A DNA stretch of 64,000 nucleotides, taken from Dacryopinax spathularia (taxonomy: Eukaryota; Basidiomycota; Dacrymycetes; Dacrymycetales; Dacrymycetaceae). Every line of letters starts with the position of its first letter. Position 1 is the stretch's first letter. Location of the stretch: positions 620,001 to 684,000 of the forward strand of contig JBBPFI010000003.1 of the NCBI GenBank assembly GCA_037974965.1. The letters are read 5' to 3'. The notes below the pieces were generated by a model. It saw nothing but the letters and a program-made list of their open reading frames with translations, ran no database searches and was not told the origin of the DNA. The position numbers and the translations under genes are program-made. Shown here in pieces: positions 1-64,000 of the stretch.

Positions 1-878
1 CTGCTCACAAGTGTGCTACCGGTGCTTCCGGCCATACCAAGAATGAACCGCGACACCAGCACCGTCTGGATATTCCTCGCCACGGCCATCGGAATGAAAA
101 ACACTATTCTCCATATCAGCCACCCCCTCACAAAAAGCACAAAACCTGCTCACATCCAAAAATAGCTGTGCTAACCAAATACATCGGCAGCCTCCCAAAC
201 TCCTCACTAAAGCTCGCCAGCACGAGCGGAGCCAGGCCAAAGCCGAGCGCATACAGGCTGAGACCTAGCGCTGCAAGTTCTTGTGAGCACCCAAGGTCCG
301 CTTCCATCGTGTTGTATCCCATTGCGTATGCAGATCCGGTCGCCGCTGTTAGCGCTGTGAAGGATACTAGGGCGGCTGTCATGGCCCATTTTCGTGGGCG
401 GGAGAAGTTGAACGGGTTGCGGGGGTCGCCTTTCTCGTACTCCACCTACACGGAGCGATCAGCCTGCTTGCTTCATAAAAAGTTTGCAGAGGAGAGGACC
501 CACGTAGATCACATCCTCAGCTCCAGCCTCCTTCTTCAGCCCATCTGCTCCAGTCTCAAGCGCACTTTCCTCCACAGCAGGCGGTACAGTCCTCGTCGAC
601 GCCCGACTCGCGCTCCTCTTCCTCTCCCCATGCTCATGATGGTGATGATGGTGATGGTGAAACGGACCCTCCGCAACCTCCTCATTACTCGGCAAGTCAT
701 GTATCCGCGGGTCGATCGGCTCATGTACATGTGCCCTATCCGTCAGCGCGAACCCATCCTCCGTATGCCGGTGTTCTGCCATCGCTGGTCGCTCGTCCCC
801 GCCTGGGGCCTGAGGGGACGGCATAGCGCTCGTACTGGAAGCGGGAACGAGAGTGGTAGCGGAGTTGTTGGTGGTCAT
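1..878 (-). CDS. MFS transporter (DHA1-type), N-terminal part, runs off the left edge
   Basis: Major facilitator superfamily exporter of the fungal DHA1 drug/polyamine type, expected in the plasma membrane. Exons 504-878, 154-445 and 1-103; introns 446-503 and 104-153 have GT-AG ends. The long cytosolic N terminus (about 125 residues) ends in VEYEKGDPRNPFNFSRPRKW, the usual fungal pre-TM1 motif. Two or three membrane segments follow, then the loop-2/3 signature SEEFGRLPMY, and exon 3 carries the typical GMAGSTGSTL motif before the edge. The start is the first ATG. An uninterrupted run of eight histidines (about 629-659 on the plus strand) in the N-terminal tail is unusual. Substrate cannot be told from sequence. 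It is divergent from HGH1, with a 777-bp shared upstream region. Confidence 0.85.
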
Positions 879-1655
879 TGTGTGCGGTCCCTACTGGTTA
901 CTGGAGCCGGCGAGGAGGAGGGGATCGGGGTATGATCGGGCCAGGAGAGTGGGAGCCAAGACCAAGCAGCTGCCAGAGGGGGAGTCAGACGTCGGGGTCG
1001 GAGCCGTAGCCGTCGTCGGGAGATATACCTCAGCACCGAAGAGAACTAAAATTGCCGGGTAAACCACTGAGTTTGTCGTTGGGCACAAATAACTTGGCCG
1101 AAGCGGCTTGTGACCGTCGAATCATCTTCGAGCCGAGGTCCGAGTTGTCCGCCATCGCCGAACCCGCTTTTACACCGGCAATCAGTTCTGCTTTCGGGGA
1201 AGGATCGTGTGAGCGCGGACGACACGGTGGTTTATCGCCGATTTGAGTAACCGCGGAGGTCCGGTCCCTTTGCCGACACTTCCGAGCGGCGGGGCTTGAC
1301 CGGTTGGGCTTCTTCTGTAAGTTCTTCCAGCCGTCGCGACTTGGATAATGTCGTTAAATAGAGTAGAAATAGAACAATTTGTTGGAGCTGCAAGCACGAA
1401 GATCCGCTTAGAGCGAAAGTTAGATGGAGTTCCTTAATTCATGCTAATGTTCATCCTTCTACGCCTTCATTCTTCCTTGGCGCCAGGGTCGCTACACCTT
1501 CGTCATCAAGCCTGAAATTTTGGTCCCGTGAAAGTGCCTGCTAAGCTAGCAAGCTGTTGGTCAGTATTCTAACCCAGCAGCTCGTGTTTCTACAACAACT
1601 TCTGTACCACCAGCAAAACATCGATAACCTGGGCCGGCGGTAGCAGCGGGTCAAG
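879..1655. promoter_or_regulatory. Divergent intergenic region between MFS transporter and HGH1
   Basis: This 777-bp stretch separates the two start codons and must hold both promoters. Short open frames here have no recognisable similarity. I see no RNA gene or clear repeat. Confidence 0.5.
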
Positions 1656-3306
1656 ATGTCCACAGAAGCGCAATTAGAAGAGGTGCGCTATCTCTGCCTT
1701 TCCCACGCTGCTACGTGGCTGACGAGGAATTGGTCTGCAGCTACTGCAGTTCTTGCATGATCGGAACCCGCAAGCGCGCCAGGTTGCACTTGCCAACCTT
1801 GTGGGATACAGCGCCAAGGACTCGCCCTATCGAAGTCTTTTCGTGCCCCGCTCGTCGGGCGGGCTGTTGAACAACAAAGATACCAAGCAAGCAACCGTGA
1901 TCCGGGATCTGAAGCTGCTATGTCAAGACCAACCCGTACGCCCTCCTTCTCCTTTGCTTTCCGAAAGGTGTACGCTGACACTGTGGGACCAGGCAACAGC
2001 ACACGACGCCTTCCGCGCCCTAGTAAACATATCTGACAACGCGCTCGTCCTTTCCCACCTAACCGACACGCCCTTCCTCACATTCCTCACTTCCTACATC
2101 CTCAACCCGACCGCCGTGCTCGCCGACCTCGCCTCAATGCTGTTGAGCAACATAACCGTCAACCCCACCGCATGCGACGCGCTTGTCAAGCTGAAGATAC
2201 CTGTCGTGCGGCTGGAGAAGGAGAAACCGCCGTTTTATGCGACGGCATCCCGGAGCGCGACGAGTTGGGCGCCGGAGAGTTATAGGTATACGGAGGAGGT
2301 GCAGGTGGACGTCCTGCCATTCCTGGTGGATGCGTTCATCGACGGCGCTCGGGTCCCGCTAGCGGGCGAGGACAGCGCCCAAAAACGAAAAGGAGAACTC
2401 CATTTCCTCGCCAGCGTGTTTGCGAACATTTCTGCTGTGAGTACCCTTTCGTTCAGAGGAGATGAAGGGGAGAGAGCTGAGCAGAGGGAAGATGTAGACC
2501 CCAGCTGGACGGACGTTCTTCCTCACCCCCCGATCCCCCGATCCCGCGATATTCGGACCTGATGTGGGAGAGGCAGAGTATATGCTCGCTAAGCTTCTGG
2601 CGTTCACAGAGCATAGGGACGTCATCCGCCGAGGCGGTGTTCTCTCTACTATCAAGTGCGCCTTTTCTGCTCCAGTTTGCTGTGTGGGGGAGGGAGGGCT
2701 GATGAGAGGATAGGAATTGTGCGTTTTATGCGCCGGCACATCGGGCGATGCTTTCCCCCGAGACGGTGAAGGTGAAGTGCCCGCCGAGCGAGGTTCCTGC
2801 ACCAGGCATCAACATCTTGCCTTTCCTCCTATTACCGCTCGCAGGGCCGGAAGAGTTCGACCTCGAGGTACTTTCATTCCTCAGAGCTGGAGATGTATGC
2901 GTGCTGACGAATAGGACAGGACCAAGAACTTCTTCACCCAACACTTCAGTTCCTACCGCCGAGCAAGAGCCGAGAACCAGACCCGGTGCTAAGGCTGACG
3001 ATAATCGAGACTCTCCTCCTACTCTGTACGACCTACTGGGGGCGCGAGCAACTCCGCAAAAACGGAACCTACCAAATAATACGAGTGATGCAAGAATCCG
3101 AGGAGGACGACAAGGTGTGCAAACCGCATATATTACATTCCGGGGGTTGCTAATGGCGTGTACAGGTATTGGAACATATTGACAGGCTTGTGAACTTGCT
3201 CAAGAGGGACGAGACGGAGGAGACGAAGCGGGACGAGGGGGTCGTTCGTGAGCTGGCGGAGGAAGGGCTAATGCCGGACGACGAGGACGCAATCATGGAG
3301 GTCTAG
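1656..3306 (+). CDS. HGH1: HGH1 homolog, eEF2 folding co-chaperone (437 aa, 7 exons)
   Basis: Armadillo-like protein of the HGH1/FAM203 family, which in yeast assists folding of translation elongation factor eEF2 with TRiC/CCT in the cytosol. Exons 1656-1682, 1741-1935, 1993-2436, 2498-2655, 2714-2867, 2920-3114, 3166-3306 give one frame of 437 residues. Family landmarks: an N-terminal ELLQFLHDRNPQARQVALAN helix pair, NISDNALV, GRTFFLTPRSPDP, EHRDVIRRGGVLSTIKNCAF, and a C-terminal REPDPVLRLTIIETLLLLCT helix, followed by an acidic LMPDDEDAIMEV tail. Introns are 51-61 nt. Its stop codon is only 40 bp from the stop of the convergent DOPA-dioxygenase-like gene, so the transcripts should overlap. 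Confidence 0.9.
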
Positions 3307-3346
3307 CTCGCTCTTCTCCAGTTCAACAACGTCCCGACTGGCAGGC

Positions 3347-4212
3347 TCAGGCCGCAGACGCTCCGTTCGTCGCGGGCTCTGTCGTTGGTTGCGTCTGCTT
3401 CTGCTTCTGCTTGCTGAACTGCCGCAGCGGCTCCACTCTCAGAGGCCACTGCCTCCCCATCCAACTCGCCAGCTCCGTATGGTCCCTATACGGATCATCC
3501 GTGTTAGGATGTATGAGTACCCTGCCCAGCATTAGATCTCTAATCACATAACCCCTGTATCACAGCAACGCAAGAGAGAAGACGTACGAGCAAGGTCCTC
3601 GATTCACAGCGAGCCACGAGAACAGTGCGCCCGTCTGGTGAGGGGAGAAGACGTTCGCTTCGAACATCGCTACCGGGTGCGGGCCGACCGGGCGGTCCCA
3701 GAACTTGTAGATCCGCACCTGCGCGCATACAACGTCCAGTAAGCTCGGTGCACCCTTGCAGAGCAGTGAGAGAAGTAGGCGCACCTCGGGAAACTCCCGC
3801 CTTATCCGCTCATGCAGCTCCCTCGCATACTTTGTCTCGTCCTCATCTGTCTGGATATAGTAGACTGTCCGCGCTCTTGGGTTAGACGTGGTGCGGAGGA
3901 AGGGCAGAAGCTTGGACTGAACTGTGGAAATCGAACCCGTTTTTGTTAGGCAGGAACTGGTCGGGGAACTCGTCGTAGGCTTTCGACCTGCCGAACGCAT
4001 CTCGTTAGCCTTGTCGAAGCTTGTTCCCTTCCTCTCCGATTCAGGTTGGGTCGGCCAGCCTGGTCTTGGAGAGAGGGTAGGAGGAGCTGGGGGACCCTTA
4101 CATACCTTGGCCCGGGAGGGTTGTAGAGGGACTTGCCGTCGGGATTGATCGTATCCGGCAGAGGCTCCGCGTTCTCGTAGCCTTTCAGCGGGGAAGGGTA
4201 AGGCAGTGGCAT
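3347..4212 (-). CDS. DOPA 4,5-dioxygenase family protein (about 185 aa, 5 exons)
   Basis: Small cupin-like enzyme of the DOPA 4,5-dioxygenase family (extradiol ring cleavage of catechols; in the fly agaric this makes betalain pigment precursors). Exons from the start: 4106-4212, 3923-3987, 3785-3864, 3588-3718, 3347-3521. Conserved histidines are visible in FDFHIYY, VGPHPVAMFEAN and VLIHPNTDDPYRDH, together with the family motif LFSWLAVNRGP. The start is the ATG at 4212; seven further in-frame codons upstream begin with TTG. Intron 1 (118 nt) is long for this window. The short Lys/Gln/Thr-rich tail is not conserved in the family. The physiological substrate in this organism is unknown; many fungal members are uncharacterised. 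Confidence 0.85.
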
Positions 4213-4233
4213 CTTCAGCTCTCTCAGCGTCAA

Positions 4234-6259
4234 GTATCCAAGTAGTAGTAGAACAGGATCAGATTAGATAGTTGCAAGGCGCAAGGCTATATACATGCTG
4301 GAAATAGTATGGCGACAGTGCGACACGTCAGCAGCGCGAGCTGAGAAGGTGTGTGGGGAGCGCGCAATTGTCAGCTGGACATGGCGTCAGGGTCGGTCGT
4401 TGCGTAAGGGCTTAGTGGGCTGAGTAAGAGGGCATGTGTCGGCGCATTTTGGTATGGGGAGGGGAAGAGGGGCGGCGCGCGGTTGTTCGATTACTTTAGT
4501 TATGCTTAGAGAGCAGGTTTTAATGGTTAGGTAGTGCATTGAGCGGGCTTGGAGAAAACAGTGAAGCAAAGCAGGGTGCATAGAGCCGTGTACGAGAACC
4601 TCGATAGTTCAGACGGCTCGTCCGATGGTCGTTGGCGTTTCGACCGATGAGGCGGATGTTCGGATGGCCGTTCGGGATAGGAGTGGTGACCGCCCGCCCA
4701 CGGCGTTGCAAATGGTCGGATCGGCGCATTTGAGGGAAGACAAGGTCACCCTGAACCACGTAGTGTAATAGCCCGCATACTTCAGAGACCACTTCGATGA
4801 CCGAATGGCGCCGCCGCAGACGCAATAGCCACTGATTTATGAGCCAAAGATCGGAGCCGGTACTCGCTTCAACTTCGCTGCCCAGATCGCCATGTTGTAG
4901 AATCGCGCGGATCAGAGAACCTCCAATGCGTATAAATGTGTTTCGAGAAGTAGACTGCATTCCAATGCATAGATCTCGGTCGTCATGAAGCAATGCAGTC
5001 GTCATGTACACCAGGAATGTTAGCAGAGCTGAGGCATTCAAGCAGACAAAGTTCACCTATGCTGCTAATGTCGATGCATTGCAGCACTCGGAGGAATGAA
5101 CATGAGCGGAGATGAAGATGGTAATGAAGACCATCGTGGCTAGGCCGAGTTGGGAATGATTAGTGCGGGGGAATGTTAATGATGGTCAAGCTCGGAATGC
5201 GCACGTGATGAATAAAACCTTGGAAGCAGTTTTGCTGGATTGTTGCGGCGGAGGCCCATTGACTCAGGCACCGCATTCCTTATGCAGGGCACAGCCGCCC
5301 GGTCAACTGTCTGAACGAGAGCCATGTTCGTCTAGTGCCATGAATGTTGCCGAGCAATATTATGGACCGACATTGAAGAGCAGCGCCCAACTCTCAGTTT
5401 GTTTGTGGCAGCCCGGACGACAACAAAAATGCGAGAAGGATCTCAACGCTTGGAGCAACAGTGCAGCAATCATCGAGTTAATGAACGGATACCCTGAGCA
5501 GGAGAAGAAGGATGATATGAGCCTACAGCGGCCATGACGATGGGATGGTATGCAGATTGGATGGGACTAATCAACTCGCGCTCTTCTTGGTGGTTGGTGG
5601 GATTAGAGTTCATTTGTTACCGGCACGTGTTGAAACGGAAACAAATTCCATATAGGGCGAGAAGACGTCACAAGTCAGGGTCGGATCGAAGCATGAAAGT
5701 GTCCGAAGCCGCGATCGCTGCTCTCTGCTCCTCTCCTCGATGCTGAACTCACCAAGGCTTGATGCATTCCAGTGCTGTCCGACATGACATGAACAGTGGA
5801 CCAACCTCATCGACCTCCTCGTCTTCGCCGTCCACAATACACCGGGCGAAGATGGGATCTGGCCATGGCCAATGTGGTCATTTACGGTTGGAATGTAAAC
5901 ATATTACTGTCCAAAAGCGGTCGTCCTTTAAAGGGTGAGAGGAGTCCCATCCTAACGGACACCCTCTCCCTCGTCCCCACCACCCATCAGCACTCTCTCT
6001 TGCCTCACTGCAAGAGACGGGCTATCCAGCGGTACACACCGTCCAATCTCTCTACCATCTACTCTTACTCTCTACCACATCTCTCAGTGTTCGGTGTTCT
6101 TGCGTGCGTCTCGTCGCAAAGACTCCTCACTGTTACCAGTCGCTCCTTGCAAACCCACTGTCGCTACTATCTGCTCTCGGAACCTATCATTCGATCTACA
6201 CACCTTCGTGTCTCTCATCATCTCGACATACTCTCATCCATTCGACCACACCACCCATC
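4234..6259. other. Long gene-poor region upstream of the YDR124W-like gene
   Basis: Two kilobases without a recognisable gene. Open frames at 4520-5056 (-, 178 codons) and 5163-5537 (+, 124 codons) look like chance ORFs with no known motif. From about 5950 to 6259 the plus strand is rich in CT runs, as expected for a fungal core promoter and 5' leader. Upstream ATGs around 6094-6104 lie in that leader. The length suggests a heavily regulated downstream gene or an unannotated non-coding transcript. Confidence 0.4.
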
Positions 6260-8345
6260 ATGCCTCGCATCCCAGTCCGAACCGAGCCTTACACCTCCCC
6301 GGCGCGCCAACAGCGTCACTATAAGAACAAGCGCGACCAGATGCTCCGCACTCTGGGAAAGGCGTCCTACATCAACGGGTCTCACTTCGCGATCCTTCTC
6401 GTCAGCGCCAAGGGCGAAGTCGAGACGTTCGCGAGCGAGCTCTTGAAGCCATGCCTCAGTTCGTGGTTCAATGGCAATGTCGTTGAGGAAGCAAGGAATT
6501 TGGCTACGCGAGCGCGTACCATGCAGCAGCAACAAGCACAGTTGGAGAAGCACAGCGACTCTTCCCCGGCATCAGCACTGCCCATTCTGTCCTTCGCCAA
6601 TGTTGGTGATGAAAACGACATGTCTCTCGAGGACATGCCCGAGTCTCCGTCTCCGTCCCGAGATGGCTCTCCTTTCTCGCTTAATGGACAGAATAACGGC
6701 CTGCTGAGGCCGACATTGCCTGGCCGTTCGCAGTCTATGCGCGTCGCACCCAAGTTGGCTACCCTGGACACAGACGCCGCGAACATGTTCAAGTACCGGT
6801 CCAGCTCCGCATCCTACGCACCGTCACCCGCATCTACCGCGCCCTCCGTCTCGCCTAATCCGGTCGGCCCCGCTATGCAGACTCTGGTTATCCCCATGAA
6901 CCAACTCGACGCTTGGTATACGGACAAACTCCACGCTCTCCAGCAGACCACGTGCAAGCTCGTCGCAAAGTGCTGGATCAAGGTCATTGAGCCGAAGAAG
7001 CAGACCAAGCACCCGTACAACCTCGGTGAGGAGGGCAAGCCTATCTGGTGGCCCAAGGGACTGCAGCACCGCGAGCCTGACCATCTCCTCAAGCCTGGTA
7101 CGTGATGCTACCCTATGCTAGGGTGCGCAAATGCTAAATATATGCGCATATACAGAACGTACTCAGCTCCTGCTGTCCATCCTCCGCTCTCCCCTCATCC
7201 TTGTCTCTCGCCTGGAGCTTAGCACCGCTGAGCAGAACCACCTGATCCCGCCTGAGCGCATCGCCATCCTCAGGGAGCTGTACAAGGTTGCTCGCGAGGA
7301 CGAGAAGCGCCGTCGCGGCGAAGTGCCAGCGGACCAGGACATCGTCGTTCAAGTCCCTGCTCCTCCGCCCAACTCGGCGCCCCGTATGCCCTGGCCTGGT
7401 GATGAGAACTACAATGACGAGATGGACTTCACCCGCAAGCGTCCTCGTTTGTCCGATCAGGAGAACGATGGCCAGACTTGGCCTCAAATGCATGGCGAGG
7501 TCAACGCTCTTGGCGAGCGTATCAACGGTGTTCCTTCCCCTGCTCTCAGTGGGCACCTTAACCAATGCATGTCTGGCCTTGGTCAGCCCATCGACATGGG
7601 TCGCCCTGACGGTCCCTTCATGTATGCGCCGCCAACGTGGCCCAACTCCAACCCGACACTGCAACTTCCGACTGGTGACTTCTACTTCCATGCCTCGCCT
7701 GCCAGCGACGTCTCTCGTCCTGTCACTGCTACGACTTTCGAGTCTGGCCCTTCGCGTCCTCTCACCGCCAACACCTCGCTCGAGTCTGATGTCTCCGATG
7801 ACCGTCTTCAGTTCCCCGGTGCAATGGGCAATAGCCTGACTGTCCCGCATCTCCTGCATCGGTCGCACTCTTTCCCTGGCACCGCCCATCCTCAGATTGA
7901 CATGAACTTCGGTGGTGCTTCCCCTCTGGCCTACTCCCAGCAGGCACCAACCTTCGCCGTGAACGATGGCATGGTCGGACCCGCCTCGCAGAACGAACAA
8001 CCGAATCCATTTGGCTTTGCTCCGAATGGCCAGCAGCACCACGGCCAGTTCACCTTCAGCGTGCCGGAAAGCCACTTCCAGGATCCGAACGCGTCCTACG
8101 AGAGCCAGCACCCTTCGTCCTCCTTGACTGCATCGCCTGACAGCTGGACCTCGCCTTCCGAAGAGCGCAGCCAGAACAGCATGCAAATCATGCCGATGGC
8201 CATCCACATTGACGGCCCACATGGTGCACCGAAGGAGTCTCCTTCGATGGGCATGATGCAGTGGCTCAACGACTCGGTACACGGCACTCCCGCGGTAGAA
8301 GGTATGCCACCATCAGGTGGCATGCAGCATGCCGAAGTCGCCTAG
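6260..8345 (+). CDS. YDR124W-like helical-bundle protein with MADS-like N terminus (675 aa)
   Basis: Probable transcriptional regulator. Exons 6260-7097 and 7156-8345. Residues about 210-315 match the fungal YDR124W-like helical bundle: DAWYTDKLHAL, GKPIWWPKGLQHREPDHLLK, ERTQLLLSILR. Residues about 14-70 resemble the second half of an SRF-type MADS box: FAILLVSAKGEVETFASELL followed by KPCLSS, against LLLVASETGHVYTFATRKLQP in SRF. The basic DNA-contact part (HYKNKRDQMLRTLGKASYI) is diverged. The rest is low-complexity Ser/Pro/Gln/Asn sequence with a KRPRLSD nuclear localisation-like patch. The ATG at 6260 is chosen over the in-frame ATG at 6104 because the family-like sequence starts here. 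Function of the family is largely unknown. Confidence 0.75.
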
Positions 8346-8750
8346 AGCGACGTTCTTTTTCTTCCTTCTCTCGTTGCTCTTCTCATTCTTACCTTATCAC
8401 TGCGTTACCCCATTTCAATGTACTCAAAAGACTCATGGTCGCCGGCGCCGCAAATTCTTCGCATAACCCACTTTATACTTTCCTTCTATGGTACAGTTAA
8501 TCACCCGCTGCATTGATAGCCTTGTATACCCAGCTAAAGTAGCCTTGCGCGACTGGAAGTCGTTTACACAACGTTGTATCCCTTGAAAATGAACCAATGC
8601 TTGCCTCATCATATCTGCGCGCAGGTCTTGCCTTTAGAGCTTGCGTTTGGAGTTTGCCTCGTGCCATTCGTCTGCGCACGTCTTGCCTTTCGAGTTGAAC
8701 CAATCAAATTGCCTATAGCTGATACAGTACAGAAGGAAGGGAAAAACAAA
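8346..8750. terminator. Convergent 3' region between YDR124W-like gene and SF3B1
   Basis: 405 bp between two facing stop codons; it should hold both 3' UTRs and poly(A) sites. No coding feature or repeat seen. Confidence 0.4.
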
Positions 8751-11700
8751 CTACAAGAACATCTTCAGCGCGTGCCTATCATAATCGTTCCTCTTGTCGC
8801 TCAACTCGCTCAGATCAGGGTAGAACGGCACCATCGAATCCTCCGCCCCAAGGTACAGGGCATTGTATATCCTCCAGTACACTTCACGAACCTTCCGTGC
8901 GGGATGGAAGAGCCCCTGCAACGTGTAACTCATAAGGATGCCAGGCCCGAGCGATACGCGCATCGCCTCGATCGCGTCCATAACGGCGCCAATAACGTGC
9001 GGAGACGTCTCGAAGCAGTTGGGCCAAACAAGGTTCATGAGGTGCATCATCGAGTCCTCGCAACCCAGACCAGCGACGCCAAGCGCAAGATGCTTGACGA
9101 TCGTGCTCGCCGTCTGCCGATGTACGAGATCACGGTCGGTCAGAGCGTCTTCCAGCATCGTGACGACTGAGTCGACGTAGAATGCCGATTGGGGGCCGAC
9201 GTACTCAAAGACGAAGGAGAGCGCCTTCAGACAGCCGGTGCGAACGTTCAGCTCGGCAGTACGATATTCGTTCAGGATCGCAGGGATGCAAGTGAAAGGA
9301 CCGCAAGTCTCGGCGACGATGGCGATGGCAACCGTACTGCAAACACGACTCTGCCGTTCTTGTACCCGGAGGTTGGTGAGCAGGACTTGGAGCACATCCT
9401 GCGGACCCAAACTCTTGGCGATATAACCGAACGAGTTGACAGCTGCTCGACGGATACCCTTTTTGTGCGCCTTGAGGAGGTCGAGCAACTCGAAACAGAT
9501 ACGCATCCATTCCCTCGCAGGGACGAACTCAGCACCGCGATCGGCAATACGCCCGATAAGGTTGATAGACGCTTCCTGCACTTTTTCGTGCCTGTTACGC
9601 AAGATGGGTGTCATGCGTGGTAGGAGATCCTTGATGGGCGGGTTCATGTGGGTCATACCGACGACATTGGCAATAGCGCCAAGGGCAGCGATGATCGAGC
9701 CGAGCGTATCGGGGTACTCTTCACCAAGCTGCTCGAACAGGACAAGACCAAGCTTGCTCAGGAGGGCGTCTTCTCCACACTGTTTGATAACCACCGCAAG
9801 TTTGGTAGTCACGTCCGCGGCCTGCTGCCGGACCTTGGCGCTCTTGTTGTTCAGCCGCCAAAGGACGGTAGAAACGATCTGCGTGAGGTACTTCTTCACG
9901 CGTACACCGAGGGCGTTGACCACCGTCCCAAACCCGTCGAGCATGATCTGGTCCTCTGTCGTCTGCTCCTGGAAAGCATAGATGATACCATCAATAAGCT
10001 TCTCCTCGAGCTTCTCGTCGATATCGGACGCGCCGAGCTTAGCGATGACCTGGGTGATGGTCTCCATCACCATCTTCCTGAACGGCTCCGAGTCATCCTT
10101 GAGGCCATTGACGATCCTACCGACGATCTCGGACACACCGGCCTTCTGCGCCAGCTCAACGGTGGTTTCGACCACCTGCTTAAAGTTGCGCTTATCAAGC
10201 GCCATCCGCCGGACCCAGAAGGCCTTGAAGAACTCGGGAAGGATATCATGCTTGATATAAGCGGGCGTGACACCCTCCGTCGCCGCGCACTGCTTGACGA
10301 CCTTAAGGACGATCTTCTTCATCTCCTCGTCCGAGCTCTGGAACTCGCGGATGAGAATGACAGTCACTTCCTTGGTGTAGTACGACGCGTATTCGGGATC
10401 CATGAGGGGAATGATGAACCCGATCGCTTTGAGGAACGCAGCAAGGCCTTTACCACGATGTTGCCTAATGCCGATCCAGAGCGGCTTGAGCACGTTGTCG
10501 AAGGATTCGATACCGTATGGCGCGGCTGCTTCGGCCAGAGCGGCCAGGGCGAGCGCGGTCATTGTGCGCACTTTTTGCTGGTCGTCTTCAAGGCCGTGGG
10601 CGACACAGTCGACTAGGTTGCGCAAGTGGGGGAGGACAGCACAGCCCATCATGATCGCTATTTGCTGCACGATGCGGATACCGGTGTGGCGCGCTTGCCA
10701 GGACTTCTTGCTCCTACAGACAGCGCGGAGGAAAGGAAGGAGGGAAGGGATGCCAAGGGCAGAAGCGACGACGGAGAACGCACGGGCCGTCGTGTTCCGT
10801 ACATACTCGTCAACGTGGTCGATATCGGGCCGCATGGTCGAGATCATATGTGCCAGACCGGCAGCCTTGGAGAGGTTGGAGATGATCTCCCGACCCTCCA
10901 CACGCGCGTAGTAGTCCTCGTCAATGAGCAGAGGCTCGATAACGACGAGGATCTTGTGCACGTACGGCCGGACAAGATCATCCAGCTTATACAACACACG
11001 ATCGATGACCTTGACGAGCAAATGACGTTCCTGATCTTCCAGCGTACGCTCCATAAGGAGGGGCAGGATCTTGTCGAACAAGGGACCAGCGCCGAACTCG
11101 CGCGCTTTGTCAGTGATCTGCCGGAGAGCGGTCTTGCGCACGGGCGGAGTACCGTTCTTGATCTTGAGCAGCAAACGCATGATCTTGCGCTCTTTGAGCT
11201 CTTCGACAGACATCTCCGTCTCGTCTTCTTCCTTCAGGATCTTGCTGAAGTAGGTCGCATCCTCAGGTTTGAAGAACGCAAGGTTACCAACACCGGGAAT
11301 CTCAGTAGGCGCTTCGGGACCGAGAGCAGCGGCAATGGCTGCTGTGGCCCCTGAGCCTTCTTCCTGAATTTGGAAGCCGCCGAGTGGGTGGGAGATGTTC
11401 TTGGGCGGAGGGACGCGCTCGTACCCCGGTGGAGGGGTGACGATAACGTATCCGGTAGGTGGAAGGAGGATATCAAGCTCCTCATCAGACATGTACCGGT
11501 TGTTCTTGTCCTCCGATAGGGCATGATAGTTGGGCATGATGATCGGTGCAAGCCCACCAGCAGCGGTAGGAGCAGGCATGCCAGCTGGTGTCTGGTCCCA
11601 TCGAGACCGCTTTCGTTCAGGTGCGGGCTGGGGTGCGGGAGTGGTCTCCTCAGTCTTGACGGCCGTCTCGCTCGAGGGAGTCTCGTCCCACCGTGAACGC

Positions 11701-12302
11701 TTCTTCTTGGGTGCGGCATCTTCCAGTGCTTTGTCAGACCATTCGCCGCTCGTCACGGCCGTAGCATCCGACTCGACAGCGGTTTCCTCGTCGTCCTTCA
11801 CGTCCCATCGTCGCTTCCTGCGCGTAGAAGTGGTGGATGCAGCAGGCTTAGGAGGTGTCTTATCGTCCACATCCATCGCATCCCTCGGCGGCGTCCGATC
11901 CTCCCCACGCATCAAAGCCAGCAACTCAGCAGGAGGCGTCTTATCCTCCTCCTGAGCCTTCTTCCCCTCCTCACGCTCTTTCCTCTCCTTCTCAGCGATC
12001 GCTCGCCTAACCCGCTCCTCCTCCCGCTCAAGCATCTGCAACCTCATAGCATCCCTATAACTGTCCCCCTCCGCTCCCTCATCGCCAGCAAACGGATCTG
12101 CCCGAACAGCCTCCTGCCCACGCTCCATCGCCCGTTCGGCACCTTTTCGCTGATACTCTGTCCCGCGCTGGAGGACTTGTCGCTTCAGTGCCGTTTCTGC
12201 GAATGGGTCGATATCTTCTTCTTCGGCCATTTGGGCGAACTCGTCCAGCACCTCCTTTGGTGCGGTGTAGGACTGCAGCTCATGTCGCTCGGGAGACGAC
12301 AT
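8751..12302 (-). CDS. HSH155: Splicing factor 3B subunit 1 (SF3B1/Hsh155), intronless, 1183 aa
   Basis: Core HEAT-repeat subunit of U2 snRNP SF3b; it clamps the U2-branch-site duplex in the nucleus. One uninterrupted frame. The N-terminal third holds TP phosphosite repeats (KTPP and RWDxTP types, about residues 120-240) and the U2AF-ligand-like KRSRWDQTP motifs. From about 380 to the end it aligns closely with human SF3B1, including [41 protein letters not shown] and [14 protein letters not shown]. Residues equivalent to human E622, R625, N626, H662 and K700 are kept; the K666 equivalent is Arg. The N terminus is shorter than in animals, so a missed tiny 5' exon cannot be excluded. The lack of introns contrasts with most neighbours. 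Confidence 0.95.
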
Positions 12303-12778
12303 CTTGACTTTTGGCTGACGATGAGTGAAAGGAGCGACAGTAGTTTACTTGTAGAGTTAATGAAACGGAGGATAGGAGGGCGGGTGGTGGTGGTATCAGC
12401 ACAAGCGCACCAGCAACCCCAGGCAGTCCAAAGCAGAAGAATGAGTCGCCTACGCTCGAAGCGCGCGAACGGGACCTTACTAATCCCCCGGGGTCTCGCA
12501 CCTTCTTTGGGGACCCCGGAAGCAACATAGGAGAATTAACGGAAACAAATCCTCTCGTGGGCTGGACCGGGGCTGAGGGCCGGCCGGTCGCGCAAAGGGG
12601 ACGAGCCGAGTGAGGGGGCCCTGAGTTGAAGGTCGCACCGAGTGAGCCATTCGTCCTGCTTGCGTTCGTCCGCATCTCCCTCTCGCCTTAGCACACACCC
12701 GCCGGGCTCACCTAGTAAACCCCACTCACTGTCGATAATCAGCGCTCACCCGGTAGTATCATTGCCCAAAAGCAAGAG
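12303..12778. promoter_or_regulatory. Divergent promoter region SF3B1 / Sds3-like
   Basis: 476 bp between two start codons transcribed away from each other. No recognisable gene; short ORFs are frame noise. Confidence 0.45.
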
Positions 12779-14021
12779 ATGACAACTGCCGGCCCGTCCC
12801 GCGCGCCAGGCATGTCCCACCACTCACACCATTTCCCCGCTTCAGGCAGCGGCACAAGCACCCTGCACACAATCCCATACACCGCAACAGGCAGCACGAA
12901 CTCCAAGTCACACCGTTCATCCGGGGGCGGGAAGGTCGTCCAAGCAGGGCAGACGTTCATACACCACGTAGAGGAAGTTCACTGTCAGTCCCGTTCTCCC
13001 TTACTGTGGCCCAGATCGGGCATTGACGCCTCTGCTTGGGTAGTGCCAGTTGAAGAGAGCAAGAAAGACAGAAAAGAGCGTAAGACGCGCGAGGCGGCCG
13101 AGAAGCTTACTCGATACGCACAGGAGCAGTGGGACAAGCGGGATGAGTGCGTCTCCACGTTCTCCTGGGCTCACCGGGTTGTCCTGCTCTGGATGGCATA
13201 ACTGACGCGCAAGCACAGGATATTCGCCTCCGAGATCGCCCTCCCCACTCAAGGCTACCAAACACTCGTCACCAACCCTCCAACAAACCCGAATTTCCAA
13301 CTAGCGCTATACGAGCTCTCGCTCGTTCGTGCGGCTGCGCTTGCGCAGATTGAAAAGGACGAGGAGTATGCGCTTGATTGTGCTGAGGCGGCGTGGCTGG
13401 ACGAGAGGAAGGTCATTGAGGAAGAATGGAAGAAAGGACGGGAAGACGCGAGGCAGCGGATGATAGCTGGTCTTGCTGAGGGGAGGAGGAAGGCGAAAGA
13501 GGAGCTGGAGGCGCAGGATATTGCTGGTGCGTATTTTGCCCACCCCAGCTGAGCGCATGTACTTACCCTTTTTGGCAGAACTGGGCTCCCTTGACGCTGG
13601 TCAACCAAGACAAACACGCAAACTGCGTGGTCAGGTCGGCTCGGGCCCACCTTCCCCGCCTAACGAGCCGGCGAACGGCAAAGAAGCCCCACCGGCGCCT
13701 CTTCCAAAAGAGATGACCCACGCGCAAGCCATCCTAGGCCTATCCGGCCCACCAGAGACGAACGCCCTTTCCCTCACCAACGGCATCCCCTCGCGGTATA
13801 CGCTGCCACTATCAAATGGAAGGGAGAATAAGAAAGCCAAAGGCTCCCAAGCGGGGAGTAATGGCCGTTGGTCGCTTGGACGCGCTGTGCCACTGCTCGA
13901 CAAGAAAAACGAAGGCGAGATCGAGGCGGACATGGCGATAATCCGGAATGGGGGAAAGAAACGGCGCGTCGTAGCGGAGAAGGACAGGATGGGGAGTATA
14001 ACCGGTGCTGGGGACAGATAA
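12779..14021 (+). CDS. Sds3-like protein, putative Rpd3L histone deacetylase subunit (352 aa)
   Basis: Exons 12779-12983, 13044-13146, 13219-13526, 13579-14021. The central half (about residues 75-205) is a long charged coiled coil: SKKDRKERKTREAAEKLTRY, then EKDEEYALDCAEAAWLDERK and KVIEEEWKKGREDARQRMIA. This is the pattern of Sds3/Dep1-type scaffold subunits, where a helix after a short 'GTHP'-like turn binds the Sin3 HID. Here the turn reads NPPTNPNF, so the match is partial. The C terminus has a hydrophobic-plus-basic block (GKKRRVVAEKDRMGSI) that could be a nuclear localisation signal. Alternatively it is an unrelated basidiomycete coiled-coil protein. Introns of 60, 72 and 52 nt have clean GT-AG ends. 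Confidence 0.5.
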
Positions 14022-14538
14022 CCTTCCCTCTCCGTTTCTCGGGTCGTGTCCTGGAGATGCGAGATGGGGTTTCGCGCTGTACTTACGCGTGCTTCGGGCT
14101 CCCATGGAGGGCATTTCCTTTCTTGGCCAATTTTCCACATCTGTACGAACTTCCATACCATCCCCTCACTGGTCCTGTACACTTAATCTGCGTATTCTGT
14201 TTATCTGTACTCTCAATCCATATCTCCATAACTGCTTTTTGCGGAGCACAAGAGTGCATATATCATGCTTTTTCGGTTGCTTGGTCGCCAGAGGGGTCGC
14301 CTAGTCAGGGGCGCGATAGAACGGGTTTGTTGTCCTTTGCCCTAATTGGGAGAGGGCTGACGTCACTGGACCCTTAGTGCTTGCTCTTCCTGCCCGCTTT
14401 TCTTGCATCAAGGAGAGGAGAAAGAAACAAAGAGAGGTGCAATCAAACTCGCATTACCAGGCTTCTGTAATACAAACCCCATGATCTATCAGGCTCGGAG
14501 AACAACATGAACCGAACGAGAAAGGAGAGAAAAGCATC
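14022..14538. terminator. Convergent 3' region Sds3-like / RRM protein
   Basis: 517 bp between facing stop codons. AT-richer segments near 14180-14260 could hold poly(A) signals. No gene recognised. Confidence 0.35.
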
Positions 14539-16486
14539 TCATTTTTCCTCTCCCATAGGCTTCCATCGATCCTCCTCATTCTCCGCCTCAGCCTCCTGCC
14601 CCGGCTCCGAGCGTCCCAACTGCTGCAGCTGGAACAGCTGTTCGTCCGACTGCTGCTTGCTCGCCGTCCATGCGTCGCGCGAGAAATCAAACGGATCGTT
14701 CGCGAGCCTGACGACGATCCCGCGCCCGCCGTACCGGTAGCCGTTGAACGTCTCGACCGCGTTGCGCGCTTCCTCCGCGCTGGAGAATTGGACTACGCCC
14801 AGGTTACGCACTTTTTCGTTGCGGACTATCTCGACCACTTCGACTTTTGCGCCGGTGGAGGAGAAGAGCTCGACGAGGTCTTCTTCGTCAGTCGAGAATG
14901 GGAACTGTGCGGAATAAACGCATCAGTATCATGCCGTTCGATCCAGGGCAAGACAGGATGAAAGGTCAAGAGAAAGCAAGAGACATACAAATTTGACGAC
15001 AACCTGACAAGAGCTTAACTCGACGCTCCTAGGCGCATACGGCGGCCTTCTCCTGCTGTTTTCCCAGGCGGCCAACGTCCCCTGCTCTGGCTGAGGTGGG
15101 AAATGGCTCAGACTACTGCCCTGGGGCAACCGCGTGTTCGCCGGCTCCGGCTGGATCGGGGCGGTAGGGTACGCAGGCCATGAAGCGGGTGTGTCGGGTG
15201 AGCTGGCCGAGGCTGAGTTAGGGCTGGGGGAACTGCCGCTCGTGGGCGGGGTCGTCCCCGGGCTCGATGGGTGGCTAGGCGGATAGGCCTGCGGGTGCGG
15301 CGGGTAGGCGTAGGGTGGCCAGCCCGGGGGCGGCGTGGGGTAGCCTGCAGGAGGGGCTCCGCCCCAGCCGATGGGGGAAGGCGGGTAGCCCGGCGGAGAA
15401 GGCGGCTGCGCTGGGAAGCCGGGAGGAGGAAGTCCGTACGGCGGTGGATAGGGCCAAGCGCCGTATGGAGCCGGCGGCGCGGGAGCACCAGGGTACGGCG
15501 CCTGTCCCCAGGGCGCTGCGGGCGTCGGTGCTGCCCCTTCGGCGTTCGGCTCATGAGGCCCAAACAATGGTGCTGGGGGCGTGTACGCGCGCGGTCCTTG
15601 CGGTACATGCTCATTTCCAGGGGGAAGGGGCGTCCCGGGTAACCGATCCGGCCTAGACCCCTGCACCTGCCACGATCCTTGCGTCTGCCCAAGATCCAGA
15701 CGATTCCTGTCCTCCGCGCCCATCAGTTGGCGCCTCATACCAGGCGTGACCGCCAGGTCGTTGATGTCCGCCTGGGGCGGACGTTCTTCCCAGGGCTTAA
15801 TGTCAAGCTGGCCGTATCGGCTTCCTATGCCAGGTTGCGAGAAATGGTTCATGGCGCGCTGGGCGGCTTCGGCGTTCTCGAGCTGGAGAGTGCCCCAGAT
15901 GGGCTCGTCGGGCGGGGCACCGGGCCTGCGGCAGATGTTGACGTGTGCTGGGGCGCCGAAGGGCTTGAAGAGGTCTTTGAGATCTTGCCAGGTGAACGTG
16001 GGCGGGATCTACACACACTCGGTCGGCACCGGACTTCCTTACGAGGGAAGAAGAAGACGTACGTTTCCGACATACAGCTGCACGGCCTGCTTGCCAAATA
16101 CGGCTTTCTGCTGCTGATCCTGAGGACGGGGCTCGTCTCGTACCCGCTTACGTTCCTCATACTGCGTGTCACCTACCGGCCGGACAAACACGCTCCTGCC
16201 TTGAAATTCTTGCATGGAGACTTCAGCAATGGCCTTCTCGGCCGACACTTCGTCTTCAAATTCCACCACACTGCGCGATGGAGTCAGACGAGGACGTCTA
16301 AGAGGGGAGAGGGAGGGAGGGGACGCACGCGCAGCCCTTTGACTGCCCGTCGGGCGTGGTGAGAATCTCCGCCTGCTTGACCGGCCCAGCCTTGTCCTGC
16401 ATAAACTCGCGGACCTCGTCCATCGTCGCCTCATACGGCAGATTAAGCACAAACACCCTCTTCGCGACGTCCGACCCTTCGCCCAT
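14539..16486 (-). CDS. Three-RRM RNA-binding protein, Gbp2/Hrb1-like (583 aa, 4 exons)
   Basis: Probable nuclear/shuttling mRNA-binding protein. Exons from the start: 16329-16486, 16063-16270, 14989-16008, 14539-14904. RRM1 (residues about 8-85): RNP2 RVFVLNLP, RNP1-like KGCAVVEF. RRM2 (about 110-185): AVQLYVGN, then TFTWQDLKDLFKPFG as in Gbp2 RRM2, with IWGTLQLE as RNP1. A linker of about 230 residues is very rich in Pro, Gly, Tyr and Ala. RRM3 (about 445-540) has VVVKFFPFSTDEEDLVELF and NLGVVQFS. The C terminus is Gln/Glu-rich. The frame stays open upstream of 16486, and an AG at 16545 could be an acceptor, so a short extra 5' exon is possible. Gbp2 similarity rests mainly on RRM2 and the domain order. 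Confidence 0.75.
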
Positions 16487-17628
16487 AGCAGCCGCCGTAG
16501 CGGGAGCATCGTTGCCCAAGAACCGCCGTCTGTGCAGGATGTCCGACACGCCCGGGTAAGGGTGGCAGGGTCCGCGCAGGCAGGCGTCGGTAGGTGGGGC
16601 GAAGAGCGTCCGGTGTGGGCCGGTGGGTTCGCGTGTGCGTGTGGAGGGGTTGGCAGCCGCAGTCACATTGCGTGCACGGACGGGAGGAGGAGCAGGTATG
16701 GGCGCGAGCGAGGAAGGCAGGAAGAGGGGCGAGGGCGCGGAGCGGGGGATTATTAGTCCCAAAGAGGTCGACAGTTTCGTGTGCGGTGCGAATGGAGCGG
16801 AGCGAGGTGATAGTTTCGACACCATAGTTGTAGGACCATTCGCATCGCGCACACGATCCAGAGTAGGAGAGAGAAAAGCAGGCATCTCGGTCAGTCAAGC
16901 TCAGAGGTTATACAGTAAGAGAAAGGGGGACGAACAGAGACAGCTGCTGGGAAGCGGCGGGCCTCTCCCGTGCCAGAACGAGCGCGGGGAGGGGCTTATG
17001 TACCCCGTGGGTAGCGCTGAATGCGCGGCGTGAGCCCGCAAGGCGGACAACTGCGAATGCTCGGAGGAGACGCATTGGGATTCGCTCCTATACGGCTTAA
17101 CGGTACGGTATGGGATTCAACCGCTCGAGTGTTTTGGCTGCAGCTACAACAGTGCACCGGTGCCGATGCGGTATTGGATGGTGTGATTATTGTCAGATGA
17201 GGACAGTATGCCGATGTTGGGTGCAGCTGAGAAGCAATGTGCGCGACTGGGCGGGTACCCGAGCTGTCGTCGCTGTGATCGCACACCGATGAGGTTCGAC
17301 GTTGATGCCGATGCGGTGTCCCCTTCTCTCGTCGAATGCGGGGCGTAATACTGACCCGCTGGAATGAACGAAGGAGGGATTAAGAGGAGGAGAGAGGAGA
17401 GAGAAGGTGAGAGAGAGGTGGAAACGGCGATGGGCGCTCGACCCGAAAAGTGTCAACGGAAATTCATGCCTTCTTTTGAGTGGCGGTGTCTATCTAAGCG
17501 GAAGCATTTGGTGGGTTTCCTGTTTTGGATAGGAAACTCGACCGTGCGCGTTGAGCTGCTCGTCGTCGTCTCGCCGTCATCGTCGCCGATCTACCGCTCT
17601 GTGCAAGACGGCGAATCCATAAACGACG
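16487..17628. promoter_or_regulatory. Divergent intergenic region RRM protein / uL10m
   Basis: 1.1 kb between start codons. Minus-strand open frames (16298-16898) continue upstream of the RRM start and may be 5' UTR. I looked for tRNA arms around 17080-17200 and found none that fold. No repeat seen. Confidence 0.4.
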
Positions 17629-18531
17629 ATGCCACCACGAACAGTACCCACCCTCCGCGCCCTCCCACCAGCGCACCGCGCCCTCACCCACACCCGAACA
17701 TACGCCAACCAATCCTCCCCCTCCCCCCGCCCCGCCCCCCTCGCCCCCCCCCTCCCACCCGGCAAACCCCCCACTCACCCAAAACTCAAATCCCACCCCC
17801 TCCCCACTCCCAAACCAACCCACAAGCCGCCCTACGTCCACCCGGCAGGCTCCGAGCGCGTCTTCCCCCAGCGAAAAGCCTTCGTATGGCGACATTTCAA
17901 CCATCTCTTCTCCACGTCCAAGGTCATCCTTCTTCTGGGGCACGACAACCTCCCCGTGTCGGTATTCGACAAGCTTCGCCGGGATATCCTGCGCGCTGTT
18001 AACCCTCCTCCGAAGGGTAGTACACGCTTAGTGCCGGACACGCCGGAACAAGCGAAATCCCGCAAACCCGATCCGAAGCTGCACGTTATCCGCCCGGCGA
18101 TCTTCGCTGCTTTCCTGAGGGAAAAAGCACCGCATATGTACTCTGTCCGGCAGGTGCTCAAGGGCCCCGTGGCTGCTCTCACTTACCCGCACCTGGACCC
18201 GCAAGTGCTTGGTGCATTACTGAGGGTGGTCGACCGCGCCGTGCCCAAAACGACAGGAGACGACGACCCCAAGCCTCGCCGACTCCAGCTCCTCGCGGGG
18301 TTGGTTGAGGGACAGGTGATGTATGATGCCACGCTGCGGGAGACTGCCAAGCTTCCGACGCTGGAGGTGCTCAGGGCGCAGATCGTGGGGTTGCTTAGTG
18401 CGCCGGCGGTGCAGCTCAGTGGGGTGCTGGAGCAGGCGAGGGGAGGGAGGGCTGTGCGGCTATTGGACAGCTATGCGAAGGGGGAGCAGGCGGAGGGGAA
18501 GGAAGAGGGCAAGGATGCACAGGCTCAATAG
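17629..18531 (+). CDS. MRPL11: Mitochondrial large-subunit ribosomal protein uL10m (300 aa, intronless)
   Basis: Mitoribosomal stalk-base protein of the uL10 family. Residues 1-27 (arginine-rich, no acidic residues, ending TRTYANQ) are a plausible matrix-targeting presequence. A very Pro-rich linker (about 28-70) follows. The conserved part starts at VFPQRKAFVWRHFNHLF, with VILLLGHDNLPVSVFDKLRR matching the 'f.HnNl' motif of yeast Mrpl11, then IFAAFLREKAPHMYSV and KGPVAALTYPHLDPQVLGAL. The Lys/Glu/Gln tail is not conserved. The codons for the Pro-rich linker make the top strand almost pure C between about 17690 and 17770. Converges on the carboxypeptidase gene with 74 bp between stops. Confidence 0.75.
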   Translation: MPPRTVPTLRALPPAHRALTHTRTYANQSSPSPRPAPLAPPLPPGKPPTHPKLKSHPLPTPKPTHKPPYVHPAGSERVFPQRKAFVWRHFNHLFSTSKVILLLGHDNLPVSVFDKLRRDILRAVNPPPKGSTRLVPDTPEQAKSRKPDPKLHVIRPAIFAAFLREKAPHMYSVRQVLKGPVAALTYPHLDPQVLGALLRVVDRAVPKTTGDDDPKPRRLQLLAGLVEGQVMYDATLRETAKLPTLEVLRAQIVGLLSAPAVQLSGVLEQARGGRAVRLLDSYAKGEQAEGKEEGKDAQAQ

Positions 18532-18605
18532 CGATTATGCGGGATATAATGTATGGTGGTCCAGCGCCTCGTGCGTGGGTAACACAGCTGCCTATCGAGG
18601 CGAAT

Positions 18606-20545
18606 CTACAGCTCCTCCAAACCCATCACATACCTCAACACCTTCAACGCAACCTCCGGCTGATCCTGAGGCACCATATCTACCCCCCCCCCAATCAGCT
18701 TCATCCCCCACACCAGCACTAGGCAAAAAGGTAAAGGGAAAGACTCACGACCAGCACCCTCAACCTCCAAATAAGTCAACCCCCTCTCCTCCCTCCACAC
18801 TCCCTTCCTCACCCCTCCCACCTTCAAGTCCCTATCGGGCTCCTCCTGAAACCCCTGCATGCCGCCCCACGTAAGGTTCTGGATCGTCAGCCTATCACCT
18901 TCCGCTAGTAGGAGGCCGTCGAGCAGTCCGTGCCAGAGCGTTATCCCCCCCGGAAGGGTGGAGAGGAGAGAGGGCAGGAGGACCTCGCTGTAGGAGGAGG
19001 TCTCGTCCTTGCCGGATATGTAGACGGAGGAGGAGGTGCATTCGGACCAGGTGTGGGGTTGCGGGATGTGTAGCATGAGCTGGACGTCTGTGCGGTTGAA
19101 GTAGGTGTCTGCCCCCCCAGAATCAGCTACCTTTCTACCAGTTTGAGGCAACAAGAGAACAAAGAGGTGGGGAAGGTGGGAAGGATAGATGAGGATTAGG
19201 CGTACCAAGCGGATCCTCCAACCTCGGACACCGATCCGTAATCCTCTCCTCCCTAAAACATTCATTCGCCTCCCTACACCACCTCTTAAACAGATCCGTC
19301 AGATCGCATTCCTCGGGCGTATAGTCCCTCCCCCCGTTCGGCAATACCAATGGCCCCTTGGGGGGGTAGGTGAGCTGGGCAAGGAGGGCGTCGTATCCGC
19401 ATGAAGCGCGGCGGGTTTCGAGCTCTGTGATTTGGGCAGATGTGAGGTTGAGGGTTTGTTGGTGGAGGCGGGCGAAGGCGGGCGTGGGGGCGTGTTGCAT
19501 CACAATCCTGTTGCCCGTTCTCAACATCCCTGCAATCCACCGACAGCCCAAAGCGCAGAAAGACGTACCCGCTGGAATAGCAGCCATCGTTCATCAGCAA
19601 CGAATGGATCTTGATGGGAAGCGCGGCTTGTTCTGCAGCGGAGGCGCGGACGATGCGGTCTGCTATGAAGGGGATGTAGTACCCCGCGTAGGACTCGCCC
19701 GCGAAGATAATGCGTTTCGACAGTAGTTCCGGGAAGGTGTTGTCTGTGTTCCGGTCCAGGTCAGGCAAGGTCCCTTTGATATTGGAAGAGGTCAACATAC
19801 AGAACTGTTGCCTGTTGCCTCGTGAGTCCATTGGTCGAGGCCAGAAAGGTGAAAGACTTACAGGAAACCGTAGAACTGGTCGGCAATGTCCTCCTCCGTT
19901 CTCACATCAGCAGATCCAGCACTGAACCCAGTCCCGATCGGCTACCGAACCACGTATCAGTAGCCGCCTCTACAGCAAAGAGCGAAACTGACCTGGTCGA
20001 TGAACAAAACATCGGACACCGTCGTCCACCCATCCGGGTTCGGTTGCGGCTTCTCCATCCCAGGCAAGAAGAACAGCGGTCCGATCTCCTGCAAGAAGCC
20101 CATGAGGCTCGAGCAGCCTGTGCTCCTTCATCAGCCCACATTTACTCGAGAGCCCACAGAAAGAGGAAGTACCAGGACCGCCATTCAGCCAAATTGTAAG
20201 ATACTCGCTCCCCTCAGGCGCAGAAGTCGGCCAGTACCAGAAGAACAGCTTCCTCTCTTCTCCCTCTTCCTGGCTTATAGGTAGGAGGCCAGCATAGGAG
20301 TCTTGTAGTTCAAAGTCCACTAGTGGGAGAGCAGATGAGTTCACGTGGAATGCTGATACAGCTGGGTTTGAAAGCTCTGGTTTTAAGAGTACAGCGGATG
20401 AGGGAAGCTCTGGAGAGGGAGAGGAGGAGAACCAGGAGAAGAAGGGGAAGCTGAAGAGTTCTGCATCCAGGAAGCTTGCTGGTGCTGGTGCTGCCAGAGC
20501 GGAAGAGCAGAGGAGCAGCAGTTCGAGGCTAGCCAGAAGAGTCAT
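18606..20545 (-). CDS. Secreted serine carboxypeptidase, peptidase family S10 (499 aa, 8 exons)
   Basis: Extracellular or vacuolar S10 carboxypeptidase removing C-terminal residues from peptides. Exons from the start: 20173-20545, 19993-20117, 19862-19941, 19801-19811, 19569-19743, 19206-19507, 18749-19108, 18606-18679; total 1500 nt in one frame. A signal peptide (residues 1-19, leucine-rich core ending ALA) is clear. The substrate motif NGGPGCSS, nucleophile motif GESYAGYY, Asp in WHGLLDGLLL and catalytic His in VEGAGHMVPQDQPE all form only after splicing. Exon 4 is an 11-nt microexon. Two introns carry runs of 7 and 10 G just before the acceptor instead of a pyrimidine tract. Several NxS/T glycosylation sites are present. 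Confidence 0.92.
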
Positions 20546-21178
20546 CGCCAGATAGGTTCTCCAGGTGGCAGACAGTCAGCGGTACACCACAGTACTAGTG
20601 CCAGTAAGGTGAGGGCAAGCAAGTTACGAAAGACTTCGAGAATAACGCTTGAATCTGCAGGAAGGACACGGGTAGGCTCGAGACGTGACATTGTTTATCA
20701 TTCCAGTGAGAGCGCATCGTTACTTAGCCAAAGTTTCAATGCGCAATGTGATGGAGAGCAACCAAAGGGACGCAGCCAAGAGCGCGTCAGAAGCGCCTAT
20801 AGCAGGGAATCGCAAGAAGCTTATTGGAAGGGACTGGAGGGATGCACGATGATGTACATTGTTCAAGGCTGTTCTACTGGTCATGACAAGGATGTGACTA
20901 CCATACATAGGGCTACAATACGTTATATGGAGGATGGAGAGACCAAGACAGGAGTTTTTGTAGCGCAAATTGGAAACAAGCGTAGGTGTAGAGGAGTAGC
21001 CGATAGTCAAATCGGAGGTCATGAGCATGATACAGTCCTGACAAAAGGAGACGCGAGACAAGGGAGGAAGACGTAACCAGATCAATGTATGTGCAGGCGC
21101 AAAAGAGGTCGCAAAAGGTCGCAGACGAAAAGAGGGGTATACGCAATAACCCACAGCCCGAGAGGAAAAGAAGCGAGA
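20546..21178. promoter_or_regulatory. Region between forkhead 3' end and carboxypeptidase start
   Basis: Both flanking genes run on the minus strand, so this 633-bp region holds the forkhead 3' UTR and the carboxypeptidase promoter. Nothing coding recognised. Confidence 0.4.
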
Positions 21179-23752
21179 TCACCAATTGTCAAACCCAGGG
21201 CTGTCCCAGCCAGACCTGCTGCCTGAACCGCGCACTGGGCTCTCGAAAAGGCCGAGCTTCGTACCGCTCGAGATGAACATTTGGAGATCTTCGTTCGCCT
21301 GCGTGGCGGGGTCGGACATGTCCCATTTCTGGGCAAGAGCACGGCCGAGAGGCGTGCCGAAGAGGGAGGATGCGCCGGGTGAACCGAAGAGGCCACGCGA
21401 AGGCGTTGAGTTGAGCGCCGCGAAGGGCGATGGACTAGGGAAGATGCCTGAAGCAGAGGCACTTCGACCATGTGTGCCGCCAAGGCGGGACGGCGTGGAG
21501 AGGGTAAGCTCATCATATCCCGGCAGTTTCCTTGCAGGCGGGGTGGACAGCACCTCTTGCAGACCCGGAATAGTCGGCAGCCGGCGGTCCGACCTTGACG
21601 GATTTGAGATAATCTCGGACACCTTGGATGGCGGCGTACGCGGCCTTTTGGGTGTAGCAGGTGGACCCATGCTCGTAGCAGCCGTCGCCTTGGCCAGGGT
21701 AGGCAGAGGCGCAGCCACCGCATTCGGCGAGATCTCGCGGAAGACGGTCTGGGTGAGGAACGTGAAAGGCGACATGCCGTGCGTGTCCATAGCGTCCTGC
21801 ACGCGGTCGATCTTAGGCTGCAGAGGAATGCGCTCCGTCTTGGGTTCCTTGCCTTTGTTCGGGTTCTTGGGCGAGAGCTCAAAGTTGGGTTGCAGGCCAC
21901 TAAGCTTCGAAGGCACGCTGTAACCAGGAGGAAGAACAGACTGGTTTTGCAGTGCAGCCATGGGTGAAGACGAAGGCGGACTTGACACGCTGGGTGTGAG
22001 GCCTGGCATGTTCGGGAACTGCTGCGACAAAGGCGGCAGAGGAGAGACAGCGCGGACTGGCGTCTGGTTCTGGAGGGACTGCTGTGTTGGCTGAGAGGGC
22101 GCACGCGGGGGAGGCGGTTGCATGTCATAGCCGTCCGGAACAGCCCACATGATGGGTGGTTCCGGTTTGGAGTTGCTACGGAACAATGGTCGCTTGGGCG
22201 GGCGGGAGCTCGAGTCGTCCTCGGATTCGTCATAGTCGAACCCAGATTTCCGTTTGCGATCTGAGTCGCTACCGCTATTGTGCCTAGTCAGAGCAGCTGA
22301 AGACGTGGAGCTGGCTGCTCTGGCTGCGGAGCCCTTCTTGCGGAAGCCGCCATTGGAAAAGCATTCTTCGTCGCCAGGACGAATGCCCCACCAGCAGCCC
22401 TTGCCCTTTTCACCTTCTTCGCGCTTAATCTTCACGAAGCACCTGAACGACAGTAAATCTCGCATGCTACATGATACAGTGAAAATTTAGACGTACTCGT
22501 TCAAGCTCAGGTTGTGCCTGATGGAATTCTGCCACCCAGCCTCACTCCGCTTGTAGAAAGGATACGCTGTGCTGATCCAGTTGTAGATCTGGCTCAGGCT
22601 GGCACGCTTGCTAGGCGCAGCATTGATGGCTTGACCGATGAGGGCAGCATATGACCACGCTGGCTTGGTGTTCGGTCGGGGACCAGTAGGTACAGGGAAC
22701 GGCGCAGGCGTCACTTGATCGGCGTGGTATGGAGAGGAAGTAGGCGGGATAGACTTGATGTTTTTCTGCGGCGTCACAAGAGAAGCCATGTGCGAGGCGT
22801 ATGCAGGCGCATATAGGCTAGACATATCTTGCGCGTGATACTGATACGGAAACTGGAGGTGTTGCTGCGCAGGTAGGTCTGCGTAGGACAATGCAGGAGA
22901 AGGAGTTGGCGATTCTTGCTCGACAGCATGCTGGTAATCGTCTCCTTCCTCCTGAACCGGATGACCAGGGTTAAGCAGGGATGAAGTTCGACCACCTACA
23001 TCGCGTCGTTCACGTTGCTCCATGAACCGTTCCATGGTAGAAACAGGCCGCTGGTAAGCAGCAGTATCAGAGATTGAACGCTTGAATGTATGCTGCGGGT
23101 TAGGCGGCATCTGCGGTTGGTGGAAGAAGTCCGTCGTGTATGCAGGCGGTTCAACCTTGATCGATGGATTGGGAATCGCATATGCGTGAGGATACTGCAC
23201 TTGGGCCTGGTGCTGATGGTGTTGCGGCTGATGAAGCTGCGGTTGGTGGTGCTGGGGATGGTGGTACGCGAGGGGAGCAATAGACTCTTCATACTTGCGC
23301 TTCTTCTCTTTCCGACGTTCTCTTTCTCTATGGGAAAGCTGCTCCGCTGCATCATTGAGAGACATGCGCGGCCTGCCAAAGCCGGAAGAGTCGGAGGCAG
23401 GAGAAGGGATAACTGGGGTCGCTGCGCTGGACGCGTTCTCGAAGTCGCGCGTCATGGATGCACGGGAGGGCTCGCGCTTGACCTGAGCAACAGGGGGCTT
23501 GGTCGGCTTAGTAGGCGCAGGCGCCTCGGTGGGAACGGACATGGAGCGGGTGAGGGACTGCGCGACCGCCACGGCGCGAAGAGAGGGCCCGCCTTGAGCA
23601 GAGCAGAACATGGTGACGAACGACTTCGTCTTCTCATACTGTTCGGCGGTGAACATCTTTCGGACTTCTGCCAGCGCGTCGTCTGTTAGCGCAGGGAGGG
23701 CGACCCCGTTTGGCGGCGCGGTAGGCGGGCGCGTCGGGGGCTCGGTGGTCAT
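21179..23752 (-). CDS. Forkhead (winged-helix) transcription factor (839 aa, 2 exons)
   Basis: Nuclear DNA-binding regulator. Exons 22497-23752 and 21179-22442; the 54-nt intron splits the forkhead domain. The domain (residues about 365-450) reads [60 protein letters not shown], then [13 protein letters not shown], with the DNA-contact helix NSIRHNLS intact. I see no FHA domain, which argues against Fkh1/Fkh2 and favours the Hcm1/Sep1/FoxJ-like group. The N-terminal part is rich in His-Gln repeats and has a basic [12 protein letters not shown] patch; the C-terminal part is Ser/Pro/Thr-rich with SP/TP sites, as in CDK-regulated factors. A 3-kb gene-free region with a CArG-box repeat array lies upstream. 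Confidence 0.92.
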
Positions 23753-25030
23753 CGGGCTGCATTGTGAAGACGACGAGGACGCGTCAGAAGACGGCGGCGA
23801 CGCGTCTAACTTGGATGTACTTACGCGTCACTATAGATAGCCTAGCAAAGGTGTATACCCAAGAGCAAGGCTTGTTGTTGCTTTAGGCGGAGCGAAGTTA
23901 CGAGACGCGGTGCACAGTAGGATATTGCAATGTTCGGCGCGTCGGATGGGTGTTGCTATGCGCAATGGAGGGACTGAGGTGGAGATGGTGGGACGAAAAC
24001 AAGCATTCGCTTTCTCGTGGCGACCTCGCGGGTAATGTTAATGTATCCCTTTCGCAGACGGGGGAATGACGGCAGGCACGGAGTGAAAAAGTATGCGGAT
24101 AGATGGTGAGGAGGGTGAAGATGGTGCAGACGAAGAGGGGGGCGGCTAAGTAGGTCCAATCAGACGTGTCGCTACTGAAGGTCTGCAAATGCCCGCGCCA
24201 AACCACCACTCGGCGAGGAGGGACATGGGACGAGTCTCATTACACGGGTCCTAAATTAGCTAAATGCCTCCGTAAATAATGGCCTAGGCGCAGGACGCGG
24301 CAAGACGCGCGTGAGGTCATAGTCATGTGACGAAAACAACATGTCGCGCCAAACGCGCGTGACCAAGGTTTACTCCCGCCCGCAAGCTGAATCGGAACCG
24401 TCTGTGGCCGACGGGATCGCCGCAACCACATGCATTGATTGAAGCTTGTCTGTAATGTGTGTCTCCGTAACCGCATTTAACTTCCAATGATTGTTTGTGG
24501 CACGGAATGCGGCGTTTGAGGCCTCGACTTGCTGTCAAGCATTGTTGCTCGGGATCTCAAGCTGAGCCGCTCGCTGGATTTGAAAGCAATTATGGACAAC
24601 AAATGAAGACGCCTCTCGAGCTCGCTATATACAACTTACATCCCTGTCCGTGGCTGCTTGACAACTAAACAGATCGGGTGCTCTCCGCACATCGTTGTGG
24701 ACCCTTTCGGCCACAGTCGGATCGTGGCAATTGCGTCTCGAGCTGCTGACCACCAGAGGAGGGCATTTCAGCGCTACGGCGACCGACTGCAACAGATGGT
24801 GGAGGTCATTTGTTAACTCATCGGTACTCTTCAGTACCCGCTGCAGATCGCGTTTCTAGCTCTGCAAGGTCAGTAGTGTTTCCCTGCGGTGCTGACCAAC
24901 CATGCGCCCATAGCCCTGAAATGGCCTGCCACGTCTAGCGACCACTTCATTCAGCATTTTCATGCCCAAGATTTGCCCTGCAGCGTTTCCTGGCTTTCGA
25001 AGGGCGAATCCCCGCTCAGCGATCACCACC
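23753..25030. promoter_or_regulatory. Upstream region of the forkhead gene
   Basis: Gene-free sequence between the forkhead start and the repeat array. Minus-strand ORFs at 23898-24209 and 24240-24538 lack known motifs. Probably promoter and 5' leader. Confidence 0.4.
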
Positions 25031-25041
25031 CACTGCAATTA

Positions 25042-26650
25042 CCAAATAAGGCAATTCCTTGCGCCACAAATTTCGAAATCGCGGCCCGAAAAATCCCAAC
25101 CTCGGGTATTTTGCGCCTGCAATGCCGCCAGCGCTGGGTAGATCAAGGGAGACTAGACGGTTTTCGTAGATTCGATTCACAGCGCGAGTATTGGAGATTT
25201 CTTTGGGTTCAACCGGGATTATTCGGCGGTCGCGTGCCGGCGAAGCAGATAGGTTTGGGCCGTGGTACTCGGTGTCCTCGCGTTATATTGACCTCGTGCC
25301 AATATTCCGCTGCCTACCAGACGCTACTCGCTTACGGCGACGTCTACAACTAAGACGTCCCCTTCAACGCTCGACCTGCTTTAGGCGGCCCTGCGCCGTC
25401 CTACAGCTCTGTTTGGGCAATTGCAAAGGTTCTCATCAACAGTCCTAGACCAGTCCAACATCCCTCAAAGCGCTCTGGTAACGTCAGGACGCTCCTTCTC
25501 CCCCTTCGTCAACCATGTCCAAATAAGGCAACTCGAAATTGTGGCAAAATTTCGAAATCGCGGTGCAAAAAATGTGGACCTGTTGGGTTTATGGGCTCGG
25601 AAGGTGCCTTGATCTAGGGAGAGCAGATCGGCCCGAACCGTTCGTCCTCAAATTGCTCAGAAGACGAGATATTCGCGTTTCGGTCCGCAAAATGCTCATT
25701 TCGGAAGGTTAGTTACTACTCTCTCAGTCATTCAAACGACCAGCTTCTGGCTGTAACGAATGAAGTACCGCGGTAGTAACGACGTCCAACCATCGAAAGT
25801 AGCCACCTTGCCGAATGAAGAGCTCGCCACTGGTGCCAGTCGCAACGATCCTCCTGATCAAAGGGGGCCAATCGCCACGTAGAACGGGCTCTGCGGCCAT
25901 TGGAACGGTCTACCATTACCGTCGATAATATTCTGGACTACTCTCAAAAGGCATCCCGGTGCTCATCCTCGCTGCCGGAAGATCATGTCCAAATAAGGAA
26001 AGTGGAAATCGTGGCAAAATTTTCGAAATCGCGGTGCGAAAAGTATCGCCCTTGGTTTTTATGGGCTCAATCGGTAGCAGGAGGTTAGCTGAGTAGATTG
26101 CAGTTGACCGTTCGGGCTGAAACGGCCTAGAAGGGGAGATAATTAGGTTTTTGTCGGCGGAAGGGATATTTTCGAGAGCCGACTGCGAGTCTTTCAGGTG
26201 CATGACTACCTATTCGTGGGTATTTCTAGGTGTTTCCTAGTGTTGGGAAGGCGAGCAACCCAATTTGATGCACTAAACTATTTCAAAAAAGCCGTTCTGG
26301 AGACACTGGCCACCGGTGCACCCTTGTGCAACAACAGCCAGCTACAACCCTCAGACCCCCAACAACTGGCCGACCTTCGTCCCCTGACCTCCCATAACCA
26401 TCCCAACCCCTCTGAAAGTCCTCTCGAGCCATCCGGGGGCTAATACCCGCCTTCGGGTCCAGCATGTCCAAATAAGGAAACTACATTCTGTGGCCAAAAT
26501 TTCGAAATCGCGGTGCGAAAATTCTGACTCTTGCTATTTTCGGCTGGGGGAGGTAGAGTGAGGTTCCGTGATCTGATCGGTATGGACGGTTTCCCGAGAT
26601 TTGGGCTGGAACGGAAGGTATGCGCCATTTAGTGCGCGGAATGGGGCAAA
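25042..26650. repeat. Degenerate four-copy repeat with CArG box core, about 475-bp period
   Basis: A core starting with CCAAATAAGG (a perfect CArG box) occurs at 25042, 25519, 25989 and 26468, spaced 477, 470 and 479 bp. In each copy a second block, TTTCGAAATCGCGG, starts 29-32 bp later (25071, 25550, 26021, 26500), followed by weaker similarity for about 150 bp (ATGGGCTC, GTAGATTGC/GCAGATCGG and CCGTTCG-like words). Copies 2-4 are preceded by CATGT. The remaining 300 bp of each unit are much more diverged. It looks like an old tandem duplication or a regularly spaced set of regulatory modules. It has no coding potential, no terminal inverted repeats that I can see, and no target-site duplications. 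Confidence 0.7.
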
Positions 26651-26837
26651 ATGCAGGTCATTGTTGGAGTCAATGCTTGATGGTAGGGCAACGGAGCATC
26701 TTGATTTTGGTGGGATCGCGCTCTGTGGACGTTGTCGTGTATATCCCCGGCAGAAGATGGGGAATACAATAGCAATTTCCACGCCCATACTACAGTACAT
26801 GACAAGCTATCTCCAAACCCCCACCACCCAGCCGCAA

Positions 26838-28320
26838 TCATTTCCGAGGCGGAGGAGCCGGCCCCACCGCGCCCCTCAACCGCTCCTCCAGCATCTCCTT
26901 AAACCCACCCACAATCTCGCTCTCCCGCTTCTCCCTCTCCTCCCTCTGCAACTTCAACAAACTCCGCTTCTCCTCAGCCGAAATCACCTGGTTCTCCTTC
27001 CTCATCCTGACCGCGTTCATCCGTTTATGTCTCGAGCCGGACATGACGTACCCCGCTTGCTCGTACGTGTCGATTTGGGTGGAGGTGAGGCCGATCTCGC
27101 CCCGGCGCGGGATACGTTCGTTGGACTGGACGAAGGCGGCTATGGCGGACCCTTCCCCGCGGAGGAGAGCACCGCCGTAGTCTCGCTCGCGGAGGGAGTC
27201 GGTATGTTGAGGTGCGGGCTGGGGGCCGACTTCTTCGTCGTCGTCGTCGGCATCCGCTGCGGACGTGCCGGGAGGAAGCCCTTTGGTAGAAGTAGGAGAA
27301 GGGGAGACGGCGGAACGAGCGACGTCGGCAGGAGCGGAGGATGCAGCTTCGGCCTCGGCGGTCTTCTCGATCCACATCCCTTCGTCCTCTTCCTCCTCAG
27401 GAGTAGCAGCGCGCAGGGACCTGCTGCGGCGTCGTTCCTTCTCACGACTCTTCTCTCTGGAGCGGTCCCGGCTCCTGTCTCTCTCATTTTCGCGTTCACG
27501 CTCTTTCCTCCGCTTGCGCCTGCCTTCGTCTTCGGAATCGGCGCTGTCGTCGTCGGAGTCGTCCCTCCTTCTTTTCTCTTTTCGTGAGGAGCGGTGTTTG
27601 TGTTCCCTCTCCCTTTCCCTGTCGCGCGACCGATCACGGTCATGTTTGTGTTTCGAAGAAGACTTGTATTTTCTGCGTTTGCGCCTGCCGTCTTCTGAGT
27701 TATCCTCCGAGTCGTCACTATCGGGGGTCTTGTGTCTTCTTCTCCTCTTTCGTTCAGGTGGCCTACGTCCTCGTAAGCATAAGTACGGATGAGAGACATA
27801 CGGAGATGACATACGGAGAACGTTCCGGCGACCCAGGACTCGGCGGCCAAATACTAACCCCACTCTCCTCCCTCTGCCGTCTCCTCGACTCAAACCAGTC
27901 ACTGCCTCCCTGTTGTCCCCTTCTCCACCCACCGCCACCGCCTCCCTGAGGGCTGGAAGTGCCATTCGGAGGATGCCCATTGGAGGGATACGCAGAGTAT
28001 TCCGGCGAGCTGCGGCGCTGTTGGAAGGAGCGGCGGGAGGCGTACATGTCTGGTCCGGGGCGTCGGTCGGGTTCTCCGTTTCGTCCGTCTCGATTATCTC
28101 TGTCGCGTTCATCCCGCTCGTCGTATCGGTTGTCTCGGCGGTCGCCCCTCTCGCGTGAGGGAGGTCGCTCATGTTCGGGAGGAGGAGTATAGGAGTAGTG
28201 TGCTGCTGGCATGTCCCGCTTGTCGGTACGGTAATCACCATTCCGACGCGGCTCTTCCTGCCTCTCTCCATCACGCCCCCGATATTGATGGGGCGGCGTA
28301 TCCCTCCTCACGTCGGCCAT
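26838..28320 (-). CDS. NKAP family protein (476 aa, 2 exons)
   Basis: Nuclear RNA-processing/transcription-associated protein of the NKAP (SynMuv product) family; in animals it associates with spliceosomes and represses transcription. Exons 27815-28320 and 26838-27762. The N-terminal half is Arg/Asp/Glu/Pro-rich; the middle is an RS/RE/RD and Lys-Arg domain. The C-terminal about 120 residues carry the family signature: YGGALLRGEGSAIAAFVQSN, ERIPRRGEIGLTS, QAGYVMSGSRHKRMNAVRMR, KENQVISAEEKRSLL, then a coiled helix ending in LEERLRGAVG. The 52-nt intron restores SPPPERKRRRRHKT. Divergent from the NFX1 gene. Confidence 0.9.
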
Positions 28321-28805
28321 CTTGCGTCCTTCCTGAGCAGAGCGAGTTTCCCAGCAATCGAGCGTGACCCGACGGCTACCAACTCACTCCACCGAAGCGC
28401 CCACCTTCCAACGGAATCAAGCTTACCTAATCCTCACCCAAATTCAGGGATCCCGCATCTTCCCGCTTCGTCATAAGCGAAAAGAGGGCGGTGATCGTCG
28501 TTGCCAGCGCCTTCCCGACTCGACTCGACTCGACTCGCATACGCGGTGACTCACCGCCTCATCAGCTCCTGCTCCTCCTCGCTTCTCAAAGAGGCTGCTG
28601 AGCTGATCTTCACCTGGGAAAGAGGCACGTGAGCGCTAAGCGCGGTCGCCTTATAAACCAAAACCCCTACTCCGACTGCCCAACTTTTCTGCTGAGTCTT
28701 AATACGACGAACGGCCATACCAGGCCCACCCAACCAGTTCATCAGTCGATACCACTACAACAAACCGCCATATTGAGCGCTTTAACGCAAACGATACCCC
28801 AGGCG
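28321..28805. promoter_or_regulatory. Divergent promoter NKAP / NFX1 with a CGACT microsatellite
   Basis: 485 bp between start codons. Contains four tandem copies of CGACT at 28516-28535. Open frame upstream of the NFX1 ATG starts at a GTG and is read here as 5' leader. Confidence 0.45.
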
Positions 28806-31800
28806 ATGGCCTCGCCCGCCTCAGCCCCACCACCACCACCAGTGCCCTCGCAGCCTCCCCCAGGAGCAGGCTCGGGCACGTCCGACAATCCGCCTGGAGC
28901 GAGACGGCGACATCGATCTAGGCCGCATAATCGGGCTAATCATCCGATCAATTTTGTGAGTGGAGAGGGGCCTGCTCCGCCTGAGGGCGTCGAGCGGCCG
29001 ACTTCATCTCACCAACAAAGCCAGTTTCAGCCTCAGGCTGGAACGGGAAGAGCTGGAGCGCCGAGGAGACGCGGTAGAGCGGATGGATCTGCTCCTGCTG
29101 GTCCTCGACCTCAGCAACAACAACAGCGACCGCAGCAGGAAAGCGGCGAGACGAGGAGTGCAGCCGTATCAAACCTGCAAATCACGGACGCCGACGGGGA
29201 AGGGCACGAAGGAGGACATAGGAGACGTAGAAGGAGACCGAGGAAGCACGATGGGGAGGCAGCAACTAGTGCCGGCCAGGGAGGGCAGAGAAGAGATGCC
29301 AGTACTGGGCCAAGTGCTGCCAGCTCTGTGGCTGGCGACGACCATCACCCCGCCACCGCTACCGCACGACCTGGGAACGACAGACGCAAGAAATTCGGCG
29401 CCGCCCTAACCGCCCCCTCCGACCCCTCCGCCCCCACTAATCCCACCACCACCACCTCCAACACCCGTCCTCACGCCCACCCACCTCCTCCGCCTCCCAA
29501 TGCAGACTTAACAACGCGCCTAACCTACCAACTCACCCACCCGCCCTACGCCGACTGCCCGATCTGTTTTTCCCCGCTTCATCCCGCTCAGCCTATTTGG
29601 TCCTGTGCGCCCGGCCCCGGTGTATCCGCCAACTGCTGGACCTCGTTCCATTTGCGCTGTATCCGGGAATGGGCGAGCAAGAGCGTACGCGAAACTCGAG
29701 AAGCTTGGCTTGCGCGGGGGGAGGAGAGACAGGGGGAATGGCGCTGCCCCGGCTGCCAAACCCGCCGGCACGAAGTGCCTCGCGAATACAGATGTTTCTG
29801 TGGCCGGCTCACTACCCCCAGCGCTGGGCGAATGGCGACCCCACACAGCTGCGGCGAGAAATGCACCCGCAAGCGAGAGAAATGCGACCATCCGTGTCCG
29901 TTGATGTGTCATCCGGGGCCTTGCCCGGCATGTGTCGTGACGGTGCACAGGGGGTGTTATTGCGGGAAGCAGGTGTTGGCGGTGAGGTGCTCGCATTTGA
30001 CGGGTGCGCATCCGCCGGAGATGACGTGTGGCCAGGTATGTGGGAAGGAGCTGGGGTGCGGGAAACATCGGTGTGAGAAGGAATGTCATCCTGGGGAGTG
30101 TGATGCGTGTGAGGTGAGGGAGGTCGTACGGTGTTACTGCGGGAAGGAGAGGAAGGAGGTTGCTTGCGGCGAGGGCTTGGCCGAGAGATGTGAGGATCCG
30201 GAAAAGGGCGAGACCTGGGAAGGGAGATACGAATGCGACCAACCGTGTGGAAGGCTGTTCAAGTGCGGCATCCACGCCTGCGAAGAACGCTGTCACCCAC
30301 CACCCACCTCTCCACCACCCTGCCCTACCGATCCGGCGATCGTCACTACCTGCCCGTGCACCCAAACAGCGCTCAAAGACCTCCCGAACGGCAAACGCGA
30401 GAAATGTACCGACCCTATCCCGACGTGCGGCAAGATCTGCTCCAAGCCTCTGCCGGGATGCGACCATCTCTGCGCTGCACCGTGTCATCTTGGTCCTTGC
30501 GCACCATGCGCCGTTCCACTTTCGTTGTCCTGCCGATGTGGCGAGACGGTCCGTACCGTCCCTTGCTCCACAGCGACCAGCAGCACCTACGCAAACAGCG
30601 AGATCCTGTGCGACCGCCCGTGTCGCGCACTGCGGCACTGCGGACGTCATGTTTGCGCTCGTTTGTGCTGCCCCTTGGCATGGCAGGGTAAAGTCTCCAG
30701 AGGCAAGCGTAAGGCGCTCGATCAAGCCCTGCTCGGACGACCGGAAGACGACCCCGAGGGATGGCACGACTGCGATATCGTCTGCGGCAAGCTCCTAAAC
30801 TGTCGGAATCATCATTGCACCTTGCCGGACCATAAAGGACCCTGCCCTCGCTGCTTGCAGTCGAGCTTCGACGAGCTGGTGTGTCATTGTGGTCGAACCG
30901 TCCTGATGCCGCCCATTCCGTGCGGGACGGTCATCGATTGTCCTTGGCCTTGCGCGAGACCGCCCCCGGCGTGCGGACACCCGAAGACGGAACATAAATG
31001 TCATGAAGAGGGCGAATGCCCGCCCTGTCCTTTCCTAACCACCAAACGCTGCGCGTGCGGGAAGACGCTCGTCCCGAATGTCCGCTGTTCGCAGGAAAAA
31101 GTCGGCTGCGGAACTGTGTGCGGCAAGTTGCTCGACTGCGGATTTCATTCCTGCGAGAAGCTCTGTCATTCGGGGGAATGCGAGTCCTGTACGCAGGTAT
31201 GCGGGAAGCCGCGCAAGATCTGCGGACATCCTTGTCCCGTGCAGTGTCATGCTCCTTCCGCTTGCCCCGAGACCGACCCTTGTCCTGCGAGGGTGACGCT
31301 CTCGTGTGCATGTGGGAGGATCAAGCAGCAAGCCCTGTGCGGAGCATGCACTTCCTCGCCCACGTCTCGTGCAGCCACTCAACTCAAATGCGGCCAAGAA
31401 TGCGCCATCGCGAAGCGTAACGCTCGCCTAGCCGAAGCACTGGGTATACCCGAAGGCACCAAGTCCAAGCTCTCTGCCACCGAATGGCCCGACCGACTCG
31501 TCACCTTTTTCAGGGAGAACCGCGAGTGGGCGACTGTCGCAGAAAAGAACTTGAACGACTTCATCCAAGGACCGAAGAAGACCCAGATCTTGCCCCCTAT
31601 GCCGACGGCGAGGCAGAAGTTCATACATGAGATGGCGAATGTCTATAGGCTCGATGTGGACTACGTCGACTCAGGTCCGAATCGGAGTGTGCAGCTTGTG
31701 AGGCGGGTGGACTCGAGGATCCCGTCGCCGTTGCTTTCTGAGGTCGCTGCGCCACCTGCTCCGCCATCAAGACAGGCTGGTGGTGGCCTGGTCAGCTTGA

Positions 31801-32063
31801 ACAGGCCGAAGCCTGCTGCCCCTGCACGCGGAGCATGGGGTGTCACCACATCCAAGGCAGCTTCGGTCGCCGCTGTCGTTGCTGCTCCTCCGCCTACTCA
31901 CGCACCAGTCCCATCTGCTTGGGAAGCACCAAGCACCCGACCGGCAGCTCCTGCCGTTGCGACCACTTCCCGCATAGCGACTCCATCGGCTTCGACGTTG
32001 CGTGTCCCCACACCGCCAGTCCATCCGGATGAACCTGTACGGGAGTCTTGGGAGGATGATTAG
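28806..32063 (+). CDS. FAP1: NF-X1-type zinc finger protein, FAP1/NFX1 homolog (1085 aa, intronless)
   Basis: Nuclear/cytoplasmic regulator; yeast Fap1 binds the rapamycin target FKBP12. The start is the first in-frame ATG. Order: basic Pro/Gln/Arg-rich N terminus (1-230); RING/PHD-like domain (about 245-320) with CPICFSPL, CWTSFHLRCI and EWRCPGC; then about eight NFX1 zinc fingers of the C-x-H-C...C-H-x-G-x-C type (CDHPCPLMCHPGPC, CGKHRCEKECHPGEC, CGFHSCEKLCHSGEC and others) to about 830; an R3H-like domain (about 860-950) whose signature reads RQKFIHEMA, with the Arg one residue off the canonical RxxxH; and an Ala/Pro/Ser-rich tail. The RING could give E3 activity as proposed for human NFX1. 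Converges on LIG4 with 93 bp between stops. Confidence 0.9.
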   Translation: MASPASAPPPPPVPSQPPPGAGSGTSDNPPGARRRHRSRPHNRANHPINFVSGEGPAPPEGVERPTSSHQQSQFQPQAGTGRAGAPRRRGRADGSAPAGPRPQQQQQRPQQESGETRSAAVSNLQITDADGEGHEGGHRRRRRRPRKHDGEAATSAGQGGQRRDASTGPSAASSVAGDDHHPATATARPGNDRRKKFGAALTAPSDPSAPTNPTTTTSNTRPHAHPPPPPPNADLTTRLTYQLTHPPYADCPICFSPLHPAQPIWSCAPGPGVSANCWTSFHLRCIREWASKSVRETREAWLARGEERQGEWRCPGCQTRRHEVPREYRCFCGRLTTPSAGRMATPHSCGEKCTRKREKCDHPCPLMCHPGPCPACVVTVHRGCYCGKQVLAVRCSHLTGAHPPEMTCGQVCGKELGCGKHRCEKECHPGECDACEVREVVRCYCGKERKEVACGEGLAERCEDPEKGETWEGRYECDQPCGRLFKCGIHACEERCHPPPTSPPPCPTDPAIVTTCPCTQTALKDLPNGKREKCTDPIPTCGKICSKPLPGCDHLCAAPCHLGPCAPCAVPLSLSCRCGETVRTVPCSTATSSTYANSEILCDRPCRALRHCGRHVCARLCCPLAWQGKVSRGKRKALDQALLGRPEDDPEGWHDCDIVCGKLLNCRNHHCTLPDHKGPCPRCLQSSFDELVCHCGRTVLMPPIPCGTVIDCPWPCARPPPACGHPKTEHKCHEEGECPPCPFLTTKRCACGKTLVPNVRCSQEKVGCGTVCGKLLDCGFHSCEKLCHSGECESCTQVCGKPRKICGHPCPVQCHAPSACPETDPCPARVTLSCACGRIKQQALCGACTSSPTSRAATQLKCGQECAIAKRNARLAEALGIPEGTKSKLSATEWPDRLVTFFRENREWATVAEKNLNDFIQGPKKTQILPPMPTARQKFIHEMANVYRLDVDYVDSGPNRSVQLVRRVDSRIPSPLLSEVAAPPAPPSRQAGGGLVSLNRPKPAAPARGAWGVTTSKAASVAAVVAAPPPTHAPVPSAWEAPSTRPAAPAVATTSRIATPSASTLRVPTPPVHPDEPVRESWEDD

Positions 32064-32156
32064 ATGCGCAATCGCTCAGCAAACATATCCTTATCATATA
32101 CAATGTAGAGCACATGTAGCATTACAGCATTAGTGGTAATACAGTGGTTGAAGGGA

Positions 32157-35100
32157 TCATGGACGATATACTTCGATGTGTGTCAGCACTTAGCAGATAT
32201 CAAAAGAACGAGAACGACATACCAGACTCGGACACCAACGCTCCGTCATCGACACTGTCCGTTATGAAGTCTGCGGTGACCTGTTGACGATACTTATTTC
32301 CGGTCTTTGTGATATCTCGTAGTTGCGCTGTTCTTGTCTTGTCTCGCTTGTCGATGACGATATGCGTGATGCTCTTGTCGTGTACATCATCTGTGATCTT
32401 GCCGCCGTTCTCCAAGATCAGTGGCCGCAGTGACTCGAACCTGGTGCAGCTCAGTTGGTTTGTTCATCTTGTGTCCTCGAGCGACCTACTTGGTCACAAT
32501 GCTGTTCTTCACAGCTGGAGGAGCAGTAAGGCCGTTCTTTTCGGCATTTCCCGGTGAATCAAGGTAGAACACGCTGCGCTGTGTAAGCACCATGTATGTA
32601 GAGAGGAAGCGGCAACGCACAGATGGCGGAAAATTTTGTCCTCGTCGTATTCTACAGCGTCGTCCTCGCCAGCCATACGTGCCTGCCAGACAGGTCAACG
32701 TGCATCTAGGTTAGTTGTTACTGACATACCTCGTCGGGTTCCTGCTCCGCTGCGCTATCTCCGGTGTTTCCTGGTCCCCGGTCGTCCTCTTGTGAATGCT
32801 TGGCGCTTTCCACTTGCATCTTGTCCTGTATACCAGTCATGCGATTGTACCATGGGAAACTATCTTTGCTCACCATGCCTCCTACAACAGCTTCATCAAG
32901 AGGGGGTCGACCTGAAAAGTCCTCGTTATCGTCGAGATCATCGCGATCAACATCTTCAGGCTCTCGATAATCGGAATCTGCTTCGGTTTCCGATTCCTCT
33001 TCGACCCGATCTCCGTCTTCCACTTCGGATTCCTGCTCAGCTTCCTCGTCAGCGCGATCGTCGTTCATAGCCGACTCGTCCTCCTCAGCAGCGTCCAGGT
33101 CTGCATCCACTTCATCCTGTTGGCCGGTGATGTAGCTGTACCACATCGTCAGTTGGGTAGGAGCGATCCGATACAAGAACGTACTCTTCTCGGGGTAGAA
33201 CCGTCCTTTGATTGACGCAGTCAATGATATACTTCGGCGTTAAGATATCGAAACCTTTCTTGGCCGCGGCGTTCGCCTTCGGGACTAGGAGATATCAGAT
33301 GGAGGCACTGCCTGTCCGAGAATGCGCCCACATCCTAGTCGACTCGAGATCACGATGAGATCGTCTCCCTTCAGGAGTTGCTGGAATTTGCCACCGCATT
33401 CATGCACGAGCCTCTCTAGCGCGCTCTTGTCATGTTTTTCCGTCCCCTCTAATACGACTGCTGACCTTCAGTGTTTGTTCGCCATCGAGCGAGAGGCGAC
33501 TTACCAAAGCGCAAGCCCTCAAACAGATCGTTTTTCACCCGTACTTTCTTCACGTTGGTCCCGACGGATGAGGTCGGCAATACCAGTTGCTGCTGACGAT
33601 TAGCCACTGTTTGTGAGGGTTTCGTTCTGTATCTCACCTGATTGCCTTTCCTCTTCTTGCTATTGCGCCTGCTTCATGTCAATATCTCATATGACTTCGA
33701 GTACATCTGAATTCACACACCGGACTTCAGGCGATAGCTCCCTTTTCCGACCTCCCGTTCGCATTTCATGAATTTCTGCCAAACTGGTTAATACAGTATG
33801 TTCGACTAACTGCTCGTGCTTGCCTTTCGCCGTCATTGCGTCTTGCCATGTTAGGTCCCTTCGTATGGCACGGCAGCGAGGGAACCGCATTGTCCAGTCC
33901 ATGGCGTAATTTTCTGACCAACGTCAGCGCAGTGAACTGACAGCAACGATCGACCTTACCTGAGACGACGATTTCGGCGGCTTTTACTGTGATTATGAAC
34001 GAGCTGTCTCGAAGTTCAGCACCCAGCATAACAAAACGGCTACCGAAAACTCACTCCTCGGGACGGATATAGACGTCCGGCTTGTCTTCTTTGCCCCGAT
34101 CGGCAAGCTTCACGAAGTCAAGCTCTTCTCCGGGCGTGTACTCCTGCCAATTCTTCTGCCGAATTTCCTCGAAATCGGACATGCTCAGGCCTGATCCAAT
34201 GCGAACAAAGCTCAAGAAGCTAGCCAATTATCAGAGTCCAGATCGCCTGTGCGGAGAAGAAGACAACGAACTGTGGGTCGTTCGCCGACATTGTGTCATC
34301 GCGCACTGCACATATCAAGGTGGACACGCCTCCGCCCCGTCTACCCGTTCCGTAGTTTGCACCTGCATCGAAATGTCAGCTGCGCGGAAAACAATCGGGC
34401 TGCATTCGTACCAACAACCAAAACATCCACGGTCTCAGCCATTTCGTCCTGGTTTCTTTAGGATGGCACAGAGGCTGTAGCATACCGAGACATACCACAT
34501 ATTCCGGCTTGACTTTGAGCCACGAGTCCTCCCGCCCTGCTAGCACATACGGCTTGTCAGGATTCTTCACTACGAGACCCTCGCCTCTAGATGATGGTTA
34601 GGGTTCTGCGTATATAGGTTGTTGCAGCATGATACCTACCTATCATCCATGACACGCTCCAGTTCAGCCTTCACGTCCTTAGCAGTACGACCTCTGGACT
34701 CATACGCATATTCGAAGACGTTTGTGACCGGGGAAAACACCTTGCGGAGGGCTTCCTTTCGCTTGTGCAATGGCCAACGATAGATGCGCTGATCGTTCAG
34801 CATCAAGATATCGAATACCTTGACTGCAGCACGCTCAGGTATCAGAAAGCCCAAAAGATTGCCTGACTTACAGCAAGGATGCATCTTGGCTGGATCGTCG
34901 GACTTATCCAACGCTGCCGGCTTGAGCCAACCAAAGGGCAAATAATGTTCCGTAAAGGGATCCCAAACCAGCATTTCCCCGTCCAGGATCACACTGGAGT
35001 TTGTATTAGAAATCAGTGGCTGTTGTCAAACAATACAAGACTGACTTCTTCACTCGCTCATCGAAGGCGCCATCAATGAAAGGTGTCAAAGAACCGGTTC

Positions 35101-36381
35101 CAACATGTTGCCCATAGAGGTACGTATAGTCCTTCCCCTTTCTGGCAAGCGCGTCAGAGAAACCGCTGGACTGGAGTGGTTACCAAGCACGCACCTCGAG
35201 CAATAGTAGTACTCCTTTCCTCGCTTGTGCAGCTGAATGCGCTCGCCATCAAGCTTCTCCTCGATGATAAACTCCTTCCTTCCCATCAGCTTCACGACAT
35301 CTTGAAGCTCTCGCCTCGGTCGCTTGCATAGCATGGGTTGGAATGGCTGAAATAGCTGAATTTCGGTATCCTCGTCGTTTGCCGTACAATGCAGGTCATA
35401 TAGTTTCCAACAGACTTGCTTCAGGTCTGACGTGGAGTTGAAGATCTCGAAGGCAGAAGGGTGGAACACCGAGAAGACAGTGTTCTCCTTGACGGAAATC
35501 TTCAAATCTAGATAGAACTGTCAGGATAGATGCAGAAGAGGACCTCATATTACTCGCCTTTCAGGATGATCCTGACTATCCAAATCTGATCTTCCGCACT
35601 GCACCTCTCGGCAATTTGACTCATGACTGCAGCTTGAGCTTGACTGTGACAGGTCAGCTGGTGAAACCGCGAGCACTTGGACGACTAACACCCTGGTGTT
35701 GGCAGAAAGCGCATCGAGAAGGCTATTAACCTCGTCGATGGTCAACGTCGTTTCCGCCGTGATCCGCGATTTGATACAGTCATAGAGGACAGTCGGAAAG
35801 TCGCCCGCCCCTGAGCCCGAGCCTCTGTTCTATGTCACATTAGATCAGGATATGAATTAAATGATGAGCGCGCACTTCTTGCCCCAACTCATTGATACTG
35901 GGCTTCTTCCAATTCCTCAACTTCAAAGCGGTCTTCGATTGAGGATCCAGTTCCAGGACGGTGATATAAATCTTCGCAAGCGCCTGCTCCTTCAACCCAT
36001 AGACTGCACGATCTTTATCGCACTGATCCTTGAGTCAGCATGGAGCATCTGTTCCGGCAGACGTGCGCACCTGAGGTACCAGAAGTCTCATTGCAGGGTA
36101 CAGATCGTTCCCGATATCCGTCCGCCATTTCTGCATTGTTATCAGCACCAGTGGACAACAATCCGCAACCCACATACATGAAACCATCTAGCCAATGCTT
36201 CACGGCGCCGGGGCGGTTGTCTGATTTGGGCTAAGTCCTTGAACAGCGCAGTCAAGATCGTGAATGGAGGGGACGGCCCTCTGTTGAAGACATGCGGGGG
36301 TCGCTCGAATTGTACAGGTTGGTTGTTTTCCGCATAGATGGAGGCCTTGGGCGAAGCTGGCGGCGATGGAGGTGCTGACAT
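32157..36381 (-). CDS. LIG4: DNA ligase IV (1018 aa, 25 exons)
   Basis: ATP-dependent ligase of non-homologous end joining. Exons from the start end at 36381-36178, 36130-36071, 36028-35876, 35829-35690, 35643-35558, 35507-35195, 35141-35046, 34993-34872, 34823-34640, 34586-34496, 34448-34412, 34362-34272, 34219-34055, 34003-33960, 33913-33721, 33668-33638, 33589-33505, 33457-33332, 33284-33185, 33135-32874, 32825-32730, 32682-32621, 32573-32490, 32440-32223, 32170-32157; 3057 nt in frame. Adenylation lysine is in IIEEKLDGER (about residue 299); other nucleotidyltransferase motifs are ILDGEMLVWD, VFDILMLND, GEGLVVKNP and WLKVKPEYV. Two C-terminal BRCT domains (about 670-770 and 905-1010) flank a long Asp/Glu-rich linker. 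The 35508-35557 intron has a GC donor. Intron 32826-32873 is in frame and less certain. Confidence 0.93.
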
Positions 36382-36753
36382 CGTAGTTCGTAGCTCACTG
36401 CCTCAGCTCGGCGCAGAGGATGTTGTAGCGCTTCACTTTTGACGTTGGCGGATGGGTGCTGTCCTGCCCCTTACACGGGGACGAACAGTCACGCCTAGCA
36501 GCCTTCGACGTTGCAAACGCAGAGTCACACACTCCCTTCGCGTTCAAATCGGAACTTGCATGCTCGGGGATTGTACAAGAAAGTGGCAGGCTGGTGAATT
36601 ACTTACTATTTGATGGGTTTTACAGGTCTGCGAGATGCGCGCCGCATGTGATCAGCTTTCTTGATGGTCCTCGACGGCGTGACGCGCCTCGTCGACGCGT
36701 CCCTTACGTTCTGAGACGCCACGTTAAGCGCGTCCGTCATTAGTCGGACGACT
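36382..36753. promoter_or_regulatory. Shared divergent promoter LIG4 / Mms22-like with MluI-box motifs
   Basis: 372 bp between start codons of two DNA-repair genes. It contains ACGCGT at 36695-36700 (a perfect MCB/MluI cell-cycle box) with two near copies, ACGCGC at 36682 and GCGCGT at 36728. MBF-type factors bind ACGCG in G1/S promoters of yeasts; that they do so here is inference. Confidence 0.6.
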
Positions 36754-39700
36754 ATGTCGTCTGACAACGATGACCCAAAGCCCCTCTATACCCCAAAGTC
36801 GTCGCCGATGGCACGTTCGAACCTAGCCAGATCCAGTTCGTCCGAGCCTCCGGCGAAGCGAAGGCGTTTGAGTGCAGACGTGGAAGCCATCGTCGAGTCG
36901 TCGGACGTGGGGGAGATGGAACAGCTCGCAGCCGAAGGGGACGATTACTGGCAGTCCCAAACATATCTGACAGATCGACCTGCCGACCGCACCTCACGGG
37001 AGGAGTCGTTCGAAACATCAAGATCGCAAGCAGCACCATTGGATCTACCACCTTCATCTCCTGCTTCCACCGTATCCCGCCGAGCGCCTTCCCTGTCGAG
37101 AACGCCCATCGGCGACCGCACATCTTCCATTCTCCCAACTCCTTCCGACATTGCGCTACCTGCAAGCTCGCCTGCGCCCTCACTTGTTACGCTCATCCTT
37201 CAAAGATCACCCAGGCGAGATGGACCCCCGAGCGAAACGCCCCCGACCGAGGTCTCTGTCGGCGCGGCGGATCTGTCAGCACCCTCTCATGCGGTTGTGC
37301 CCGAAGCCAATCGTTTTGCCCCCATTCGGGAGCTGCGGCCAAGAACGAAGAAGCAATTAGCACCATTTACAATGGATCGCGTCGAGTACGAGCGCACTTT
37401 GCGGAATGCCAGGGAGGCTATCGTGAGGGATAGGCTCATTGCGAGAAGGAGGGAGGAGAGCCAATATGAAGAGGTTGAAGAAACAGGGACAAGTCTCGAA
37501 GTGGGGGAAAGTCAGGACGACGCATTCGTGCCGCCACCTAGTCCACCTCGACGGCGAGCTCGCTCTCGCTCTGCGGAACATGAACAGCCGTCGAAACGAA
37601 CGAAGCAACATCCTGATCCAGTCCCACTTGCTCCCACGGTGACGGAAGAGGAGATCTTTGCTCGATTCGGAGGCGTTATCTCCGATAGTGATGAAGGCGA
37701 TCTTCATCTCCCTAGGATACCCATAAAGAAGAAGATCTCCGAACGCCCCGCCCGCCCTCGAAGACCTGCTCCATTTCCATTACCACTGGACGAGAATCAG
37801 TCAGACACTTCAATGCCCAGAACCAGGCGTCGCGGAAGTCTCGCTTCTATCAAATGTCCCGAAGTAACTCACCTAGAGGCGCAGTCAACGTCTACCCTTC
37901 GGCCTTCCGAATCCCCCAATCTTCATGGTGACGATGATGCAAGCATTACGCCCGACCGGAGCGGCAGCCACAGCCGCCGTCGCCGTGCACGAACGGAAGA
38001 GCCGGCTGCTACTTTCTCTCCCGGCTCCTCCCACAGTGCAACACAATCCGAGCATGCGTCCGATGATAGTAGCGACGATTCAACCGATTCTGTCTATCTG
38101 CTCGACAAGGACTACAAGAAGATGAAGGCACTGAGTCGTATGCAGCCATGGTTTCTCGTCAAGCGGGCATTAGAGGGAAGGAAGTCACCGAGAACGCAGG
38201 CGCGAACACAGGCCCAAGCTGCGATCGATCGTACTCCAACGCCTGAGCCACTGCCTCCCAGTGCACAGGATAACCTGGATAGCTGGATACGGTATGACGA
38301 CGGTGATAATATCCAACCTACGGAACATCCACGAGTGTTCCAAGGTCATGAAGAAGGTGAAGGCGCTGTTGAAATCTCCGATGATGACCAGGACGATGGC
38401 CTGGAGTCCTCGACCAGCGATAGTGACATCCAGTTTGTATCAGCTACGCGACGATCTCCTGGACCGCGCATGGAACGCGATTTGATCGATCGCATGATCA
38501 GTCGACCGACGTACATGACAAAACGGCACAGACCGGCTAAGGCGGCCAAGCGACGTGTAAAGCGAGCAGCGGAAGGACATCAAACAAGGTTACGATTCCC
38601 AGTTGTGGGACGGACACGTCATGACGAAGAAGACGCAGGGTCGTACAGAAAACTTGGAGTGGGCGGAGAAGACAGCATGCTTGAGGACGCAGCTCGCAGA
38701 AGGCGTCGACGACGGCACTTTGGCGGTTCATTGGAGGACGATGATTTGATTTTCAGGAAAGATATCATCCTCGGTCGAACACGGCCTGCCCAGTCTGGGC
38801 CTCTGGGCAAGCCTTCTGGTGCGAATGGTGCAGGGCCTCGAGGAGAACGCCGTGCGCATCACTTCGAACGATCGCGCTCTTCCAACTACATCATTCAGCC
38901 GGGGCCTCTGCCCCAGCCCGCCAACACATCGATTGTCGAGCCGATCCGCACTCCGACGCCTTCTGGCTGGGACTTGTATGCGACCTTCAGCTTGGACTTT
39001 GGGATACAGGCATTAGCTCCTGGAATCAAGGCGTCGCCTACTTCTTATCTTGGCAAAGGCCGCCTTTACGAACTACTCTCTCTTCTGGACGGCACTAACG
39101 TGGTCGAGGCACAGCCTAGATCCTTCGACGAGCTCGGCCTCACTCTCGTCGCCCATGTTGACTATCCGACATTCGAGAACGAGCTACCCGCGATCTGCGA
39201 CGCGTTACACGACTGGGTCAGAGATCTCTCAAATCAGGACAAAGAGCCGGCCGGAAAGGATCTAATGCGCTACGTCGCTGTGACCATCACAAGACTGATT
39301 CCACGACAGACGACAGAGAACGCGGAACAGGCTTGCGGGGAGATCGGGAGACAGCTGCAGCATTTGATGCGACGATTCTCGGTGGAAGTCACGGGAGAGT
39401 CCCCTGGCATACGGTTTCTGCAGCTTCAGTGGCACGTGCTGGAGATCTGTGTCAGAATGTGTGCCGCCCTGCAGAGTTTCAATGCTGTCGAGACGCCCCA
39501 AATTCGAAAGCTTTTGGAGACTATCAACGATGCTGTGAAATCGTTGCTCGGTTCTCTGCTGAAGCGTGGAATACACCAAGCGATGAAACCTATTAAGCAA
39601 CTCCACGGCTCCGGCAACACTACCATAGACGACCCGGTTGCCGAGTTGTGGATTTGCATGATGCATCTTACGAGGAAATTATCCACAAGATACGCTTCCA

Positions 39701-42127
39701 TCCTCCCCTTCACCCGACAACTCGAAGATGCCATTGCAGTGCAGTATCCGCAAGCTATCGACGTGCATGCCTGCGAGCAAATTTGGTATGCTGCGATGGC
39801 CGTTTGTTCGCTCTCCCAGTTCACCTCCTCTGGAGTTACCGTCAGTGAACCGGAGCAACAGGCTCACTGGCCACTGGTCTTACTGGCTCTTTCACACGTT
39901 CATCTGGCGAGCGCTTTGCCTCAAGAGTATGTCCTCAGCAATGTTGCAGCAACCAACCGCGACAAGCACATTCGTATTATTCTGCGGCGGTGCTGTCTAA
40001 TGGTGACTCGGTGGCATTGGGACTTGTCATCTGCAGAGCCTCTTCTGAAGGTGCTCAATGACTTTTTCAAGATTCGAAAATTTTCCAATCTCGATACTAA
40101 AGAAGAGCGGAAACCCGACTTCGCACCCTTCCTCACAAATTTCAATGCTGGCCTTTTGAGCGCTTTGGAAACACCCGAACCCGCTTACGGCATGTTTCTC
40201 AAGCTGCTTGCGGGCATGGTTGATGCCTTGAGGAATCAGGGGGCTGAAAAGAGGATAACGAAACTCCTGGGTGTTTTCATTCCCGTGGGGGTCGTGACAT
40301 TCACGAAAGAAAAGCCGCCTACACGCTTCGAGTTGTCTCAGCTTTACAACCGTTACAGCGCCGTTCTCCTCGCGTTATACCTGGAGCCGTCTTCTGCAAC
40401 ACGCCGTATCGAGTCTGCCAGACGAATTCTAGACTTCGCCAAAGCGGACCAGAACTCCCGGCAAGTATGCCTACGAGCGGTGATGTATCTGGGCATTCTG
40501 TTGCGACACCTGCAATTGGACCTGCAGCCCGCAGCTCAGTGGACGGGTGAAATGATGGAGACAATGCTTATTGAATTCCCCGTGGTATCGCCCCAGGAAA
40601 AGGCCGCTCCATTGTCCAAGATAGCCCTAGCAGCGCGGGACGAGGCTGAAATGATGATCTGTGCCTTGCTCCGATCAATTACCAAAGTTATCAAGATTCC
40701 GTCGCTCAGTGAACCGACTGCAAGTATTCCTGCATATCCCGCGGTGGTTCTCCTCCGCAACTGTGAGTCTATTCCGCCTCCCTCCGTTCTTTCACTCAGC
40801 TCTTCTAGCTTGGGCTCCAAAGATCTTACGGTCGTCGGCCTATGTCAATTCACTCGTTGCTGTAGAAGTCCTCCACTATATTCAAGCCTTCCTGGACGAA
40901 AGACTAAAGGTTCTGCCTGCGACCAACAGCCGTTCTAATCCGCGGAAAGACGAGGAAAGCCAAGACTATGGCGATGCTGACTACGACTTCGATGACCCCG
41001 CCTTCCTTCAATTCCTGGAGGTCACGGAAGGCACTTCCATCACAGCTGCAGGCTTCTCCGAGGCAGAGAAGGACCTTGCTCGTGTCAGTGTGCTCTCATC
41101 ATGCTTGAGTACGAACTGACTGGCAACAGCTAATCGACAAAGAAGTTTCGCCCGCGGTCTTCCAGTTCATCAGTAATGTATTTGCGAATGGCCAGCTGCT
41201 TGGTGTCGGTGACTGGGCCACAGCAGACCTTGCAGTGGACTGCTGGGCGGCTTGCGGCCAGGTCTTGGTGGCGAACGACGTCCGGGTGAGCACAGCTTGT
41301 GCCCGGCTTTGATCGTTACTAAATCAAGACAGGACTGGTCGTCATATGCCAACGTGTATGGTGCAGAATCGTACACTCGGCTCATGAACAAAGCCGAACG
41401 GCGACGGGTTGGTTTGCGATTGATGTATAAGGCACTCTTGCTAGACCCTCGCGCTTACGAGGTAGGTCTCAGTCCATGATATCTCCAAATCGCAGGATGA
41501 TGACCATGTCCGTTAGCGTTGCCAAGAGGATTTTCTTAGCGTATGGTGCCAGACGATCGTGCGCCCAAAGCTCACGTTGGAGCTTGCTTTCACCACGGCC
41601 CTGCTCCAACACCCTGAGACAGGACATACGCTGCTTGCACCGTTGTGTACAGAATCGCATCGTCTTGTACTTGACCCTACCGACCCAAAGATGCAGGATT
41701 CGACAAGAATGGAGATCATCAACTGTGAGTGTGGCTCAATCCGCCCCGATGGACCTTGCGTGACCAGCGGCTCAGCGGTCCTCGCGCATGCTGCCACTAT
41801 CGTAGCAGCACCCGACGAGGAGCCCGGCTGCCTCAGATATAAGCGAATCACGCTCAATGTCCTGGCAGCTATCGTACCAGCCATGAAAGATTACTATTGG
41901 GTATGTCAGCGCGCACCTTGTTTGCGACGGAAGCTGAGAAAGACCAGATCTATAGTTCTGTCGAAGGTCCTGACAGCAGGCGACGATATCAAGAACTGTG
42001 TCTGCACATTCTCAGCAGTATGAAACAATACGTGCCTCAAGTACTGGTTAACGGGGATCATGACTGGCTACCGCCACTGCAGCAGACGGATATACATGTT
42101 GTACAAAATGAAAGTATTATACAGTAG
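36754..42127 (+). CDS. Mms22/Mus7-like replication-repair protein (about 1681 aa, 7-8 exons)
   Basis: Large nuclear protein. Exons 36754-40762, 40809-41083, 41130-41285, 41333-41461, 41553-41724, 41776-41900, 41948-42127. N-terminal 700 residues are disordered, with SP/TP sites, acidic clusters and basic patches (AKRRRLS, RPAKAAKRRVKRAAEG). From about 730 the sequence is helical and leucine-rich with no enzyme motif: WDLYATFSLDFGIQALAPGI, GIRFLQLQWHVLEICVRMC. The C-terminal WSSYANVYGAESYTRLMNKA motif recalls the conserved C-terminal segment of the fungal Mus7/Mms22 family, which acts with Rtt101/Mms1 at stalled forks. Identification rests on that motif, layout and size. The join 41461-41553 is uncertain: a 12-nt in-frame microexon at 41496-41507 is possible. 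Divergent from LIG4. Confidence 0.6.
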
Positions 42128-42267
42128 CCTCAATGCATGATGGCTGGGTCACGCTGCAACCATTCTGTGTGCTGAACTCGACGGATCTGCGGAAGAGTTG
42201 ACGACGATGAGCTAGTTTGCATTTTCTTGCAAAAAGGCATCAACCTGCACATAGGGTAAGGTTCCCG

Positions 42268-45200
42268 CTACCTCAATAGAAGGAAATGGGTACGAGCCTC
42301 GTCCAAGCTCTCGTCTCCACCCGTGACTACCAAATCGTCTTCATCGTCCTCGTCCTCATCGTCATCCTTGACTTCATCGATCGCAAACGGCGTCCGCTCC
42401 GGCAGAGCGGGGAAGGTGGGCATCTGTGGTGGGAGGAGACTAGGGGTCTCGGGCTCTGATGAAGGCGTTGGGAGGGAGACCGTTGATGCCCCAGATGTAA
42501 GGGAGCCAGTGGACACCGACCGATCGCGCATCTGAGGCGACAGCAACGATTCGCGTGTCTTCGGCTCTTGGAGGGCCATGTCTCGATCCACCTTGCCGAT
42601 AGCCGGTCGGTAAGTGACTTGGTGGCGACCTATGGACTTGCCAAACTCATCGGCGAATTTGTTCAAAGTCTTCTTGTTTTCGTCTGTCATGAGTCCCGAG
42701 AGGAAACCGCCAATGCCCGCGATGATTCCTGCATTATCGCTTGGCGACTCCGGCCCGGCGGTGACTTCGAGCTTGAATGTACCGGAGAAATCTGTGTCAA
42801 AGAAGGATTCTAGGAGCTCGTCGGCAAGCACTACCATCCGGAAGCTGCAAGCGCTATCAGTCAAATGCTCCAATGCCCAGGAGCTGTGTAGCTTACGTTG
42901 CGAGGTTGAGATACGGTGTATTGGCGGGTGGCTCTGGCGGTCTTTCGCCTTCCGGCACTTCCGTTACTGCGTTGGCTGGAGGTGCTTGCAGAGCATCACC
43001 ATATTCGAAGGCGTTCGTCATGAAATTCGACACAGCACCCAGGTAAGCATCGCCAATTTCGTTTCGGAAGATGAACTAGAGAGGCATGAGAAACGGTCTC
43101 TACACATGAAGTAGCGGACGCACCAGTAATGATTCTGATAGTTGCAAGACATCGTCGCGGGTTAAGAAGCCATCTTTATCCTTATCGTGTAAGTTGAAGA
43201 ACCATTCGATGTTAGACATCAAGTCATTAAACATCACACCATCCAGACCCGTGACGATGTCTTGATACGAGAGTGCTCCACGGTGAGAAGCATCCCAGAA
43301 GAAGAATATCCGGTCGATGAGTTCGTGCTCAGCTACTCTCCTGTCCACCCGCTCCTACAGAGATGTTAACTAGGCTCATGTCGCATATGCTCCTACGCAC
43401 CACGAACGCATTGGATACGATGGTCTCATCGCGAGCCCATGTCGCCACATTGCTGAGGAAGATTCGGAACGTTTTAAGGTCTATTCTGGTATCGGCTCTG
43501 CCTTGAGAATCGGTCGTTTCGAGTTGAGCAAGGGCATTCGCGCCACTGCCAGACGCTGATACCGTACAGATCGCCTTATACAGCGTATCATAGATCGCTC
43601 CAAGCTGTTCTTTCTTGAATCGGCCAGGATCCTTGAGGTTCCGGACTGCGGCTCTTTTGGAGAAGGACTCGATGCCAGAAACGATCTCATTCCGGTGACG
43701 TTTCCGCTCCGACGTAATGGTATCATCGGTGATGACGGAGAATTCGCGGAATGCGACGACGAGAAGCTCTTGGAAGTTTGTGATAGCTCGCATCCTGGGG
43801 TCTGAGGCATGTGGGTGCGCAGAGTCTCCCAAAGTATTGAAGTAATCGCGCATTAAGCTGGCACATCTAGTCAGCAGCGAAGACGCAAAACTTATAAAGC
43901 TGCTTACTGGATGAATCCGCCATCATCTTGTATCTCCAAAAGCTTCTCCCCATTGATCTTCAAGATGGCGAGTCCGACCTGGAAAAGGACTTTCGGTCCC
44001 ATCGCGAAGAAACAGTCGACTATCCGGAAGGCGAAAATCATCGGCATGCTGTTGATGTACAAACTGAGGAACCAAGGCAGACTGGCGACACTGAGCTGCA
44101 CATCGACCGAATGGAAGTGGTCTGAGATCATTGGTAGACATCGGGAAACCAGGGATTCGAAGACCTTCTGATCGAGCAGCGTTCCGTGCATTGACGGACT
44201 GTAATACCCCGGAAGGAGTCGATTGCAGAGAACGTCCAAAAGCCAAAATGCTTGTTCTTCGGACATATAGCTGCCAAACTGTTAGCATATATGCGCTCAC
44301 AAGGCTAACAGAACAACAAACATTAGAATAGCTGCTGCTAAGATGTTCATGGCCTGGCAATATCCAACTTCTCTGTTCCTCCAGCTGTATGCCGTCAGGA
44401 CTCTCCTCAGAGTATTGATGCCAATCTCCGTCTGGTATGCACGATACTCGGGCAGGCTCCGATTTAGGTCCTTCTCGATATCCTCGGTCGATGTCGAGGT
44501 CTCCCCGGCGTGCTTGGTGAGGATCTCTTCATACAAGCCTTGATTGGCGAACCGCAAGTAGATCGAACCAGAGAGTGTTTCCCACAGGTCGCCGCGGAGC
44601 CGGTTCGGCAAACCCACTTGTATGAGCCGCTGGACAGAAGGAAATCGGACAAGTGTGACGTTACGACCGTGCGCTGCATAGCATGAGATGTGATCAGACA
44701 AGAAGTACACCTATGGCTTACTTCGCAGATATTCCTTCCACAGTTTCAGCTTGGATTTCTCCCGCAGTCTGCGACATGGTCAATGAACCTTTCAGTAGAA
44801 GGATATGCAGCGCCTCACTTTTTCGGATCTCCCGGGAACTTGAAAGTCAACCCTAACCCGCCCAGGAACTCAGTCTTGACTTCCTTGATATCGGCATCAC
44901 CGTCCTCCAACCCATCCTTCCCATCGTCCTCCGCATCCATATACTCCTCTCCATCCTCTTTGATCAGGTGCTCCGAATAGCACGTACGAACAAAAGGTCT
45001 AAGCTTCTTCATCTGCGGTAGTTGGGCTTTCAGCGCATCCCTCAACTGGGCACAAAAGGCATCGGCGGTCGGGCGAAGGGATGTGAGCTGGACGTTCTGC
45101 GAGGGTACTGTCAAAACGACGACCTAGATGATGGAACAGCGGACATACGATCTTCATCTGATGCCATAGTACCAGTGCCAGCTCGAACATCCCTGCCCTG

Positions 45201-45536
45201 GAATTGACCTTCTCTACTCGGCGTATGGTATACAAGGGCAGGGTGAAGCGAGCCGACTTGCGATCTAGCGAAATGAAGGCGAGGAAAGGCGGCATGAGGT
45301 ATAATCTTCCAGACTGCACTTCGCTATCAGACACATCCCATTTGATACTGTATGTTATTTCTTACATATGCTTGATCTTCGCCTTTCAGCGACATCACCG
45401 CGCTAATCTCGATGACATCTTTGCCCGTCGGTGGGATGTCGTCCGGACCAGCCGGAGGCACGTTGAAGAAGGCGCGGATTGCTTCATCTTTCGTAGGCTC
45501 GCGGTAGTTACGAAATTGAGCTGATATGGTGGTCAT
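42268..45536 (-). CDS. GRAM-TBC-EF-hand Rab GTPase-activating protein (939 aa, 10 exons)
   Basis: Rab GAP of the TBC1D8/9 and yeast Gyp2/Mdr1 type, acting on membrane traffic. Exons from the start: 45366-45536, 45149-45313, 44819-45096, 44722-44768, 44322-44673, 43908-44270, 43401-43857, 43124-43354, 42897-43075, 42268-42844. GRAM domain (about 45-130): SGRLYLMPPFLAFISLDRKS. TBC domain (about 225-450): GLPNRLRGDLWETLSG, arginine finger in IEKDLNRSLPEY, glutamine finger in VGYCQAMNIL, then SEEQAFWLLDVLCNRLLPGY. EF-hand pair (about 630-700): the second, DKDKDGFLTRDD, has a full calcium-loop pattern; the first is degenerate. Acidic C-terminal tail. Both catalytic fingers are present, so it should be active. 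Confidence 0.9.
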
Positions 45537-45787
45537 AGTGTCACTCTCTCCAATAAAGTGGCTACTTGTGACCTTCTATATAGGCGCTCAGTTGGGACGG
45601 TAAAAGGAGTCTTGGGAGATGGCGCTGTAACTTGCCTAAAGCCATCCCTTGGTTCCGTCGTCCTGGGCGGGCTTCTCGCGTCTTCACGTGCAGGCGATGT
45701 CGGACGCGTCTTAGCCGTATCAACGCCTCCAATAACGCGCCTTCCCCTCTCTTTCTCTTTTCCTCTTTCTCTCGGGGGCGGCCTGCG
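45537..45787. promoter_or_regulatory. Short divergent promoter Rab GAP / LRR gene
   Basis: 251 bp between two start codons. No motif I would name with confidence. Confidence 0.4.
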
Positions 45788-47203
45788 ATGTTGCATCCAT
45801 TCTCTGCGAACTATAAAGCAACGCGCAGGCCGCCGTCCTATACCAAGGGCGTCCACCTATCGTCGTCCCCCCCAACGTCTCCTCCTCTGACACCTTTGAC
45901 ATCTGCGGCCGATGAGGATGAGGACGTGTTTATGGACGATGAGGAACCGGCACCTTTCCTCCTGGATGCAGCCGACGAGGAGGAAGTGACCAGTCAACTC
46001 TTCAAGGAAGATGATTGGGAGATGGATGGAACGGATGAGAAGACTGCGGTACCGGACGGATACGATGCCGAAGTCTGGGACAGAGCCATGTCTACCGCTT
46101 TCGATGCTCGGGAACACACAATCGACTTAAGGTGCCTATGTACGCTGCACTTCGTAGACTACACTGTGACTAATGAAACTCAGCGGTCGTGGGTTGAAGT
46201 CCATCCATCCAATGATCGCCGACCTATCTCACTACTTTGCGTTACCGGACACGGTTCCAGAACCGGAGACGAAGCAAGCCTTCATCCGCGCGCCATCTGC
46301 TCCTACCTTAAACTTCAAGTCTACTGCTAGAGGCATGCAGAGATCAACGACCGTCTCCACCTTGAACGATAACTTCGCCTCGGGGAATAGGAATGTCGAC
46401 CAAAGCGTGTCCCTCTACCTGCCAAACAATTTCATCGACAGAATACCGGTAGAAGTTTGTGGCATCGAGAGGTTGGCTGTGCTCAGCTTGCGTATGTTGC
46501 TACTCTCTGTCCAGTATGAGGAGCTCATGAAGGATGCAGGTGCGAATCGACTGAGATCGATACCCGACTGCATTGGATTGCTGGCGAATTTAAGGGGTGA
46601 GTCCTTTCCAATCCAGGAGGAACATCTGCTGACTAGGCAGCAGAGCTCAATATTGCACAAAATGAAATCAGTTACCTTCCAGCCTCCATCCTAAAATTGA
46701 ACCTGCGTGTACTCACTCTTCGACCAAACCCTTTGCTGCCCGCTCCAAAAGGCTTCCCAGACAACAGTCTTGGACCGCTTCACTCACATGGTTGTCCGAC
46801 TCTGAAGGAACTTTGCGTCAGAGCTCTTGTATCGCCCCGCCCGTATCCACCCCTTCTGGACATCGCACTGCCGATTCAAGATATAGCACCCTCTCTGGCG
46901 GACACTCTACACCTGTCTCTAGCACCTGCGCATAAGTATCATCGGCCAAAAGCGGACCCGGAGCTGAAGCCGATGCTCTGCCCCAATGTCGAACATGTGG
47001 ACAAGGACGGCGGGGAGATCTGGTTCGTCGAACCAAGCGAGGAGAGGCTGCAATGGGTGACGGAGGTTGCTGGGGTCAAGATGGATGGCGCCGTGCCGAT
47101 CTTGTGGAAAGGTTGTAGTGGTGGGGTATGTCGTGCTGATGCCGCGAACTGTGCTTGTCTGATTTTCTCGATTCAGTGCCTGGATTTCCTGGAACACAAA
47201 TAA
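45788..47203 (+). CDS. Leucine-rich-repeat protein (405 aa, 5 exons)
   Basis: Exons 45788-46131, 46184-46491, 46540-46596, 46644-47125, 47177-47203. The acidic N terminus (DEDEDVFMDDEE) is followed by a few LRRs: HTIDLSGRGLKSIHPMIADL, SLYLPNNFIDRIPVEVCGIE, LAVLSLRANRLRSIPDCIGL, LRELNIAQNEISYLPASILK, LRVLTLRPNPLL. The C-terminal part has a Cys-containing block (CPNVEHVDKDGGEIWFVEPS, then VPILWKGCSGGCLDFL) that looks conserved rather than random. The LRRs are of the short, plant/RI-unlike 'typical' class found in many fungal scaffold proteins. I do not recognise a specific ortholog. Introns of 47-52 nt. Divergent from the Rab GAP gene. Confidence 0.8.
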
Positions 47204-48089
47204 TCAAAGAAAACGGCCCCCTCTTCCAGTGGAGGCAAGAGCTCGATACCCATTGCATTGATAAACTGTGCCAATGTATCCACCCATATCCTTATTTTCT
47301 TTCAACGAGTCTGCATGTTCCGTCGGAATGGTCCCCCGGACTGCTTGTCTTCCCGAGAAGATCTATTGCCTGTCAAAGGCCTTGCCACGAACAGCTGGCT
47401 GTCTATCCGCCCTCTGCTCGCCATCCATACCAGCGAGATTCTGCAGGAAGTCCACGCGGCCGAACAGAGCGTGGTGACCGCGTGTGCTGACAAACTCGCT
47501 TAGTCCCTTCTGAAACATCACAACCGGACCCCTGGTTGCTCGCAGGCGGCAATTCACTTGCCCAGAAATGAGCGTGCAGGCTGTGTCGAACTTGGTTATA
47601 CTCAATTACACAGACTGTATAAATGAGCAGTTCTGCCCCGCCGAATTATTAGGAGACGTAGGATGGGTGCGGATGGCAATTCCGAAGAGGTTGGGATCGT
47701 GCCCGGGGCAGACTCGAACCAATTCAAGCTACCTAACGCTTAAAAGTCGGAGCAAAGATGCTTCGTCTCTCCCATACTTCGCCCCAGCGCGGGCGATCTG
47801 ACTTCGCCGGTGCTGTCCCTTGATCTGACCATTTGCTCTGCTCCCTCATACCGAAAAGGAAACACACCTTGATTACTGAGCACTTTTGAGGGTTCTTTCC
47901 CGATATACCTGTCTGCAAGAAGTTTGACGCTTGGCAACTGATCTATATCTGATCGCATCAACTTCCCACCCCGCATCTGGATACCCCTTACCCCGCCTCT
48001 GTAAAAGCCTCGGCCTCAGCACTTTACACCAAAACTCCTCAATCCTGAGCAATCTCTACTCTTTGTTTTACAACCGGCCAACTACTAGG
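47204..48089. other. Intergenic region LRR gene / HHE gene
   Basis: 886 bp between tandem plus-strand genes. A tRNA-like T-arm word near 47690-47720 on the minus strand fails to fold (see rejected). No other feature seen. Confidence 0.35.
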
Positions 48090-49040
48090 ATGTCTTCGTT
48101 CGTCCATCGCGAGCCGTTGAAGTATGAAGGACCACATACGACGGACCAGCTCATACGCCTGCTGGAAGAGGCCAAAGAAGCCATGCGTCCCAGCGCAGTA
48201 GGAGACGAGCCAGCGGATCTCTTCTCGCGACGAACATGGGAGATGGCTGCCTGCCACGCGACATTCTTCGGCTCTTTACGTCACATCATTGAGGTATGTC
48301 CAGATTCACTTTAACTGCTATTCTTCCCAAGTGAACAAGAGTAGATTGGCCCTACCGTACCGGCGAACAAGATTGATGACTTTGTCGGATATTGCCTGCA
48401 ATGGGTTTTCTGCGTTGAACATCACCATTACTGGGAAGAAGAGCTTTACTGTAGGTCATACAAAGGCGATCGTGTGCTGCGGTGGTTCTGAACGCCATCA
48501 GATCCTCAGTTTGCGGTAGGAATGCATACTGCCGACATCGTCGAAGAGCACGAATCGTTCAAGCAAGGTCTAGTCGACATGCAAGAGTATCTGGTTTCGT
48601 GTTTACCGAAAGGCGCACCGTATGGGTTCGACGTGAAGCGGAAGACAGAAGACAAATCTCAGGAATTTACAATGGAGAAGCTAGAGAGCATCATATGGAC
48701 CTTCGTGATAGAGCTGATTTCCCACGTAGGAGCGTCTTCTTGTTGATCTGATGAGTTCTCATATCGCCAACAGCTCGTTGCGGAGATCGACTACTTGGCT
48801 CCAGAGAAACTTCGTGCCGAACAAACCTCCGAGGAAATGGCTAAGATCGACGAGTGGAATATATCTTACTACAAGAACCAGATGCCTCTCGACACATTCA
48901 TGGTCTGGTTGGTCCTGCATACTCCGGTCTGGACTGGATTTCCGCCAGCTCCATGGTTTGTCAAGCAGATCATCATCCGCTGGGTTGCCTATTGGAAGTG
49001 GAGACGCTGGTGGCAGTTTGCTCCTGCCAACCCGCAATAA
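48090..49040 (+). CDS. Hemerythrin/HHE-like domain protein (266 aa, 4 exons)
   Basis: Helical-bundle protein of the HHE cation-binding type, presumed to bind a di-iron or other metal centre in the cytosol. Exons 48090-48293, 48345-48450, 48502-48725, 48774-49040. Candidate metal ligands in order: CHATFFGSLRHIIE, CVEHHHYWEEELYY, HTADIVEEHESFKQ, and a later LESIIWTFVIELISH helix. The C terminus (VWLVLHTPVWTGFPPAPW and WVAYWKWRRWWQFAP) is remarkably Trp-rich and aromatic, which fits fungal HHE proteins that end in a hydrophobic tail; membrane attachment is possible. Function of this fungal group is unknown. Introns 48-51 nt. Confidence 0.7.
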
Positions 49041-49342
49041 GCTGCTGTGAGATGGCGAGAGCAGTCATGTTTGGAGGGAATGGTATATGTATTCATCTTC
49101 AAGATCTAGGTTTCAATTTGGAGGATCTCTTCTCGGTGGTGGGACGGCGACAAGGATACTCGTAGTCGCGTACTAATGGACCCTAATAACATTTGTAGCA
49201 TTGCACTCGCATCATTCCTTCCCCGCGCCATCCCTTGTACATTTCGTTAGTCTCGCTGTCGCACCTATTCTTTACTTTGCTCCATACCATACTTGCTCAC
49301 TCGATGCACGTCCAACGATCATCCAGCGCTTATCTCTGAGAT
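49041..49342. other. Intergenic region HHE gene / Dcr2-like gene
   Basis: 302 bp between tandem genes. Nothing beyond expected terminator and promoter sequence is seen. Confidence 0.35.
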
Positions 49343-51747
49343 ATGCTGTCGTCGAACTACCACAAGAAGGCTCTGTCCAGAGTGCCAATCGCTCTGCGAC
49401 GGCTTATCGTCCCGCTCTCGGTCCTTGTGTGCTTCTCCCTCCTCCTTACCTTCCTATTCTTCCTGCATCGACCAAGGGGCCTACAACCAATCCAGAATAT
49501 ACGGTTTGGATGGCAGGCTTGGGATACGGTGGTGTACGGCTCTGGCACTCAGATACCCGCACAAGGAGGAAGCGAGGATACGGTTGAGCCTCCAGCTCAA
49601 GAAGGAAAACACTGGTGGGAGGTGCCAGAGATCAGCGATGGCTCCATTGCTCAGACGCTGCCGCTGGACATCTGGGATCCGCTGCTTCCACACAAGACCG
49701 GCTGTGAGTGTGCTTGCTTGCTTGTATATGCCTATCTGACGCGTCCGTAGTGACCGAGTTGACGATCGAATCCTGCATCTTCAACCCCATAACAATGGAG
49801 TTGTGCAGTCCATACAGCAGCCCAGCCGCGGATGCCGCACGAGGGAAGTGGGTGCGTGTGGAGACTGACCTGAATTGGAAGACGGGCCTCTGGTACTTGG
49901 TGGGTTTGCCGGTCACGCATTAGGGCCTTTGCTGAGGGGAGTCTAGAACGTTTACTACCGACGAACGAGAAGGCTGGACGTCCCGCTCATCACTGACCTT
50001 GCGTTATTACCTGATGACACATTCCCCAACATAAGCGCAACTGGGAGCGCAACATGGCATAGAGTCGAAACAGATACGAGGAGTGGCGTGTATCCCAGTC
50101 AGTCCTCACTATAGTACGTGGTCAAATTCCTATCTTTGGTTGCTCTGATTACCCCTTCAGCCTTTGGTATGAGCTCGGCGGAGAGAAGGAGATCATCACT
50201 GAGATTGATGTTATCCGAGGGGAGGGACCAGCATGGTTCGGGTTTGAGAAGGTCGTGCCGGCCATCATGCCGAGCAGCAACAAGGTGGATAGCGTCTGGT
50301 TGACATATCGGCGGGGTGTCAAAAGTGCGTCACTCGTTCCAAGTGGATGGAGTAACATGACTGACGCTTGTTAAGTTCCTCCGAAAGCTCCGCCCCTTCA
50401 CTTCCACGACGACGGCACCTTCACAATCCTGCAGATTGCCGATTTGCATTATTCCGTCTCCAATGGAAAGTGTCGCGATACCGACCGCGTCCCATGCGAT
50501 GAGGGGGACGTTGAGACGGACCACTTCCTTGCGCGTGTCCTGGACGCCGAGCAACCCGATATGGTCGTATTCTCCGGCGATCAGCTAAATGGTCAAGGGA
50601 CCAGCTGGGACTCCAAGTCAGTCATAGCCAAATTCGCAAAAGAAGTCATCGACCGGAAAATACCATGGGCAGCGATATTCGGGAATCACGATGATGAGAC
50701 GGATCTGGATCGACTTTCGGAGATGAGGTTGTACCAAGCAATGCCGTACAGCTTGGCGTCGGCTGGACCTGCGACGGTGGACGGTGTGGGCAATTACGTG
50801 CTGAAAGTGCGCAGCGGGGATCCGTATGTCCACCTAAGCTCACCGCATAGAGTCTTTTGCTGATGGTTATAAGATCTGCCACGCACCTGTTAACCCTATA
50901 CTTCGTCGACTCTGGAGGATATGCGAGGAGTGGATATAATCCGTTTGCGAAACTACAGTACGACTGGATCAAACCGGTGTGTTTGTTGTTCTACCCGTCT
51001 GCCAGGATCTAAGCCGTGAAACAGTCCCAATCGGAATGGCTCCTAAGGGAATCATCCCAGATCCGGCCTATAGAAAGACCATTCACGCCTGACGGTGCGG
51101 CTGATCTCGGTCACCCGTGGTCCGGGAAACGCCGTCTATCGAAGAAGGAAGGTGTTATCCTACAAGGCCGGCAAGAGAAAACTCTAGCCAAGCCAAATGC
51201 CATGATGTGGTTCCACATTCCCCTGCAAGAGGCTTTTGCAGAACCTGATATGGACGCCGATTGGAACCCTCTGGTCGTTGGTCAGCAACTGGAAGAATCG
51301 GGGGCATCGACTCATAATGGTCACTTCTTCGAGGATGGGATTCTGCTTGCTGCAGAAAGCGATGCAGGTGGACATGAGATCAAGGTGGTCAGCAATGGAC
51401 ATGATCATAGTACGTGACTCTCACATTCCACTGTTTATGACGCCGTAACTCTTTCGTAGTAACCGATAAATGCGCACGCGTCCGTGGAGTCTGGATGTGT
51501 TTCGGAGGGGGCGGTTCGTTTTCCGGATACGGAAAGGTTGGATTCGATCGCCGCCTGCGGGTGTATAAAGTTTCGGATTTTGGTGAGACGATCAGGACGT
51601 ACAAGCACACAGAGCATGATGACATTGTTGATAACGGTATGTGAAGCCACTCCGCCCAAGTGAACTCATCTCATGGCCACATCTTCAGTCATCCTAGTTG
51701 GGAAAGGGGCTATTGATGAGGGCGCACATATCCCCTCTTCATCCTGA
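49343..51747 (+). CDS. DCR2: Dcr2-like metallophosphatase, membrane-anchored (670 aa, 9 exons)
   Basis: Calcineurin-like phosphoesterase resembling yeast Dcr2, which promotes G1 progression and acts on Sic1 and Ire1. Exons 49343-49703, 49751-49899, 49947-50113, 50161-50324, 50376-50823, 50874-50976, 51025-51409, 51460-51636, 51689-51747. An N-terminal signal-anchor (about residues 20-43, VPLSVLVCFSLLLTFLFFL) precedes a beta-rich region (LWYELGGEKEIITEIDVIRG). Metal-site motifs follow in canonical order: QIADLHYS, FSGDQLNG, IFGNHDDE, MMWFHIPL and NGHDH. The domain ends with GGGGSFSGYG, typical of the family. Introns 46-52 nt. Converges on uL23m with about 99 bp between stops. Confidence 0.85.
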
Positions 51748-51846
51748 GCTCAGGCTATTGATACCCAGCATGGACCGAGTACCCCTGTACTATGTATACC
51801 GCACAGTATCTAAATGTACGATTTACACGGGTTTGGTTTCACTAGC

Positions 51847-52851
51847 TTACGGGCTAGCTACAACCGCATCCCCACCGGATGGCACCATGTCCAGAACGAC
51901 GCCCTGCCGCTCTGCTCTCCGCCGCATAATCTCACTGATGATCTTCTTGCGAGAATCCGATTCATCGCCTTTGGACTTCTTGTGTCCCCTCTGCTTCGCT
52001 TCATAGTCCTTGCGCAACTGTTGGACGAACTTCTTCTGGAAGTTGTCCTCCTCCCACATCTCCCTATCCGCACGCTCTTCCGTAGTCATGTCTTCTTTTG
52101 CGTCAGGATAATAGAAGGGATCGACCAAGCCGACGACGGCACGCTTGTACGTGCGACTAGACGGACGGAACTTCTGGCGATTCCACGGATTCCTGACAAT
52201 TGCCGAGACGAAGTTCTCCGTCCGAACAAAGGTGGTTTCGACCCCATAGACGGCTTGCAGATAGGACTTGATGTCCATCTTTGTGAGCGACCGCGGTATC
52301 CGGAATGTGGCGATGTATGGGTCGTATGGCCGTCCTGGTGGAGTCGAATTCCGCACGAGACGGACGATGAAGTTGGGCAGGTATATGCGGTGACCGACGA
52401 TCTCCTTGGGCTCGAGCGTGAGGCTACGCTGGAGCTCTTCCTCTGTAGGAGACTCGCCGGGCTTGCGGTCTTGCTTAGGAGGCGGGGCAGTTGGACGAGG
52501 ACGGCTGTACTTGATACCACGAACACGGTTTCGCCAGGCGTATCGCTCTCGAATCCAGTCGCGAGCGGTGATTCCCTTCCGAATCTTCCCCTCTTTTTGC
52601 AGCCACTCCCATCTCCTCCGATCAGAGTCTGACATCTTCACGCCATCGACCTCAACCACATCGCCCGTCCCAAATCGATGTCGTCGGACACGCACGGCAC
52701 GAGGCGAATAAGTGAACGGAGATGCCTCCTTCCCTGTCGCTGCCGGCTGCTTCACCCTCAATGCATAGAATCTTGAGCCGATAGGGGGTTGTAGACGAAA
52801 GAGTGACTGGGAAGTTGACGCCTCTAGCCTTGCGAGCCGGTGTAATAACAT
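51847..52851 (-). CDS. MRP20: Mitochondrial large-subunit ribosomal protein uL23m (334 aa, intronless)
   Basis: Mitoribosomal protein at the exit tunnel. The ATG at 52851 is chosen because it starts a classic presequence (MLLHRLARLEASTSQSLFRL); the frame is open further upstream to 53013. The N-terminal extension is basic. The uL23 core is IYLPNFIVRLVRNSTPPGRP, then TFRIPRSLTKMDIKSYLQAV, YGVETTFVRT, and RTYKRAVVGLVDPFYYPD, matching fungal Mrp20. A Lys/Glu-rich C-terminal helix follows. Divergent from the HDDC2-type gene (222 bp between main starts). Confidence 0.88.
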   Translation of the reverse strand: MLLHRLARLEASTSQSLFRLQPPIGSRFYALRVKQPAATGKEASPFTYSPRAVRVRRHRFGTGDVVEVDGVKMSDSDRRRWEWLQKEGKIRKGITARDWIRERYAWRNRVRGIKYSRPRPTAPPPKQDRKPGESPTEEELQRSLTLEPKEIVGHRIYLPNFIVRLVRNSTPPGRPYDPYIATFRIPRSLTKMDIKSYLQAVYGVETTFVRTENFVSAIVRNPWNRQKFRPSSRTYKRAVVGLVDPFYYPDAKEDMTTEERADREMWEEDNFQKKFVQQLRKDYEAKQRGHKKSKGDESDSRKKIISEIMRRRAERQGVVLDMVPSGGDAVVASP

Positions 52852-53073
52852 CTTTTCGGTCGTCGAGGCGGAAATGTGCGAGGCACAGGCCGGGGTCAAG
52901 CCAGATTGAAAGTCGCGCAGGGACAGAAAAGGGAACGGTTCTTTTTGCCTCCGCGGCCTCCCTTCTTCTTGCCCTCTACGCGCAGATAGCTGCACAATCG
53001 AATGCGTACTCAACTCATCAATAACTTGCTATCTCGGCGCATCTGCTTCTGTACTCGTACAAGGACTAGGACT

Positions 53074-54072
53074 ATGTCTTCTTCGTCTGGGAAACGGTCT
53101 TTCCCTCCATTGTATAAGTCTGTCGGTGACGCCGCAAAAGACCGACTGGCATTTTTCCATATCATCGAGCGATTAAAGGTGGTCCATTATCACAGTTGTT
53201 GATATACTTACTTACGATCGTCCTGTACAGACACAAAAACGGACAGGATGGATAGATCATAAGGTGTGGTATGCAAAACATCCGCACTTACCGTATCCTT
53301 ACTGAAGCTGAGACGCAAGATACCTCAACCAGAAAGGTTTGTATACTTTCATATTTTCATTATCAGTGGCTGATGGAAATGTAGTATATCGGACCACATG
53401 TATCGGATGTCGGTGCTAGCCTTATGCTCGGAGGACAAGAGCCTAGACGTTGGCAAGTACGTACTCCGATATCATCCGGACCGTGGGTCCGTTGACAAAC
53501 TTTATAGATGCGTAATGCTAGCGGTCGTGCATGACTTAGCAGAAGCACAAGTTGGCGATATATCACCCAGAGAAGGCATCTCGAAGCCGGAGAAGCACAG
53601 GTTAGAAACGGTACGCGTCACTACCATGAGAAGTACGTGATCAAAATTGACGAGAGTAGGAGGCGATGGACAACTTTCTTCAGGAGATGCTACATGGAAG
53701 CGAAGCTGGCCGACGAATATATGCGCTGTGGCAGGTAACATCCGTTGACTCTTGATGATTGATATCCGCTGATAAGATTTCAGGAATATGAGGAAGGCCA
53801 AACAGCAGAAGCCAAATTCGTCAAAGGTGAAATTTCCCCGCAAAATGTAATTCCGGGCGACGCTGATCGCCGGAATAGATCTTGATCGGATCGAAATGGC
53901 ACTCCAGGCAACTGAATTCGAACAGCGCTACGACCAGGATCTGCAGGAGTTTATCGATTCGAGCGTGCCGAAGATCCAGCATCCTGAAGTCCAGGGATGG
54001 GCAGCAGCACTAGGGGAGGAGCGGAGAGAGAGGTCCTCATCAAGAGCACAGCGGAAGGACGATATATCATAG
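53074..54072 (+). CDS. HDDC2-type 5'-deoxynucleotidase, HD domain (213 aa, 8 exons)
   Basis: HD-domain phosphohydrolase of the HDDC2/yeast Ygk1 family, which dephosphorylates deoxyribonucleoside 5'-monophosphates. Exons 53074-53178, 53231-53263, 53320-53336 (17 nt), 53385-53456, 53508-53610, 53660-53734, 53784-53826, 53879-54072. Signature: TGWIDHKIPQPESISDHMYR, metal HD pair in MLAVVHDLAEAQVGDISP, and LDRIEMALQATEFE near the end. Family length (about 200) fits. An in-frame ATG at 53002 would add 24 residues (Arg/Thr-rich, no acidic residues, RRICFCTRTRTRT) resembling a mitochondrial presequence, so a second isoform is possible. A basic tail (RRERSSSRAQRKDDIS) is not family-wide. Confidence 0.9.
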
Positions 54073-56838
54073 ATGCCAGCCCGGTCTAATGAGGTTGGCC
54101 TTGAAGGATGTTACTCTGCCGGATTTGCCAACATTCGGAGTCGTAGATACCCGACAATCTGCATGGGAGCGAGAGCTGCATTCTCAAGGTGTCTCTCCTC
54201 CATTCTCCTCTTCATCGTACGAATACTAGATTACCGGTACATTGTACTCTACACACACAACTCTCCCCGCATATGCAATCATACACATCCCATTTCGCAC
54301 CAGGGTCAGACAAGGGAGCGTCAACCATCCAACCATCCAACCATCCAACCATCCTCATTCGCCCGAAACCCACAACCCATGCCGGGCGCCAACGCTCACC
54401 GCCCACCCACCAAACCAGCCAATCAGCGCGCCTCGCGAAACAAAAGAAGCCGAGAATCCGGGGTTCCGGCGGGATCAAATTACCCTCTGCTGCCAGCAGA
54501 GCCCTTTCGTCCCTGCTGATTGGCCGGCGAGAGATGGGCGGTGTGTGGGGCTGGAGCGCTTTGCGAGGAGAAGGGTGGGGAGTCGCTTGCGGTTTGATTG
54601 GGAGATGGTGCAGACTAGTACTGGGGACGGTGCGCGGGCCACCCACCTTGAGATTACAGGATGGGGTTGTTGGGGGTTTGAGGAGGTTGCGAAGGTTGCG
54701 GGCTTGACGGCGATATCGGATTATCGGCTCGCCATTAAATGGGGGCGGAAGGAGAGCGGCCTCCGACGGGAGCAAGCCTACTCCTACTTCCCCTCACCCC
54801 GACTTCCCACTCCCAATTCCCACACTACAGTACTCGCTCGGGGCCGGGAGAGCAAGGTTTGGAGGTTTGGGTGGACCTGACTCGGCATGAGCGAGGGTTG
54901 GTCACGTTGCCCGTTTGGTTTGGTTTGGTTTGGTTTGGTTTGGTTTGTTTGAGGGGGTTGTTTTGGGTCTTCTGCTGCTTTGTTTGACTCTGCTGAGGAT
55001 CGGAGAGCGTAGGCAAGGGCGATGAGGAGTGCTGGTATGATGACTGGCCGTAGCGGGCGGGGAGGTCGGCCTCATGCCGCACAGAGTATTATTGTGAGCG
55101 CGGCGGAAGAGTACCGCCGGCGCTGACTCGCTGAGTCGTAGAGTCGTTGAGATGTCTCGGTCATCGGCCTTGTCATCCACGGCTTATAATAAACCACGGC
55201 GAAGTGTAAGTAGAGTACTCATAAGCAATCACACCGGCCCCGGGAGACCTCCTATCACCCAAGTACTATCCGTGCACCGCCCACCATAAAAAAGCGGGAT
55301 GATCAGCGCCGCACTAGGGCAACCCCTAAAAGTGCGCAAGGTGGGGATCGTCGGGTGCGCGGCACAGTTAGGGCCGGCTCCAACGGCAGTTCGCCTTCTC
55401 ACTTCGCTTGCAACTTGCATTGAAGATAGGTAGGACCGGGGGAGAGGGAGATGTAGGGGTCTTAGGATGTTCGATAAGTTCCACCCAGGAAACTTGTGAT
55501 AGAAAGATAAGTGGGTGGTAGATAACCTTGCTCGCTTTCGCGCGCGGGTTGCGCTCGTAGCTGCTTCCAGTTCGCTTTCTCTCGGGAGGGGATTTGCTTG
55601 GCACGGGATTGCACCCTTGACCAGCCTGCCACCTCCCGCCAGCTGCAAGCTCGCTTCATCCCCCCGCCGTAGTTCGTCGTCGTAGGAGCAAGTACGCACG
55701 GAGCACACCATCAACCGACTGGGTGCGTAAGGATACGGCACCGCACTGCATACATCGCACCTTTGGTTCGGAGTCCCTATCCCCCTAACGTTCTCCCTCT
55801 CTTCGCATACTGTAGCTTGACTTGACCAAACCCCTCCGTCCCCTTTCATTCCTCCCGTCGAACCTCGCGCCCATCGTCAGGCGACAAACAACCCCGCTCG
55901 CCTCCAGCTCATCGCCCATACAGTGCCCTCTCCTCACAACGCCGACGCCGTTTGATTTTGCCCGATCGTCCGCGCCCGCCGCTGTTCGCCCGCCGTCTGC
56001 ACGCGCGCCCCACTTCGTGCATCTTCTTTTCCCGCCATCATCCCCGTCCGAATCCGCGGAGGCCACGTTCCTCCCCTCATCCCTGCCCCTCTCCGACCTC
56101 GCCTCCCCACCCCCATCGCTGCTCTCCCTTAGTACCCTCACAACACGCACACCACACACCATACACCACACACTTCGCGCGCACAGACCCCCATCGCTTC
56201 CCCTCCCCCACCGAGTAGTCCTCCCTTCCCCCCTCTCTTCCTATCCTCATTTCCATCCCGTACCGCCATCCTCCCGACATCAGATCATTTCGACCCCCCG
56301 TCGCCCCACCCTCGCCCCATACCTCGCCTCAACCACTCATCCACACCCGATCCCCAAATCGCACTATCCGATCTCACCCATACGCCGACCCCCGATACCG
56401 CCCCGCCCGTCGCCCGTCGCCCGCCGGACATAGGGACGTAGGGCCCCGTTGGCGCCAACACAGCCGATCACAGTGCACAGTGCACCGCGCGTCGACAGCG
56501 ACAGCAAGTGGCAACTTTCCTCCCTCACTCCGCCTCAACGCCGCTCTTCGTCCGACTTGGCTTGCTATCACCCGTCGTCGTCGTCGACTATCAGCGAACC
56601 CGGATTCGCTGCACCGACTTTGATCGGCTGACTAGTCACAAAAACAAAGACCGCCTTCTCCCTCCGCTGTGTTCTTTCTTCGTTGGGTGGCAGAGACCCT
56701 GGTGTCTTGACAGTCTCAACTCTGACAGCGTCTTTGGGCGGCACACTCTCAGCGACGACAACAACCACATCACTTTATCTTGGGTTTTTGGCGGCTTGAC
56801 TCAATCATAATACCCTGTATCCTCGCAGTCCGCAATTC
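54073..56838. promoter_or_regulatory. Long upstream region of the Flo8-like gene with simple repeats
   Basis: 2.77 kb without a recognisable gene. Holds four tandem AACCATCC-type octamers at 54322-54354 and a GGTTT pentamer run at about 54913-54947. From about 55800 to 56450 the top strand is very rich in C and CCAC/CCCC words, giving long but low-complexity ORFs on both strands (55822-56433 +, 55229-55849 -) that I regard as non-coding. Long promoters are known for FLO8/FLO11-type regulators. Confidence 0.45.
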
Positions 56839-58777
56839 ATGGCGCATCCGCAAGTGAACGGCATCATCCCTCCTCCCGGTCTGGAGCACATGATCCCCCC
56901 GCCGCCGCCGCACTTACCACCCCAACACCCCCATCACCAGCAGCAGCATCACCCCATGCACCCGTCCCATCTTGCGCCGTACCAGCATCCGCTGGCCGCC
57001 ATGGGCCCGCTGCAGCACATCGACATCGGAGGGATGCCCACCAACTACGGGGAGATGGTGCGCGCGCACCAAATACCAGAGGTCGAGAGCATGTGGAATC
57101 CAGATACATCGTGCGTCCCCCTTCCTCCCCTACTTACTCCCATCAGTGCCTGACACCGTTGGGTGGACAGATTACATCTTCATCGGTACATCGAAGACTA
57201 TCTCAGGAAGCGGAACTATCACAGGAGTGCGGATCTCTTTGTTGAGGAGTCGGAGTTGGGGATCCAGATCCATTCGGGTCACATCCCGGCTCATGCACCG
57301 ATAATGACGCCGCAGGGGCTGCTATACGAGTGCGTGGTCAACATCGTGGTGATGGATGAGGAGGTCGCTAACGTGGATGGCTTGTAGATGGTGGCAAGTG
57401 TTTTGGAGAGCTTGGGAGGCGCGCGATGCTCAGAAGTACGCGGACATGACTGCTATTCATACCGTGAGCCGTTTCGTCTTTGGCGGTAACTTCGAGTGCT
57501 TATGCATGCTTGCTCGCAGTACCACGCCTACATGACCCAGCAAGCAAAAGAGCGCGGTTTGCGGATGCCCTTCGAAGGCCCGTCCCACGTGCCACGGATG
57601 ATCTACACCAAGCAAGGTCCCCCCGGTCTCGAAAAGATGGTCGACCGTCGTACCGCCGAACCCGTCCCCGAATCCATCAACAACCACAGCGCGCCGATGC
57701 ACGCCGCTCCCGGCGGGCCGATGCCGCCCCCAGAGCAACCACAACAACCGCAGAGCGCTCGTCTTCCCCCGCCGCAGCAGGGGATGATGGGTCCTCCTGG
57801 GCTTGTCAGGCCAGTCCAGCAACAACAACCGCAGATGTCCACCATGGGTCCGCCGCCTCAACCAGGCATGGTACAGCAGACTCCTACCGCCGGCCCGTCC
57901 TCGCTCCCCTCCGCACCCACGCCAATCCAGACCCAGCCGTACCAGCTCCTCCCCGGCCGCTCCGAAACCCCGCGCAACCCCCAACAGCCACAGCAGACCC
58001 CGCAACAACAACCGCAGCAACAGCCTCCCCAGTCCGGACCGCAGCAGACGCCTCGTCAACCTCAGCAGCCTCAGCAGTCCCAACAGCCCCAGCAACAGCA
58101 ACAACAGTCTCAGCAGCAACAGCAGCAACAACAGCCCCAGCCGCCCTTTCCCTTTCCTCCTCAGCCTAGCCAGGCATCTGGACCGGTTCCCTACCCTCCT
58201 GTAGCCCAACCCGGCGCACCTTCTCAACCCGGTCAATCCGGGCAAGCACAATCCGGTGGCCAACCTGGTCAGCCTGGTCAGCCTGGTCAACAGCAGCAGC
58301 AGCAGCACGGTCGTGCCCCCCGCCCGCCCGCTCTCCCCATGCCCCCAAACCCGATGATGAGCAGCATGAACGGTTTCCCCCCCAACAACAGCGCTGCTCA
58401 ATCTCAACCTCAACTCCCGCAGCAACAGCAGCAGCAGGGGATGCAGATGGCCATGGGCATGAATGGCGGCATGGGAATGGACGGGATGATCCCCAAGCAG
58501 CTGCCGCCGAATATTGGGCTGGACGCGTGGAGGGTCGTCGTTGAGCGGAATGGGCTGGCTGGGAAGTTGCCGGCTGATTTGGTGGATCCTGTTGAGAAGG
58601 TTCGTCTCACCTTCCTTCCTCATCCTTCTCCCCTCCTCTCATTCTTCTTTCCCTCCCTCCCTCCTCTCTCCTGGATCTCTTGTCTGCTTCTAGTATCCGG
58701 TTGATGGGTTGATACTGACATTGATGTTATAGGCAAGGCTTTTGCAGGAAGCGATGCTTGAGCAAACAGCCCGCAGC

Positions 58778-58809
<32 letters not shown>

Positions 58810-59870
58810 GGCTCAGCAGCAGCAGCAGCAACAGATGGCTCAGCAGCAGCAGACACCTCAAGCTGGTCCCTCCGGCCCCGGACCGCAGGGGATGATGCCC
58901 GCCCCCGGCGGCCGTTTCCCGCCCCCAGCGCCAGGCCAACCAATGCAGCCCCAACTCGTGGCTGCTCCTGGAGGGGGCATGCGGCTGCATATGCCGCCGG
59001 GGCATCAAACTCCTGCTGGTATGCAGGGACCACCACAACCTGGTGGGCCGGGGCAGAGACCGCCTACGCCGGGTGCGATGAGTAGGATGGGACCTGGTGC
59101 TGGTCCTGGGCCGGGGGGGATGCCGCCTCAGTTTGCTAGACCGTTCGTCTGATTTCTTCTTTTCCCCATTGCCTTGCTTGACTAAGAGCTTGTTCTTTCT
59201 GTTCTATAGGCCGATGCCCGGCCAGCCTCAGATGATGACCCCCGACCAGATGCACGCAATGAACGGCATAAACGGCCACCTCCCGCCGCATCTCCAGCCC
59301 GGCAACGTACAAATGCATCCCCACCCCCACCCAGGCATGCCCGGCATGCCCGGCCAACCCCAGCCACAACAAGGGCAAGGGCAACTCAACCACCAGCAGA
59401 TCCAGCAGATCATCGCTCAGCGGAACGCGCAGAACCGCGCGGCTTTGCAGGCGCAGGGGTTTAACCCGCAGCTCGGGCCGCCTGGGGGTCCTGGGCAGCA
59501 GGGGCAGAGGATGCCTGTGTATCCGGGACCTCCTCAGCAACAGCAGCAGCAAGCCCAGCAGGCCCAGCAGCAGCAGATGCAGCAAGGGCCGCAAGGACCA
59601 ATGCAAGTCGGGATCGCCGGTGGTGTTCGCAACCTTCAGCAGTCCGGTTCTTCGGTATGTTACGTCTCACCTTCCTTGTCGTGATTTTGCTGATGCTGAG
59701 TTGTGCGTGCGGCAGACCGCCCCCTCCCCGGCGGACGAGACCTCTCCTCCCAATGCAAAGCGGGTCAGGCGTTCTCCGCCTTCCGCTGACAAAAAGGGTG
59801 ATGCGCCCGCGCAGTTCCTTCCTGTCCAGCAGCAGCAGCAGCAGCAGCAGCAGGCTCAGCAGGCGTTACT

Positions 59871-59904
<34 letters not shown>

Positions 59905-60744
59905 GCTCAGCAGGCGCAACAGCAGGCTCAGCAGCAGCAGTCGATCATGATATCCGGTCAGCCGCAGATGAATCAGGGCATGAAGATGCCCGCTGGTTCG
60001 TCTGCTCCGGTTAGTGCACCTGCCGGGCCATCCACTCAGCCTCCGGTACGTTCTGCATTTTCATAACTGTGGATCATCCGCTGACTCTCAGTATAGCCTG
60101 CACCTCCTGCAGGTCGAGGTCGTGGTAGGGCCAATGGTGGTAATGCCGCTCCTCGCGGCCAAAAGCGCAAGGCAGCGGAAGACAACACGCCAGCCAATGA
60201 TGGCCCCAGTCCTGGCCAGAAAGCTGGCCCTCCGATGCCCGCGCCCACGCCTAACGGAGTCAAGTCCTCTCCTCAGCGTGGTTCCCCCGCTACGAACCCA
60301 GGGAAGAACGACAAGAACTCCCCTGGTGAGAAGCCCACGCCACCTTTGGTGCCCCCTGGTGGACCTGCAAGCACGCCGAGCAACGCGCAGCCTGCTACGC
60401 CCAAGCAGGAGAACGTGGGCGCGGCGATGTTCAACGATCTCTTCAACTCTAGCGAGTTCGGTGCTCTCAGCAGCGGCAGCGTCTTCGGCCCGTCTGGCTC
60501 TTCTCCCCGCAGTCTGTCTCAGCGCGCCAACATGGAACTTCCCTTGGATGGACCTGAGGCTCTGGGAGGCGGTTGGGATCATACCTCTCTCAACATCCCC
60601 GTGACGAACAGCGACCTCTACCTTGATGGCCATAATAATGGCAATCAGAATGACGACGAGAACAACTATCAGTTGTACTTCAACCTCGACATGGAGGAAA
60701 GTGTCAACTTTGACGAGACCTCTGATCTCGCCGCCCTCTACTGA
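56839..60744 (+). CDS. LisH-domain, Gln-rich transcriptional regulator, Flo8/Som1-like (1139 aa, 8 exons)
   Basis: Probable nuclear coregulator of morphogenesis. Exons 56839-57110, 57171-57329, 57388-57463, 57520-58599, 58733-59142, 59210-59654, 59716-60045, 60097-60744. LisH motif (about residues 92-125): LHLHRYIEDYLRKRNYHRSA, then DLFVEESELGIQI. Then LYEWWQVFWRAWEAR, the Trp-rich segment that follows LisH in Flo8, Som1 and SSBP proteins. The rest is Pro/Gln/Gly/Met-rich with several polyglutamine tracts coded by near-pure CAG runs (58100-58140, 58775-58860, 59828-59940). The C terminus is acidic and Asn-rich (GHNNGNQNDDENNYQLY) ending FDETSDLAALY, a possible activation domain. Gln tracts of this kind often vary in length between strains. 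Confidence 0.75.
58771..59940 (+). repeat. CAG trinucleotide (polyglutamine) tracts in the Flo8-like gene
   Basis: Imperfect CAG/CAA runs at about 58771-58860 and 59828-59940, with a smaller one at about 58083-58137 upstream of this span. All are in the coding frame for glutamine. The antisense ORFs seen opposite are shadows. Confidence 0.8.
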
Positions 60745-61184
60745 GGTTTGTGATCGTCGTCGCATTCCGAGGGACGCTCTTGTTTCATATTCCAGCGCAC
60801 TTGATAACCCGTTTCCCCGTCTCTCTCGGTCTAATGGTCGGTGCATGTAGAGCGCCGTGGTCTGGTGTGTTCATCCTGTACTCAGTTCGATTTCTTTTCT
60901 TGTTTTCTCTTTCTGTGTTTCGTGTTTGTTTCGGCTCTCATCTCTTGGTCCGTTGTGTCCGCCGTGTCTGTATCTGCTGTACTGTATCTCATAATTGTAT
61001 CTTGAGCGATCTCGCGCCTCCTCTCTCAAACCTGTTCGAAGCACATCGACGCACTCCCAGCGAGCCTGACATGACGATATGGCCAACGTAACGAGTCGTG
61101 ATTATCCGTAAAGACCGTAAGGGGAATGCAGGAGGTATATACATGATGTCACAGAACCCAAACAAGAAAACAAGGGAGGGTGGT
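60745..61184. terminator. Convergent 3' region Flo8-like / Bcs1-like
   Basis: 440 bp between facing stop codons. T-rich stretches around 60890-60950 on the plus strand fit a 3' UTR. No gene seen. Confidence 0.4.
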
Positions 61185-64000
61185 CTAACAAGCCGAGGTG
61201 GTCTCTTCAGCAGCAATCTCGTTAGAGGACGCCGGAGACGTCTCAGCGCTGTCAGCGACGGCTTCCTTAGAATCGGCGTCCTTCTCGGCTTCTTCCCCAT
61301 CGGTAACGGGCTTGTCCACGATGACGGGGGTGGAAGAGCCAGAAGCTAGCTCCGCGGGCGCATCCTTGACAGCGGACTTCGTCGTGGCAGCATCAACCAG
61401 AGCAGCAACGAGCGCTTCAGCGTGTGCCTCGGTGCCTTCCGCAGGCTTATCAGAAGCTGTCTCGGCCTTCTTCTCGGCCGTAGAAGCCGATGTAGCGGGC
61501 TTGCTGGCAGGCTTATCGTACTCCGAGTCAGAAGAATCCGTTGGGGACTCTCCAGCCAAGCGACGTGCAGCGCGCCTCTTCTCTTTCGCACGCAGCAGCT
61601 TCCTCTTTTCTTTCGCCGCGGCTTTCTCAGCTGCTGCAGTCTTCTCCTTCTCCTCCTGCTCTTTCTTGTCCTTCTCAGCTTTCTCCTTCGCTTCTTTCTC
61701 CTCCTTTTCAGCTTTCAACTTGGCCTTGGTCTCACGTTCGGTCTTGACCCAAGCCTCCACCTCCTCGATAGCCTATGGCGAGTCAACACGTAGTCGTAGG
61801 CGACGACGGTGGAAGGACACTAACCTCTCGCGGCCTGGTCTTGTTCTTCAGGAGATAGCCCTGCAGGGCTGCCACGGACATTTCGCCATCGGGGACACGC
61901 TCAGCAAACTTCTTGGCGAGCTCCGTCATCTCCTCCTCGGTAAGGAGCGGTGCGGTACGCTTGGTAGTCTTCCGCTTCATAGGAGGTCGAAGGCTCAGAG
62001 CCTCGACGGACGCCGTGGCCTCGTCCTCAGCTTTCTTCCCTTCGTACGGGAAGAAGTTCTTGAACAGCTCCTCTGCTTGCCATTTCGTTGCGTTCTGCAA
62101 GAAATGAGAGCAGTCCGAGACGTACGCAATGTTCTTACCTTGAAGTCAACCCAGACATCCATGCGACCTGGGCGAGACAGCGCTGGGGAAAGATCAGCTG
62201 GTTACGTCAACACGGCATAAGGGTACCCTCACCAGGATCTAGGCGATCAATATGGTTGGTCGTGGCGAAGAGTAAGCGACCTTCTGTGGCGGCAACGCCA
62301 TCTGACAAGCAAGCTTAGCTACCTATCGGGAGGCCGTTATGATGCGACATACCGAGACTATTCAAGAGGCCTAACAAGCGGAGGAAATAAGCAACTTGTC
62401 CCAGACTCTAGAACCCGGACGTACCGCTCAAACTGAGAGTATTGCCGTCATCCGCAGTCTTAGCTGCAGCGGTAGTGTCGGGAGAACCGGTTGCTTTGCT
62501 GTCGCGACTAGTTGACCTGGTGAAGGCCGCGTCGAGATCTGTAACCGACATGAAGGGATGGCACAGCGGGCACTGACAAAGTCTCACCTTCTAGAAGGAC
62601 GATACAGCGGCTGGGAACGCGACCCATCAACGATGCTAGGGATGAATCGTTCATGCCCTTGGAGCTGAGAGTGACAACATAGATGTCCAGGCCAAGTTCT
62701 CCGGCCAGAGCGTGAATCAAAGAGGTCTTGCCGGACCCAGGGACCTGGACGAAGACAAGACGTCAGAGCATGTCGAAGGCTCGGTTGCGTACTCTCACGC
62801 CATGCAGCAGGTATCCCCGGCGGAATGGGATACCACGGTCGGCGTACCAATCCTCAGACCTATGTATCATCAGCCGCGATGACTACCCCCGCTGAGGGTG
62901 CTCCTCACCTCAGGAAGTCTTTCGCGTCTTCTAGCAACATTTCCTTGATACCTTTCTCCAAGACGATGGACGACAATGGTCGCTTCTGACGGGCACCATT
63001 CCAGCCCCAACGTCCATAGCTTCCAGGCAACACCGTCAGCACTTAGTGTCAAAGAGATTGGAAAGACAAGCTTACATGTCGGCGAGGAAGATATGCACCC
63101 TAAACAGCGAACATCTTCAGAGCAGTCTGTCGATAGCGAGCAGAAATAACGCACCGATGTTCGGCATCCCGTTCATATTCCTTCTTGGCTTGAAGGACCA
63201 GCTGTTTGATTACGTCGTTGTTTCTAGCAACCACGCTTCGAGAAGCAAGTCAGAAGTCGTAGCTTGTTTCAGCTGCATCCGTAATCATACCTGATCTTGA
63301 TGGTCTCGGAATTGCAGTAGTAGTCGTTGCCTTGAATGCGACCGCGGGTGATCTGTGCGCAACATCATTGGAACAACGTGTAACATCACTGAGCAGGAAG
63401 ACACGGACGCGAAGCCAGTGACCGCCGTAATAGATGGTGTGCGTGGTGTCTGGAATCGGATGAGTCCAAGGTACAAGTCGCACTGAAATGAAGACATACC
63501 GTGCGACGGAACGAAAGCGACCTTCTTCGCACGTCCTCCGCTGAGAATCGCCTTGTCGTCCTCATCCTCATCTTCGTCTTCGACTTCACTCTTGTTGTTG
63601 CTCATAACACCGAGCCTTAAGCCGGACCGCGTGGTAATCTCGAATTCACGAGAACGGCTCCACGCGGGTTGTTTGGAAAGCCACTGTGCAGCCAGCTCAG
63701 TCGCAGTCCATGCCTATGCCCGCTCAAGAACGCACATGAATAAGCCCTGCGCATCATTCGGAGTTTTTAGCGCCGAATCAGGCAACTGCGGTCCGCGGGA
63801 TGACTTACAGTCATACGGGTAGTCGTCCTGCGTGAAGTGCGCAGTCAAGAAGAACGCTGAGTTACTGTCAGATTCCCCATCTTGCAGGGTAAGTGGGGCA
63901 GCGTACACTCAATGAACTGAGACCAGCCAGAGGACGCCAGGCGCCGAGCAGTCTCGACGGTCGTGCCAAGGATGGCCAGCTTGGCGAAGTCTTTGACCGC
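61185..64000 (-). CDS. Bcs1-like AAA ATPase, 3' part, runs off the right edge (17 exons in window)
   Basis: AAA protein of the Bcs1 family; yeast Bcs1 inserts the Rieske protein into complex III at the inner mitochondrial membrane. Exons in transcript order: 64000-63907, 63856-63809, 63746-63736, 63683-63500, 63449-63403, 63352-63291, 63235-63155, 63099-63076, 63019-62909, 62859-62799, 62744-62588, 62538-62425, 62370-62353, 62301-62233, 62182-62139, 62094-61825, 61772-61185. Bcs1-specific region: [20 protein letters not shown] and [14 protein letters not shown]: Walker [10 protein letters not shown], Walker [34 protein letters not shown] with arginine fingers. Insertions: DEDEDEDD before the AAA domain and a Ser/Thr/Ala stretch after Walker B. 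The C-terminal 200 residues are Lys/Glu coiled coil then Ser/Ala/Glu-rich, unlike yeast Bcs1; a paralog is likely. Confidence 0.88.

Follow-up and report, generated by a model that had tools for sequence, protein, structure and literature searches.

Four tandem copies of a two-part core, each made of a CArG box and a second block of 14 bp that are identical in all copies, lie upstream of a forkhead gene, a probable cell-cycle regulator, in the Dacryopinax spathularia window that we analysed (64,000 nucleotides). We lean towards reading them as four composite regulatory modules, each pairing a MADS-protein site with a partner site, and probably serving the forkhead gene. The pattern suggests an undescribed cluster of gene switches; the arrangement is real and unusual, and, clusters of MADS sites being already known, it is not a new kind of element.

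We propose that a sequence of ~475 bp upstream of the gene was tandemly duplicated long ago to give four copies, that most of each copy then drifted, and that a core of ~75 bp would have been kept as a composite cis-regulatory module. The CArG box with its GGNAA flank would be bound by the Mcm1/SRF-type MADS protein encoded on contig C5, and TTTCGAAATCGCGG, about three helical turns away, by a putative partner protein. Acting jointly, the four modules would form a homotypic cluster that activates (or represses) the Hcm1/Sep1-like forkhead gene from upstream; in its proximal promoter this gene also has a cluster of MBF-type ACGCGT boxes. To our knowledge, gene regulation by MADS proteins is little understood in basidiomycetes. 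If the proposal is true, the modules connect a factor of the Mcm1 type with a forkhead gene of the Hcm1 type in a lineage long split from the yeasts; as natural replicates whose unconstrained positions have mostly drifted, the four units would let the important bases be read off directly; and the private partner block would point to a new DNA-binding protein.

Layout and history of the modules

The box CCAAATAAGG, which contains the CC(A/T)6GG core of an Mcm1/SRF CArG site, is present without mismatch in 4/4 modules (Table 1), with start-to-start spacings of 477, 470, and 479. The partner block TTTCGAAATCGCGG is likewise exact in 4/4 copies, and begins 29, 31, 32, and 32 bases after the start of the CArG box in modules 1 to 4, respectively (28–31 bp from centre to centre). 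The earlier note had described four CArG copies spaced by 470–479 bp with a second block 29–32 bp on, and had placed copies 3 and 4 one base from the yeast Mcm1/ECB consensus; both descriptions were confirmed, copies 3 and 4 reading TGTCCAAATAAGGAAA, with one mismatch to TTNCCNNNTNNGGAAA, which we take to be this consensus. A GGNAA flank accompanies the CArG box in 4/4 modules. The region between the two blocks differs among the copies in sequence and length, with unit 1 deviating most, and GC content is 41–48% in the cores vs. 53% in the intergene.

Table 1. Coordinates of the modules, the array, and the neighbouring features in the window
Feature	Position	Strand	Details
Core module 1	25035–25107	+	CArG box 25042–25051; partner block 25071–25084; 67.5 bits when scored with the model derived from the same four cores
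Core module 2	25512–25586	+	CArG box 25519–25528; partner block 25550–25563
Core module 3	25982–26056	+	CArG box 25989–25998; partner block 26021–26034
Core module 4	26461–26535	+	CArG box 26468–26477; partner block 26500–26513
Eroded tandem array, units of ~475 bp	25042–26700	+	3′ end approximate; homology outside the core among units 2–4
Forkhead gene	21182–23752	−	ORFs 22490–23752 and 21182–22465, each with part of PF00250, with an intron between
NKAP-like gene (PF06047)	26838–28271	−	Stop codon bounds the intergene opposite the forkhead gene
Three ACGCGT (MCB-type) boxes	23779–23828		Starts 23779, 23800, and 23823; directly upstream of the forkhead ATG

The core is far better kept than the rest of each unit, as had been claimed before. 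Invariant columns number 42/76 in the alignment of the four cores, and in the whole-unit alignment they number 40/75 in the core bins (columns 51–125) vs. 55/450 elsewhere. The binomial probability of this invariance, for a core that was chosen after being seen, is ~1e-19 with a background of 12% and 1e-11 with a background of 20%. Alignment scores of the cores were higher than those of all 300 dinucleotide shuffles in 6/6 unit pairs (z = 11.8–23.1).

Homology outside the core was assessed by local alignment against 300 dinucleotide shuffles. Downstream of the core, it is clear between units 2 and 3 (z = 13.5, reached by 0/300 shuffles) and weak between units 2 and 4 (z = 2.5, 12/300) and units 3 and 4 (z = 2.7, 11/300); upstream of the core, it is found between units 2 and 4 (z = 5.0, 1/300) and units 3 and 4 (z = 3.3, 2/300), and is weak between units 2 and 3 (z = 2.0, 19/300). 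Unit 1 showed nothing clear with any other unit outside the core in these comparisons (z ≤ 1.6). A separate test with simpler shuffles agrees, giving z = 9.7, 4.9, and 3.9 for the middle part in unit pairs 2–3, 2–4, and 3–4, respectively, and z ≤ 2.4 for unit 1 (tail of units 1 and 2). No zeroth or fifth unit was found: a model built from the cores and run over positions 15000–40000 returned the four modules at 67.5–78.9 bits, with the next match at 4.4 bits.

Because traces of homology persist outside the core in units 2–4, the array is a tandem duplication of old date, eroded everywhere except in the core, which alone has resisted change. The earlier note had offered two explanations, selection on the core of an old tandem array or a fixed spacing of MADS-factor sites. 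Each is right in part and the two are compatible, the array being old and tandem, with a kept core, and situated upstream of a forkhead gene. The array with its kept core is observed, and from it we infer the selection; the fixed spacing is unnecessary as an explanation, since 470–479 is merely the length of the duplicated unit and therefore calls for no separate cause.

CArG words in the genome and uniqueness of the core

A single MADS gene was detected in the genome, on C5, and its product is of the Mcm1/SRF type (solved Mcm1: E = 1.5e-39; SRF: E = 2e-35; MEF2: E ~ 1e-11). There are 62 CCAAATAAGG sites genome-wide vs. 17 for a reversed control. Flanks were counted at all 58 sites outside the array, and 21/58 have AA at +2 and +3, as do all four modules, compared with background AA rates in the fetched sequence of 5.7% after GG, 5.8% after AGG, and 7.8% after AAGG. 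This excess of GGNAA (P ~ 1e-9) was unchanged when two repeat-derived sites were left out, one from a pair of repeats and the other a copy of a target-site duplication. Counting the CArG sites themselves, AA follows TAAGG in 34/242 cases and CC..A.AAGG in 23/92; without the CArG sites, it follows TAAGG in 13/184. The pattern CCWWWWWWGGNAA was found 188 times genome-wide vs. 90 times for the reversed pattern, the 188 taking in 5 array matches, palindromes counted on both strands, and some repeats. Since both the GGNAA flank and CCWWWWWWGGNAA exceed their backgrounds, an extended CArG word seems to be in use in this genome, and it is present in the modules.

Of the GGNAA sites, 3/21 have another CArG box no more than 150 bp away, vs. 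0/37 of the other sites. The partner block is absent from the other CArG sites, its best match 20–45 bp downstream having 5–9 mismatches out of 14 at 58/58 sites, and a comparison of 6-mers near the 21 GGNAA sites with those near the 37 others showed no difference that survives correction for the number of words compared (best P = 0.004 among 1687).

The composite appears to be private to this locus. In the 29.2-Mb genome, where the searches score best candidates only, the exact two-block composite had four matches, all in the array, and the 25-base stretch around the partner block was found with ≤3 mismatches in these four places only. The 14-mer itself has 3 one-mismatch places elsewhere in the genome vs. 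3 for its reversed control, and CATGTCCAAATAAGGNAA with ≤2 mismatches occurs in three modules and in 6 places elsewhere (control: 2). A DNA search of the genome with units 3 and 4 recovered the array alone, and a locus search with the Mus7-like protein in a collection of genome contigs found no relative. A core scattered through the genome, which the earlier note had named as evidence against its reading, was thus not found by these searches, and a dispersed mobile or satellite repeat was rejected, as the genome searches gave no copies beyond the array among the best candidates scored. Bacterial and archaeal genomes and viral contigs, collections not expected to hold fungi, contained the composite 0 times. 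The titles and abstracts listed, mostly from outside the subscription journals, described no such element and included no paper mentioning the 14-mer.

Several other CArG occurrences were noted. At two genomic CCAAATAAGGNAA sites (L058 and L091, near position 600) another CArG box precedes the first by 18 and 21 bp; the two are candidate promoters of a MADS target set. The near-palindromic extended CArG TTGCCATATTAGGCAA occurs in at least four places on C4 and at least two on C5, in pairs ~5 kb or 12 kb apart, and these copies probably sit inside repeats. The CCAAATAAGG sites on C2 and C14 (L043 and L085) have near-identical flanks and represent a dispersed repeat. A possible second array on C18, with CCAAATAAGG at 583489 and 584060, was rejected, the two words being the 8-bp target-site duplication AAATAAGG. 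The duplication flanks an element of ~550 bp with inverted ends GGAGCGAATGACCC (C18:583489–584060), presumably hAT-like to judge by the size of the target-site duplication, which accounts for two of the genomic CCAAATAAGG sites.

The forkhead gene and cell-cycle promoters

The intergene (23753–26837) has the start of the forkhead gene on one side and the end of the NKAP-like gene on the other, both genes being on the − strand. The modules lie 1.3–2.7 kb upstream of the forkhead ATG (23752), the closest at 1290 bp, and the forkhead gene is their likely target. Module 4 is ~300 bp from the NKAP stop codon; this stop codon bounds the intergene, so the modules lie behind the 3′ end of that gene, and module 4 might be inside its 3′ UTR. 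Several named fungal matches of the forkhead gene are Hcm1 or Sep1; this label is tentative because many of the 120 listed matches are unnamed or animal forkhead proteins. Neither ORF of the gene has an FHA match. One other forkhead gene was detected in the genome, on C15, and it has an FHA domain. SF3b1 in the window is 94% identical over its full length to that of Calocera cornea, with other named fungi among the 120 listed matches at ≤80% when coverage is full or almost so; a dacrymycete host is thereby probable.

The chance of any three of the 15 ACGCGT sites in the window falling within 50 bp, as the three boxes upstream of the forkhead ATG do, is ~0.001. ACGCGT was also counted in ten 4-kb upstream stretches, belonging to six MCM genes, two KilA-N matches, the MADS gene, and the other forkhead gene; these stretches begin at the matched domain and may miss the promoters of long genes. 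ACGCGT is found 23 times in them vs. 7.9 expected. A study of Cryptococcus neoformans, likewise a basidiomycete, found ACGCGT in the promoters of replication genes and of G1/S-network genes; HCM1 (CNAG_03116) is a network gene compared there, and the statement on the box is not specific to HCM1 (PMC5137879).

The exact consensus TTNCCNNNTNNGGAAA is in none of the four copies, each being one mismatch away on its best strand; on the − strand, which is the coding strand of the forkhead gene, all four differ from it by a single base. Modules account for 7/12 strand-sites in the window with ≤1 mismatch to the ECB consensus. The ten upstream stretches contain 0 CArG boxes vs. 0.7 expected from the window, 1 ECB-like site vs. 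2.0, and 31 loose Mcm1-type sites vs. 25.6. With CArG boxes at 0 but ACGCGT at about three times expectation, the MBF-type sites follow expectation, and no general ECB circuit is visible. A general yeast-type ECB circuit is therefore unsupported, and the ECB label of the earlier note is weak, since every copy is off by one base even on the better strand and the ten other upstream stretches have no CArG boxes.

The modules resemble the yeast Mcm1 sites (early cell cycle box, ECB, and P-box) in having CC(A/T)6GG with TTNCC/GGNAA half-site flanks, one mismatch away on the − strand, but differ from the yeast ECB in lacking an exact ECB, in the 14-bp block ~30 bp away, and in the four copies in 475-bp units. 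We know of no motif that the 14-bp block matches; nor is it known to be a site for Yox1 or a forkhead protein. Tandem duplication can also give rise to homotypic binding-site clusters, the familiar cases being closely packed or in animals and plants. Like such clusters, the array is a repeated module upstream of a regulator gene with eroded spacers and kept sites; unlike them, it repeats entire units of 475 bp, each with a two-part core, and its host is a basidiomycete. Composite SRF/CArG elements combine a MADS site with a partner site. The modules are similar in joining a CArG box to a second invariant block at a near-constant distance, in a genome that encodes an SRF-type MADS gene, and differ in the distance of 28–31 bp from centre to centre and in a partner protein that is only putative.

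A distance of 1.3 kb or more from the ATG is far for a fungal promoter element. As a possibility that we advance with considerable doubt, the fourfold two-part array, with its MADS site and locus-private 14-bp site 1.3–2.7 kb upstream of an S-phase forkhead gene, may be a long-range control element of a fungal type not described before, giving this one gene a dedicated switch factor and an array that sets the dose.

Alternative readings of the array

Two readings would leave the forkhead gene out of the matter. Under one, the array is a passive remnant in which the cores are alike through gene conversion or uneven decay and have no present function. We find this improbable. The tandem array is real, and short conversion tracts are possible in principle; however, both blocks are exact while the middle varies, and unit 1 has kept 10/10 and 14/14 bases of the blocks with no clear homology outside its core. 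Gene conversion is unlikely because copying in a single tract would have evened out the middle too, whereas exact blocks of 10 and 14 bp in 4/4 copies around a variable middle fit two bound sites. Moreover, the CArG positions that are kept (CC, GG, and AA at +2 and +3) are those in genome-wide excess. Under the other, the cores have a different chromatin or replication role, such as an origin, an insulator, or a 3′ boundary of the NKAP gene, and are not part of the forkhead promoter. The distance from the forkhead ATG, a partner block without a recognised motif, and the low GC content of the cores would suit this role, but an element of general use should recur, and the composite does not recur in this genome, where even the 14-mer is no commoner than its control; we regard it as quite unlikely.

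The remaining readings concern products of the intergene itself. ORFs of ≥80 aa that overlap it number seven and include one of 154 aa that starts with GTG and spans module 1 (+ strand), a 95-aa ATG ORF that covers module 3 (− strand), and a 328-aa ORF antisense to the NKAP-like gene. The earlier note had called the stretch gene-free, which agrees with the absence of Rfam and tRNA matches, and of Pfam matches over the cut-off in the ORFs scanned, and is qualified by these seven ORFs. None of the four intergenic ORFs scanned exceeds the Pfam cut-off, the 154-aa ORF reaching 13.7 bits against a zinc ribbon (cut-off 30.3) in the Pfam search, the one search made with it, and a search of 5.8 billion proteins with the unit-3 ORF brought up 1 candidate and no homologue with E ≤ 10. 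That the cores are coding, either as short exons or as small genes in decay, with the peptide FRTAISK...LFGH on the − strand or PNK...FEIAVRK on the + strand, is very hard to credit. Both peptides are readable in phase in units 1, 3, and 4, two of the ORFs cover modules, variable columns are uneven by phase (8, 9, and 15 of 25), and one − frame of unit 3 has a hexamer coding score of 0.32, on a measure that is weak on its own controls. However, the phase with 15/25 is the third codon position only in frames with stops, namely a + frame that TAA interrupts in 4/4 copies and a − frame that is interrupted in unit 4. Synonymous codon differences number only 8/75 in the − peptide frame and 2/68 in the + peptide frame, the remaining 67 and 66 being replacements, and most changes affect the first (−) or the second (+) codon position; no stop-free frame exceeds 8 synonymous differences, and in unit 2 the reading frame shifts by one base from one block to the other. 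With most differences being replacements and no Pfam match over the cut-off, a shared open frame with synonymous change was rejected. Tandem genes for noncoding RNAs or tiny transcripts, in which the core would be the promoter of each unit (an AT-rich box with a start ~30 bp on) and the diverged rest the RNA, are also unlikely. The unit length is regular, the cores have the same orientation in all four units, units 2 and 3 retain homology just downstream of the core, and 30 bp resembles the spacing from a TATA-like box to a start site, which we count in favour of such genes. Against them, Rfam gave no match up to E = 1 over 23500–28500, no tRNA was found in the window (bacterial settings), the invariant box ends in CC and GG and is not a TATA word, and unit 1 retains nothing clear outside its core. 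Folding of the consensus gave little stability (−3.2 kcal/mol over 114 columns), and in the folding tests on both strands 23/24 z values lie between −1.9 and 1.0, the lowest being −2.4 (unit 1, upstream plus core, − strand), with no low value common to the units. A structured RNA with a known family or a stable conserved fold was rejected on the same Rfam and folding results.

A tiny frame, ATG-TCC-AAA-TAA, occurs within the CArG part of units 2–4 (25515–25526, 25985–25996, and 26464–26475), unit 1 being without the ATG, and is probably a coincidence of the CArG letters.
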